Part shown: one piece after another, positions 1 through 42,160 of the stretch
Layout of the letters: each line of letters opens with the position of its first letter
Numbering within the stretch: the first letter of the stretch is position 1
Virus record (IMG/VR): IMGVR_UViG_3300047646_000007
Span: 1 to 42,160 of that record
Length of the DNA stretch: 42,160 bases
Origin: a virus
Strand: one strand, 5' to 3'
Made by a program: the position numbers and the translations under genes
The notes under the pieces: generated by a model
The model's database searches: none
Told to the model about the DNA's origin: nothing
The model's input: the letters and a program-made list of their open reading frames with translations, nothing else

Positions 1-127
1 TCAAAGTCGCGACACAAACAAATGCAATTGTTTCCGGTTTGTTATACTCCGCTTTTCCATCAAAGTTTTCATATTCATCGATTTTTTCCGCAATTAGATC
101 GGCGCTAAATGAAGTCGGGGATGTAGT
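1..127. repeat. Terminal direct repeat, left copy
   Basis: The first 127 bases are identical to bases 42034-42160. The repeat lies inside a protein-coding gene and keeps its reading frame, so it behaves as an overlap of a circular sequence rather than as a separate element. 127 is also a common largest k-mer in short-read assemblers, which favours an assembly overlap over a physical terminal repeat. Confidence 0.97.
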
Positions 128-587
128 GAGTAAAGACGACACTCTGGTTGTAGATTCAACCCAATACGAGTATACCCTCCCAAGTGGAGTAAGTAACGTA
201 TATCGAATCGAAGTTGGCACCACGTCTTCTGCACCTTATGATTTCTCTCCAAGTTATTATTGGTTTGAAAATGGCGGAATGATTGTATTCGATTCGAATA
301 AGGCCCCATCAACCTCTGGAATGAAAATTCGAGTTTGGTACAGAACTCCGCATCCAGCCCCAACGTCTTATAGTAGCTCAATTGCTTCAGGAGTCAACCT
401 TGATTGGCTGCGATGGGCCTCGGTAGTTGTTGTGTACCGAGACTATATTTCAAAAGTTGGTAATGATGATCCAATAGCAATACAGTTTCTGAATCAAGCT
501 CTTGTCAAAGTAAAAGAGGTGCGCGATACCATGAAAAACGGCCACGATTATCTAAAATCCATCGATTCCAAGTTGAGTTCCTGGTAA
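1..587 (+). CDS. Head-tail adaptor-like virion protein, 3' part (gene split by the window ends)
   Basis: This is the 3' part of a gene whose 5' part lies at 41826-42160. Joining the two across the 127-bp overlap gives one open frame of 264 aa with no stop. The N-terminal part, encoded at the right end, resembles the small beta domains seen in phage adaptor and tail proteins. The rest is mixed alpha/beta, ending in a helix that starts near NLDWLRWASVVVVYRD. It follows the capsid and decoration genes and precedes the large beta-rich tail protein, which is where podovirus-like genomes carry the adaptor (T7 gp11-like position). The role is inferred from position; no diagnostic motif was found. 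Its TAA overlaps the next ATG as TAATG, implying translational coupling. Confidence 0.75.
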   Translation, partial: KVATQTNAIVSGLLYSAFPSKFSYSSIFSAIRSALNEVGDVVSKDDTLVVDSTQYEYTLPSGVSNVYRIEVGTTSSAPYDFSPSYYWFENGGMIVFDSNKAPSTSGMKIRVWYRTPHPAPTSYSSSIASGVNLDWLRWASVVVVYRDYISKVGNDDPIAIQFLNQALVKVKEVRDTMKNGHDYLKSIDSKLSSW

Positions 588-3187
588 TGACAATTAGAGT
601 GTCTCCTTACGAAAAAAATCCAACCCATCATATATCATTGTCTGATGGAGAAACAACTTTGGGGTTTATTATTACCAACGTCAAAGGTGAGTCTTCGCCG
701 TTATCTATTTCAGCCGCAAGCACCATCAGGACAGCCGTAAAAACAACATCCGGAAATACAAAATATTCTGATTTTGAACAACCGTGGACACCAATTGCCC
801 AGGAGGATTGGTCTGGGGGGCGCGGAAAAGAAGATTTTGACGACGACGTGACCAGATTTTTTGATTCAAAGAGAATAAATTCTTCTCTTGGAACACTTAT
901 GTTGGGGCCACAAGAACAATATGCTACGGGATACAAAAGCCAAGATTTTTATTTGCCCGGAAGCGTGACCTGGAAAAATATTTTATACGGAACTAAAACT
1001 CAATATATCGCATCTTATTTCACGGCCTCTGCCACATATACTGTTCAGCAAATACAATTGTATATTCGCCGCAGAGGTACCCCGGGAATGTTGACAATAT
1101 CTCTTTGTTCCAACGGTGCATCGTTGACTCCAGGAACTGTGATCGCAAGCGCAACGGTGACTACTTCAAATATCACAGACACGTTATCTGAATTTTATAA
1201 ATTGGCAATTTCTGCCAGTTTTGTTTTAGGAACAACATATTGGATAAAAATAACCGTTGATACCTCGGACGAAAACAATTATTGGCAGATTGGCGTTTCT
1301 AATACACAAAACGGTACGACGTTTTATTCTACTGACGCTTCAGTATGGAGTGTTTCTCCGTTTGATTTATATTATAGAGTTTCCGACAATACTGCTTCTC
1401 CTGCATATGTGAAATTTTTTCAGTATAAAAGGTCACAATACGTTGCTATTTCCGGAGATTCCGGAAGTCCAAAAATATATCGTAATGGAGACGTTGGCGT
1501 TGCAGACGCAAACACGGGCGCATTGTCTACTACGATAGACGCCACAAAAACATGGACGGCAAACAAATGGGTCGGGGCAATTCTGGTTTTAGTTGGGGGA
1601 ACGGGATCAAATGAGTCTAAACCTTGGCGCAAAATAGTATCTAATACAGCCACTACGATCACAGTAGACTCTCCGTGGATTGTTACCCAAGACACTACAA
1701 CGGAATATGCAATAGTGGGTACTAATTTATGGTCAGAATGGACTGGTCACGGCTTGACTGCTCCTGTAACGGACATTTTAGTCGTCAACAATTGGCTATA
1801 TGTGGCCCAGGGAGACGCGGTCAATATGCGCAGAATTCGCTGGTATCAAAGTTCCGGGGCCTATACAGAAACTTTTGTGGCAGACGGAACTAACAAGGCT
1901 GTTTTTTTGACTACGGTTCGGGACGCCTCAGACGGATTGGTTATCTGGAAAGCCAATAACCTTGACTCGAATTCTCAAATATCTGTTGCGAAAGCTACCG
2001 TTGTAACCACGTGGGGAGACTTGACTTTTGGAACAGCCGTTCCGTTTGTTGACGATTATGGAAAAATAACCTCAATTCTTGAATACGGATCAACTAAATT
2101 GTTGTGGGTATTTCGAGAAGGGTCAGTCTTCAATATTACCAGCGGAAAACCGGATGAAATTCCTCTACGGGAAATGCACTCTGCGCAAACATGGCAGAAT
2201 GGTCAAGCAACTCTAGTTCACGGAGTATATTTATATTTCAATCTGGGGTCTGGCCTGGAACGATATTACGATAGTCAATTGACTGATCTTGGCCCAAACA
2301 AAGACTCCGGAATGCCAGGTAATCGCCAAGGTATAATTTCATCAATGACAGGATACCCCGGTAAATTCTTCGTAAACATTGACGGAGGATCAAGTAATTA
2401 TTCCTCGATATTATTGTACAACCTTCTTGGATATCACGAAATCTACCGATCTCCGTCTGCCGGCGAACGTATTTTATCCAGCCAAGTACAAGTAATTCCA
2501 GGATCAGACCAAGATAGGCTTTGGTTCAATTCCGGATCGGATATGTTGTGGTTATCCCTTCCCTCTCTAACCGTAGACCCATCCAAAGACTCAAGTTCAA
2601 CTTATGTTCACGAAGGAGCCGTGGAGTTTGGCTATATGTACGCTTCTCTATTCGATATAACTAAATTGTATAACTCAGTCAAATTGTTTGGCGAAAAAAT
2701 GTCAGCGGGAACCGTATTTGTTGAAGCAGATTACAAATTAGACAATGACGCAACCTGGACTCCGGTTGACGGAGAGTTTGACACATCTCCAAAGACAGAA
2801 ATCCCCATTACTGACGATGGTATTTCTGGAAGTCGTATCCGTATTAGGCTAAGACTTATGACAACAAGCAACACATCGACGCCCATTATAAAAACCGCCG
2901 TCGTTGAGTGTGTTTCCAAGGTTCCGCCAAAATATTCATACTCGTTTACATTCAGAAACGGAGACAATGAAAAAAACCTATCGGGAGAGCCAGAGGACAT
3001 TAAACTCGGAATGGACAGAAGTAAAATAATTAGCAATTGGTCAAAAAACGTTACTCAATTACATATGCACAGCATTTATGACGAGTTCGACGATAAAAAG
3101 GTATTCATCGATCCTCCTCCCGTACAACCCTTTGCGTCTTCAGAAAAGGGTTATACGTATCGCCTGGTAGTAACGGAGATCGAATAA
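587..3187 (+). CDS. Large beta-rich tail protein, possible tail nozzle
   Basis: An 866-aa protein rich in Ser, Thr and Gly with many short alternating hydrophobic strands and no membrane segment. The middle contains blade-like repeats (for example around VTDILVVNNWLYVAQ and ITSILEYGSTKLLWVF) that suggest a beta-propeller. Residues ~300-380 hold a small domain with NTATTITVDSPW of a kind common in virion proteins. It follows the adaptor gene directly, sharing TAATG, so it occupies the position of the T7 gp12-like nozzle. No tape-measure, sheath or baseplate genes were seen, which supports a short tail. Function is inferred from size, composition and position; sequence identity to known nozzle proteins was not tested. 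Confidence 0.8.
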   Translation: MTIRVSPYEKNPTHHISLSDGETTLGFIITNVKGESSPLSISAASTIRTAVKTTSGNTKYSDFEQPWTPIAQEDWSGGRGKEDFDDDVTRFFDSKRINSSLGTLMLGPQEQYATGYKSQDFYLPGSVTWKNILYGTKTQYIASYFTASATYTVQQIQLYIRRRGTPGMLTISLCSNGASLTPGTVIASATVTTSNITDTLSEFYKLAISASFVLGTTYWIKITVDTSDENNYWQIGVSNTQNGTTFYSTDASVWSVSPFDLYYRVSDNTASPAYVKFFQYKRSQYVAISGDSGSPKIYRNGDVGVADANTGALSTTIDATKTWTANKWVGAILVLVGGTGSNESKPWRKIVSNTATTITVDSPWIVTQDTTTEYAIVGTNLWSEWTGHGLTAPVTDILVVNNWLYVAQGDAVNMRRIRWYQSSGAYTETFVADGTNKAVFLTTVRDASDGLVIWKANNLDSNSQISVAKATVVTTWGDLTFGTAVPFVDDYGKITSILEYGSTKLLWVFREGSVFNITSGKPDEIPLREMHSAQTWQNGQATLVHGVYLYFNLGSGLERYYDSQLTDLGPNKDSGMPGNRQGIISSMTGYPGKFFVNIDGGSSNYSSILLYNLLGYHEIYRSPSAGERILSSQVQVIPGSDQDRLWFNSGSDMLWLSLPSLTVDPSKDSSSTYVHEGAVEFGYMYASLFDITKLYNSVKLFGEKMSAGTVFVEADYKLDNDATWTPVDGEFDTSPKTEIPITDDGISGSRIRIRLRLMTTSNTSTPIIKTAVVECVSKVPPKYSYSFTFRNGDNEKNLSGEPEDIKLGMDRSKIISNWSKNVTQLHMHSIYDEFDDKKVFIDPPPVQPFASSEKGYTYRLVVTEIE

Positions 3188-3642
3188 TGAAAGAATTTCA
3201 ATTTCAAGTCCCAAGTAAAAAAGTTCGACACGGAAGTGGTATATATATGCCGAATGATTTTACGTCAAAACAAGAGCCAGACCCCGCTCCGGACGCCACC
3301 GTTCATGGTATCCCCATTGGTTCTGTCGAGGAATGGCGTTGGGCGATGGCGGCCAACTTTTACAAAATAGAATTCGACTACCAAGTAGATGTCGCTGGTG
3401 GAAAAAGTGTATCTGGAGGTTCTGTATTGGATTTTTTGATGTACACTGATCCATTGTGGACTCCGGTAAATATAAAAGGCGTCTATTGGCACAGTGGATA
3501 TAACGCCCTGGACGATGAGTTCAGGGGATATAAACTACGGCAGTATTATTCCGGAATGATTGCCGACGCGATTGATGTTCTCACTTGGCAAATTCCTACA
3601 ATAGCTGCGACCAAACAATTATTCAAGGAGCTAATATTATGA
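3187..3642 (+). CDS. Small protein with Vsr/PD-(D/E)XK-like pattern
   Basis: A 151-aa protein starting at the TAATG overlap with the 866-aa gene. The middle shows a helix with GSVEEW (45-50), a Gly-rich turn GGKSVSGGSV, LDF with D82, and a strand NIKGVYWH (95-102). That order resembles very-short-patch-repair-like and other PD-(D/E)XK nuclease folds, which usually have D, then E/Q-x-K, then YWH. The acidic or Gln residue expected just before the Lys is Asn here, so catalysis is uncertain. It sits among tail genes, where its role is unknown. Alternative: a structural protein that has kept a nuclease-like fold. Confidence 0.75.
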   Translation: MKEFQFQVPSKKVRHGSGIYMPNDFTSKQEPDPAPDATVHGIPIGSVEEWRWAMAANFYKIEFDYQVDVAGGKSVSGGSVLDFLMYTDPLWTPVNIKGVYWHSGYNALDDEFRGYKLRQYYSGMIADAIDVLTWQIPTIAATKQLFKELIL

Positions 3643-3998
3643 CAGATAGAGTTCCTGTTTACAACTGGATGCCACTTATGCAAGGGGACACGTGGTCGGC
3701 TGCTTTGTTTGTAAAAGACAATAACGGGGCTGCATATTCCTTGTCTGGATACTCGGCTCAAATGGATTTGAGAGAACGCGAGGGAGCACCACTGATTCTT
3801 AGTTTATCAACAACCGCAGGTTCCGGGATAACTATTACGGCGGCTACGGGAAGAATTGATCTTCTGATAACTAAAACGCAATCAGCGGCTATTTATATAG
3901 CAAAACCAAAGTATAATTTGAGACTGACGGCCCCGGATGGAACAGTACAATCTATTTTGCGTGGAGAGTTCTCGATAATCCCCAGGATAACTATATGA
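3639..3998 (+). CDS. Small tail-associated beta-sandwich protein
   Basis: A 119-aa protein. The start at 3639 is chosen because it has AAGGAG upstream and overlaps the previous stop as ATGA; an upstream in-frame start has no ribosome binding site. The sequence MQGDTW, LSGYSAQMDLRE, GRIDLLIT, YNLRLTAPDG and LRGEFSIIP follows the order of a small beta-sandwich domain widespread in tail and baseplate regions of phages, often just before fibre genes. It is followed by a receptor-binding-like protein with another ATGA overlap. It is likely a tail accessory or fibre-attachment protein; the precise role is inferred. Confidence 0.75.
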   Translation: MTDRVPVYNWMPLMQGDTWSAALFVKDNNGAAYSLSGYSAQMDLREREGAPLILSLSTTAGSGITITAATGRIDLLITKTQSAAIYIAKPKYNLRLTAPDGTVQSILRGEFSIIPRITI

Positions 3999-5206
3999 TC
4001 CTCACAATTACAGAGTCCATAAACAATATTGTTCAAATCGTAGAGGGCGGTCTGTCTATCGACATTGCAGATTTTGACGCCGGCGCAGGAGCAGTTCAAG
4101 GCGAATTACTATCCGCAAAAGGCAGCATGATATCGGCGTCAGGCCCGTCAACTCCCGTAGAGGTTCCAATCGGGGCAGACAATACAGTCTTGACTGCCGA
4201 CTCGTCTAGTTCACGCGGAGTGTCCTGGAAAGACTCTGCCGGAGGAGGCTCATCGCTTACACTAACTAATTATTCCTCTATAAATCTTGCGGTTGGCATG
4301 ATTGGAGTTATTGATACAAGCCACGACAATGGCATAAAAACAACCACGCGCGTGAACGATAGAACCGTTCTTGGCATAGCCAAGGCATCGACGGCACCGG
4401 GAATATCAGGAGTATTTTATTTTGCCGGGCAGCAAACCGTTGCGGTATACGGAAACGCAACAGTTGGTCATTATCTTGTCACCTCGTCTTACGAGGGATA
4501 CGCCCAAGATTCTGGATCAACTTCAAAACCGCAAACCGGTTGTATTGGTATGTGTTTATCTAGTTATACCGGCGGTGGAATTGGAACGGTATCTGCGTTA
4601 TTGATGATCTCCCCGGACGCATCTGTCTCCAATGTTAGAAAAGAGGCGTTTTGGACAAATACGGGAACGGGTACGGCGGTTACGTGTTCGATAGCGCCCG
4701 TTTCGGTTCCAAATAGTTATATCGTGGCCTGTGTCGAATTGGATGGATCGTCAAGTACAACCGGAAGCATTACCGTTCCAAAAATTGACACAACCAATAT
4801 GACAATTGTTTCAACAACGTCCACGACTTTCCAGCCACGCGTTCTGATCGCTGTTTTGGCGGCGTCGTCAGGAGCGTCGTTCACGTGTACGGTTCCATAT
4901 TCAGGAACGTGGAGAGTAACCATTTATCAATTTTCCGGTGTCGATCAATCCAACCCCTATGTTGCGGCTACTCCGTTTGCGGGAACAACAGCGACAGCCT
5001 CTGTTACTTTAGCTACATACGCGAATGGGATCACCGTGGATGTCATTGGAGCTAATGGCACCACCTCCGGTGCATCCGGGCAAACTATTGCGTACGCCAA
5101 TTGTTCGGGCTATTTATCAACGACCACTTCGTACACTGCAACGGTTAGCTATACATTTACGTCAACATCAAGTTCCCTGGCTGCAATCTCTTTAAAGCCA
5201 GCATAA
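3995..5206 (+). CDS. Receptor-binding / tail fibre-like protein
   Basis: A 403-aa protein, ATGA-coupled to the gene before it. Residues ~55-85 carry a fibre-type stretch (GADNTVLTADS ... GVSWKD) followed by Gly/Ser linkers. The C-terminal half (from about residue 215) is almost entirely Thr/Ser/Val-rich beta strands, typical of a distal binding domain. It is the last virion gene before the lysozyme. It probably recognises the host surface, by analogy with other phages; no fold family is recognised for the tip. A 20-bp gap separates it from the lysozyme gene. Confidence 0.78.
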   Translation: MILTITESINNIVQIVEGGLSIDIADFDAGAGAVQGELLSAKGSMISASGPSTPVEVPIGADNTVLTADSSSSRGVSWKDSAGGGSSLTLTNYSSINLAVGMIGVIDTSHDNGIKTTTRVNDRTVLGIAKASTAPGISGVFYFAGQQTVAVYGNATVGHYLVTSSYEGYAQDSGSTSKPQTGCIGMCLSSYTGGGIGTVSALLMISPDASVSNVRKEAFWTNTGTGTAVTCSIAPVSVPNSYIVACVELDGSSSTTGSITVPKIDTTNMTIVSTTSTTFQPRVLIAVLAASSGASFTCTVPYSGTWRVTIYQFSGVDQSNPYVAATPFAGTTATASVTLATYANGITVDVIGANGTTSGASGQTIAYANCSGYLSTTTSYTATVSYTFTSTSSSLAAISLKPA

Positions 5207-5226
5207 TACATATATAAGGAGAAAAA

Positions 5227-6012
5227 ATGGCACTAACATTTATGGATGTAAGTTCCGCCAATGTCGGCGAGTTGGTCACAAAGAACGGCAAAGCCGTGAA
5301 TACTATTTATCACGATTTTGTTTGGTCTAAGGCACAGGCAAAAAAAGTGGACGGCGTAATTATGAAAGCCATTCAAGGTAGTTATCTTGACCCATCTTTT
5401 TCAACCATCGCCAAGTCGTGCACATTGAATTACAAGGGAGCATATGCGTTTTTGGATTATACCAAAATGCACTATTCTCTCGGAAACGAAATTGTCTGGG
5501 GACAAAAACAGGCTCAGGTATTTCTAGACACAGTAAAACCTTATAATCTCAACCTAAAAGTGGCTATTGATTACGAAAATAACGCCTATTGGGAAACAAT
5601 TGAAAACACAAACGCCGACCGCGTGATTGACCGATCTCTAAAAATTCTTTTGGCGATGTGCGGAGAGATTGTACGCTTGACCGGTTATTGGCCTATTATG
5701 TATACCAATGGCGCGTTGACCAAATACATGGGAAATTTTACCCAATGTCCACTTTGGATCGCTGACCCAGATGAGGGAGAACCAAACTTTTCGAATTGGA
5801 AAGGTTATGCGCTCCACCAATATACCTGGACAGCTCCTGGAAAAGACTACGGAAATTTCACCGGGAATCAGTATGTTGATCTAAGCACGGTGGCGGATGC
5901 GAGTATTTTGTTGGCGTCGTCCTCTACGGTTGTAGTGCAGCCCGATCCAGTGCTGACGGATGCAGAAAAACTCAATCTGGTATACGAATGGTATAAACAA
6001 TCTCACTCATAA
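5227..6012 (+). CDS. Endolysin, GH25 family lysozyme
   Basis: A 261-aa protein with a GH25 (N-acetylmuramidase) catalytic domain over about residues 3-215. Visible family landmarks are FMDVSS with D7, the strand VIMKAIQGS, the catalytic pair in IDYEN (D115 and E117), GYWPIMYTN, and PLWIAD ... ALHQYTW. It would cleave the beta-1,4 bond between MurNAc and GlcNAc in the host cell wall. No signal peptide or repeated cell-wall-binding domain is present; the last ~45 residues form only a short tail. The start has AAGGAG six bases upstream. The following membrane-protein genes make this the first gene of the lysis block. Confidence 0.93.
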   Translation: MALTFMDVSSANVGELVTKNGKAVNTIYHDFVWSKAQAKKVDGVIMKAIQGSYLDPSFSTIAKSCTLNYKGAYAFLDYTKMHYSLGNEIVWGQKQAQVFLDTVKPYNLNLKVAIDYENNAYWETIENTNADRVIDRSLKILLAMCGEIVRLTGYWPIMYTNGALTKYMGNFTQCPLWIADPDEGEPNFSNWKGYALHQYTWTAPGKDYGNFTGNQYVDLSTVADASILLASSSTVVVQPDPVLTDAEKLNLVYEWYKQSHS

Positions 6013-6023
6013 AGGATAATCTC

Positions 6024-6434
6024 ATGGGCCCTGAAGAACAACAGCTAATCAGTTGGATATTGACAATGCTAGCTACCAATGTAATACTGATAGCTGGTTT
6101 TGTAATCGACAAAATTATTACCACGAAAAGATTTCGGCAAAATTCTGTCGGAAGTGAAGCCAGGAACGAAAAGGTACGCGTTGATGGCCTTAGGGCCCTG
6201 AAAGCTTTTAGTAACGATGCCGTGCAGGATAATATTGAGGCCATGAAAAAAATGAAAGAATTTGAGGAGAGACTTTTGGCCACCGAATCGAATTTGGCTT
6301 CTGCGAAAAAAGAGATTGCCGCTGTCAAAAAAAAAGCAAATGATTTTGAAGTCTGGAATAAGGCACTTGTGCTTCAATTGACAAACAATCAAATCGTACC
6401 AATAACTATAGAAGACGCACTATCTGGAAAATAA
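6024..6434 (+). CDS. Single-pass membrane protein with coiled coil, lysis block
   Basis: A 136-aa protein with one membrane segment near residues 8-28 (WILTMLATNVILIAGFVI), followed by a Lys/Arg-rich stretch and a long charged coiled coil (about 60-110). The positive residues after the segment suggest an outside N terminus and a cytoplasmic coiled coil, which argues against a classic inner-membrane spanin. It lies 11 bp after the lysozyme gene with AAAGGA upstream of the ATG. A holin accessory or lysis-timing role is plausible from position alone. Confidence 0.75.
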   Translation: MGPEEQQLISWILTMLATNVILIAGFVIDKIITTKRFRQNSVGSEARNEKVRVDGLRALKAFSNDAVQDNIEAMKKMKEFEERLLATESNLASAKKEIAAVKKKANDFEVWNKALVLQLTNNQIVPITIEDALSGK

Positions 6435-6445
6435 GGAGGATCACA

Positions 6446-7306
6446 TTGCAAAAAATAAACTCGTCGATGGACGATAATGTTCTTACTGTGCGATTGGAAG
6501 GAATTGGGCAATATTGGGAACAAGATATACTTCTGGTTTCAGACCAACACCACGATAGTATTTTTGCAAATAAAATACTGGAAAAAAAACACCTGGACGA
6601 GGCAAAAGAAAAGGACGCACTAATTTTTATGGCGGGAGATACATTTGACGCAATGCAAGGAAGAAACGATCCGCGCTCGTCATATGACGCCCTTGATCCG
6701 CAACTGAAGGTAAATAATTATTTTGATGCTCTAGTTGAGTTCAATGCAGCTTTTTATGCGCCTTACGCACAAAATATTGTACTGATTGGCAAAGGCAATC
6801 ACGAATCCTCCGTGGAGAAACACCACAATATCGATCTAACGAGCAACTTGGTTCATAAACTAAACACCGATACCGGATCAAATATCAAGATTGGCGGCTA
6901 CGGTGGGTGGGTAAAATTTTTATTTACCATAGGCGCGACGCACCGATTTTCTCTCAATATGAAATATTTTCACGGATCGGGAGGCGACGCACCAGTAACC
7001 CGCGGAGTATTGCAAACCGCAAGACAGGCTGTTTTTTTGCCGGATGCCGATATTGTCTGGAACGGGCACAATCACAACGAATACACCATCCCGATTCAGC
7101 GAGAAAGACTTACGGAACGCGGCAAGAGATACCAGGATTCACAATGGCACGTTAGAACCCCAGGATATCTGGACGCTTACGGAGACGGATCGGGAGGATG
7201 GGAAGTTGAGAGCGGGAAACCACCAAAACCCAAGGGCTGCGTTTGGCTAAAGATGTTTACCGAAAATGGTAAAATTATCGTAAAAGCAACGTCTGATATT
7301 CGATAA
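6446..7306 (+). CDS. Calcineurin-like metallophosphoesterase
   Basis: A 286-aa protein with the full set of metal-binding motifs of the family: D33-x-H35 in SDQHH, GD at 64-65 in MAGDTFD, GNHE at 117-120, H176 in YFHG, and GHNH at 207-210. The enzyme should hydrolyse phosphomono- or phosphodiesters with two metal ions; the substrate is unknown. Translation probably starts at TTG, because AAGGAGG stands six bases upstream and the first ATG, seven codons later, lacks a site. Its place between two membrane-protein genes of the lysis block is unusual. It could act on DNA or on cell-envelope phosphates; the sequence does not decide. Confidence 0.9.
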   Translation: MQKINSSMDDNVLTVRLEGIGQYWEQDILLVSDQHHDSIFANKILEKKHLDEAKEKDALIFMAGDTFDAMQGRNDPRSSYDALDPQLKVNNYFDALVEFNAAFYAPYAQNIVLIGKGNHESSVEKHHNIDLTSNLVHKLNTDTGSNIKIGGYGGWVKFLFTIGATHRFSLNMKYFHGSGGDAPVTRGVLQTARQAVFLPDADIVWNGHNHNEYTIPIQRERLTERGKRYQDSQWHVRTPGYLDAYGDGSGGWEVESGKPPKPKGCVWLKMFTENGKIIVKATSDIR

Positions 7307-7309
7307 GTG

Positions 7310-7318
7310 TGGTATAAT
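7310..7318 (+). promoter_or_regulatory. Extended -10 promoter for the holin-like gene
   Basis: TGGTATAAT, an extended -10 with a perfect TATAAT, lies 26 bases before the ATG at 7344. No good -35 is seen. Confidence 0.5.
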
Positions 7319-7343
7319 ATAAGCATGAAAGGAGATGGGAACA

Positions 7344-7634
7344 ATGAATTTTAGTGACTATTTGATTGGCGGGGTTCCCTTGGTGGTATTTGTTTTCGCT
7401 TTGGTTGAATGGGCAAAATCGTTCAATCTCAGCGGCAACATTCTCCGGGTAATCTCAATGGCAATTGGTATCGTCTTCGGCGGTATTTACAAATTTTCAG
7501 TGTCTCCTCCCGTCGATGTCGTTGGATGGCTAGAGCTAATCGTATTTGGCATTGCGATAGGTTTAGTGGCATCTGGATTTTGGGACGGTATCAGTTCAGC
7601 TACTACATCTACAAAAAACTCTACTGAAACCTAA
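7344..7634 (+). CDS. Holin-like membrane protein
   Basis: A 96-aa protein with about three hydrophobic segments (YLIGGVPLVVFVFALVEW, ILRVISMAIGIVFGGIY, and a third around LELIVFGIAIGLVASGF) and a short polar tail. Size and topology fit a small holin that permeabilises the membrane for the endolysin. The start at 7344 is preferred over the ATG at 7335 because AAAGGAG ends nine bases before it. It closes the lysis block and is followed by a strong terminator. Confidence 0.75.
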   Translation: MNFSDYLIGGVPLVVFVFALVEWAKSFNLSGNILRVISMAIGIVFGGIYKFSVSPPVDVVGWLELIVFGIAIGLVASGFWDGISSATTSTKNSTET

Positions 7635-7663
7635 TATACGAATTCCTGGTGTTTCCGAAAAGT

Positions 7664-7692
7664 CTCCCCTCCGGTCAGGGGAGGCTTTTTTT
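7664..7692 (+). terminator. Rho-independent terminator after the lysis block
   Basis: A 7-bp stem CTCCCCT/AGGGGAG with loop CCGGTC is followed by GC and seven T residues. Confidence 0.9.
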
Positions 7693-7695
7693 ATA

Positions 7696-7724
7696 TTGAC
7701 ATTATAATCAAGATCGGTTATAAT
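7696..7724 (+). promoter_or_regulatory. Consensus sigma70-type promoter for the replication block
   Basis: TTGACA at 7696-7701 and TATAAT at 7719-7724 are separated by exactly 17 bases, a perfect consensus. It lies directly behind the terminator and 21 bases before the XRE gene. It probably drives the recombination and replication genes using the host RNA polymerase. Confidence 0.9.
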
Positions 7725-7745
7725 ACTACACAAGAAAGGATAACT

Positions 7746-8036
7746 ATGAGAAAAATTCCAGCAGAAAAACGCGGATTGATTGCTTCTATTATCCGTGACT
7801 ACCGAATAGATCGTGGTATTACCCAAGAAGCGTTGGCCCGTGAAATAAAAGGGGAATTGGCGGATCGCCACGTCTATTCTAGCTACAACAGAACATCTGT
7901 GAATATCTGGGAAAAAGGCAGAGCTATTCCCGATTTGCGGATCGTTTCTGTTTTGGCAGAGTTTGCCAAAAGCGAATCAATCAAGGCGTTGTTTACAAAA
8001 GTTCAAAGCGTGGCCGAGAGTCTATATGAAAAATAA
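7746..8036 (+). CDS. XRE-family helix-turn-helix regulator
   Basis: A 96-aa protein with the XRE order: ITQEALAREI as the first helices, then TSVNIWEKGRAIPDLRIVSVLAEFAK, where WEKGRAIPD is the usual signature after the recognition helix. It probably binds DNA as a dimer. It is the first gene after a consensus promoter. It is a candidate reader of the dispersed GGCAAANTTTGCC sites, but no direct evidence links them. Codons for VLAEFA include a one-mismatch copy of that palindrome (7955-7967). Confidence 0.85.
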   Translation: MRKIPAEKRGLIASIIRDYRIDRGITQEALAREIKGELADRHVYSSYNRTSVNIWEKGRAIPDLRIVSVLAEFAKSESIKALFTKVQSVAESLYEK

Positions 8037-8166
8037 ATGCCCACACCCCGCAGAGAAACAGACCGTTGTTACGATAGGCGGACAGCATTTTTCCGGAGGA
8101 GACCAATGGGATGACGAGATACAAATTCTCGTGTGCACAAAATGCGGAAAAGTTATAAAAAAATAA
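8026..8166 (+). CDS. Small zinc-ribbon-like protein
   Basis: A 46-aa protein whose start at 8026 overlaps the end of the XRE gene by 11 bases. It has CPHP near the N terminus and CTKC near the C terminus, spaced like a small zinc ribbon. Similar Cys/His knuckles often mediate nucleic acid or protein contacts in phages. No function is recognised. Confidence 0.6.
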   Translation: MKNKCPHPAEKQTVVTIGGQHFSGGDQWDDEIQILVCTKCGKVIKK

Positions 8167-8176
8167 GGAGGATCAT

Positions 8177-9571
8177 ATGAGCGAAGATAATACACTTGCT
8201 ATCGTAGGAAACGAATCGCAACCGTCGGCCCAGGTAATAAACTATGTCGCACCCGTTGTCACAATCAAAACAGCCCTTGTGCGGTACAACCTTCTAAAAG
8301 AGTTTGCCAGTAAGATATTGGTTCCCGATCACGACTATGGCGCTGTTCAGGGTATCGATAAGCCCGCGCTCTATAAACCTGGCGCCGAAAAGCTCGGTAC
8401 GTTTTTCAATATCCGACCGTCGTTTGTGGCGGTTCATTACGAAAACGACTGGACGGGGCAAGATCACGGAGGGGAGCCATTTTTTTTCCGGGAATATAAA
8501 TGTGAGGGTATAAAAAACGGAGAAGTTGTCGGAGACGCGATTGGTTCGTGCAATTCGTGGGAGAAAAAATATCGCTATAGGTGGGTTGCTGAACAAGACA
8601 TACCACCTTATGTGAATAAAGAGCACTTGGAATTCCGAGACGGAACTATTTCCGAGTTTGACTTTGCCATTACTAAGGCATCTACTACAGGACAGTATGG
8701 CAAGCCGATGGAATACTGGAATGCTTTCAGAAATGCCATTACTGACCATACTGCGGTTTTAGTAAAAAGAACTACAAAAACCGGAAAGGTTATGGACGCC
8801 TGGGAAATTGGTGGGAAACAATATGCCATTCCCAATCATGACCCGGCGGACTTAGTCAATACGATTGATAAAATGGCTCAAAAAAGAGCATTTGTAGCAA
8901 TGATCCTAATTACCACGAATGCGAGCGATTTCTTTACCCAGGACATCGAAGATTTTGTTTCGGATGGGTCTGTAATTGACATGAAACCAAAGACGCGCAA
9001 AATCGACATGGACGATCAGCCCGATCAGCCGCCAGAAGAGCCACAGGAATGGCCAGGAGGCCTGGATGATTTCTCAGCCGATGAATCATATCAGGAAAGT
9101 GAGAATGGCCCTTCTATGACCTCCGTAGCTCGTTCTTTGGGGGGTGTAGAAAAGGCCGTAGTTTCTCCAAGACCTGAGCGTCCGTATTCCCCAGAAACTC
9201 TCAAAATTCGCATTGCAGAAATGATAGAGGTATTCAAGGGAACAAAAAATAACCCCGTAACTCAGGGAAATAGAACGGGTGTTCGTCTAAACCTAGTTAG
9301 CATCGCCGGAGATGAAGCCAAATATAAAAAGTTGTTGAAATATCTTGTTGGCCAAGTCAGTGTCAACGACCTAACGGACGAGCAGGTGCTGGCCTTGAAG
9401 AAATGGCTGCATGTTACAAAAGACAACGATGCGCAGTTTGTTCCGGACGCAATGGCGGTTCAGGAAGGAAAATTGGCATCCCTTATGGCGTCTTCGGAGA
9501 CTCAGGGCCAATTACACCTTGTGAGTTCTTCTGATGAGGCTGCTGCTGCGGCAGAACATACCCAAGAATAA
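8177..9571 (+). CDS. Putative single-strand annealing-type recombination protein
   Basis: A 464-aa protein with AAGGAGG before the ATG. The N-terminal two-thirds matches the general pattern of a phage/plasmid family: DYGAVQ ... KPALYKPGAEKLGTFF, then CNSWEKKYRYR, then NTIDKMAQKRAFVAMIL (about residue 225) and DFFTQDIEDF. The AQKRA-type helix resembles ERF/Rad52-like annealing proteins, so a role in recombination or single-strand handling is likely but not proven. The C-terminal third is acidic and low in complexity (QPPEEPQEWPGGLDDF) before a second small helical region. It opens the DNA-metabolism genes, followed by an HNH protein, initiator and helicase, which fits that reading. Confidence 0.75.
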   Translation: MSEDNTLAIVGNESQPSAQVINYVAPVVTIKTALVRYNLLKEFASKILVPDHDYGAVQGIDKPALYKPGAEKLGTFFNIRPSFVAVHYENDWTGQDHGGEPFFFREYKCEGIKNGEVVGDAIGSCNSWEKKYRYRWVAEQDIPPYVNKEHLEFRDGTISEFDFAITKASTTGQYGKPMEYWNAFRNAITDHTAVLVKRTTKTGKVMDAWEIGGKQYAIPNHDPADLVNTIDKMAQKRAFVAMILITTNASDFFTQDIEDFVSDGSVIDMKPKTRKIDMDDQPDQPPEEPQEWPGGLDDFSADESYQESENGPSMTSVARSLGGVEKAVVSPRPERPYSPETLKIRIAEMIEVFKGTKNNPVTQGNRTGVRLNLVSIAGDEAKYKKLLKYLVGQVSVNDLTDEQVLALKKWLHVTKDNDAQFVPDAMAVQEGKLASLMASSETQGQLHLVSSSDEAAAAAEHTQE

Positions 9572-9581
9572 AATAGACCTG

Positions 9582-9605
9582 TCCCGGCGCAGTCGATCAC
9601 CGGGA
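9582..9605 (+). promoter_or_regulatory. Hairpin covering a ribosome binding site
   Basis: TCCCGG (9582-9587) pairs with CCGGGA (9600-9605). The 3' arm contains most of the GGGAG ribosome binding site of the next small gene. Similar hairpins recur on the other strand at 21.6-21.9 kb. Confidence 0.5.
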
Positions 9606-9616
9606 GAAAGATAAAA

Positions 9617-9733
9617 ATGCAAGAAAGAATTACCGAGTATAGCAGTGTAAAATTTGTTGACTTTGTGTTTTGGGCTCTTCGGGCCATTGTTGCGGTTGGT
9701 TTATTTTGGTTCGTTATCAAGGTGATTTTATGA
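9617..9733 (+). CDS. Small single-pass membrane protein
   Basis: A 38-aa reading frame with GGGAG upstream. Residues ~13-37 form one hydrophobic segment (FVDFVFWALRAIVAVGLFWF). The stop overlaps the next ATG as ATGA, like most real gene pairs here. Function is unknown. Confidence 0.55.
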   Translation: MQERITEYSSVKFVDFVFWALRAIVAVGLFWFVIKVIL

Positions 9734-9939
9734 ACCCAAAATATACCAAACATGAGCCCAAGCATCTTCCTGTTTATCCCGTAAATGGAATAGTATATAA
9801 ACCCAAAAAAATAAAGTCGGCAAAGATTTCTGTATTCCTTCCTATGTTGTCTCGGAAAGAAAAACTTGCTGTAGAACACATGACCCAGCACCAGCGCGTT
9901 TTGTATTTATCTGAAGCTCGCGCAGACTGGAAGAAATAA
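9730..9939 (+). CDS. Small basic protein of unknown function
   Basis: A 69-aa Lys-rich protein. The start at 9730 uses AAGGTG and overlaps the preceding stop (ATGA). The N-terminal half has Lys/Pro-rich turns, and the C terminus is helical (RKEKLAVEHMTQHQRVLYLS). No family is recognised. Its TAA leads directly into the HNH reading frame as TAATT. Confidence 0.6.
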   Translation: MNPKYTKHEPKHLPVYPVNGIVYKPKKIKSAKISVFLPMLSRKEKLAVEHMTQHQRVLYLSEARADWKK

Positions 9940-10241
9940 TTCCGAATACGCTAAGGTTATTCACGGATATTGTTGAAAAGCGAGGCAGCTTATGTGAGAA
10001 TTGTCACGAAAAAGTTGCCTCGCAGCTCCACCATTGTATTGTAGGTCGCAGAAAAGGGCATCCAGAATATGACGTCGAGGAAAACGAAGAGCTTGTGTGT
10101 GATATTTGTCACACGGTTTTGTCAAAAGTAGACTCGTATGAACACAAGCGAGAGTTTTGGGCCAGACAGGTTTCGAGAGGGTACAATATGTTGGCCTGGT
10201 ATAATAGCCTCGGCCTAAAATATAAAGAGTATTTTGAATAA
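9939..10241 (+). CDS. HNH endonuclease-like protein with an apparent ATT start
   Basis: A 100-codon frame with a clear HNH zinc-finger pattern: CENC (C19, C22), LHHCIVGRRKGHPEYD with the HH pair at 31-32, then ENEELVCDICH (C54, C57, H58). The family cuts DNA with a beta-beta-alpha metal fold. The frame is closed upstream by TGA at 9912 and contains no ATG, GTG or TTG before the first Cys. ATT at 9939 has GGAAG five bases upstream and forms TAATT with the previous stop, mirroring the TAATG couplings elsewhere; CTG at 9927 is the alternative. A sequencing error or a decayed start is also possible. Confidence 0.7.
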   Translation: MPNTLRLFTDIVEKRGSLCENCHEKVASQLHHCIVGRRKGHPEYDVEENEELVCDICHTVLSKVDSYEHKREFWARQVSRGYNMLAWYNSLGLKYKEYFE

Positions 10242-10258
10242 AATTATTCGGAGGATAA

Positions 10259-11140
10259 ATGATCGGAAAAAACTTTACGATGGTTTCAGACGAACTTGTA
10301 GATAAATATGGTCTTGTCTGTGCTGCTGTATACGGAGCAATTGAGCGATATGCAATGCAAAACGGTATTTGTAGTGCATCGCAACAGAAAATTGCCGACA
10401 GGGTTGGTTTATCTCCCAGGACTGTTATCGAACATGAACAACGGCTGATCTCAGACGGTTTGCTAATAGAGTTGCCGTCTGGGCCCGGAGAAACAAAGCG
10501 TTTAGTTGTTACAAAGCGGTTGACCTTGACCGCATCATATGAGGAACCTGTGCAGGAAATGCAGAGGGGGTATGCAGGAAATGCAGAGGGGTATGAATCT
10601 CCTGCATACAAAGATACAAATAAGATACAAGCTAAGAGAGAAGACCTTGCTGAACCAGAATATGTTCAGCAAGCAAAACAAAAACCACTTGTGGCTCTTT
10701 CAAAACCACTTAGAGAAGTTACCGTAGAAGATTGTGATATTGATGGTATTCCTGATTCTTGGAAAGAAGAAACCAAGAAAAAGAAAATATTTGTTGACGC
10801 AAAAAAATCTGATTTGGCTTCGCGGGTTGCTGCTGGAATGAATATTGTGGTTCCCCGGGCGTCAACAAAGAGTCAATTTGCTCAATATCGCGTAACCTGG
10901 TGGGCCCCAATCGAGCGTATGCTGGAATTGGCAGACGGAGACACGGATAAGGCCGAACATTTCGCTCTACAGGCGATAAATAAGCTGCGGGGGTTGAATT
11001 ACACCATTGCCAGTCCAAAATCGCTTGTAGACACGTTTACGGCCCTTATCTCGGAATCTAATAGTGGCATTGATCGCGAGCATGAGGGAATGGAACTTCG
11101 ATTCAACGGAGTTGATTATATTTGGGTACCGAAAGGATAA
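10259..11140 (+). CDS. Replication initiator-like winged-helix protein
   Basis: A 293-aa protein with GGAGG before the ATG. The N-terminal ~95 residues form a winged helix (ASQQKIADRVGLSPRTVIEHEQRLISDGLLIEL). A variable polar linker (about 97-150) follows, and then a helical C-terminal domain rich in basic residues. Position just before DnaB and the two-domain plan match phage initiators that bind origin repeats and recruit the helicase. The linker-coding DNA contains clustered repeats (10551-10630), like the origin inside the lambda O gene. It is an initiator by inference; another DNA-binding role cannot be excluded. Confidence 0.78.
   Translation: MIGKNFTMVSDELVDKYGLVCAAVYGAIERYAMQNGICSASQQKIADRVGLSPRTVIEHEQRLISDGLLIELPSGPGETKRLVVTKRLTLTASYEEPVQEMQRGYAGNAEGYESPAYKDTNKIQAKREDLAEPEYVQQAKQKPLVALSKPLREVTVEDCDIDGIPDSWKEETKKKKIFVDAKKSDLASRVAAGMNIVVPRASTKSQFAQYRVTWWAPIERMLELADGDTDKAEHFALQAINKLRGLNYTIASPKSLVDTFTALISESNSGIDREHEGMELRFNGVDYIWVPKG
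10551..10630. repeat. Repeat cluster, candidate replication origin
   Basis: Two tandem copies of TGCAGGAAATGCAGAGGGG (starting 10551 and 10573, unit lengths 22 and 21) are followed by CCTGCATA (10601-10608), which is inverted relative to TATGCAGG (10571-10578). Two copies of AAGATACAA follow (10611-10619, 10622-10630) in A-rich DNA. The one-base difference between tandem units puts them in different frames, so protein repetition is not the cause. Confidence 0.55.
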
Positions 11141-11143
11141 AAA

Positions 11144-11254
11144 ATGAACGGGTATAGAATATTAATTGATGATATGTACGGTGGTTTTGACCAGGTATTT
11201 ATCGATGATGAAGAAAAAGATTTACCCCAAGCAGCTTTCAGAAAAGAGGCGTAG
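11144..11254 (+). CDS. Very small acidic protein
   Basis: A 36-aa frame that begins three bases after the initiator stop, with AAAGGA upstream. It is acidic (IDDEEKDLPQ) and has no recognised family. It is kept because of tight spacing and its binding site. Confidence 0.45.
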   Translation: MNGYRILIDDMYGGFDQVFIDDEEKDLPQAAFRKEA

Positions 11255-11256
11255 AA

Positions 11257-11478
11257 ATGAAAATTTGGAGTGACGCAAAACTTGAACTAACGCTGTCTGA
11301 GCTTAGGTCTATCAAAGCAAATTATGAAAAACATATTCTTGACGACCAAGATAGTTACGACATCGACGAATTTATTTCAGCACTGGAATCTCTGAAAGAA
11401 GCAAAGAGAATTTTAGTATTACACGAATCAATTGCCGATGAATTACGCGAGCTTAGCGAGGCATTTGATGGAAAATAA
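11257..11478 (+). CDS. Small helical acidic protein
   Basis: A 73-aa protein, almost wholly helical and charged (LSELRSIKANYEKHILDDQD ...). It begins two bases after the previous stop and overlaps the helicase start by 11 bases. Its place just before the DnaB gene suggests a replication accessory such as a loader or helicase partner, by position only. Confidence 0.65.
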   Translation: MKIWSDAKLELTLSELRSIKANYEKHILDDQDSYDIDEFISALESLKEAKRILVLHESIADELRELSEAFDGK

Positions 11479-12817
11479 TCCAATGGAAAATATAAATATA
11501 ACAAAGGTGCCGAGTAATATCCAGGCAGAGCAAGGTGTTTTGGGCAGCGTCTTGATTGACCCCAATGCTTACTACGATGTGGCTAAAATTATTTCGTCTG
11601 ACGAATTTTATATTGTTCGCCACAAAGAGATATTCAGGGCCATTGAACGCATAAAAAAAGCGCAGGGTCTCGTAGACATCCTTACCGTTTCTTCGGAATT
11701 AGAAAAATCCAACAAAGACGTTGGCGGTCAGAGTTATTTGATCGAGCTTCTGAACGAGACCCCAAGTAGCGCCCACGCCGATAAATATGCCGCAATTGTT
11801 CACGATGCCTTTGTTAGACGCCAGATGATCTCAAAAGCGTCAGAATTGGCAAAGTTTGCCTATGATTTAGAATCCCCTGTCGATGAAAAGCTCCCGGCGT
11901 TTTATTCAGAAATTATCGACTTGGTAAAAGTTCCAAATGGCGCAACCCAAATATCGGATCAAGTCTCGAAACTGTACGATGATATTATGGCGCGTACCGC
12001 ACACCCAACGGATATTTGGGGAATACCGACAGGATTTCCGACCTTGGATACTGCTACCGGGGGTGGGCAATTGGGTACAACCTTTGTGTTATCCGGCCGG
12101 CCAGGATTGGGAAAATCAATAATGGCAATGCAAATGGGATTTTATATGGCGGCGCACGGGCATCCGGGTGTGATTTATTCCCTAGAAATGAGCGCCCTTA
12201 TGACTTTGCGTAGGCAATTGTCTGCCACGTCAAAAGTTTCCGCCCGGGCAATGAAGACGGGAAGAATGGACGAAAAACAAATTTACAGCGTTACCCAGGG
12301 TATTGAATCAATGGAACCCCTGCCAGTTTATCTGAGCGAATCTACGCGGTGGAATACGGTGCAGTTGAGGGCCGACATGACAACATTAAAGCATAGCGCA
12401 AAGATTGAGTGGTTTATTATTGATTATTTGCAACTTCTCACCGACAAATACGTTTCCGGAAAAGAGTTTGAGCGGATCGGCTATCTGTCAACAGAATTAC
12501 ATAGTATTGCCAAAGACCTGGGCGTTTTTGGATTGATTGTATCGTCAATGACCAAAGAGGGCATGAACGGAACCACATCTCTTACCAGTCTTTATGGCGG
12601 ATCAGAGTTGCAACACGGGGCTGATTTCGTTCTTCTTTTGGAGCCAGAAAAAGACACGCGCGGTAATCAGTTGATGTACGTTACCGATAAAGGCCAAAAT
12701 TGGCCCAGAATCCTCGGGCGTATCGAAAAAGACCGCGAAGGTACCAGCGGAATCAACGCTATCAACTTCGCCAAAAAATCGACTTTACCGGAATTTGTTG
12801 AAATTACAAATAGATAG
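11468..12817 (+). CDS. dnaB: Replicative DNA helicase, DnaB family
   Basis: A 449-aa protein (start at 11468 with GAGG upstream, overlapping the previous gene). The N-terminal DnaB domain is visible (IQAEQGVLGSVLIDPNAYYD ... EFYIVRHKEIFRAI). The RecA-like motor has Walker A GRPGLGKS at 210-217, Walker B FIIDYLQLL near 316-323, and the downstream SLYGGSELQHGAD region typical of the family. It should unwind DNA at the phage fork as a hexamer. Length is normal for the family. No separate primase gene was recognised, so host primase is likely used. Codons 127-131 overlap an exact GGCAAAGTTTGCC palindrome. Confidence 0.95.
   Translation: MENNPMENINITKVPSNIQAEQGVLGSVLIDPNAYYDVAKIISSDEFYIVRHKEIFRAIERIKKAQGLVDILTVSSELEKSNKDVGGQSYLIELLNETPSSAHADKYAAIVHDAFVRRQMISKASELAKFAYDLESPVDEKLPAFYSEIIDLVKVPNGATQISDQVSKLYDDIMARTAHPTDIWGIPTGFPTLDTATGGGQLGTTFVLSGRPGLGKSIMAMQMGFYMAAHGHPGVIYSLEMSALMTLRRQLSATSKVSARAMKTGRMDEKQIYSVTQGIESMEPLPVYLSESTRWNTVQLRADMTTLKHSAKIEWFIIDYLQLLTDKYVSGKEFERIGYLSTELHSIAKDLGVFGLIVSSMTKEGMNGTTSLTSLYGGSELQHGADFVLLLEPEKDTRGNQLMYVTDKGQNWPRILGRIEKDREGTSGINAINFAKKSTLPEFVEITNR
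11848..11860. repeat. Dispersed palindrome copy 1
   Basis: GGCAAAGTTTGCC, exact, within the helicase gene. One of six exact copies of GGCAAANTTTGCC. Confidence 0.7.
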
Positions 12818-12826
12818 TGATATAAT
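12798..12826 (+). promoter_or_regulatory. Promoter at the end of the helicase gene
   Basis: TTGAAA (12798-12803), 17-base spacer, TATAAT (12821-12826), preceded by TGA, which makes an extended -10. It lies 20 bases before the next start codon and would drive the accessory genes from 12846. Confidence 0.8.
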
Positions 12827-12845
12827 ATACTACGTGGAGGATAGA

Positions 12846-13133
12846 ATGATAAAAGAAGTTGTTAGGTACAAATGCTCGTTTTGTGGAAGATTATTTGTAA
12901 GAAAAGCCCGGGCGCAATGGCACGAGGATTACAGGTGTCTAAAAAATCCAAAACTAGCAGCGTGTCTTACATGTGACCACTTTCACGGGAAATTTAATAG
13001 AGAAACAATGGAAACCGTCCCGCATTGCGCCATCGAACAGGTTTTTGGAGTTTTTCAAAACCATTGTCCTGGATGGAACGAAAGATCAAAACAATATGAA
13101 TATTGGAGTGAACCTTGGATTCGGCAGAACTAA
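12846..13133 (+). CDS. Zinc-finger protein
   Basis: A 95-aa protein with GGAGG six bases before the ATG. It carries two Cys/His clusters: YKCSFCGRLFVRKARAQWHEDYRC, close to a C2H2 finger, and ACLTCDHFHG ... HCAIE ... HC. Two zinc sites are likely, and the first resembles host-like C2H2 DNA binding. It is the first gene behind its own promoter, which fits a regulatory role. No named family is recognised. Confidence 0.7.
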   Translation: MIKEVVRYKCSFCGRLFVRKARAQWHEDYRCLKNPKLAACLTCDHFHGKFNRETMETVPHCAIEQVFGVFQNHCPGWNERSKQYEYWSEPWIRQN

Positions 13134-13414
13134 TTATGTTGGGAGCATTTGCTCAAAACAATTTCAATATGGAGCCAGATTTTAAGGTTCAATATCTTGA
13201 CAGCGATCATATCTCTTCTGTGGTTAGAATTGCCCACGCTAGAAGTGGTTTGGCCATGTTTACGGAAGAACGAAACCCATCAAGTTCAGAACCGACCACA
13301 GTCGACTATGAAGAAGTTGAACTTCAATATTGGCCTGTTCGTCATTCAAAACATCTTGCCGGAATAGGATATTCTCACAGAGCAAACATTTTGTTTGTCA
13401 AAGAGGTGAGATGA
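13115..13414 (+). CDS. Hypothetical protein, probable TTG start
   Basis: A 99-aa protein. TTG at 13115 has GGAGTG upstream and overlaps the previous gene by 19 bases; ATG at 13136 is the alternative. The sequence is mixed alpha/beta with a conserved-looking WPVRHSKHLAGIGYS stretch. No family is recognised. Its stop is coupled to the next start (ATGA). Confidence 0.6.
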   Translation: MDSAELIMLGAFAQNNFNMEPDFKVQYLDSDHISSVVRIAHARSGLAMFTEERNPSSSEPTTVDYEEVELQYWPVRHSKHLAGIGYSHRANILFVKEVR

Positions 13415-13605
13415 AAAAAATTGATGAAGTACGTCTAAAAAGGAATATGTATCAAGAATCTTTTTCCTGGGATGACGTAGACTGTTTGCTCAAAAAGATC
13501 GATCTCTTAGAATCAAGGTTATTAGCCGCAAACAATAAAATTGCACAAGAAATAAAAAAATACGAATCCGAAAAAGAAAAGTGCGGTAGACAATTTTCAC
13601 TATGA
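13411..13605 (+). CDS. Small coiled-coil protein
   Basis: A 64-aa protein starting at 13411 with GAGGTGAG upstream and an ATGA overlap. Residues ~23-58 form a charged coiled coil (LLKKIDLLESRLLAANNKIA). It probably makes an oligomer or a protein contact; function is unknown. Confidence 0.6.
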   Translation: MKKIDEVRLKRNMYQESFSWDDVDCLLKKIDLLESRLLAANNKIAQEIKKYESEKEKCGRQFSL

Positions 13606-13661
13606 GCGTTGTTACTCTAATTCAGGGTATACAAAGTAACTAATTTGAGAGGACAAACGAA

Positions 13662-14057
13662 ATGTGGGATAAAAATATAGAAGAAACATTATCGGGATGG
13701 GCCCATACAAGCGACCCAATTGGAAATATACAGGAATTTGTGCTGGACTCTATTAAAGAGATTCATATATTACAGATATACTCCGCCCAATTGCTTTGGG
13801 ATGAATCGCGTATTTGGCGATGCGAAAAATGTGGAAGAGAGTCTGTGGGCGCGTTTATAGGAGATAATCTAAGCGACGTCAGAGTCGATTGTCCAGTTTG
13901 TGGTCGTAAAAGAGCTGCCCGCCCGCTCACGTTTATTCTAAAAGAGCAATTGGGAATAAAAAACGTGCAGGTTGAATCTCTAATCAGCGAGTTGGGAAAA
14001 CATATTGGCTCCGAGAAGGCCAGAAAACTAGCTAATAAATTTGGAGGAATAAAATGA
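13662..14057 (+). CDS. Zinc-ribbon protein of unknown function
   Basis: A 131-aa protein with GAGAGGA upstream. The centre has a zinc ribbon: CEKCGRE, then DCPVCGRKR. The C-terminal part is helical. The 56 bases before it include GTTACT ... AGTAAC, which can pair, but no clear terminator. It could bind nucleic acid; no family is recognised. Confidence 0.65.
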   Translation: MWDKNIEETLSGWAHTSDPIGNIQEFVLDSIKEIHILQIYSAQLLWDESRIWRCEKCGRESVGAFIGDNLSDVRVDCPVCGRKRAARPLTFILKEQLGIKNVQVESLISELGKHIGSEKARKLANKFGGIK

Positions 14058-14254
14058 TCGCCAAACACAATGCGTGGTACAGGGAGCGCAACGAACGAAT
14101 TTGCAAAATGTATTCAGATCAATTGCTGACACTCGACGAAATTTCGGCCAAAACCGGCATCGTAAAATCGTGGATCGCCGTAATTTTACGCGAAAACGGA
14201 ATTTATCAAGTTCCCAATAGAAGGATTAGATATCACGATGCAGCCCAGAAATGA
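14054..14254 (+). CDS. Small helix-turn-helix protein
   Basis: A 66-aa protein, ATGA-coupled to the preceding gene. The middle (MYSDQLLTLDEISAKTGIVKSWIAVILRENGIY) fits a resolvase-type or homeodomain-like helix-turn-helix. It overlaps the next start by 17 bases. A DNA-binding role is likely; target unknown. Confidence 0.7.
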   Translation: MIAKHNAWYRERNERICKMYSDQLLTLDEISAKTGIVKSWIAVILRENGIYQVPNRRIRYHDAAQK

Positions 14255-14612
14255 ACAGCAATTAAGAGCAGTTATTCGCAGGTTTGTTATCAAATGGAAA
14301 ACCAATTTGTTTTTGGGTATGTGGGAAGTAAATACCGTAATCCGAGACTACATTTCTAGATCAGACGATAATGTATTAGCAGAGTGCGATACTGACTGGA
14401 AATATCTCAGAGCAACGGTGACCTTTAGTTATATTTCTCTGCGCGGTCTTGACGAAAGCGAGATTGAAGCCACGGTGATTCACGAACTGCTCCACATAGT
14501 CATTGACGAACTAAAAGAAGAGCAAGATTACAGGAACCACGCCGAAAGGGTAACTAGTCACCTTACTAATGCCATGGTTTATCTGGACGGATTATCGAAA
14601 GGAAAAAAATGA
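14238..14612 (+). CDS. Zincin-like metallopeptidase domain protein
   Basis: A 124-aa protein with HELLH at 82-86, the HExxH zinc-binding motif of zincins, preceded by a strand SYISLRG and followed by a helix with possible third ligands. The fold pattern resembles small phage zincin or SprT-like proteins. The substrate is unknown. It overlaps the VRR-NUC gene (ATGA). Confidence 0.75.
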   Translation: MQPRNEQQLRAVIRRFVIKWKTNLFLGMWEVNTVIRDYISRSDDNVLAECDTDWKYLRATVTFSYISLRGLDESEIEATVIHELLHIVIDELKEEQDYRNHAERVTSHLTNAMVYLDGLSKGKK

Positions 14613-14938
14613 AAGAACAAGAATTGGTCAAAATTGTCATTTCCGAAATCTTCGCAAAGGGCGGTTGGGCAATGCGAGTAAACAGCGGAACCGTGTTCAA
14701 GGGTTCGCGGGCCATTCGCGCGGCTCCCACGGGAACCTCAGATATTATCGGCCTAATCGACGGTCGCTTTATCGCCATTGAGTGCAAAATTGGAGACAAT
14801 AAGCCGACCCCATCACAATATTCTTTTTTGGAGCTTGTATACTCCCTGGGGGGAGATTCGATATGGATGAACGATTCAGAAGAAGATTGGAGGTTATTTG
14901 AAGATTTTATTTCAATTTCTCCTCGCCCTACCCATTGA
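14609..14938 (+). CDS. VRR-NUC domain nuclease
   Basis: A 109-aa protein that is nearly a stand-alone VRR-NUC domain of the PD-(D/E)XK superfamily. Key residues are D45 in GTSDIIG, E58-x-K60 in IAIECKIG, and Q70 in TPSQ. Such proteins act as structure-specific nucleases or resolvases and are common in phage replication blocks, where they may process branched DNA before packaging. The family assignment is secure; the in vivo substrate is inferred. Confidence 0.9.
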   Translation: MKEQELVKIVISEIFAKGGWAMRVNSGTVFKGSRAIRAAPTGTSDIIGLIDGRFIAIECKIGDNKPTPSQYSFLELVYSLGGDSIWMNDSEEDWRLFEDFISISPRPTH

Positions 14939-14963
14939 CAATCGCAAACGGTCGTGGTAATAT
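14935..14963 (+). promoter_or_regulatory. Promoter before the 64-aa gene
   Basis: TTGACA (14935-14940), 17-base spacer, TAATAT (14958-14963) with TGG before it (extended -10). It overlaps the stop of the nuclease gene. It could start the transcript that includes the large non-coding region downstream. Confidence 0.75.
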
Positions 14964-14983
14964 AGTACACAGATAAGAGAAAT

Positions 14984-15178
14984 ATGGCCACTGAAGACAA
15001 CAATCAATATGATCGTGCTGAGGAAATGTTCCTTAGAAAAGAAATACGGAAAGCCTGGGACAAGTTCGATAATTATATTCAAGACGAAGTTGACGGTAAA
15101 AATGATGGTTCCAGACGGAATGAATTGGCAAAGTTTGCCAAAGATTTAGAAACAAAATTAGAACACATTGGAGGATAA
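14984..15178 (+). CDS. Small charged helical protein
   Basis: A 64-aa protein with AAGAGA upstream and its own promoter. It is helical and acidic/basic mixed. Residues NELAKFAKDLE are nearly the same as SELAKFAYDLE of the helicase, and the DNA over this stretch is 28/30 identical. No function is recognised. Confidence 0.65.
   Translation: MATEDNNQYDRAEEMFLRKEIRKAWDKFDNYIQDEVDGKNDGSRRNELAKFAKDLETKLEHIGG
15127..15139. repeat. Dispersed palindrome copy 2
   Basis: GGCAAAGTTTGCC, exact, in the 64-aa gene, 45 bases before the next start codon. Confidence 0.7.
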
Positions 15179-15183
15179 AAAAG

Positions 15184-15672
15184 ATGAGTGCAATACAAAC
15201 CACCGAAACAAACATTGGCCCGAATCTCGATCCAAAAGTTGCTTTTTCTGAAAAAGAACACGCCGCGATTGAGAGTGAGGTAGAAAATATCAATAATGCT
15301 GACGTTGGTCTAGATTATGCGGGCGAGATCGACGCGCACGTATCGCCAGAAGTGTCCAGAATCTATGATGAATGGGTACTGCTGCGTCATAAAATTGAAT
15401 CTGGAAGATTTGGATTTGTGGTTCCAGTGCAATACTCCCTGGAGCATGACGCCCTTGTAAAATATAGCGCGCATGTGCAAAAGTACAGCAAAGAGAGTGC
15501 GCGCGAAGGAACTATGACCAACACCGACGCACGAATGTTGAATCTTATCATCGGACAAGTGAAAATATTTTCCCATTTCTCAACCCAATTGGCACAAGGT
15601 GCCGTGTATGACAAGTTGAGCTCCAAGCGCCCGTACTATAACGAAAAAGAAGACAAAATCGTGGCTCCTTAG
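15184..15672 (+). CDS. Hypothetical helical protein
   Basis: A 162-aa protein with GGAGG before the ATG, five bases after the previous stop. The acidic N-terminal ~50 residues look disordered; the rest is helical (RIYDEWVLLRHKIESGRF ... RMLNLIIGQVKIFSHF). No family is recognised. It is the last protein gene before the ~850-base structured region. Confidence 0.65.
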   Translation: MSAIQTTETNIGPNLDPKVAFSEKEHAAIESEVENINNADVGLDYAGEIDAHVSPEVSRIYDEWVLLRHKIESGRFGFVVPVQYSLEHDALVKYSAHVQKYSKESAREGTMTNTDARMLNLIIGQVKIFSHFSTQLAQGAVYDKLSSKRPYYNEKEDKIVAP

Positions 15673-16520
15673 AACACACGGTCGGCTTACCCGGTAATGG
15701 AATGTGTGCCGATCTTGATCCTGGGTTTGCGGCCCATTCAACCAAACTATTTGATCTTTTCCAACTGAATAATTGGCGGCAGCACGGTAGGAACGCGCGG
15801 TCAAATCGAAACTTTGACAGAGGATAGCAGGGAGACCAGTAGGTCTATCGGTACGCTTTCTGTGAGTTTCGGGAGTAAAAGAATCAGAAGGCTGCTTCTC
15901 AATCAGGTGACTCCAAATCAAATCCTGACCGCCAAACTTTAGCAACAACTGTGGTGTCCTAGACAGGTGAACCATCGGACAATATCCCCTTACGGCGCAT
16001 TCGCATTTGCGAAGAGTATCCGAGCCACAGAAGTAATATCCTGCCCTGTTCGTGACACAAGCCTGTAAAAACCGGAAAATCCCATAGTGTATACGTGAAC
16101 TCGTATCGGATCAAGGCGGCTTTGACGGCGGGGCGGGGATGGCAATAACTGGTGGGCTATGAGGGGCGCAGAAATGCACAAGCGTAGAGTACCGGGCAAT
16201 AATCCGGATAAAACCGGGAGGGTATTCGTATAAGGACACCGACGTTCCTGTCCCACCCATAGCCCACCAGATTTTGCAATGCCAGCCGATGTGCTCTGAA
16301 ACTGAGACTACAGCGAGGAACCGTAGCAGAAGGAATGGGTGCTTAGAATAATTTCCGCCTGGCAACCGCAGGAAGGGGAGCGGTAAATAAAAACAAACCT
16401 TGACAGCCGGCAGAGATTCCGGCAACATGGGAGCGTAGCTCAATGGTAGAGCTCGCCCTGGCGCAAGGAATAAATTCCCCGGGCCGGACGAGATGATGGT
16501 TCGAGTCCACCCGACCCTTC
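15673..16520 (+). ncRNA. Large structured non-coding RNA candidate (GOLLD/ROOL-like setting)
   Basis: About 850 bases without a supportable gene, visibly richer in G+C than the neighbours and full of nested complementary helices. Examples: CTGTGG 15949-15954 with CCACAG 16025-16030 encloses TCGGA 15975-15979 with TCCGA 16019-16023, which encloses TTCGC/GCGAA (16000-16013). A 13-bp perfect helix (16149-16161 with 16258-16270) encloses GCA-GAAA-TGC (16168-16177), GAGTACC/GGTATTC (16187-16193, 16221-16227) and GGACA/TGTCC. Further hairpins are at 15800-15818, 15833-15846, 15886-15899, 16091-16106 and 16406-16423. It ends in a tRNA-like element. Size, phage context and tRNA association match the GOLLD and ROOL classes of giant phage RNAs; class membership was not tested. 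No strong promoter is seen at its start, so it may be cut from a longer transcript. Confidence 0.65.
16429..16518 (+). other. tRNA-like element at the 3' end of the large RNA
   Basis: TAGCTC-AATGGTA-GAGC (16436-16452) is a perfect tRNA D-arm with the conserved GG, and GATGG-TTCGAGT-CCACC (16495-16511) is a T-arm with one mismatch and a canonical loop. Between them there is no normal anticodon arm: CTCG/CGAG and CCC/GGG pair around a small GGAA/TTCC hairpin. The expected acceptor arms (GGGAGCG and the bases after 16511) pair only at GGG/CCC. It is not a functional tRNA by eye; it is either a relic or a tRNA mimic. The ribosome binding site of the next gene follows at once. Confidence 0.5.
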
Positions 16521-16531
16521 TGGAGGATAAA

Positions 16532-16912
16532 ATGTCAGAAGAAAAATGGTTTGATCCAAATGTTGTTTTGCCTAGTACAGACCCATCAAATTTTGGGTAC
16601 GAGGTATCTAAGGTTGGCACAGCTCGTGTTCCTGTTATCGTCAAGCTCGATTCCAATAAAGTCGGGATATTTCAATTTCGTCGGTATTTACCATCTGAGC
16701 CCGGAGGCGTATTCTGTGGATTTTCTGGATCAGTGATCTACGTTCCGGGATATGACTTTGATGAATTCGTAACACAGTTTCAAAAATTCGGAGACTCCAC
16801 ATTCAACGGACGTTCTAACAAAGAAAGCGTTGTTTTATGGCGAGAGCTATCTGATCTCGAAAAGGAGATTTTCAGTGTGCGACAACAACAAAATAGGCAA
16901 AAATTTATCTAA
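16532..16912 (+). CDS. Hypothetical protein after the structured RNA
   Basis: A 126-aa protein; ATG at 16532 has TGGAGGATAAA upstream. Predicted mixed alpha/beta (VPVIVKLDSNKVGIFQFRRY, then a helical C terminus). No family is recognised. Its leader directly abuts the T-arm of the tRNA-like element, so RNA folding may affect its translation. Confidence 0.7.
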   Translation: MSEEKWFDPNVVLPSTDPSNFGYEVSKVGTARVPVIVKLDSNKVGIFQFRRYLPSEPGGVFCGFSGSVIYVPGYDFDEFVTQFQKFGDSTFNGRSNKESVVLWRELSDLEKEIFSVRQQQNRQKFI

Positions 16913-16987
16913 CCCGTCTGTTGCGTTGGGAGTTACTGTGTGAGACTCTGACAATGCGTGGCAATGGATTATGTTTCGCAATAAAAT

Positions 16988-17032
16988 ATCACAAGGCCCG
17001 GACAGAAAAACTCTGATTCCGGGCCTTGTGAT
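16988..17032. terminator. Strong hairpin terminator
   Basis: A 14-bp perfect stem, ATCACAAGGCCCGG (16988-17001) with its complement at 17019-17032, 17-base loop, then TTCTT. It ends the replication and RNA block. Confidence 0.8.
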
Positions 17033-17061
17033 TTCTTGGAGGACTTATCTAGTATAGACCA

Positions 17062-17070
17062 TGTTATAAT
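17062..17070 (+). promoter_or_regulatory. Extended -10 promoter for the glycosyltransferase gene
   Basis: TGTTATAAT just downstream of the terminator and 19 bases before the TTG start. No clear -35. Confidence 0.5.
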
Positions 17071-17089
17071 AAAAGTCAAGGAGGATTAC

Positions 17090-17842
17090 TTGAAAAAATC
17101 AATTGAACAAGAACGAGTAGAAGAGAGTATCAAAAACCAATCTCCTTCCAACTGGATTTATCCAAAGATTTTGGTTTTTATCCCGATGGAAAGAACAATG
17201 ATCTATCCAGAGCTAATTTTGCCCCCAATAGTTAGTGTGGCCCGCCAGGGCCTCCCTTTCGTGTGGACTTCTTACGCCAGAACAGATCAAGCCAGAAACG
17301 AAGCGGCCTTCAAGTTGCTGGAATCAGATTTTACCCATATTCTCATGTTGGACAGCGACCACGTTCACCCGCGAGATATTATTCAGCGCTTGGGAAGGTG
17401 GCCGATGCTTGATATGGATATTCAGATCGTCGGCGGTCTAAACTTCATGCGCAAACCCCCTTACAAACCCCTGGTATATACAGCGGGTAAAGACGACGAC
17501 ACGTTGACCGTTCCCGCCACCTGGCCCAAAAAAGGTTTGTGGGAAGTAGAGCGCATTGGAACAGGATCAATTTTAATCAATCGCCGAGTTTTTGAAACGA
17601 TTGATTCTCCCTGGTTCAAATACGAAGATGATCCAGTAAACCATCGGTATCAAAGTGAAGATATTTACTTCTCAAAACTGGCGCGCGAATCCGGATATAA
17701 AATTTGGTGCGATCCAACGTGTGTCAGCCCCCATCTGTCTACTTTATTAGTTGACGGAGAGACTTTCAAACAGTGGCACGCGGTCAATGGTTTCAAACAA
17801 GAAAACGGACAACTTGTTGACAATTTATCCACGGGAAGTTGA
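17090..17842 (+). CDS. GT-A fold glycosyltransferase-like protein
   Basis: A 250-aa protein. The start is TTG at 17090 with AAGGAGG upstream; no nearer ATG exists. Landmarks of a GT-A (family 2-like) transferase are LVFIPM and SYARTDQARNEAA, the metal-binding DSD at 88-90 in HILMLDSDHVHP, VGGLNFMRKPPY, GTGSILINRRVFE and EDIYFSKLARESGYKIWCDP. It should move a sugar from a nucleotide sugar. The acceptor might be phage DNA, a virion protein or a host surface polymer; none is shown. It is flanked by its own promoter and terminator, which suggests an autonomous accessory gene. Confidence 0.88.
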   Translation: MKKSIEQERVEESIKNQSPSNWIYPKILVFIPMERTMIYPELILPPIVSVARQGLPFVWTSYARTDQARNEAAFKLLESDFTHILMLDSDHVHPRDIIQRLGRWPMLDMDIQIVGGLNFMRKPPYKPLVYTAGKDDDTLTVPATWPKKGLWEVERIGTGSILINRRVFETIDSPWFKYEDDPVNHRYQSEDIYFSKLARESGYKIWCDPTCVSPHLSTLLVDGETFKQWHAVNGFKQENGQLVDNLSTGS

Positions 17843-17884
17843 CATGGATGTGGATGTAAAACTACATATAATAAGGAGAAAAAA

Positions 17885-18082
17885 ATGAAATCAGCAAATA
17901 AATTTTACATAACGGGCGTTATGTTTTTAGCCATTCTATTTGTTCTTGTGCTGAACGCCCTGTCGTTTCAGTCAACCCCAGTGTCGCAGCGTGCGTGCTA
18001 CGTCAACATGACAAGTGGGCCACGCATTGTGTATTCAGAGTCTCCTAAGTCAGTTGATCTAATGATGTTTGCGAGACCATAA
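17885..18082 (+). CDS. Small membrane-anchored protein
   Basis: A 65-aa protein with AAGGAG upstream. An N-terminal hydrophobic segment (FYITGVMFLAILFVLVLNAL, about 7-26) is followed by a short polar domain with one Cys, likely outside. TTGACA at 17839 may serve as a -35, but the spacing to a good -10 is poor. Possible role in superinfection exclusion or lysis timing, by analogy only. Confidence 0.6.
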   Translation: MKSANKFYITGVMFLAILFVLVLNALSFQSTPVSQRACYVNMTSGPRIVYSESPKSVDLMMFARP

Positions 18083-18100
18083 TTTTGAAAGAGAGAGAAC

Positions 18101-18655
18101 ATGTATCCAGAAACGGCTGCGGTTAGTTATAAGGACGCCATTCCGGACGACATTCAGGACGAGCTAATAGCCATTCGAGATCGCCTGACTGAGTCTGCGT
18201 TCAAAGTTGGCGATATTGCTCTACAGGTAATTTCTGCAAGAAAAGATTTGTCAAAGGATTTTATTTATTCAGCAGTGGGTTCGTTTTGTGGTCGCTCGGC
18301 CAGGACGGTCAGATACTACGCGATGGTTGCGGAATTTTATACACCAGAAGTCCGTGGTTGGTATCCCACTTTGTCGTTTGACCACTTCCGATTCGCGATG
18401 AAGTATGCAGAATGGAATGAAATTCTGATCTATGCCTCAGTCGATCCAGATACGGGCCGCCCCGTTACTATTGATAAACTTGAGGCGCAGTTTGGTTACC
18501 TAGACGAAAAAAAAGATATCGACCCTGGGGAGTTTTCGGGTAAACTGCGCGATCTAAAGGGGATGATATACAAACTGGATATTCCAATTGAGATTATGCT
18601 GAGGATCAAGTCGGCTCTCAGCGTGATTGAAGAAGAGCTCAGAAAACTAAACTAA
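18101..18655 (+). CDS. Predicted DNA-binding helical protein
   Basis: A 184-aa protein, last of the rightward block, with GAGAGAG before the ATG. The middle (FIYSAVGSFCGRSARTVRYYAMVAEFY) looks like a helix-turn-helix with the recognition helix RSARTVRYY, as in ParB/KorB-like or phage regulatory proteins. The C-terminal region is helical and could dimerise. No ParB nuclease box is present. It may regulate the convergent blocks; this is inference. Confidence 0.7.
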   Translation: MYPETAAVSYKDAIPDDIQDELIAIRDRLTESAFKVGDIALQVISARKDLSKDFIYSAVGSFCGRSARTVRYYAMVAEFYTPEVRGWYPTLSFDHFRFAMKYAEWNEILIYASVDPDTGRPVTIDKLEAQFGYLDEKKDIDPGEFSGKLRDLKGMIYKLDIPIEIMLRIKSALSVIEEELRKLN

Positions 18656-18660
18656 CAATC

Positions 18661-18687
18661 GGCCCCGGCGTTGAACCGGGGCCTTTT
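18661..18687. terminator. Terminator between convergent blocks
   Basis: GGCCCCGG (18661-18668) and CCGGGGCC (18676-18683) form an 8-bp stem, followed by TTTT for rightward transcription. Leftward genes end about 75 bases further on, so it may stop both. Confidence 0.88.
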
Positions 18688-18760
18688 GTAGCGAGTGTTA
18701 CGAGTAGATTGTTACTCCTTTCGTCTGAATGAATTTTATAAACGCCAATGGCGTATATAA

Positions 18761-19105
18761 TCACAGAAATAAATCGATAACTCTTATGCGAATTTGAATT
18801 GCGGCTAACCACCTGATTGGAGATACCCGGAAAGATTTGTCGTATATGATCCATCTTTCGACTCCCTCGGAATAGAAATATAGCCCTTGCCCAGAATCGT
18901 TTGTTTTCCAAATTTGACCGTTTATCTCAAACAACCAACCGTAGTAACCAGACCGAGTCAAATTTACCGGATGTCGGTTGATGATTTTGATTAGTCCGGG
19001 GTCGAGTAATCCAGCCTTTGCAACAACGACAAGCATTGAGACGAGAAGGCCTATCTCGGCTACCAACAGAAATACAATTACCAGTTCGCGTAAACTAAAC
19101 ATCAT
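18761..19105 (-). CDS. Membrane-anchored hypothetical protein
   Basis: A 114-aa protein; the start overlaps the previous stop (ATGATG) with GGAG upstream. One hydrophobic segment spans about residues 8-29 (IVFLLVAEIGLLVSMLVVVA). The remainder is beta-rich with WLFEINGQIWKT and YSEGVERWIIYD. It is the last gene of the leftward block. No family is recognised. Confidence 0.65.
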   Translation of the reverse strand: MMFSLRELVIVFLLVAEIGLLVSMLVVVAKAGLLDPGLIKIINRHPVNLTRSGYYGWLFEINGQIWKTNDSGQGLYFYSEGVERWIIYDKSFRVSPIRWLAAIQIRIRVIDLFL

Positions 19106-19302
19106 TTTTCTCCAATAGTTATGGAATATGCCAGATATTTATCTGACCATTTGGCTCCGGCGATCTTGAGGTCTTTTTCGATCTCTTTCGTGTCGCCGGA
19201 GACAAGTAATTGTGTATTAGTTAGGTTTACCTTGATGCCGCGCCTACCCGCAATGAGTTTTCTCACTGCGTCTAAAGACGATAAAGACTTTGAGCTAACC
19301 AT
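19102..19302 (-). CDS. Small hypothetical protein
   Basis: A 66-aa protein. ATG at 19302 is chosen because it overlaps the previous gene's stop; a longer frame upstream lies inside the neighbouring gene. The sequence is beta-alpha-like (GIKVNLTNTQLLVSGDTKEIEKDLKIAG). The binding site is weak, so coupling is likely. Function unknown. Confidence 0.5.
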   Translation of the reverse strand: MVSSKSLSSLDAVRKLIAGRRGIKVNLTNTQLLVSGDTKEIEKDLKIAGAKWSDKYLAYSITIGEK

Positions 19303-19696
19303 ACACCACGTCGCGAAACAGCGCAGCCTGAATAATACAATCCCCCGCTTCCGCGTCGATGTCGTCGTCTCGGATAGACTGAAGAATACTTGGGTCAATT
19401 TGAAACCCCGGAGCGAATAGGCGTTTTATTCCCAGGTTTACAATTCTGGGGGTGAGATTATGAAAAGTCTTTGTTTCATCAATTGCAATTCCCCAAAACT
19501 TTATATTACCGTCCGTGCGCCGCAGTGGTATAGCAACGGTCGTGGCCCAGTAAAATATGGCGCCAGTTTCGTAAATATCGGTGAGAATTTCCGCACAGTG
19601 TTTGGTTGAATATTTCGGACACGTCGGCTCGATCATCTCGCCCTCGTTTGTGAACGAACGTTCTGCATTTTCTGTTTTTACTATAATTTTGTGCAT
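19295..19696 (-). CDS. Hypothetical protein, first gene behind a leftward promoter
   Basis: A 133-aa protein with GGAGG before ATG 19696; an upstream TTG is part of the binding site. It contains a few Cys residues and a mixed alpha/beta pattern (HCAEILTDIYETGAIFYWATT). No family is recognised. A consensus-like promoter overlapped by the dispersed palindrome lies 18-46 bases upstream, so its expression is probably repressed by the phage regulator. Confidence 0.65.
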   Translation of the reverse strand: MHKIIVKTENAERSFTNEGEMIEPTCPKYSTKHCAEILTDIYETGAIFYWATTVAIPLRRTDGNIKFWGIAIDETKTFHNLTPRIVNLGIKRLFAPGFQIDPSILQSIRDDDIDAEAGDCIIQAALFRDVVYG

Positions 19697-19713
19697 TTTG
19701 TCCTCCAAGTATT

Positions 19714-19742
19714 ATTATACATCATTTGGCAAACTTTGCCAA
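19714..19742 (-). promoter_or_regulatory. Leftward promoter overlapped by palindromic operator
   Basis: Reading leftward: TTGGCA (19742-19737), 17-base spacer, TATAAT (19719-19714). The palindrome GGCAAANTTTGCC (19728-19740) covers most of the -35 and the upstream half of the spacer, a classic place for a repressor. Confidence 0.8.
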
Positions 19743-19745
19743 TTT

Positions 19746-19997
19746 TCATCTGTGTGTTACTCTCTTGATCCAATATCCCGGAAACAAACTTTTTAGTTCT
19801 AATAGAGCGATCAGGGATTCTCCCGGTTTACACGATGATGAATTGTTCATCAGCCATGCGTAGTCCGTTGTTGTAAATCGACCATTCCTGTATAGCACGT
19901 ACACTATCTTTTTAGGCATAACTGGAATTAGGGCGATGATTTCTCCCCGGAACTCTCTAAAAACAACGGGGAGAGTGGGTTTTACGTTGCGGGCCAT
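19746..19997 (-). CDS. Small basic beta-rich protein
   Basis: An 83-aa protein overlapping the previous gene by 16 bases. Basic, with a strand-rich N-terminal half (LPVVFREFRGEIIALIPVM, KIVYVLYRNGRFTTTDYAWL). It resembles the small SH3-like proteins common in phage early regions. No ribosome binding site of note; coupling likely. Confidence 0.55.
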   Translation of the reverse strand: MARNVKPTLPVVFREFRGEIIALIPVMPKKIVYVLYRNGRFTTTDYAWLMNNSSSCKPGESLIALLELKSLFPGYWIKRVTHR

Positions 19998-20260
19998 GAA
20001 CGCACTTTTGGCATGTCTTTGCTGCGGATTCTAAGTACTGACCTATTTTTTGCGACCCAAACGCAGTTATTGCCGTGATTAAAATTACCCGTGTCGAATT
20101 TGATAATGCAGCATTGGATTGAATCATCGAAACCGATAATCTCTCCTGCCGCATATTGGTGAAAGAAAGTTGTGTCGTCGTCTTCCAAGGTAATAATAGA
20201 CACGCGATCACCAATAACAAATTTATGCCCGGCGTAGTCAAAGTGTTCCGATTCCGTCAT
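19982..20260 (-). CDS. Small SH3-like beta-barrel protein
   Basis: A 92-aa protein with AAGGAG upstream and an ATGA overlap. FVIGDRVSIITLEDDD ... AAGEIIGFDDSIQCCIIKFDTG ... WVAKNRSVLRI has the strand order of small SH3-like barrels found in phage early operons. The partner or ligand is unknown. Confidence 0.65.
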   Translation of the reverse strand: MTESEHFDYAGHKFVIGDRVSIITLEDDDTTFFHQYAAGEIIGFDDSIQCCIIKFDTGNFNHGNNCVWVAKNRSVLRIRSKDMPKVRSWPAT

Positions 20261-20706
20261 AGCGTGTGCTCCTTACTCACTTCGACATCCAAATAAGTAC
20301 CGTCGTAAATCTTATCTGTATAATCTTTTAGATTTCTGGCTATACTCCATCCACCAAAGTGTAAAATTATTTTTGCCGCCTCAACTTCTTTAATTAATTC
20401 CAGAACGCCTTTAGCATACACGTTCCATACCCACCAGATAAATCGTTCTTCTTGTGATTCTTTAAAACGAAGCGTGTGCAATTCAAAGCGCAAACTTGTG
20501 TTTTGTTTGATTAATTCTTCCTCGATAGGCCTGTAATTGTGATGTGAGATTGCCTCCTCGATTGTTATCCAGTACCCTGCGTGATAATCGCAATTTTCTC
20601 CAGTGCAACAAACCACATGGTGTTCCAGTTGGTGGTAATCATCATCGGTGATTGAAATAATCTTGCAATCCGAATTACATAACGGGCATTTCTTCAATTC
20701 AGTCAT
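20257..20706 (-). CDS. Lar-like zinc-ribbon protein
   Basis: A 149-aa protein. The N-terminal ~60 residues match the Lar (restriction alleviation) pattern: KKCPLCNSDCK, HHVVCCTGENCDYHAGYW, then TIEEAISHHNYRP, where most family members have AI..WN. Lar proteins modulate type I restriction-modification; small zinc ribbons of this type are frequent in phages and may have other roles. The C-terminal ~85 residues are a helical extension not typical of Lar. It overlaps its neighbours at both ends. Confidence 0.7.
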   Translation of the reverse strand: MTELKKCPLCNSDCKIISITDDDYHQLEHHVVCCTGENCDYHAGYWITIEEAISHHNYRPIEEELIKQNTSLRFELHTLRFKESQEERFIWWVWNVYAKGVLELIKEVEAAKIILHFGGWSIARNLKDYTDKIYDGTYLDVEVSKEHTL

Positions 20707-21121
20707 TTTGCCGCCCCTCCAATGCCATCCTGGCGCGCTCGCCTTTTTCGATCATAACAGGCGCGTTCCTTTCGTAAAACGACCTATAGTTTTGTGGATC
20801 GGCATAATATTTCAAGGTTTCTTTTAGCCGTTCGTTTCCTTTTTTTACTTCTCGCAGATCATATTCTGCAAATAATGTCATTTTTAGCGCCTCTCTAGTG
20901 GATCGAATAATTTCTTGGCGGTTATCTGGTGATGTCAATACAGCGTCAATAATATCCCTGCCAACTTCATCCAACCCATATCCGTCGCGAATTGTTTTCA
21001 GTGTTGATTCCAATATCTGTGTATATCTGATTTGTTCAACTAATCCAGTAGCCAGTTTCTCGGCATCCTGTTTTTCTTCTGTTTCGTCTTTCCATTTCTT
21101 TATTTTATCAATTTTGTTCAT
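20699..21121 (-). CDS. Helical hypothetical protein
   Basis: A 140-aa charged helical protein. The C-terminal pattern LKETLKYYADPQNYR ... MIEKGERARMALEGR is a recurrent motif in unrelated phages (YYADP followed by a short helix with RAR.AL), but its function is unknown. It overlaps both neighbours by 8-14 bases. Confidence 0.7.
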   Translation of the reverse strand: MNKIDKIKKWKDETEEKQDAEKLATGLVEQIRYTQILESTLKTIRDGYGLDEVGRDIIDAVLTSPDNRQEIIRSTREALKMTLFAEYDLREVKKGNERLKETLKYYADPQNYRSFYERNAPVMIEKGERARMALEGRQND

Positions 21122-21608
21122 TGTCTAACGCTTCCATTGCGATATAGTCCATTCGGTAATCCGCTTCTGGCTCGTCTCCGCACTTACCAGCCTCAAATAC
21201 TTTGTGAATATTTCTAAGGGCTTCGCGCAGCTTCACGTTCTCTTCTTCCAGTTTTTTTACCGGATCGTGGTTGTCTTTCCATGCCTTTGCGGCAGCGTAT
21301 TCGTTATCGTTTATCATACTTTGGCCTTCCGCTTTTTTTCTGTTCTCAGCGGATGATTTAGATTTCTTGTCTGTTTTGATTGAACCCAGGATTGAGGCGG
21401 TGGGTTGGGTGGAATGATTTTGATTTTTACATTCCAGTGATTCAATCCTTTCTTCAAGTTTCACCACAATAAACGCCAGGCTCCGAACCATAATAGACAA
21501 TTCGTATTCAGTCCAACTAACGCGCGGACTAGCCAGGTCGTTTTCAGGATCATATCTTTTTTCAATTGTGTCTAATTGAGAATGAATTCTATTTATATTT
21601 GCGTCCAT
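21108..21608 (-). CDS. Helical protein with coiled coils
   Basis: A 166-aa protein with AAAGGA before the ATG. There is a coiled coil in the N-terminal half (LAFIVVKLEERIESLE), a Ser/Thr/Lys-rich linker, then a second coiled coil (PVKKLEEENVKLREALRNI). The C-terminal part resembles the companion gene downstream. Its leader contains the 33-bp hairpin repeat. No family is recognised. Confidence 0.65.
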   Translation of the reverse strand: MDANINRIHSQLDTIEKRYDPENDLASPRVSWTEYELSIMVRSLAFIVVKLEERIESLECKNQNHSTQPTASILGSIKTDKKSKSSAENRKKAEGQSMINDNEYAAAKAWKDNHDPVKKLEEENVKLREALRNIHKVFEAGKCGDEPEADYRMDYIAMEALDNEQN

Positions 21609-21618
21609 TGTTTATTCC

Positions 21619-21651
21619 TTTCTCCCGGTCTATGTCCCGGCCGGGAGGGAA
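21619..21651 (-). repeat. 33-bp hairpin repeat, copy A
   Basis: Identical to 21829-21861. Leftward reading gives CTCCCGG ... CCGGGAG (7-bp stem, 12-base loop). It lies directly before the ribosome binding site of the gene at 21608. Confidence 0.9.
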
Positions 21652-21656
21652 TTTTT

Positions 21657-21824
21657 TTACTGACCCGCTTCGATCCAGTCTGCAATTTCTTTCTTTGTTG
21701 CGGTCAAGAGCCAGTTGATGTGTTCATCCGTGTTCGACCAATCTGCGAAAATGAATTCCTGTTGCTCATCTGTGAAACCTAATTCGTTCATTCGTTCGTG
21801 TGCCTGTGCTAATTTGTCTGTCAT
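21657..21824 (-). CDS. Small acidic protein
   Basis: A 55-aa acidic protein between the two copies of the 33-bp repeat. GGGAG, the end of the repeat, is its ribosome binding site. The sequence (DEQQEFIFADWSNTDEHINWL ...) is helical. Its small size and position suggest an early host-takeover or inhibitor-type protein; nothing specific is recognised. Confidence 0.65.
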   Translation of the reverse strand: MTDKLAQAHERMNELGFTDEQQEFIFADWSNTDEHINWLLTATKKEIADWIEAGQ

Positions 21825-21828
21825 TTTT

Positions 21829-21861
21829 TTTCTCCCGGTCTATGTCCCGGCCGGGAGGGAA
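21829..21861 (-). repeat. 33-bp hairpin repeat, copy B, covering a ribosome binding site
   Basis: Identical to copy A. The 3' arm CCGGGAG contains the ribosome binding site of the 55-aa gene, so folding should reduce its translation. Confidence 0.9.
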
Positions 21862-21865
21862 GTAT

Positions 21866-22654
21866 TTATTTCTCGACGACCGCAAAGATATGCTGATCGT
21901 CAAACGGATAGCTAGACTCGTCTTCCGGTTCTTGTCCCTTGATGGTTTTGAAGCGCCATCGGACTAAGTAATCAACGCCATCCGTTCCCACAGCTCCTGC
22001 CTCATATTCGGCGAGGTGGGGCTCTCCGTCTCCCGCATCTCCGTACCAACCACCAATATTGGTCAAATAAGCCTCCGCATTGAGCGTGTAAGTTTTACCC
22101 CGCCAGGTTGCAGTCCCGCGATTCTGTGTCGTCGGATTTTTGTTGATCGATATTAGTCTATTGCCCATCCTCTTTTCATGCAAAGCAGCGGCGTGTAACA
22201 TCTGTTCAATTACCGGGTCTGGTTTCAGACCAGCCTGTGCGTAATCGTCAACGTATTGGCGATAACGCAGGTTCATACTGATCGGTTGTGCCGCCCCCTT
22301 CTGGGTAGTTTCTAGAATCGGTTCTGGTATGCGCGAATCCGCGAATGTTTTGCTGTTATGCGGGTCTTCATGTTGGTCAAGATCATCTTCTCCCGCCACG
22401 GCATACGCTTCCCGAATCAAGTTTTCGATCACGGCAACTTTCCCGGATTCATAGGATTTCATTACAACCAGTCGAACCGCACGAATCTTTGCCGAAAAGT
22501 CTGGGTGTTCTAATAGAGCTTCGCTCTCGGCTTCAGCCAAATGACCGACTGCCAAAAAACGATGATGGGGATAACCCAAATAGGTTTCGTCCAGCAACAC
22601 AGACGCCTGGGCTAGATGTTTACGTACACAATCCATACAAGTATTGCGCGCCAT
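21866..22654 (-). CDS. Hypothetical protein with N-terminal CxxC...H motif
   Basis: A 262-aa protein with AGGAGG upstream. The N terminus TCMDCVRKHLAQASVLLDE ... GHLAEAESE has a C-x-x-C and His pattern shared by a family of phage proteins of unknown function. The middle is helical (YVDDYAQAGLKPDPVIEQML). The C-terminal ~80 residues are beta-rich with TWRGKTYTLNAEAYL and YLVRWRFKTI, and could be a separate domain. It is the largest gene of the leftward block. Confidence 0.75.
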   Translation of the reverse strand: MARNTCMDCVRKHLAQASVLLDETYLGYPHHRFLAVGHLAEAESEALLEHPDFSAKIRAVRLVVMKSYESGKVAVIENLIREAYAVAGEDDLDQHEDPHNSKTFADSRIPEPILETTQKGAAQPISMNLRYRQYVDDYAQAGLKPDPVIEQMLHAAALHEKRMGNRLISINKNPTTQNRGTATWRGKTYTLNAEAYLTNIGGWYGDAGDGEPHLAEYEAGAVGTDGVDYLVRWRFKTIKGQEPEDESSYPFDDQHIFAVVEK

Positions 22655-22655
22655 A

Positions 22656-22874
22656 TTATTTATCCTCCTGTACCGGTTCTAGCCGACCGTTCCATATCCA
22701 CAATTCGCGGTCTCCAAAATTCACTCTAGACAGGCCACCTTCCCAAGCGCCGTGTGATTCAAATACAACCGTACCAACTTCGCCCACCTTATATGATGTT
22801 TTGCCATAAAAAATCATGTTCCAAGGATTTTCTGCAATAATCCTTACCCTTTGTCCCTTGTTAGTTTCGATCAT
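22656..22874 (-). CDS. Small SH3-like protein
   Basis: A 72-aa protein. ATG 22874 has AAGGATGGAG upstream; ATG 22883 (three codons earlier) is also possible. GQRVRIIAENPW ... YKVGEVGTVVFESHG ... LWIWNGRLEPV has the order of an SH3-like barrel, and resembles the protein at 23232-23510. A 26-bp perfect palindrome lies in its leader. Confidence 0.65.
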   Translation of the reverse strand: MIETNKGQRVRIIAENPWNMIFYGKTSYKVGEVGTVVFESHGAWEGGLSRVNFGDRELWIWNGRLEPVQEDK

Positions 22875-22889
22875 ATACTCCATCCTTCT

Positions 22890-22915
22890 CCGGGAGGGTG
22901 AATTCACCCTCCCGG
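22890..22915. repeat. 26-bp perfect palindrome
   Basis: Centred on GAATTC with 13-base arms beginning CCGGGAGGGTGAA. It lies between two leftward genes, seven bases after a stop. It can fold as a terminator-like or ribosome-site-masking hairpin, but has no T tract. Confidence 0.85.
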
Positions 22916-22922
22916 TTGACAA

Positions 22923-23156
22923 TCAAGATATAATGCCCGCTTTCAGCATTACGTGAACCATGCGCCCATAATAGCCTTGTAAAGACCGGTAGAGGCCGGT
23001 ATCGTAGATATACTGCCACGCTATGATTACCTCTTCCTCGGAGGCGCGTTCCTCCTCTATGACTTCAATCGCTTTTAAAGCGTCAAGGCTCTTATAAAAT
23101 TCGCCGCCCTGTTCGGGATTTTTTTGTTTTTCTATTGATTGACAAGTTTGTGACAT
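22923..23156 (-). CDS. Small helical protein behind a palindromic operator
   Basis: A 77-aa helical acidic protein. ATG 23156 with GGAG upstream is preferred over an in-frame TTG. The GGCAAANTTTGCC palindrome (23171-23183) is directly upstream of the binding site. No family is recognised. Confidence 0.65.
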   Translation of the reverse strand: MSQTCQSIEKQKNPEQGGEFYKSLDALKAIEVIEEERASEEEVIIAWQYIYDTGLYRSLQGYYGRMVHVMLKAGIIS

Positions 23157-23170
23157 AATTATCTCCAATT

Positions 23171-23183
23171 GGCAAAGTTTGCC
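23171..23183. promoter_or_regulatory. Dispersed palindrome copy 4, in the leader of the 77-aa gene
   Basis: GGCAAAGTTTGCC, 15 bases before the leftward ATG at 23156. No good promoter is visible next to it; it could block transcription or read-through. Confidence 0.7.
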
Positions 23184-23231
23184 ACACTATGATTTTTTGG
23201 CAGCCTATAACGCCGACTGCCGAGCGCAGAT

Positions 23232-23510
23232 CTAGAACCAAGCCCTGATAATCTCGAAAAAAGTTTTGGGAATAACCTCCAATTCCTTTTCCGTTACCCA
23301 CCAATTACCAGCGGGGTAACTCTGCCACACGCCTTGGGTATTGTCGAATTCTCCCGACGTAAAACCCACTAGTACTAAATCGCTTCCACAACCACCGTTG
23401 ATTTCTAAAACGGTTCCCGTGGCTCCCGATTCGTACCAAAGTGTCACAACGGGGTCAACAACGCGCACCTTCATGCCCTTACCAATGACATTACCTTTTG
23501 AATCTTTCAT
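23232..23510 (-). CDS. Small SH3-like protein with structured leader
   Basis: A 92-aa protein with GGAGG before the ATG. GKGMKVRVVDPVVTL ... GATGTVLEING ... LVLVGFTSGEFDN ... WWVTEKELEVIP fits an SH3-like barrel. Its leader (23511-23611) folds into several helices, so its translation or transcription may be under RNA control. Function unknown. Confidence 0.65.
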   Translation of the reverse strand: MKDSKGNVIGKGMKVRVVDPVVTLWYESGATGTVLEINGGCGSDLVLVGFTSGEFDNTQGVWQSYPAGNWWVTEKELEVIPKTFFEIIRAWF

Positions 23511-23611
23511 AAATCCTCCGTAAAATAGTTTCGACCTTCTGGTCTCTTCAGCCCGGTTGGAATAAACCGAGGACTATCTGCGGGTTACAAGGCCACCCGC
23601 GGGGCTGAAGA
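23511..23611 (-). ncRNA. Structured leader RNA candidate
   Basis: In leftward reading a 9-bp stem (CTTCAGCCC 23610-23602 with GGGCTGAAG 23554-23546) closes a junction with two arms: GCGGGT/ACCCGC (23600-23595, 23585-23580; 9-base loop) and GGTT/AACC (23568-23565, 23558-23555; 6-base loop). An 11-base strand AGATAGTCCTC joins them. A further hairpin GACC-AGAA-GGTC (23544-23533) precedes the ribosome binding site. It sits between two genes of one operon. It could be a riboswitch-like element, ribozyme or RNA-processing site; no known class was recognised. Confidence 0.6.
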
Positions 23612-23872
23612 TTATTCAGTATACTTGGTAAAGTTTTCCGGGATAGGATATTGCTCCCGTTTCAAGTCGTTGTACAGGTCTGACGCATCATAAAGACGAT
23701 GGGGCTGCCCGTTCATAGCCTTTCCGATTTCAGTGAGTGCATGAAAACGCGGATGTAAGGTTCGAAATTGAACGCTCCGGAATATCAAGTCTGTGTGCTC
23801 AATAAATTCTTGCGTACGTTTGGCTAATTTTCGGCCCGACAAATTCTTTTGAAACGACTGTAAAACTCCCAT
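23612..23872 (-). CDS. Small basic helical protein
   Basis: An 86-aa protein with GAGGA upstream. Basic and helical (KLAKRTQEFIEHTDLIFRSVQF). No family is recognised. Its stop lies at the edge of the structured leader. Confidence 0.6.
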   Translation of the reverse strand: MGVLQSFQKNLSGRKLAKRTQEFIEHTDLIFRSVQFRTLHPRFHALTEIGKAMNGQPHRLYDASDLYNDLKREQYPIPENFTKYTE

Positions 23873-23930
23873 AATATTCCTCTACTTTCTTGAAAGGGTG
23901 ATTTTTTTTGCGCATAACCTACGCGGTCAA

Positions 23931-24172
23931 TTACTGAATAGCTATCTTTATTGCTTCGCGCTCCGTGTCTGTAATGCGTGGATCGTTGGACAATTCACGC
24001 AGTACTGTGTCAAAAGTATGGGCTTCCCATGTGCGATCAGGTAGTAAACTGTATTGCGGATGGGCGTAATAAATCCTTCTCGAAACAGAGTCGCGGTATG
24101 CTTGAACCCATTCCGGGTATTTTTAACACGACACACTACATAATTTCCAGCGCCGATATCAACCGTTCTCAC
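23931..24172 (-). pseudogene. Frameshifted small gene (GTG start)
   Basis: Starts at GTG 24172 with GGAGG upstream, overlapping the previous stop (GTGA). The first 17 codons read well up to an A5 run (24124-24120). In that frame the protein then becomes unconvincing, while the -1 frame continues with a well-formed ~63-aa tail (KYPEWVQAYRDSVSRRIYY ... TDTEREAIKIAIQ) to a TAA at 23931. That tail has no start of its own. One extra A would restore an 80-aa protein. It may be a sequencing error, slippage at the A run, or a true disruption. Confidence 0.65.
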
Positions 24173-24390
24173 GGAACCTCCAATTCAAAAACCAATTTTG
24201 TTAGATAAGGTACTATACCGTTCATTCCAAATACTTCCACATATTCACCGTCGCGTTCTAACACAAAGAACGAATCATACGGTGCAGCCTCAGGCCCCAG
24301 ATAACTCTTGATTTCTTGAACGTTCTGAGAATCACTAACGAAAGTAAAAGAATCATCAAGGTCTTGAACGTACAATATTTTATCTATCAT
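24169..24390 (-). CDS. Small acidic protein
   Basis: A 73-aa strongly acidic protein with GAGAGG upstream (DLDDSFTFVSDSQNVQEI ... RDGEYVEVFG). Mixed alpha/beta, no family recognised. Overlaps the next start as GTGA. Confidence 0.6.
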   Translation of the reverse strand: MIDKILYVQDLDDSFTFVSDSQNVQEIKSYLGPEAAPYDSFFVLERDGEYVEVFGMNGIVPYLTKLVFELEVP

Positions 24391-24402
24391 AATAAACCTC
24401 TC

Positions 24403-24693
24403 TTACAGAGAAACAGTATTACCGTCTACCCACTGCCAATATTGTGGGGCTAATTGGCCGTAAACTCTACCTGAAGGGTTGTCTAGCAAAGTATAGAACA
24501 GAGAGCGAAATACGTTTTCAACTTTGCCGAGGGGAGCGAACCCAGAACCGTTCTCGTGAGTATATGAATACCCAGTTTTGTCCTTTACGCACCGGAACAA
24601 TTCCCGGCCACATTTATTTGTCGCCCACAATATGACGCCATCGTCAATAAGTGATGGGTGAGACTTCAATTGATACGTAGTCAATGCTTGCAT
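24403..24693 (-). CDS. Hypothetical protein
   Basis: A 96-aa protein starting at ATG 24693 with GAGG upstream. An upstream extension exists but overlaps the next gene and lacks a site. LIDDGVILWATNKCGRELFRCV ... YSYTHENGSG ... PQYWQWVDG suggests a small beta-rich domain. No family is recognised. Confidence 0.6.
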   Translation of the reverse strand: MQALTTYQLKSHPSLIDDGVILWATNKCGRELFRCVKDKTGYSYTHENGSGFAPLGKVENVFRSLFYTLLDNPSGRVYGQLAPQYWQWVDGNTVSL

Positions 24694-24700
24694 AGACACC

Positions 24701-24856
24701 TCACTTTGAAAGATAAGACCTAACGAGACTACGAATCCCGGCCAATGTATTGGCATACACAAAATGACCGTTTACATAAGAAAACCATCTCAAGCGGTAC
24801 GCGGGGTGTGTCTCGCGCCAAATCGTACAATGATGATAAAACGAGTGTAAAATCAT
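24701..24856 (-). CDS. Very small basic protein
   Basis: A 51-aa frame with AGGAGG seven bases before ATG 24856. Basic and aromatic-rich (SFYHHCTIWRETHPAYRLRW), ending seven bases before the next gene. The strong site and tight spacing make it credible. It may be the first gene of the main leftward operon. Confidence 0.6.
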   Translation of the reverse strand: MILHSFYHHCTIWRETHPAYRLRWFSYVNGHFVYANTLAGIRSLVRSYLSK

Positions 24857-25220
24857 GGCATAACCTCCTCTCTGCTGCTAAGGTGAATGTTCTGTGTCTC
24901 TCTTACAGTTATAAGTATAGGCCGTTTGTATACGGAGTATAGTGTCATATGTAACAAAAAAGAGATTACATTCAACACTTGACAACGATGCTTTATCGTG
25001 AAACATAATGACGTTCTCAGTGTGTAGTGAGGTGGCGATTCAGTGAATGACCATTATCCATACCAAACCTATATAATCGGCGCTCTCACGGCCCGTGGTG
25101 CCCTGATAATTCCTGGTGCACGGATAAATAGTAGACAATGATAAAAAATACCTAACGGTTGGTATGTTTTTGTGCGGATCGGTGGCAAATTTTGCCAATA
25201 TGCCGGGCCCTGGACAACAA
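24857..25220. other. Gene-poor regulatory region
   Basis: No supportable gene in 364 bases. It includes ACGAT-GCTTT-ATCGT (24984-24998), a rightward TATAAT (25072-25077) followed by GC-rich folds and a small hairpin ATACC/GGTAT with five T residues (25148-25171), and palindrome copy 5 (25184-25196). A leftward operon leader and perhaps a rightward small RNA lie here; both are guesses. Confidence 0.45.
25184..25196. promoter_or_regulatory. Dispersed palindrome copy 5
   Basis: GGCAAATTTTGCC, non-coding, between the terminator at 25221 and the leftward operon start. Confidence 0.7.
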
Positions 25221-25246
25221 AAATCCCCCGGCCGACTACCGGGGAA
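25221..25246 (-). terminator. Leftward terminator
   Basis: Leftward reading: CCCCGG ... CCGGGG (25244-25239, 25231-25226) followed by a GATTTTTG tail. It lies 20 bases after the 94-aa gene. Confidence 0.8.
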
Positions 25247-25266
25247 TTGGCTGCGTAGTATGAAAC

Positions 25267-25551
25267 CTATCTGAAATCTGCTTTATTGACAGGCTCCGAG
25301 GTGACAAGCACTGTGTCCTGGGTGAACTCAACCTTCGCGGCGTCTGCAATAAGGTTCACGAAGTCTATGTTTTTGTCAGTGATCGTGAATAATTGCGTTA
25401 CTTCGTCGGGTATGAGGGCCCCAGCATCGTTTACCCAATAACCCGTCGATTGAACAGCGGTACAACCGCCGTATACAACTGATATTTTGACCGCGTATGC
25501 TTCAACTGCTTTGCGTGAGTGCGTTGGAAGGTAGAGCGTGTATTTATTCAT
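25267..25551 (-). CDS. Hypothetical protein, single-gene unit
   Basis: A 94-aa protein; ATG 25551 has GGAG upstream, while an in-frame TTG four codons earlier overlaps that site. MNKYTLYLPTHSRKAVEAYAVKISVVYGGCTAVQSTGYW is followed by an acidic beta-rich half. The sequence YGGCTA ... GYW resembles small proteins found in other phages and plasmids, but no function is known. It is isolated between two gene-poor stretches with its own terminator. Confidence 0.7.
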   Translation of the reverse strand: MNKYTLYLPTHSRKAVEAYAVKISVVYGGCTAVQSTGYWVNDAGALIPDEVTQLFTITDKNIDFVNLIADAAKVEFTQDTVLVTSEPVNKADFR

Positions 25552-26146
25552 TGTATTCTCCAAGTCTAGACCGGGCCAAATTACCCAGATACACTAAGGT
25601 TACTGCTATTCTAGAGCCCTTGCAATATGACATTCGACACGTTTATTTGTTCTATTTATCCGAGGCTCGACATGCACTCGCCGATCATGGCAGCAACCGC
25701 CCACCCCAATTGGCTGCACGCGCACACATGATTATTCACACATGGCCACACACGACGAAGAAGAAAATACACCGCAGGTATACCCACCGCTCCCATTGTT
25801 GTTGCTATCTCTGTGTGTGTTGGCGTGCCAGCTAAAAATGCGCGATAAAAATTATCAAAAAATAGTTTAGGCCCTTTTTGTTCGGTCAAGTATTATCTAT
25901 AATAGCCAAAGGATTGATTATTTAAGGCCAAAAACATGGATAACAGACGATATATGTCTATTTGCCCATATAAACAAAGAAAGGGGCCTTAAAATTGATC
26001 CTAGAGCATAACCGACGTACGTTATGAATTGAATATATAACCAAATTGGAAAGAGGGTATTGTATAATGTTTGTATAACGCAAACGACCCCTATTTTTCA
26101 AAGGGTCGTTGCTGATCTCTGGTTCGTATACGAAGTCTGGATCAAG
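25552..26146. other. Gene-poor region before tRNA-Pro
   Basis: About 595 bases without a well-supported gene. A leftward frame at 25796-25656 (46 aa, two hydrophobic stretches) has no convincing ribosome binding site. Visible elements are an interrupted palindrome CATAAC ... GTTATG (26007-26026) around ACGTACGT, several AT-rich -10-like boxes, and the hairpin at 26083-26110. Confidence 0.45.
26083..26110. terminator. Hairpin downstream of tRNA-Pro
   Basis: AACGACCC/GGGTCGTT, 8-bp perfect stem with a 12-base T/A-rich loop. It could end or process the tRNA transcript; the T tract is weak. Confidence 0.55.
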
Positions 26147-26219
26147 TAGCGGAGAGAGGACTCGAACCTCCAACCCCGAGCTTCCAAGGCCCGTGCGCTG
26201 CCAATTGCGCTACTCCACT
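26147..26219 (-). tRNA. tRNA-Pro (anticodon TGG)
   Basis: 73 bases with all arms: acceptor AGTGGAG/CTCCGCT (one G-T), D-arm GCGC/GCGC, anticodon arm CGGGC/GCTCG with loop CTTGGAA (anticodon TGG), variable GGGTT, T-arm GGAGG/CCTCT around TTCGAGT, discriminator A. CCA is not encoded. It reads codon CCA and may supplement the host pool. Confidence 0.9.
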
Positions 26220-26299
26220 ATAGTTCGACCGGGTACGGAATTTCACCGATAAAAACGGCGCCTATAACGCTCCTGTCTAGCAAATTTATTTTACCACAA

Positions 26300-26950
26300 T
26301 TATTTTCCCCATTTGCCTTTTCTCACTAATTGGCCAATCACAGCATAAACCGCTGCGTCCATATAGGCGTCATCAACGGATTCGTTCTTTGGTTCTTTTG
26401 GTTTGTCGTACTCGGCCTGTTCAACCTTCAGTTTGAAACCAGAGAGATTCATAAGTCTGGCAATTTTATCCCACAATCGTACTACTACCCCAAGTTGTCC
26501 GGTACCCAGGATATTCGCTGTGGAGTAATCTGCGTTCTTATCCAGGTGAGTTCGATACATAGACATGATCGTATCAATAAAGGCGGCGCATTGTTCTGGG
26601 GACGTTTTTTCCGTTGGATGCGTCTCGGGAACATCTGGGTAATAATAAATTGGTATGCTTCTGTTTTGGGCAAACGCGATCTCTTGGATTGTGCCAATAC
26701 TGTGCTCATAATTTGGCATAACTACCATAGCATCACACCTGGCAATCATTTGAAAGTCGCCTTCAAGCCACACCTTTTCGTCAAGTGTGTCCATAGAAAG
26801 TTTCATTGGAAAGTCGGTGTTAGCGTGCGGACAAATAACCGCGTGGCCTTTTTTCCACAACACGAGTGCCACAAATTTTGCAGCTTTGATATTGTCTTCA
26901 ACGGATTTTACGCCATTGGCCTTTATTGGGCCCGCCAAATAAATAAGCAT
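26300..26950 (-). CDS. Deoxyribosyltransferase-like / NMAD1 fusion protein
   Basis: A 216-aa protein with AAGGAGG before ATG 26950. Residues 1-~110 (MLIYLAGPIKANG ... HAVICPHANTDFP ... DAMVVMPNYEHSIGTIQEI) match the DUF4406 type of nucleoside 2-deoxyribosyltransferase-like fold. Residues ~130-216 (KNADYSTANILGTG, GVVVRLWDKIARLMNL, ESVDDAYMDAAVYAVIG) match NMAD1 (DUF1599), a domain linked to modified nucleotides. Together they suggest handling of unusual nucleotides or DNA base modification. It is the first leftward gene, divergent from the virion block. Confidence 0.85.
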   Translation of the reverse strand: MLIYLAGPIKANGVKSVEDNIKAAKFVALVLWKKGHAVICPHANTDFPMKLSMDTLDEKVWLEGDFQMIARCDAMVVMPNYEHSIGTIQEIAFAQNRSIPIYYYPDVPETHPTEKTSPEQCAAFIDTIMSMYRTHLDKNADYSTANILGTGQLGVVVRLWDKIARLMNLSGFKLKVEQAEYDKPKEPKNESVDDAYMDAAVYAVIGQLVRKGKWGK

Positions 26951-26993
26951 TGAATCCTCCTTTTTTGGATTTCTTTTATTATACATCTTTTTG

Positions 26994-27002
26994 TGTTATA
27001 AT
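26994..27002 (+). promoter_or_regulatory. Extended -10 promoter for the virion block
   Basis: TGTTATAAT in the short divergent gap. Just downstream is ACCTTATACAAA (27004-27015), also found in the promoter at 39.6 kb. Confidence 0.55.
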
Positions 27003-27037
27003 GACCTTATACAAACGTTACACATAAGGAGAAAAAA

Positions 27038-27607
27038 ATGTCTTCACAACCTACGCAAAACAATAATCAACAACCCGTAATGTCATACAATAGCTATACT
27101 GGCACCCCATATAATCAGCAAACTCGCGAAAGTATTCCTCCTCAATATAACGGAATGATGGATAAGCGAGTGTTGCAAGCCTTGGGTTATGCAGTGCGTC
27201 GGTTGGGAGAATCGTATCAAACTCAACAACCTTTTACTCCAGTGGCGCCCAATGATCCAAATTCCTATATAAAATATTCTCCTTTGTCTTCTAATCCAAT
27301 TGTTAACAATCAAAATACACAACTCCAAACACATACATCGGCAAACACAAATCCGGTGAAGTCCCCAAGCCAGTCAAGTGACGATATATTACAAAAAATA
27401 TCGGATTGGCTTCGCCAACTGGATCAAGGTGCGCAGTCAACCAATCAATGGTGGAACCAGAACACCCCTACTCAATATACGCAGCAATTGAATAATCCCC
27501 AAAACGTTTTGCCTTTATTCACCGGAATATTTGGTCAAGATTCTGGCACGAAATTGTATAATGGAATCGCCAATGCGTGGAGCAAAATTCAAGGAGCTCA
27601 AAAATGA
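27038..27607 (+). CDS. Q/N-rich virion-block protein
   Basis: A 189-aa protein with AAGGAG upstream. The first ~40 and the 85-125 region are Gln/Asn/Pro/Ser-rich and probably disordered; the rest has short helices (LQALGYAVRRLGES, DDILQKISDWLRQL). It opens the virion operon ahead of the terminase. Composition and place suggest a virion or head-associated protein; no family is recognised. Confidence 0.65.
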   Translation: MSSQPTQNNNQQPVMSYNSYTGTPYNQQTRESIPPQYNGMMDKRVLQALGYAVRRLGESYQTQQPFTPVAPNDPNSYIKYSPLSSNPIVNNQNTQLQTHTSANTNPVKSPSQSSDDILQKISDWLRQLDQGAQSTNQWWNQNTPTQYTQQLNNPQNVLPLFTGIFGQDSGTKLYNGIANAWSKIQGAQK

Positions 27608-27891
27608 AAAATACTAAACAGCCAACATTGGAAGAGATTATGGCTCTTCTTTCTCAGCAAAAAGTAAACCCGGTTCAAATGCAACAGCCAAATCCGGATA
27701 TGATGGGGTCTGCATATCCTTCTCCTATGGCTCCGAACCCAGGAATGGGCCAGGAGCCTCCTGACAATTCACTGCCGCCTATACCAGTCAATAAACCCAG
27801 TAAGGGCGTCAGTAAAAAAACCACGAAAAAATCTAGCAAAAACATTATAAAATCAGTAAAGAAAAATGCGGCAAAGAAAGGGAAAAAATAA
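27604..27891 (+). CDS. Small protein with Lys-rich tail
   Basis: A 95-aa protein starting at 27604 (AAGGAG, ATGA overlap). A short N-terminal helix is followed by a Pro/Met/Asn-rich linker and a Lys-rich C terminus of about 30 residues, likely to bind DNA or RNA. No family is recognised. Confidence 0.6.
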   Translation: MKNTKQPTLEEIMALLSQQKVNPVQMQQPNPDMMGSAYPSPMAPNPGMGQEPPDNSLPPIPVNKPSKGVSKKTTKKSSKNIIKSVKKNAAKKGKK

Positions 27892-27893
27892 TT

Positions 27894-28028
27894 ATGCTAA
27901 AAAAGGGGTCGTCCAGAAAAACTATTTCGGATAATATAAAAACAGAAGTAAAAGCAGGACGCCCACAAAAACAGGCAGTGGCTATCGCGCTTAGTTTAGC
28001 CAAGAAGAAAGGCAAGAAAAAGAAATGA
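27894..28028 (+). CDS. Small basic phage protein (DUF6496-like pattern)
   Basis: A 44-aa protein, two bases after the previous gene. It has AGRPQKQAVAIALSLAKK before a Lys-rich tail, the recurrent AG-P-KQAVAIAL pattern of a short, widespread phage protein family of unknown function. Its stop overlaps the next ATG (ATGA). Confidence 0.65.
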   Translation: MLKKGSSRKTISDNIKTEVKAGRPQKQAVAIALSLAKKKGKKKK

Positions 28029-28450
28029 AATTTCGTGCCATTCCAAGTGACTTTACGTGGCTAAAACAATCAAAGGTTGCCCGTCTTGTCTTGGAACTCA
28101 ATATCGGAAATGGCAAACTGTTGCCAGAAGTTGTCGAGTGGCTTGAGACCAATCAGTGTATTCGTGTCACCATAAAAGGAAAAAAAGAAGTAGTAAGTTT
28201 TTGGGGCGCGATGAATAGATATAAACAAATGTTCGACAAGGGTCTTGGTTTTCTCATCGACATACCTAACGCAAAAGACGTTGCTTTTCAACTCCAAAAT
28301 TTGGTAGATGATCCAGAGTTTGTTGAAGTTGTGATTGAAAAGGAGAAAATACCTTATGGTTTTGAGAAATACTTCGGGGCAGATCGTAAAGGGATCACCA
28401 CCCGCAAACCCGGATGGTCGTCCTCCAAAAGAACGAAGTCTAACCAGTAA
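28025..28450 (+). CDS. Hypothetical protein
   Basis: A 141-aa protein, ATGA-coupled, alpha/beta with a basic C-terminal tail (GITTRKPGWSSSKRTKSNQ). It overlaps the next gene by 95 bases in another frame, an unusually long overlap. No family is recognised; location suggests DNA packaging support. Confidence 0.6.
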   Translation: MKFRAIPSDFTWLKQSKVARLVLELNIGNGKLLPEVVEWLETNQCIRVTIKGKKEVVSFWGAMNRYKQMFDKGLGFLIDIPNAKDVAFQLQNLVDDPEFVEVVIEKEKIPYGFEKYFGADRKGITTRKPGWSSSKRTKSNQ

Positions 28451-28814
28451 ACTGACAAAAGTTTTATCTGGTTCTTATTCTATAAAAACAGAGGGCCCCG
28501 AAAAAGAAATTATTCCCCTAGATACCATCGTGGATTATATTATTCAGGGATGTTTATTTGGAAAAATAACCACCGTCGAGGGGGAGACCGTTACTTTTAC
28601 GGCGGAGCAATATCAGAAATTTATTTTTGATACGATCAATCGCGTTGACGGGTCTCCTCTTCAAAGAACAGATACCACGTTACACGCACCTATTTTATAC
28701 GACGCCTTTAGAACTGTCTCCGAAAATAAAGAAGACGAAATTGTAGAAGGACAGGTAAAACAATTGTCAAATAACGATGAGGATGACGATGAAGAAACAG
28801 CGCCAATGGAGTGA
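28356..28814 (+). CDS. Small-terminase-like protein
   Basis: A 152-aa protein starting at ATG 28356 (AAGGAG 11 bases upstream). The N terminus has SPPANPDGRPPKERSLTSKL, the NP-GRP-K pattern of DUF5681-like proteins often found before terminase genes. The C terminus is very acidic (NNDEDDDEETAPM). Position directly before the large terminase supports a small-subunit or packaging-regulator role, by inference. Confidence 0.7.
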   Translation: MVLRNTSGQIVKGSPPANPDGRPPKERSLTSKLTKVLSGSYSIKTEGPEKEIIPLDTIVDYIIQGCLFGKITTVEGETVTFTAEQYQKFIFDTINRVDGSPLQRTDTTLHAPILYDAFRTVSENKEDEIVEGQVKQLSNNDEDDDEETAPME

Positions 28815-30141
28815 TCTTTTTACTCCAACAGAAAAACAACTCGAGGCCCTTCAATCAATCAGGGATCATCGATTTGTTTTATACGGTGGCGCTCGTGGTG
28901 GTGGAAAGTCAATGCTTCTTCGTTGGTGGCTGCTGCAAATATTACTTGAGTATCACAGCATGGGAATTGACAATGTGCGCGTGATGCTGGCTTGTGAAAG
29001 TTATCCAGTTCTTACTGACCGCCAGGTATCCAAAATAAACATTGAGTTTCCAAAAGAATTCGGGGAAGTCAAGACCACAAAAACAGATGGTTTTGGTTTC
29101 TTTTTGAGAGAAGAATACGGCGGCGGTGCAATCCTTTTGCGCAACCTTGACGAACCAGATAAATACATGGGCGCAGAGTTTGCCGCTATCGGTATCGATC
29201 AGATTGAGAAGACCTCAAAAGAAACCTTCAATATTCTAATTGGATCGCTTCGTTGGCCCGGGATCAAACGACCTCGTTTTGTAGCAACCGCCAACCCGGG
29301 TGGTCAATTATGGGTAAAGCAATTATGGATTGACCGTCAGTTCCCAGATGAAATGAAACCGTTTGAACAAGAATTTTCTTTTGTTCAGGCTTTGCCAAAA
29401 GACAATTCCTATTTGGACGAGTCGTATTGGACAACGTTACATATGCTTCCAGAAATGTTACAAAAAGCCTGGATTGATGGAGACTGGAACATATTTTCTG
29501 GTCAAGCATTTCCTCAATGGGGAGATCGGCATATTATTGATCCGTTTGAAATACCTGTGGACTGGCCCAGATGGATCGGAATAGATTGGGGATACGCAGC
29601 GCCGTTCGCTGTGTCGTGGGTGGCGAAAGACCCAATTACTACACGCGTATACATGTATCGAGAACTAAGAAAAACGCGAATAACAGACAGAGCCCAGGCG
29701 AAAATGATTCAGGACTATACCCTTCCGCAAGAACATATATTGGCAAACTTTGCCGATCCGTCGATGTGGTCAAAAAAGAATATCGCAGACGTTGTTACCA
29801 GCACATACGATGAGTATCTTTCTCAGGGTTTGTACTTGCAAAAAGGGGACAATAACCGGCTCTCTGGAAAGAGAAAAATAGATCGACTTCTTGAGAATCT
29901 TTCAGATGGAAAACCCGGATTGGTTGTTTTCCGAACGTGTACAAACTGGATTGAGACATTCCCTTATTTGGTTGTAAACGAGCCCGGTCATGGAGATATT
30001 GAAGATGTTAACACAAAGGGAGACGACCATCTTTACGATGCTCTCAAATATGCCCTAAGCTCAGTTCGATCAGATATCGATCTTGTCAAAATGAAAGTTC
30101 AGCAATCAGTAAATCCTATGTGGAGAATGAAAAATATATGA
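28789..30141 (+). CDS. terL: Terminase large subunit
   Basis: A 450-aa packaging motor. ATG 28789 is chosen for its GAGGA; ATGs four and two codons earlier are possible. Walker A GGARGGGKS at 33-41, Walker B-like IGIDQIE (D137), an adenine-binding ATANPGG region, then a RuvC-like nuclease with D266 in IGIDWGYAAP and a late acidic motif GDDHLYDALKYAL. It should cut and translocate DNA into the prohead. Length is typical. It contains palindrome copy 6 (29742-29754). Its stop overlaps the portal start. Confidence 0.96.
   Translation: MKKQRQWSDLFTPTEKQLEALQSIRDHRFVLYGGARGGGKSMLLRWWLLQILLEYHSMGIDNVRVMLACESYPVLTDRQVSKINIEFPKEFGEVKTTKTDGFGFFLREEYGGGAILLRNLDEPDKYMGAEFAAIGIDQIEKTSKETFNILIGSLRWPGIKRPRFVATANPGGQLWVKQLWIDRQFPDEMKPFEQEFSFVQALPKDNSYLDESYWTTLHMLPEMLQKAWIDGDWNIFSGQAFPQWGDRHIIDPFEIPVDWPRWIGIDWGYAAPFAVSWVAKDPITTRVYMYRELRKTRITDRAQAKMIQDYTLPQEHILANFADPSMWSKKNIADVVTSTYDEYLSQGLYLQKGDNNRLSGKRKIDRLLENLSDGKPGLVVFRTCTNWIETFPYLVVNEPGHGDIEDVNTKGDDHLYDALKYALSSVRSDIDLVKMKVQQSVNPMWRMKNI
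29742..29754. repeat. Dispersed palindrome copy 6
   Basis: GGCAAACTTTGCC, exact, inside the terminase gene. Confidence 0.7.
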
Positions 30142-31937
30142 CAGCTAAAAATATTACCGATACGAACATATTGTCAACGATTCAAGACCATCACAAGAAA
30201 TTGAAAGATAATTATTCAGACAGAAACTTAAAATTTGCAGAGTACGAAAAAATATTTTTGCTTCAGGACGACGATCTTCCCAGTGATGATTTCGTAAAGA
30301 AGACTTTGTCACCTGATCCACGCAATGCAATTCTTGGGGCCCAAAGACTTCTCACTGCCGCAAAACCAAAATGGTCTGTTCCAAAGCAAGTAAACACTCC
30401 CGACACATTGAAATCTTCTACCCCAATTGAAAAAATTGCCGCGGCTATTTGTTGGTCGTCCGGACGTATCGCACGCAGGCCAATCTGGTACGATCCAACT
30501 CTTAGCGCCCTTTTATACTCCGAGGTCGTTATCAAAACGACCGCAACAAAAGACCTAGTTGATGCCGCTACAACTCCTGGTCAAAAAAAACGAGCACAAC
30601 GAGCTCAAAGAATGACCCCTATCATTATTGAATCTCTTAACCCGAAGAATTGTTTTCCGGAATTTGACTCAATGGGTTTATCTGCGTGGGGATCATCTTA
30701 TACCGTTGCGTGGGGGGATATTATTTCTATGTTTGGATCAATTGTTACGAATAAATTGGCCCCAGAAAAAAAATCTTACGAAAAAGTTACATTCAACGAA
30801 TTTTGGGATGATACCTATCATGCGGTTTGGCTAAATGAATTTGTAAACGAACCCCTTTTGTTTGTAGAACACAACATGGAAGTTATTCCCATTGTAGACC
30901 AAATCATTGAAGGATCAGAGATGTTTACTGAAGCGGGACAACAGACTCGGCAGCCATTTTTATATACCGTAAACGAATCCGGCTTATGGAAACGGCAGAA
31001 TCTAGAACTAACCACGCTATATACCATGATTCACGCAATTGGCACAAATCCCATGTTCGTACACACCTCTCCAACGGCTACTACCGAACCTCTAAAACTA
31101 GACTTCTCTGTTCCGGGTGGAGTCGTGAATCTTGGCGTCAACGAAAAACTTGATGCACTACAAAAACAAGTGATTGACCCATCTATTATCAAGGGCCTAG
31201 ACATCGCCGAACAAAAAAGCACAGAATCAACCATTTATAAACAAGCTCTTGGGGAGCCTTTGGGGGCCAATGCTCCGTTCTCGATGGTATCTATGTTGTC
31301 GCAAGCAGGACGTCTTCCTCTGATTCCTTATCAACGACTCGTCTCATTTGCGCTGGCAGATATTATGAAGATAAGTCTTGATCTTCTTAAAAGTGACGGG
31401 GGTGAATATAAAATCATCTCCGATAAAGGCGTCTTGGATTTCTATTCTAAAGAATTGCCAGATGCGTTTGAATTAGATTGTGATTTGGATATCTCTATGC
31501 CTACAGATGAGCGCCAGAATGTTGTTACGGCTTCTCAGGCCACATTTGGAAACAATCCACTTGTTTCTATGGAGTTTGCCAGAGAAACGTGGCTAGGAGT
31601 TGAATCTCCCGATGAAATGCAGGAACAGATTTGGGCAGAGCAAGAGGCAACTGCACAATATCAGACGCGTATGCAATCTCAACTTCAACAGCAAATGCAG
31701 TCTGCATCTACGGGAGGAACTGGGACGCCAGGGAAACAATTAGGCGGACTTTCTCAGGAAGCCGTGAATCAACTAAACGGAGCACAAAACACCTCGACCC
31801 CCCAGGTAGGAACACCTGGTCTTCCAATGGTGAATCCAATTGACGCAAATCAAGGGGTATCGCAGGGGTCTAGCCTGCCGTCGCAAGGACAACCACCTCA
31901 GGGCGGAAATACCCCGGGTTCTGTAGGAGGCGCATAA
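30138..31937 (+). CDS. Portal protein
   Basis: A 599-aa protein directly after the large terminase. ATG 30138 overlaps the terminase stop; GTG 30120 is an alternative, and neither site is strong. The helical body (LQKQVIDPSIIKGLDIAEQKS ... QAGRLPLIPYQRLVSFALADI) and length fit podovirus-type portals. The last ~100 residues are Gln/Gly/Pro-rich and disordered. It forms the dodecameric entry for DNA and the platform for the tail. The assignment rests on order and pattern. Confidence 0.85.
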   Translation: MTAKNITDTNILSTIQDHHKKLKDNYSDRNLKFAEYEKIFLLQDDDLPSDDFVKKTLSPDPRNAILGAQRLLTAAKPKWSVPKQVNTPDTLKSSTPIEKIAAAICWSSGRIARRPIWYDPTLSALLYSEVVIKTTATKDLVDAATTPGQKKRAQRAQRMTPIIIESLNPKNCFPEFDSMGLSAWGSSYTVAWGDIISMFGSIVTNKLAPEKKSYEKVTFNEFWDDTYHAVWLNEFVNEPLLFVEHNMEVIPIVDQIIEGSEMFTEAGQQTRQPFLYTVNESGLWKRQNLELTTLYTMIHAIGTNPMFVHTSPTATTEPLKLDFSVPGGVVNLGVNEKLDALQKQVIDPSIIKGLDIAEQKSTESTIYKQALGEPLGANAPFSMVSMLSQAGRLPLIPYQRLVSFALADIMKISLDLLKSDGGEYKIISDKGVLDFYSKELPDAFELDCDLDISMPTDERQNVVTASQATFGNNPLVSMEFARETWLGVESPDEMQEQIWAEQEATAQYQTRMQSQLQQQMQSASTGGTGTPGKQLGGLSQEAVNQLNGAQNTSTPQVGTPGLPMVNPIDANQGVSQGSSLPSQGQPPQGGNTPGSVGGA

Positions 31938-32218
31938 TGACCGTTACCCAGAGGAACCAAAGTTCGGCACATCTAATGGCTATGGCAATGATAAAAAAAT
32001 ACGACGCAAAAAAGAAACAAAATAGCCAAAACGATGATATTTCGCAATCCATTGACGCGGTGAAAAAGATGTTCATTCAAGGTATTGTGGATAATCCGGA
32101 AATGTACCAGGAGTATATGTCTTCAATTCCAGAACAAATGACACGCCTTATGCAAAAATATGGTATAACTACACAGGGAGAGAACACAAGTTCTATCCAA
32201 CAAGTTCAAGGAGAGTAA
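31937..32218 (+). CDS. Small helical protein after the portal
   Basis: A 93-aa protein sharing TAATG with the portal gene. Helical and basic/polar (LMAMAMIKKYDAKKKQNSQ). No family is recognised; possibly a head-assembly accessory. Confidence 0.65.
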   Translation: MTVTQRNQSSAHLMAMAMIKKYDAKKKQNSQNDDISQSIDAVKKMFIQGIVDNPEMYQEYMSSIPEQMTRLMQKYGITTQGENTSSIQQVQGE

Positions 32219-32219
32219 A

Positions 32220-32996
32220 ATGGAATTCAGATATCCAACATGGAGCCCATCACAATCAGTTACCAAAACAGCCTCCGTAAGTCCCCAGTCTTCGCAACCC
32301 ACAAACACCAAGGGGTCAGCCTCCGGTCAAAGATCGACATATTCCTATTCTGGGAATCCGCTTGCCGGTTCAGGAAACCCAATTTCTGGGAACCCCGTGA
32401 ATTACAATGGTGGATTATACAGAAGTCCACAATCTGCAACCCCGTATAGCGGATTCAGCCAATATCAGAACTCATTATGGAGTTCAATTTTCAATTCTCC
32501 GTTGCTAAAATCGTTATTTTCTCAGCCGATTCAAGGAAATTCTCAAAAACAGACGGAGTTTCAGAACACCATTCCGTCGTACGTCAGTCCAGAAGCGCAA
32601 TCTTCCGCATACAATCTACAGCAAGGTATTGGAACTCCATACTCAACTATTATGGACAAAATTCTCAATCCAGAAACCAATACGTATTCGTTTCAATCTG
32701 GCATCTCAACTCCAGATCAACAATTTGCTCAACTACAAAATTTGATTGACGTTGCTATCAATGGCAAAAAAACTAAAAACTGGGATCAACCAACCCTGGA
32801 CACGCTGTCAAATTCTGATACAACTACTCCTAGCGCTACAACATCCTCTAATAACGGGGGTACTGGCAACGGAAGTAGTGGATATGGATATTATCCACAG
32901 TATATTCCTTATCCACAATACATTATGTTTGGAGATAACGGATGGGGGAACAGCGGAATCGACTGGCAGAAAAATTTGATAAATTGGCGGTTCTAA
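32220..32996 (+). CDS. Ser/Gln/Asn-rich virion-block protein
   Basis: A 258-aa protein with AAGGAG upstream. Low-complexity Ser, Gln, Asn, Gly and Tyr throughout, with a Tyr/Pro-rich patch GYGYYPQYIPYPQYI and a Trp-containing C terminus. It resembles the protein at 27038-27607 in composition, and both precede large virion genes. Probably a virion or internal protein; no family is recognised. Confidence 0.6.
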   Translation: MEFRYPTWSPSQSVTKTASVSPQSSQPTNTKGSASGQRSTYSYSGNPLAGSGNPISGNPVNYNGGLYRSPQSATPYSGFSQYQNSLWSSIFNSPLLKSLFSQPIQGNSQKQTEFQNTIPSYVSPEAQSSAYNLQQGIGTPYSTIMDKILNPETNTYSFQSGISTPDQQFAQLQNLIDVAINGKKTKNWDQPTLDTLSNSDTTTPSATTSSNNGGTGNGSSGYGYYPQYIPYPQYIMFGDNGWGNSGIDWQKNLINWRF

Positions 32997-33010
32997 TACC
33001 GGAGATATAA

Positions 33011-36000
33011 ATGACAGATTCGTCCACAACAAACAACACAGAAAAAGCAGTGGCTCCCGTAACTAATACGGAGCCACTGCAAAGTCCCACGAATATTAAT
33101 TGGAAGGGCGCAATGGGACTTGATCTTTCGAACCCAAGCGTTATTCAAAATTTATTTGAGCAGGGAAAACTTCCTAAATTTCAAAAACCCCTGAACTTGG
33201 GACAATACACTGCCGTGTCTCAATTTCACGACCAGCAGCAACAAAAAATGTTTCCTCAACAACAGACACCTGCACAGAATACATTTACATCGCAGAATAA
33301 TATAGGTCAAGGTGATTCCCCGAGCGCGAATACAACCCAAGGGCAACTGTCGTTTTGGCAAAATCCATATCGTATTGTGCGTTATCACAATCTCATTGCG
33401 TCTGATCCGAAAGCCGTTCTTCCCAGTTGGCTAAATAAAGATGTCGTCAATACTGCATACAATTGGATGGCTTATAAAAACGACTATAAACCTTGGACAG
33501 AATGGAAAGCCCTGAGCGCAGACGATCCGTTGGGACAGACACTAAAAGATGTTCCCGAGCCAACTGATCCACAGGTTATTGTAGACGAATCGAACAAAGA
33601 CGAAGCAAATATAAATTCTACCGTTGGGCAGTCTCCAGATAGTACCATCGTCAACGCTGGTACCGGCGTTGGCACTTTGAAACAAAATGGAAGTTATTAC
33701 AATTTGACCGGGTGGGAAAAAACCATTTACGGTCTCATGGGAGTTGGCACCGGCCAGTTAGCGGATCAGCCGTATTCCAATAAGGCTTTTGGCGTGTGGG
33801 GCCAGGGGGTCATGCAAGGTCTAGGTGTTGGCTTACTCGCCGGAAATATAAATCCAATTGTCGGATTGGCTGCTGGATTGGTTGTGGGCGGAATTACAGT
33901 TGCCAATGGTCTAAATGCCCTTCCAGAAAGTAGAGCCAACCAAATTTACTCTCAGTTGAAGGCGGGAAATTGGAGTTCAATTCCGGGAGCCCCCGGAATG
34001 ACAGATTCGCAAAAACAAGCTGTTATAAATATGTACGAACAAAGAGCCACGGGCAACCATGTTGTTTATAATAACATAATGAAATGGTTCAATACAATTT
34101 TGAATGTTCCGGTTCAGGCAGGAGAACAAGTTATTGGCGCCGCCGCCCAATTAGTAGCCGGTGATAACGATTTCAAAGATGTTTTAGAGCATCCAGTAGC
34201 CGCTCTGAGAGCGGGAAGTCTGGCGTTTGAGGCATCTGGAAAGCAATATAACGTTGCTTTGGGCTATGCTGGCAATGGAAAAGTGTGGGATATCACACAC
34301 GGACAACCCCAGGCTGTTCCTATGGGAAACGAAACTTATGGAGCTGCGGCGCTAGACGAACTGAGAGACAAAATGGTTGCCGATCCATCCAATTATCAGC
34401 AATATCAATCTGAATTTATGCAAAAAATGGGCGTTGAGGGGCAAATAAACGACTTTGCGCTCCAAACAGCCCTATCTTTTATGATAGAGAAGACTACACG
34501 ATCAATTAGCATGGATGCCTTATCTAAATTTGGAGATTATGTATCCAAGAATCCAGAATTAGATGCAAAATTTAATGGAGACGCGATAAAAGCCGCCGTT
34601 GGTGCCTCAAAAGGAAGCGGAGTTGTAGACGCGCTTCCATTTCCTGTCAATTCTCTTGTTGAGGGTATAGCTAAGTCGATTGACCCAGAAACAAAACTGA
34701 GACAATCATCTGGGTTTATGGGAGCGTACAACTACTATAAAACGTTTTTGTTGGAAGGAACTCTTCCTGGAAGCGACCATTATGTCGCTCCCAAAGATTT
34801 CTCGTCTTTTGAGAAATGGGCAATTGGCTTAGACGACATTGGAAAAGTAAAAGACTTAGAGGCGCGTATTGGTACTGGAAAATTTGATCCATCGGCGTGG
34901 TTAGAAAACACCCGTAGTTTATCTCCGGTGGCTAAGGCTTTTCAGTTCGAAGGGACGATTATTGATCGACTAAAGTATATGGCAGAGGCAGCAGACGGAG
35001 ACGTTCAACAATTTCAGAAGATGATTTCGGCAGCATCCAAAGCTGATCCATCACTGACGGGCGAAGCAATAGGAGCGATTCTAAACCCACAAGGAGAGAA
35101 ACCCCTTGGCCTTGATCCTCGTTGGTTCAATTCCCCCATTGGTTCTACTGTTGCCGAAGGATTCAAAAAAATATCTGATAGCGGAATGATAAGCGAACTA
35201 TTCAGTATGTTTGATCGAACTCAAGCCAATAGATCGTCTCTAAATAATTCGGCAAAATTATTTGATATGACCCCAGGAGAGTTGATAAAAAACGTCAAAG
35301 ATAATTATGATTTTGACGGAAGACTTGCGGCTATTCTCAGTGATCCAAATATTCCAGAAGACAGGGCCAAACTAGCTCAGGGGTTTGATGTAAACGACAT
35401 GAAAATACAAATTGCTCCGTTTGCATCGTCAAAAGACCCGGTACCGTATTCTTCAAGGCAAATGACGACGTATATCGCCGAAAAACTCGGAGACCAATTT
35501 GACGATTATTTGATTCAACGATACGGGATAAAAGAGGACAGTCTGCCGGTTCGGTTCTCGGCAATGATGAAAAAAGCTACGTCATTACTGCTTTTGGGAT
35601 TCAACCCGCGTTATTTGATCTATAACGAGTTCAACAATATTCTTACCCGGGCAGTTGACGGAGCTAGCGGAATGTTCAAAATAAACTCGATAAACGACAA
35701 ATATGACATCGTATTGGGAAATGCCTCAAGTTTATCTGGGGACGTAATGAACGCAAACGGATTCAAATCAAAAATCAATGAACGGAATAACAATGCTCGT
35801 GGTCAAAAAGCAATGGATGTGGTAAATAAAGCAACTGGTGGAATTTCAAAATTATTCAACAAGGTGTCAACCACTGGCCTATCTGGTAGTTTAGAAAACC
35901 TAGAATCTGCACAAACAATGGCGTCTAGTTTTATGCAGACCTTTTCTCAATTTTATAAACCAGAACTTACCGATTATTTGAAATCTAATCTTCCAATTGA

Positions 36001-39000
36001 TTTGCAAGATAGATTAGTCTCGGTTGCGAAAAGCGCCGGAAAAGTAGAAGACCTCGACGGACTCATAGATTCCATTGCAACTCAAAAGGTGTTTACTCAC
36101 GACAATTTGGCAAAAGTTGCCACAGATTTTGCGAATGCACAAAACAATAAGGGTATTACCGAGGATGTTATCAAAGACGTTCTTACCAAAACCGGTATAA
36201 TTGACGATCTTGTTTCTGAGCTAGACTCCGCAAAAACGGATTCTGATGTAGCAAGAGCATTTGAGCAGATAAAATCTCAGCAAGATACCTATATGAACCA
36301 GCTTATGCAAAGTGACATAACGTCAAGAATAGAAGACGCTAAATCCAAAGTGGCAGCAGAGGGAATTCAGGGAGCAATAGATATATTGTACGACACCCTA
36401 AATTATCGCGACATGGAAATTCAGTCCAAGTGGCGCGGGTGGGACTCTACCTGGGCAATGAAGGGATTGGTGTCAAAAGAAACATTCAATGATCTTATCA
36501 ATTCACAAAGAAATAGAGATGCAACTCGTTTTGATGGCGTAAATCAGTATATGGAGTCAACCTATAAGGGTCTGTTCGAGGCGTCTAAGGGGAACAAGGG
36601 AGATATATCCAAGTGGGTTGATGGGTTCAGTAAACTTAATAAATTATACGAAGATTTCTTTTCGACGGTTCAAAGCGAACAGAACAAATTATCCGATCCG
36701 GGATTAGATTTTGAAAATTTTGGCGCAGCAAAATTAGTTGTTGACAATAATATTGAAAAAGCCTACCAAGAACTCCGGGTGCGAGAGAAGGGAGTTCAGG
36801 CTATATGCGACCAGGCGATATTAGATATTTCAGGAGGAAATGCTGATGTCGCTAATTGGGTAGCTAAGTCGGGAGGCCTACGAGATAGAATAGCAAAATC
36901 AATGTCAGATTTCAGAGAATACGCCAAAACCATTGATCCTTCCGATAGAGGAATTGCCTACAATAAATATATTATTGAGGAATATTTACCTCTTACAAAA
37001 GAGCTCAAAGAGGCCAATTTTGATGCTGGCAGAAATATCCCAATGAAACAATCTGCTTTGGATATGCTAATTGATTCTCCCGATGCCATAGCAAAGAGAA
37101 ATGACTATATTGCGCAACGGGCAAGTGAGGCAGGAATTCCCGTAAATGCCTCTTTGGATGAAAAGCAAGCGGCTCTCATAAAACAATTCAATAATGAATG
37201 GGACGAAAAAGTTCTTGCCAATATTGATGTTGTTGGAAACAACCCTCTTGGTTCTACGGTAGAACCACAATTTGACGGAATGCAACAATGGGAGGCTAAT
37301 ACGCTGTTTATTGATCCAATTTTGGACGCCATGAAGCAACGGTCAATGGCAGAAGTAAACAATCCGGCGCCGCGCGAAGGCATAGACCCGGAATCAATTC
37401 CGGAAATACAAAAGTGGATTTCCCAAACAAAAACAAATCTCCAGCAGGCAAAATACGCATCCTGGCAATATGCCAAAAAAATGCGTGAATTTACTATGCT
37501 AGATTATTCCAAAAAAACCAATTATGACAACTTTTTGAACACAATATTTCCTTACCAATTTTGGTTTACGCACACTATGAGAAATTGGTTGATCCGTTCT
37601 ATTGATAGACCAGCTTTGTACGCCACGTTTTTCCGATACAAGCAGATGCAACAGCGCCTAGAAAACACCGGGATTCCCGCTCGGCTTCAGGGAAAGATCG
37701 CCATTCCATTGGCCGGTTCTGGGTTGCCAGATTGGATGGGAGATTCTATCTATATTGATCCGATGAGTCAATTGTTTCCATTCACTGGTATACTGCAACC
37801 ATTTACCAATAACGGATCAAATGCGTCAAATGTTCAATACGACACTATTGATCTTATAAAACAAGAACTGAAAGATGGAGTTATCAATCAATCTCAGTCT
37901 GACGACGCTATCAATAATAAAACCGGCAAAATATGGGAAGAGGCCTACACAAAAGCCTTTTCTCAATCAGATATGTCGAATCCAGTAACTATGGCTAGTA
38001 TGATGATCCAGCCAGCAATGTGGCTACAGCAGCCAATTCAAGCCCTTCAGGGTAAGACCGACGAGATCGCGCAGACCCCGTTATCCAAAACATCAGCAAG
38101 TTTACAACATATTTCAGATAAAGCAGGATTACCAAGCGCCATAGGAGATGTATTGGGCGCCCCATCTTGGTTAGAAACGAACGCTCGTAAAGCAATGGGA
38201 ATGTCACCAGCAGTAGCTAGGTATGGCCAATACGGAGATTATTATATTGAGCGCGAATTATCAAACATGGCATTCGACGGAACAATCTCCAAAGACGACG
38301 CGACTACAGCTATGATTCAGCACAGTGGGCCAGCATTTGATGCGGCAATGAAGAGAGTTGACGATGAAATTGATCTAAAGCAGCCCCTTGGAATGACCGC
38401 AGATGGTCTACAAGGATTAATTCAAGGAGAAGGTAGTATGGGGGGGGCCAGCGCTAGAATTTTTGGAACAATTTTTCCAGATGGTATTCTTCCTACTGGC
38501 GAACTAAAGTATTACGGATTGAGAGATCAATATTCAAAGGCGTGGGATCAATATAACGCTGGAGATAAAACTGCCCTCAATAAATTTTTCGAGGATCATC
38601 CGGAGTATGAAGTTAGGTCTGCTCTCAAAGAATCTGATCCTACAGTAAGATTGCAGCAGTATCTCATTGGGAATATTTGGGATAAATATATGAATTCCTC
38701 TGCTGCCAACAAAATTGCTATCAACAATGCCCTTGGTCAAGATTTTTCAGATTCTTTTCTTTCAAAATCTACCGCAGACTCATCGTCTATTCCTTTGGAC
38801 AAGTTGGTTGCGTGGTCTAGGCAACTGAATCTAACGGTTCCAAAAACGGACGATACAAGTAAAGTTGAGATTCCGGCAGATGTGACCAAAGTACAACAAT
38901 GGAGCGATAAAATTTCTCAGGTTTATCAGAATTTTACGACCGAAAGGGAAAAACTTTTTCCGAATTGGTATACCTATCAAACAGAATACATGGGGTTGAG

Positions 39001-39595
39001 CAAAACAGATCGCAAATCGTTCTTGAAAAAATTTCCAGAACTTCAAGATTATTACAATTGGAAAGATAAGTACGAAACCGCGCACCCGGAAGTGACCATA
39101 GTGCTGGCTTCCAAAGGCAACACTATTACCAACGGAACCGGATCGGCCAATGTAACTAGCAAATTTGATCCGGCTCTAACAAGTGAACTAAAGACATATT
39201 ATTCAGACGGAACGCAAATGACCACAGGGGCCTGGCAATTATTATTCCAAGAGTGGCAAGATTCCGGTTCAAAATATGGAGACTTTACTACATGGATGAA
39301 AGACGACGTTCAGCCCGCCATTACAGGAGTTCCGTACAGTGACCCGTCTCTTATTTGGACGGATAAAAATTCTGCGGCGTATGATTCCTATAAAACAAAA
39401 TTAGCCACAGCATTCCCGAACTATGCGACAGAAAATAAAGCATATTATGCACTCAGTTCTAGTGCAGAAAGGAAAACGTTTGTACAATCACATCCCGATC
39501 TAAAAGATGCCTGGGCCTGGAAAGATCAATATAAAATAGATCACCCAGAAGTAGTTGGTATATTGAACTACGTGTCTAAAACATACGGAAACTAA
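33011..39595 (+). CDS. Giant virion protein (2194 aa), probable internal or ejection protein
   Basis: The largest gene, 16% of the genome. The N terminus (1-~125) is Gln/Asn-rich. Residues ~258-300 form a Gly-rich hydrophobic stretch (GLGVGLLAGNINPIVGLAAG ...), possibly membrane-active. The long middle is helical, with NPRYLIYNEFNNILTRAV near 865 and FPYQFWFTHTMRNWLIRS near 1510. Near the C terminus a ~48-residue unit occurs twice (~1981-2029 and ~2133-2182): FPN ... Y..LS...R..F...P.L.D...WKD.Y...HPEV. It lies between portal and scaffold genes, where podoviruses may keep ejected inner-core proteins. No polymerase or peptidase motif was found. Function is inferred. Confidence 0.85.
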   Translation: MTDSSTTNNTEKAVAPVTNTEPLQSPTNINWKGAMGLDLSNPSVIQNLFEQGKLPKFQKPLNLGQYTAVSQFHDQQQQKMFPQQQTPAQNTFTSQNNIGQGDSPSANTTQGQLSFWQNPYRIVRYHNLIASDPKAVLPSWLNKDVVNTAYNWMAYKNDYKPWTEWKALSADDPLGQTLKDVPEPTDPQVIVDESNKDEANINSTVGQSPDSTIVNAGTGVGTLKQNGSYYNLTGWEKTIYGLMGVGTGQLADQPYSNKAFGVWGQGVMQGLGVGLLAGNINPIVGLAAGLVVGGITVANGLNALPESRANQIYSQLKAGNWSSIPGAPGMTDSQKQAVINMYEQRATGNHVVYNNIMKWFNTILNVPVQAGEQVIGAAAQLVAGDNDFKDVLEHPVAALRAGSLAFEASGKQYNVALGYAGNGKVWDITHGQPQAVPMGNETYGAAALDELRDKMVADPSNYQQYQSEFMQKMGVEGQINDFALQTALSFMIEKTTRSISMDALSKFGDYVSKNPELDAKFNGDAIKAAVGASKGSGVVDALPFPVNSLVEGIAKSIDPETKLRQSSGFMGAYNYYKTFLLEGTLPGSDHYVAPKDFSSFEKWAIGLDDIGKVKDLEARIGTGKFDPSAWLENTRSLSPVAKAFQFEGTIIDRLKYMAEAADGDVQQFQKMISAASKADPSLTGEAIGAILNPQGEKPLGLDPRWFNSPIGSTVAEGFKKISDSGMISELFSMFDRTQANRSSLNNSAKLFDMTPGELIKNVKDNYDFDGRLAAILSDPNIPEDRAKLAQGFDVNDMKIQIAPFASSKDPVPYSSRQMTTYIAEKLGDQFDDYLIQRYGIKEDSLPVRFSAMMKKATSLLLLGFNPRYLIYNEFNNILTRAVDGASGMFKINSINDKYDIVLGNASSLSGDVMNANGFKSKINERNNNARGQKAMDVVNKATGGISKLFNKVSTTGLSGSLENLESAQTMASSFMQTFSQFYKPELTDYLKSNLPIDLQDRLVSVAKSAGKVEDLDGLIDSIATQKVFTHDNLAKVATDFANAQNNKGITEDVIKDVLTKTGIIDDLVSELDSAKTDSDVARAFEQIKSQQDTYMNQLMQSDITSRIEDAKSKVAAEGIQGAIDILYDTLNYRDMEIQSKWRGWDSTWAMKGLVSKETFNDLINSQRNRDATRFDGVNQYMESTYKGLFEASKGNKGDISKWVDGFSKLNKLYEDFFSTVQSEQNKLSDPGLDFENFGAAKLVVDNNIEKAYQELRVREKGVQAICDQAILDISGGNADVANWVAKSGGLRDRIAKSMSDFREYAKTIDPSDRGIAYNKYIIEEYLPLTKELKEANFDAGRNIPMKQSALDMLIDSPDAIAKRNDYIAQRASEAGIPVNASLDEKQAALIKQFNNEWDEKVLANIDVVGNNPLGSTVEPQFDGMQQWEANTLFIDPILDAMKQRSMAEVNNPAPREGIDPESIPEIQKWISQTKTNLQQAKYASWQYAKKMREFTMLDYSKKTNYDNFLNTIFPYQFWFTHTMRNWLIRSIDRPALYATFFRYKQMQQRLENTGIPARLQGKIAIPLAGSGLPDWMGDSIYIDPMSQLFPFTGILQPFTNNGSNASNVQYDTIDLIKQELKDGVINQSQSDDAINNKTGKIWEEAYTKAFSQSDMSNPVTMASMMIQPAMWLQQPIQALQGKTDEIAQTPLSKTSASLQHISDKAGLPSAIGDVLGAPSWLETNARKAMGMSPAVARYGQYGDYYIERELSNMAFDGTISKDDATTAMIQHSGPAFDAAMKRVDDEIDLKQPLGMTADGLQGLIQGEGSMGGASARIFGTIFPDGILPTGELKYYGLRDQYSKAWDQYNAGDKTALNKFFEDHPEYEVRSALKESDPTVRLQQYLIGNIWDKYMNSSAANKIAINNALGQDFSDSFLSKSTADSSSIPLDKLVAWSRQLNLTVPKTDDTSKVEIPADVTKVQQWSDKISQVYQNFTTEREKLFPNWYTYQTEYMGLSKTDRKSFLKKFPELQDYYNWKDKYETAHPEVTIVLASKGNTITNGTGSANVTSKFDPALTSELKTYYSDGTQMTTGAWQLLFQEWQDSGSKYGDFTTWMKDDVQPAITGVPYSDPSLIWTDKNSAAYDSYKTKLATAFPNYATENKAYYALSSSAERKTFVQSHPDLKDAWAWKDQYKIDHPEVVGILNYVSKTYGN

Positions 39596-39605
39596 TAATT
39601 ACCTA

Positions 39606-39635
39606 TTGACAAACCTTATACAAAGGTAGTACAAT
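39606..39635 (+). promoter_or_regulatory. Promoter for scaffold and capsid genes
   Basis: TTGACA (39606-39611), 18-base spacer, TACAAT (39630-39635). The spacer holds ACCTT-ATACA-AAGGT, a small inverted repeat that could be an operator. Confidence 0.82.
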
Positions 39636-39654
39636 ACAAAAGGAGAAATAAGTT

Positions 39655-40416
39655 ATGCCAGAAACTGATGCAACCACTTCTAACCAACAGGTCGAGCAAC
39701 CTGGAACAAATTCAACGCCGGAGATCAAACAGAATCCTGCTCAGGATAAAGTAGATACTTCTGCGTCTCAGGGTTTGGGAAACGGAGCGGAAAACACACA
39801 TGTTTTGACAGAGCAAGAGATTTTGAAGTTAGCAGATAACCCATCTTTTCAAAAGTTAATCTCCGATCAGGCTAGCAAAATAGCGGAGTCGAAGGTGGCC
39901 GAGGGCCTGCGCAACATTCAGAGTCTTACGGACAAATCCGAAGCGCGTGTAAGAAAAGAAGTTGTCAAACAAGTAGCCTTGCTTCAGGCGGCCATGGGGA
40001 CTGATCTAAGTCCAGAACAAAAGGCAAAAGTTGAACAGGTAACTCGTCAACAAGTAGTTGAGGAAATGGCCGGAGAAATAAACGGCGATGCACCCCAACA
40101 ACAGCCCGAGCAACAGAATCCGCTCGCAGCCGATGTTCAGCGCCTGGTAACAAAATACGGCAATGTGGCTGTGTTTCAAGGAGACCCAGAGGCCGCTTTA
40201 GTAAAAACCAATGGCACTCCCGGGGAATACCTCGAAACTTTTGAGAAAGCCATCAAAGCAAAGATTGATCGCGTTTCCGGAAAGAAAACTCCTGAACCAA
40301 AAGATGAGGAAAAAAATCCTCAAGGATCAATGACAGCCAGCGCAAACAAAGGAACTGGAACTTTACCAGACCTGGGTTACGACGACCTGTTTGCTATGGC
40401 ATACAAGAAAAAATAA
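39655..40416 (+). CDS. Scaffold-like protein
   Basis: A 253-aa protein directly before the capsid gene. Disordered N terminus (Gln, Thr, Pro), a helical/coiled-coil centre (ISDQASKIAESKVAEGLRNI ...), and a charged tail ending LGYDDLFAMAYKKK. This plan and position match scaffolds that guide prohead assembly. It has its own promoter, which would supply scaffold and capsid in bulk. Confidence 0.78.
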   Translation: MPETDATTSNQQVEQPGTNSTPEIKQNPAQDKVDTSASQGLGNGAENTHVLTEQEILKLADNPSFQKLISDQASKIAESKVAEGLRNIQSLTDKSEARVRKEVVKQVALLQAAMGTDLSPEQKAKVEQVTRQQVVEEMAGEINGDAPQQQPEQQNPLAADVQRLVTKYGNVAVFQGDPEAALVKTNGTPGEYLETFEKAIKAKIDRVSGKKTPEPKDEEKNPQGSMTASANKGTGTLPDLGYDDLFAMAYKKK

Positions 40417-40426
40417 GGAGTAATTC

Positions 40427-41398
40427 ATGTCCTACACTTTGGCACAGATGTATCAAACTGCTACTCAGCCCCTAAAAAAGGGCGTGATTGACGTTTTTCG
40501 CAAGTCAAGTCCGATCATGGATCGCCTGTCCTTTGAAACTACTGGGACTCTCTCGATTGACTATGTTCGCACCAAGGTAATGCCGACGATCACCGCCCGC
40601 AATATCGGCGAAGCCTATACCGAATCCACTCTTCAATTCGAACCCATGAACGAGGAAGTTTGTTTGCTGGGTACTTATTCGGACACCCCAAAGGAATTGG
40701 CCGAAGCCACAAACAACCTCGTAAATGTACGGGCTGAGTTTACCAAACAAGCAACGAAATCAATGGCCTTCAAGTTCAACGATATGTTTATCAACGGTAC
40801 CCCGGTCTCTGCTCCAAAAGAAATGGTTGGTATTCGTTATCGCTTAGCCAACGATCTCGCCGCTGCACAGAGTCTTAATGGAAGCAATCTGGATATTTCC
40901 CCAGACGCAACCTCATTGGCCGCAAACAGCAAAATTTTTGAATCGGCTATGTGGGAGGCAATGTATGCAGTGGAAGATCATAAGGCCGATGTAATTCTTT
41001 GCGGTTCTGCGGCTTATCTAGCCGCCCGTCGCGCATTCGTAAACTCCGGTTTACTGGCGACAACCAAAGACCAACTTGGCAGAACCTGGGAAACTTTCGG
41101 AGACGGCGGCCCGATCTTGATGGATATCGGAACAAAATCTGACCAAACCACCCAGATTCTAACGGGAGTAGAAAATGCCGACGGTATCACTCTGACCGGT
41201 GGCGCATGTGCCACCTACTACTTCTTGAAATTCGGTGAGGGTTTCTTGAAGGGTTTCCAGTTCAAAGACATCACCACGGACGACAAGGGTTTGCTTGAAT
41301 CCGGCGTAGCGTATCGTACTATTCTCGATTGGGCAGTTGGGATGTATTTCGCCAACCCTCGCACTATGAGCAAACTGTACGGTATTCAGGTAAGCTAA
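40427..41398 (+). CDS. Major capsid protein, HK97 fold
   Basis: A 323-aa protein with AAGGAG upstream. N-terminal helix and arm, then a family-like course: PTITARNIGEAYTES, KFNDMFINGTP, ILCGSAAYLAARRAF, and a C-terminal AYRTILDWAVGMYFANPRTMSKLYGI. No N-terminal protease or delta domain is seen, consistent with a separate scaffold. It follows the scaffold-like gene and is followed by a decoration-like gene and an attenuator, the usual place for high expression. Confidence 0.88.
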   Translation: MSYTLAQMYQTATQPLKKGVIDVFRKSSPIMDRLSFETTGTLSIDYVRTKVMPTITARNIGEAYTESTLQFEPMNEEVCLLGTYSDTPKELAEATNNLVNVRAEFTKQATKSMAFKFNDMFINGTPVSAPKEMVGIRYRLANDLAAAQSLNGSNLDISPDATSLAANSKIFESAMWEAMYAVEDHKADVILCGSAAYLAARRAFVNSGLLATTKDQLGRTWETFGDGGPILMDIGTKSDQTTQILTGVENADGITLTGGACATYYFLKFGEGFLKGFQFKDITTDDKGLLESGVAYRTILDWAVGMYFANPRTMSKLYGIQVS

Positions 41399-41411
41399 AA
41401 GGAGAGTAACT

Positions 41412-41768
41412 ATGCCCGCTGATAATAATTTGATTGTAAAAGCAAGTGGTGCTTTGACCACTACCACGACTGGTGCTGTAATCGACCTTGGCAGTCGGAC
41501 TGTACAACCCCTGGAATTACGTTTGATAGTAACCAGTATTACCGGGACTCAGGGGACAATGGATGTACAGATTCAAGAGTGTGACACAAGCAATGGTACT
41601 TTTGTGGATATGGGTAACTTTCCACAAGTGACCACAAGCACAGGTGCGTGGTATAAAAAGAAAAGTCCTCGCCGCTACATCAAGTATGTAGCTACCCTGG
41701 CAGGAACCTCGCCTAACTTCACTTGTCAAATTGATGTAGTGGCTGCCGGCCGAGACATTCAATTCTAA
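41412..41768 (+). CDS. Head decoration-like beta protein
   Basis: A 118-aa beta-sandwich protein (VQPLELRLIVTSITGTQGTM ... WYKKKSPRRYIKYVATLAG). Its size and place, 13 bp after the capsid gene with AGGAGAG upstream, suggest a capsid decoration or stabilising protein. A neck role is the alternative. Confidence 0.75.
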   Translation: MPADNNLIVKASGALTTTTTGAVIDLGSRTVQPLELRLIVTSITGTQGTMDVQIQECDTSNGTFVDMGNFPQVTTSTGAWYKKKSPRRYIKYVATLAGTSPNFTCQIDVVAAGRDIQF

Positions 41769-41785
41769 AACATCAACATCAGATT

Positions 41786-41810
41786 GGGAGGGCTAAAAAC
41801 CCTCCCTCTT
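41786..41810 (+). terminator. Terminator or attenuator after the capsid genes
   Basis: GGGAGGG/CCCTCCC, 7-bp stem with loop CTAAAAA, followed by TCTT. The short T tract suggests partial read-through into the adaptor gene. Confidence 0.7.
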
Positions 41811-41825
41811 ACTAATAGGAACAGC

Positions 41826-42160
41826 ATGACGACGGTTGCAGATATAATGCTTGATGTTGCCGAATTACTTGGTGGACTGGTGTCTGGAATTTCTACTGGT
41901 GGTTCTACAACGACCCTAGTTGACGCCTCTCGAAATGAGCCGATAGACTATTGGAGAAATGGAACCCTTTTTGTTCTTAGTGGAGCAAATAGTGGTCTCG
42001 CTTCCCCGATATTGTCATTTGAAGAAAACACATTCAAAGTCGCGACACAAACAAATGCAATTGTTTCCGGTTTGTTATACTCCGCTTTTCCATCAAAGTT
42101 TTCATATTCATCGATTTTTTCCGCAATTAGATCGGCGCTAAATGAAGTCGGGGATGTAGT
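41826..42160 (+). CDS. Head-tail adaptor-like protein, 5' part (continues at position 1)
   Basis: Starts at ATG 41826 with AGGAAC upstream and is open to the window end. After the overlap it continues in the same frame at bases 1-587, for a full length of 264 aa. The N-terminal part (TTTLVDASRNEPIDYWRNGT, FVLSGANSG, ILSFEENTFKV) has the small beta domain found in phage adaptor and tail proteins. See the entry at 1-587 for role and neighbours. Confidence 0.75.
   Translation, partial: MTTVADIMLDVAELLGGLVSGISTGGSTTTLVDASRNEPIDYWRNGTLFVLSGANSGLASPILSFEENTFKVATQTNAIVSGLLYSAFPSKFSYSSIFSAIRSALNEVGDV
42034..42160. repeat. Terminal direct repeat, right copy
   Basis: Identical to bases 1-127. Removing one copy leaves 42,033 bp. 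Confidence 0.97.

Follow-up and report, generated by a model that had tools for sequence, protein, structure and literature searches.

The largest gap between called genes in the 42-kb phage genome studied here (the window, meaning the whole stretch of 42,160 nucleotides that was analyzed) is 859 nt long, at positions 15673–16531. On balance it probably gives rise to a transcribed structured phage RNA, lying within a short operon and ending in a processing unit made up of a leader hairpin (16401–16424) and a tRNA-like element (16429–16519), all on the + strand. The hairpin has covarying copies in phages of many hosts, several of them placed just before a tRNA or tRNA-like element.

The window, an IMG/VR virus record, comprises a complete phage genome bearing a direct terminal repeat of 127 bp, and two other metagenomes contain identical fragments of this virus. 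Isolated phages include no close relative, their best terminase and capsid matches being about 30% identical; the closest relatives, retrieved with the terminase alignment as bait, are uncultured phages with terminases of ∼65% identity. Two weaker terminase relatives (L093 and L094, 42–43%) lie in Patescibacteria genome bins, a mere hint, open to binning error, that the lineage comprising them and this phage may infect candidate-phyla bacteria. None of the relatives with 65% identical terminases has the window RNA at the corresponding place, and in two near-complete ones (G010 and G012) that place holds dense genes. At its tRNA locus G010 carries a different GC-rich non-coding insert (L085:11376–11966), which contains a tRNA-like element with the T-loop UGCAAAU and has no Rfam match. 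The 5′ end of this insert is promoter-like and its 3′ end terminator-like; these ends are kept in L009, L010, and G012, the ∼320-nt middle is missing from L010, and G012 has real tRNAs at the site. A structured spacer, AAACCTCTTGACAATGTTT ... CCCCGCTTCCA, lies between tRNA genes and is conserved in two related phages (L010:4520–4600 and L088:2442–2525).

The sequence-only reading of this DNA had described a stretch of raised G+C with no credible gene, and both observations hold. All six frames are silent across 15700–16450, and the G+C content of the gap is 0.51, versus 0.41–0.44 in the genome's other gaps; its excess over the genome (+0.08) is the top value among 48 listed gaps of at least 450 nt in 1.27 Mb of phage loci. 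BLASTN with the whole RNA against INPHARED and PLSDB and a search of IMG/VR with an 18-mer from it gave no matches, and the neighboring proteins, used as bait, retrieved nothing from IMG/VR. Among these collections and the terminase relatives, 15673–16394 has no homolog; the 3′ end at 16395–16453 alone has relatives, and covariation across homologs, a check named in the sequence-only reading, is seen for the leader hairpin. Two short matches to the window RNA were set aside, a 19-nt one in G010 that is due to chance and falls within a gene, and a 31-nt one in L009 and L010 (E 0.075) that falls in a stretch of small genes close to the terminase and is probably also chance.

The only helix in the window RNA that is clearly above chance is a long imperfect in-register stem, 16132–16176 paired with 16243–16287, which encloses three inner stems. 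Its core is the 13-bp helix (16149–16161 with 16258–16270) that the sequence-only reading had picked out; none of 100 shuffles contains a helix of 12 bp or more, and the stem scores 54.6, where shuffles average 0.2 stems at a threshold of 30. The many nested perfect helices reported in the same reading do not amount to a signal, since 8 of at least 7 bp are observed and 7.8 are expected from shuffles, and the CUGUGGU/GCCACAG helix it named (15949–16030, + strand) is within the chance level. A predicted domain at 15797–15932 on the same strand, closed by GCGGUCA/UGACCGC, comes from single-sequence prediction and its helix too is at chance level; a possible closing helix spanning 16327–16522, in which 16327–16341 would pair with 16508–16522 (7 + 6 bp flanking a 2 × 2 loop), is weak alone. 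The domain 16140–16280, chosen post hoc, folds at z −5.1, and the window RNA as a whole is ordinary (z about −1). These folding-energy scores were discarded as evidence; the true ROOL RNA of pMP118, taken as a positive control, folds at z +0.24 and is without strong helices, and folding energy therefore neither supports nor refutes an RNA of this kind. The same 45-bp imperfect inverted repeat, lying as it does just downstream of the replication genes, might instead be a DNA element such as an origin, packaging, or recombination site, with the RNA reading secondary. However, a direct-repeat search of the region returned a single imperfect 17-nt pair and no iterons, on which the iteron idea was dropped, and the tRNA-like element and hairpin are strand-specific; a DNA element thus seems very unlikely.

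The RNA was also said to end at a tRNA-like element, and the Rfam tRNA model places it at 16429–16519 with 31.7 bits (gathering cut-off 29); it is the only Rfam model above cut-off, and no second tRNA-like match appears in the whole RNA region even at E = 10. The D-arm and T-loop are intact, two acceptor pairs are mismatched, the anticodon loop is 27 nt long, and there is no CCA. The element thus lacks the 7-bp acceptor, the 7-nt anticodon loop, and the readable anticodon of a functional tRNA, and ARAGORN makes no call on it. Its 3′ side (16508–16522) can pair with 16327–16341 as described above, so that the tRNA fold (acceptor and T stem) and the long-range helix would compete. IMG/VR was scanned for similar elements, tRNA-like but over-long in the middle, with a pattern of a D-arm, 41–62 nt, and a T-arm. 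The scan returned 67 loci, among them many ordinary class II tRNAs and some with odd anticodon arms. Phage tRNA-like elements with over-long, replaced anticodon arms and no CCA (L143:3688–3724, L172:11258–11554, L119, L148, L157, L117, and L173) keep the acceptor, D-, and T-arms and recur among unrelated phages. L172 matches window positions 16395–16453 at 83%, with an E-value of 7e-10 that is inflated because the scan pattern had a fixed D-arm part; the independent part of the match, the 33 nt upstream of that D-arm, has E = 0.03 within the collected sequence set. For this reason the case relies on a model built without the window copy (R1, below).

Four nucleotides 5′ of the tRNA-like element lies a hairpin of the form UGACA-stem-GARAGA-stem, which in the window reads UGACA-GCCGG-CAGAGAUU-CCGGC-A. 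The stem of this copy is intact, and its loop is an 8-nt variant that does not conform to the GARAGA hexaloop. Stems in other copies are GCCGG/CCGGC, GCTCG/CGAGC, CCCCG/CGGGG, GACCG/CGGTC, GCCCG/CGGGC, and TGCGG/CTGCA, and CCTCG/CGAGG occurs with a longer loop. When 2.09 Mb were scanned for UGACR, a stem, and GRRAGA, 22 copies appeared, against zero in five shuffled versions. Compensatory changes occur in four of the five stem pairs, a count reached by 0 of 500 shuffles (nine cells versus 1.0 in shuffles). These pair and copy counts flatter the structure, since pairing was a condition for choosing the copies and a single stem is common to many of them. The fair tests are the behavior of the hairpin model R1 on the window copy left out of its construction, and the new copy that it found without such selection. 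R1 scores 22.4 bits (E = 0.0012) at the window hairpin, its only significant match in 42 kb, and the window copy thus has the UGACA, the 5-bp stem, and the match to a window-free model that define membership. The new copy has an entirely different stem, GGCUG/CAGCC, and belongs to a cluster of ∼12 tRNAs, where a predicted tRNA-Phe follows it after ∼5 nt.

The motif is spread widely. With one copy as query, a search of isolated phages found the exact 22-mer TGACAGCCGGGAAAGACCGGCA in phages of Escherichia, Pseudomonas, Acinetobacter, Klebsiella, Stenotrophomonas, and Cronobacter, and near-exact copies in cyanophages and in Xanthomonas and Pantoea phages. These copies lie mostly outside annotated genes, and in most of these phages the hairpin is enclosed by a non-coding gap of ∼300–1500 nt. 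No Rfam match covers the hairpin in those isolated-phage loci, and a thin check of the literature found no description of it; the hairpin seems to have been undescribed so far. It is also present in L143, and L172 carries a second copy. The distance to a downstream tRNA or tRNA-like element is at most ∼11 nt in five loci (L163, L172, L186, L196, and L201) and 32–51 nt in two others (L198 and L143); roughly half of all copies lack a tRNA within 500 nt. In a gut phage fragment (L201:1796–2177) the hairpin and a tRNA-Pro are closely followed by a tmRNA gene. The hairpin is not confined to the neighborhood of tRNAs: in a Stenotrophomonas phage, the gap 3′ of the repressor (L194:947–1525) contains three to four copies, whose stems differ and covary, but no tRNA. 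Theta ribozymes, which are HDV-like, are likewise small phage RNA elements adjoining phage tRNAs, and they are proposed to act in tRNA processing by cutting at the tRNA 3′ end (PMC10879173). The leader hairpin, by contrast, is on the 5′ side of tRNAs and so, judged by position, does not look like a theta ribozyme; it is a single hairpin in which no HDV-like double pseudoknot was recognized.

A decayed phage tRNA cluster, in which degenerate tRNAs, structured leaders, and spacers are kept without a function of their own, would account for the degenerate state of the tRNA-like element, and it finds parallels in the tRNA arrays of the related phages L010, G012, and L172, some members of which are odd or degenerate, and in the structured G010 insert, which stands where relatives have tRNAs. 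Decay of this sort nevertheless leaves the 45-nt in-register stem and the genome's highest G+C excess unexplained, and the solitary tRNA-like match and the intact stem of the leader hairpin also speak against it, so that we consider it unlikely.

We know of no function for GOLLD or ROOL, the large phage RNAs found near tRNAs, in the time since their discovery. The sequence-only reading had proposed a long structured non-coding RNA with a tRNA-like end belonging to one of these classes or to a new class of similar type; the first part of this is supported, membership of GOLLD or ROOL is not, and a new class is a possibility. Neither the GOLLD model (RF02032, gathering 150 bits) nor the ROOL model (RF03087, gathering 99.1 bits) matches the window RNA, whether at its gathering threshold or with the limit relaxed to E = 10, yet both find genuine members, the ROOL model giving 130 bits for the Ligilactobacillus pMP118 ROOL and 384 bits for a phage ROOL, and the GOLLD model 203–205 bits for two phage GOLLDs. 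Judged by these models, the window RNA is neither GOLLD nor ROOL. Rfam up to E = 10 likewise gives no group I or II intron, tmRNA, RNase P, riboswitch, or T-box match, on which the group I intron and tmRNA identities were dropped.

The resemblance to these RNAs is one of size and setting. Like GOLLD, which is phage-borne, often over 800 nt long, and situated beside or around tRNAs, the window RNA has a pseudo-tRNA (16429–16519) at its end, a trait that is non-specific; one mycobacterial GOLLD copy encloses a pseudo-tRNA (PMC6582537). In contrast to GOLLD, the window RNA is not part of a tRNA island; protein genes flank it, in an operon on the replication side. With ROOL it shares being a large phage or prophage RNA near tRNAs with unremarkable folding energy, and it differs in length (ROOL is ∼574 nt, the window RNA ∼850). 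A trait that would mark membership of GOLLD or ROOL is assembly into an RNA-only multimeric cage, the kind of property assessed by cryo-EM or mass photometry (PMC12286853). Phage ICP1 is reported to make a highly expressed ∼800-nt non-coding RNA (PMC7567579), which resembles the window RNA in its size, in occupying an orf-less gap (HQ641347 80097–81107; L113:14098–15108), and in failing to match either model, GOLLD or ROOL; it differs in that the leader hairpin is not found in the ICP1 gap and ICP1 has no tRNA. A distant GOLLD or ROOL that escapes the Rfam models would fit the size, phage origin, raised G+C, and pseudo-tRNA of the window RNA, but the silence of models that detect other members so strongly, together with the absence of the leader hairpin from all four yardstick GOLLD and ROOL loci (L112, L181, L182, and L183), makes this highly improbable.

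The gap is set among small genes on the + strand. A promoter-like site (TTGACA-17-TAATAT with TG, a consensus match only) lies upstream at 14935–14963; a 162-aa gene of no known family (15184–15672) ends with a stop codon that abuts the RNA region; a 126-aa gene (16532–16912) has its ribosome-binding site, GGAGG, immediately 3′ of the tRNA-like element; and a 14-bp hairpin followed by TTCTT (16988–17037; folding z −6.1 for 16900–17099) is probably the operon terminator. Between the promoter-like and terminator-like sites lie two small genes, then the RNA, then a third small gene, an arrangement which suggests that the stretch from ∼14935 to 17037 is one operon. The closeness of the ribosome-binding site, within a few bases of the tRNA-like element, and the inclusion of all parts in one apparent operon would also suit a long cis-acting leader for the 126-aa gene, acting for example by sensing of the tRNA-like fold or by attenuation. 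Against such a leader, 850 nt is much longer than known leaders, the close downstream neighbor of the hairpin in other phages, where it has one, is a tRNA or tRNA-like element, and there is no riboswitch or T-box match; we regard it as decidedly improbable.

The pairing of the hairpin with a tRNA or tRNA-like element leads to the maturation reading favored here. Transcription would start near 14935, run as a single unit through the two small genes, the RNA, and the third gene, and stop near 17037. At the 3′ end of the RNA, host tRNA-processing enzymes would recognize the two-part unit of UGACA/GARAGA-type hairpin, 4-nt spacer, and tRNA-like fold, with RNase P acting where the tRNA-like element begins; processing would part the structured RNA from the mRNA that follows it and so fix the 3′ end of the structured RNA. 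The upstream ∼700 nt resembles GOLLD- and ROOL-type RNAs in size and setting while lying outside both families, and our leading guess is that it may be a stable scaffold RNA of that kind. Several observations count against this explanation: no homolog of 15673–16394 was found, two near-complete relatives have dense genes at the corresponding place, the folding energy is ordinary, the hairpin loop is an 8-nt variant, the acceptor has mismatches, the pairing with 16327–16341 competes, and many hairpins have no tRNA nearby.

A wider proposal, which is tentative and which we hold to be possible rather than probable, is that the widespread element of UGACA, a 5-bp stem, and GARAGA serves phages of very different kinds as a 5′ signal for the maturation or expression of their tRNAs and tRNA-like RNAs. 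In this phage the element would then stand at the end of a large structured RNA of a new class, with tRNA-like processing generating the 3′ end of that RNA. Since the hairpin is common to phages whose hosts are enterobacteria, pseudomonads, cyanobacteria, and uncultured organisms, and stands directly ahead of tRNAs as well as of the tRNA-like tail of a large structured RNA, it offers a testable link between large phage RNAs and tRNA processing. Known laboratory phages are suited to such tests, for example the Escherichia coli phage mEp390, which has the hairpin at 27450–27472.
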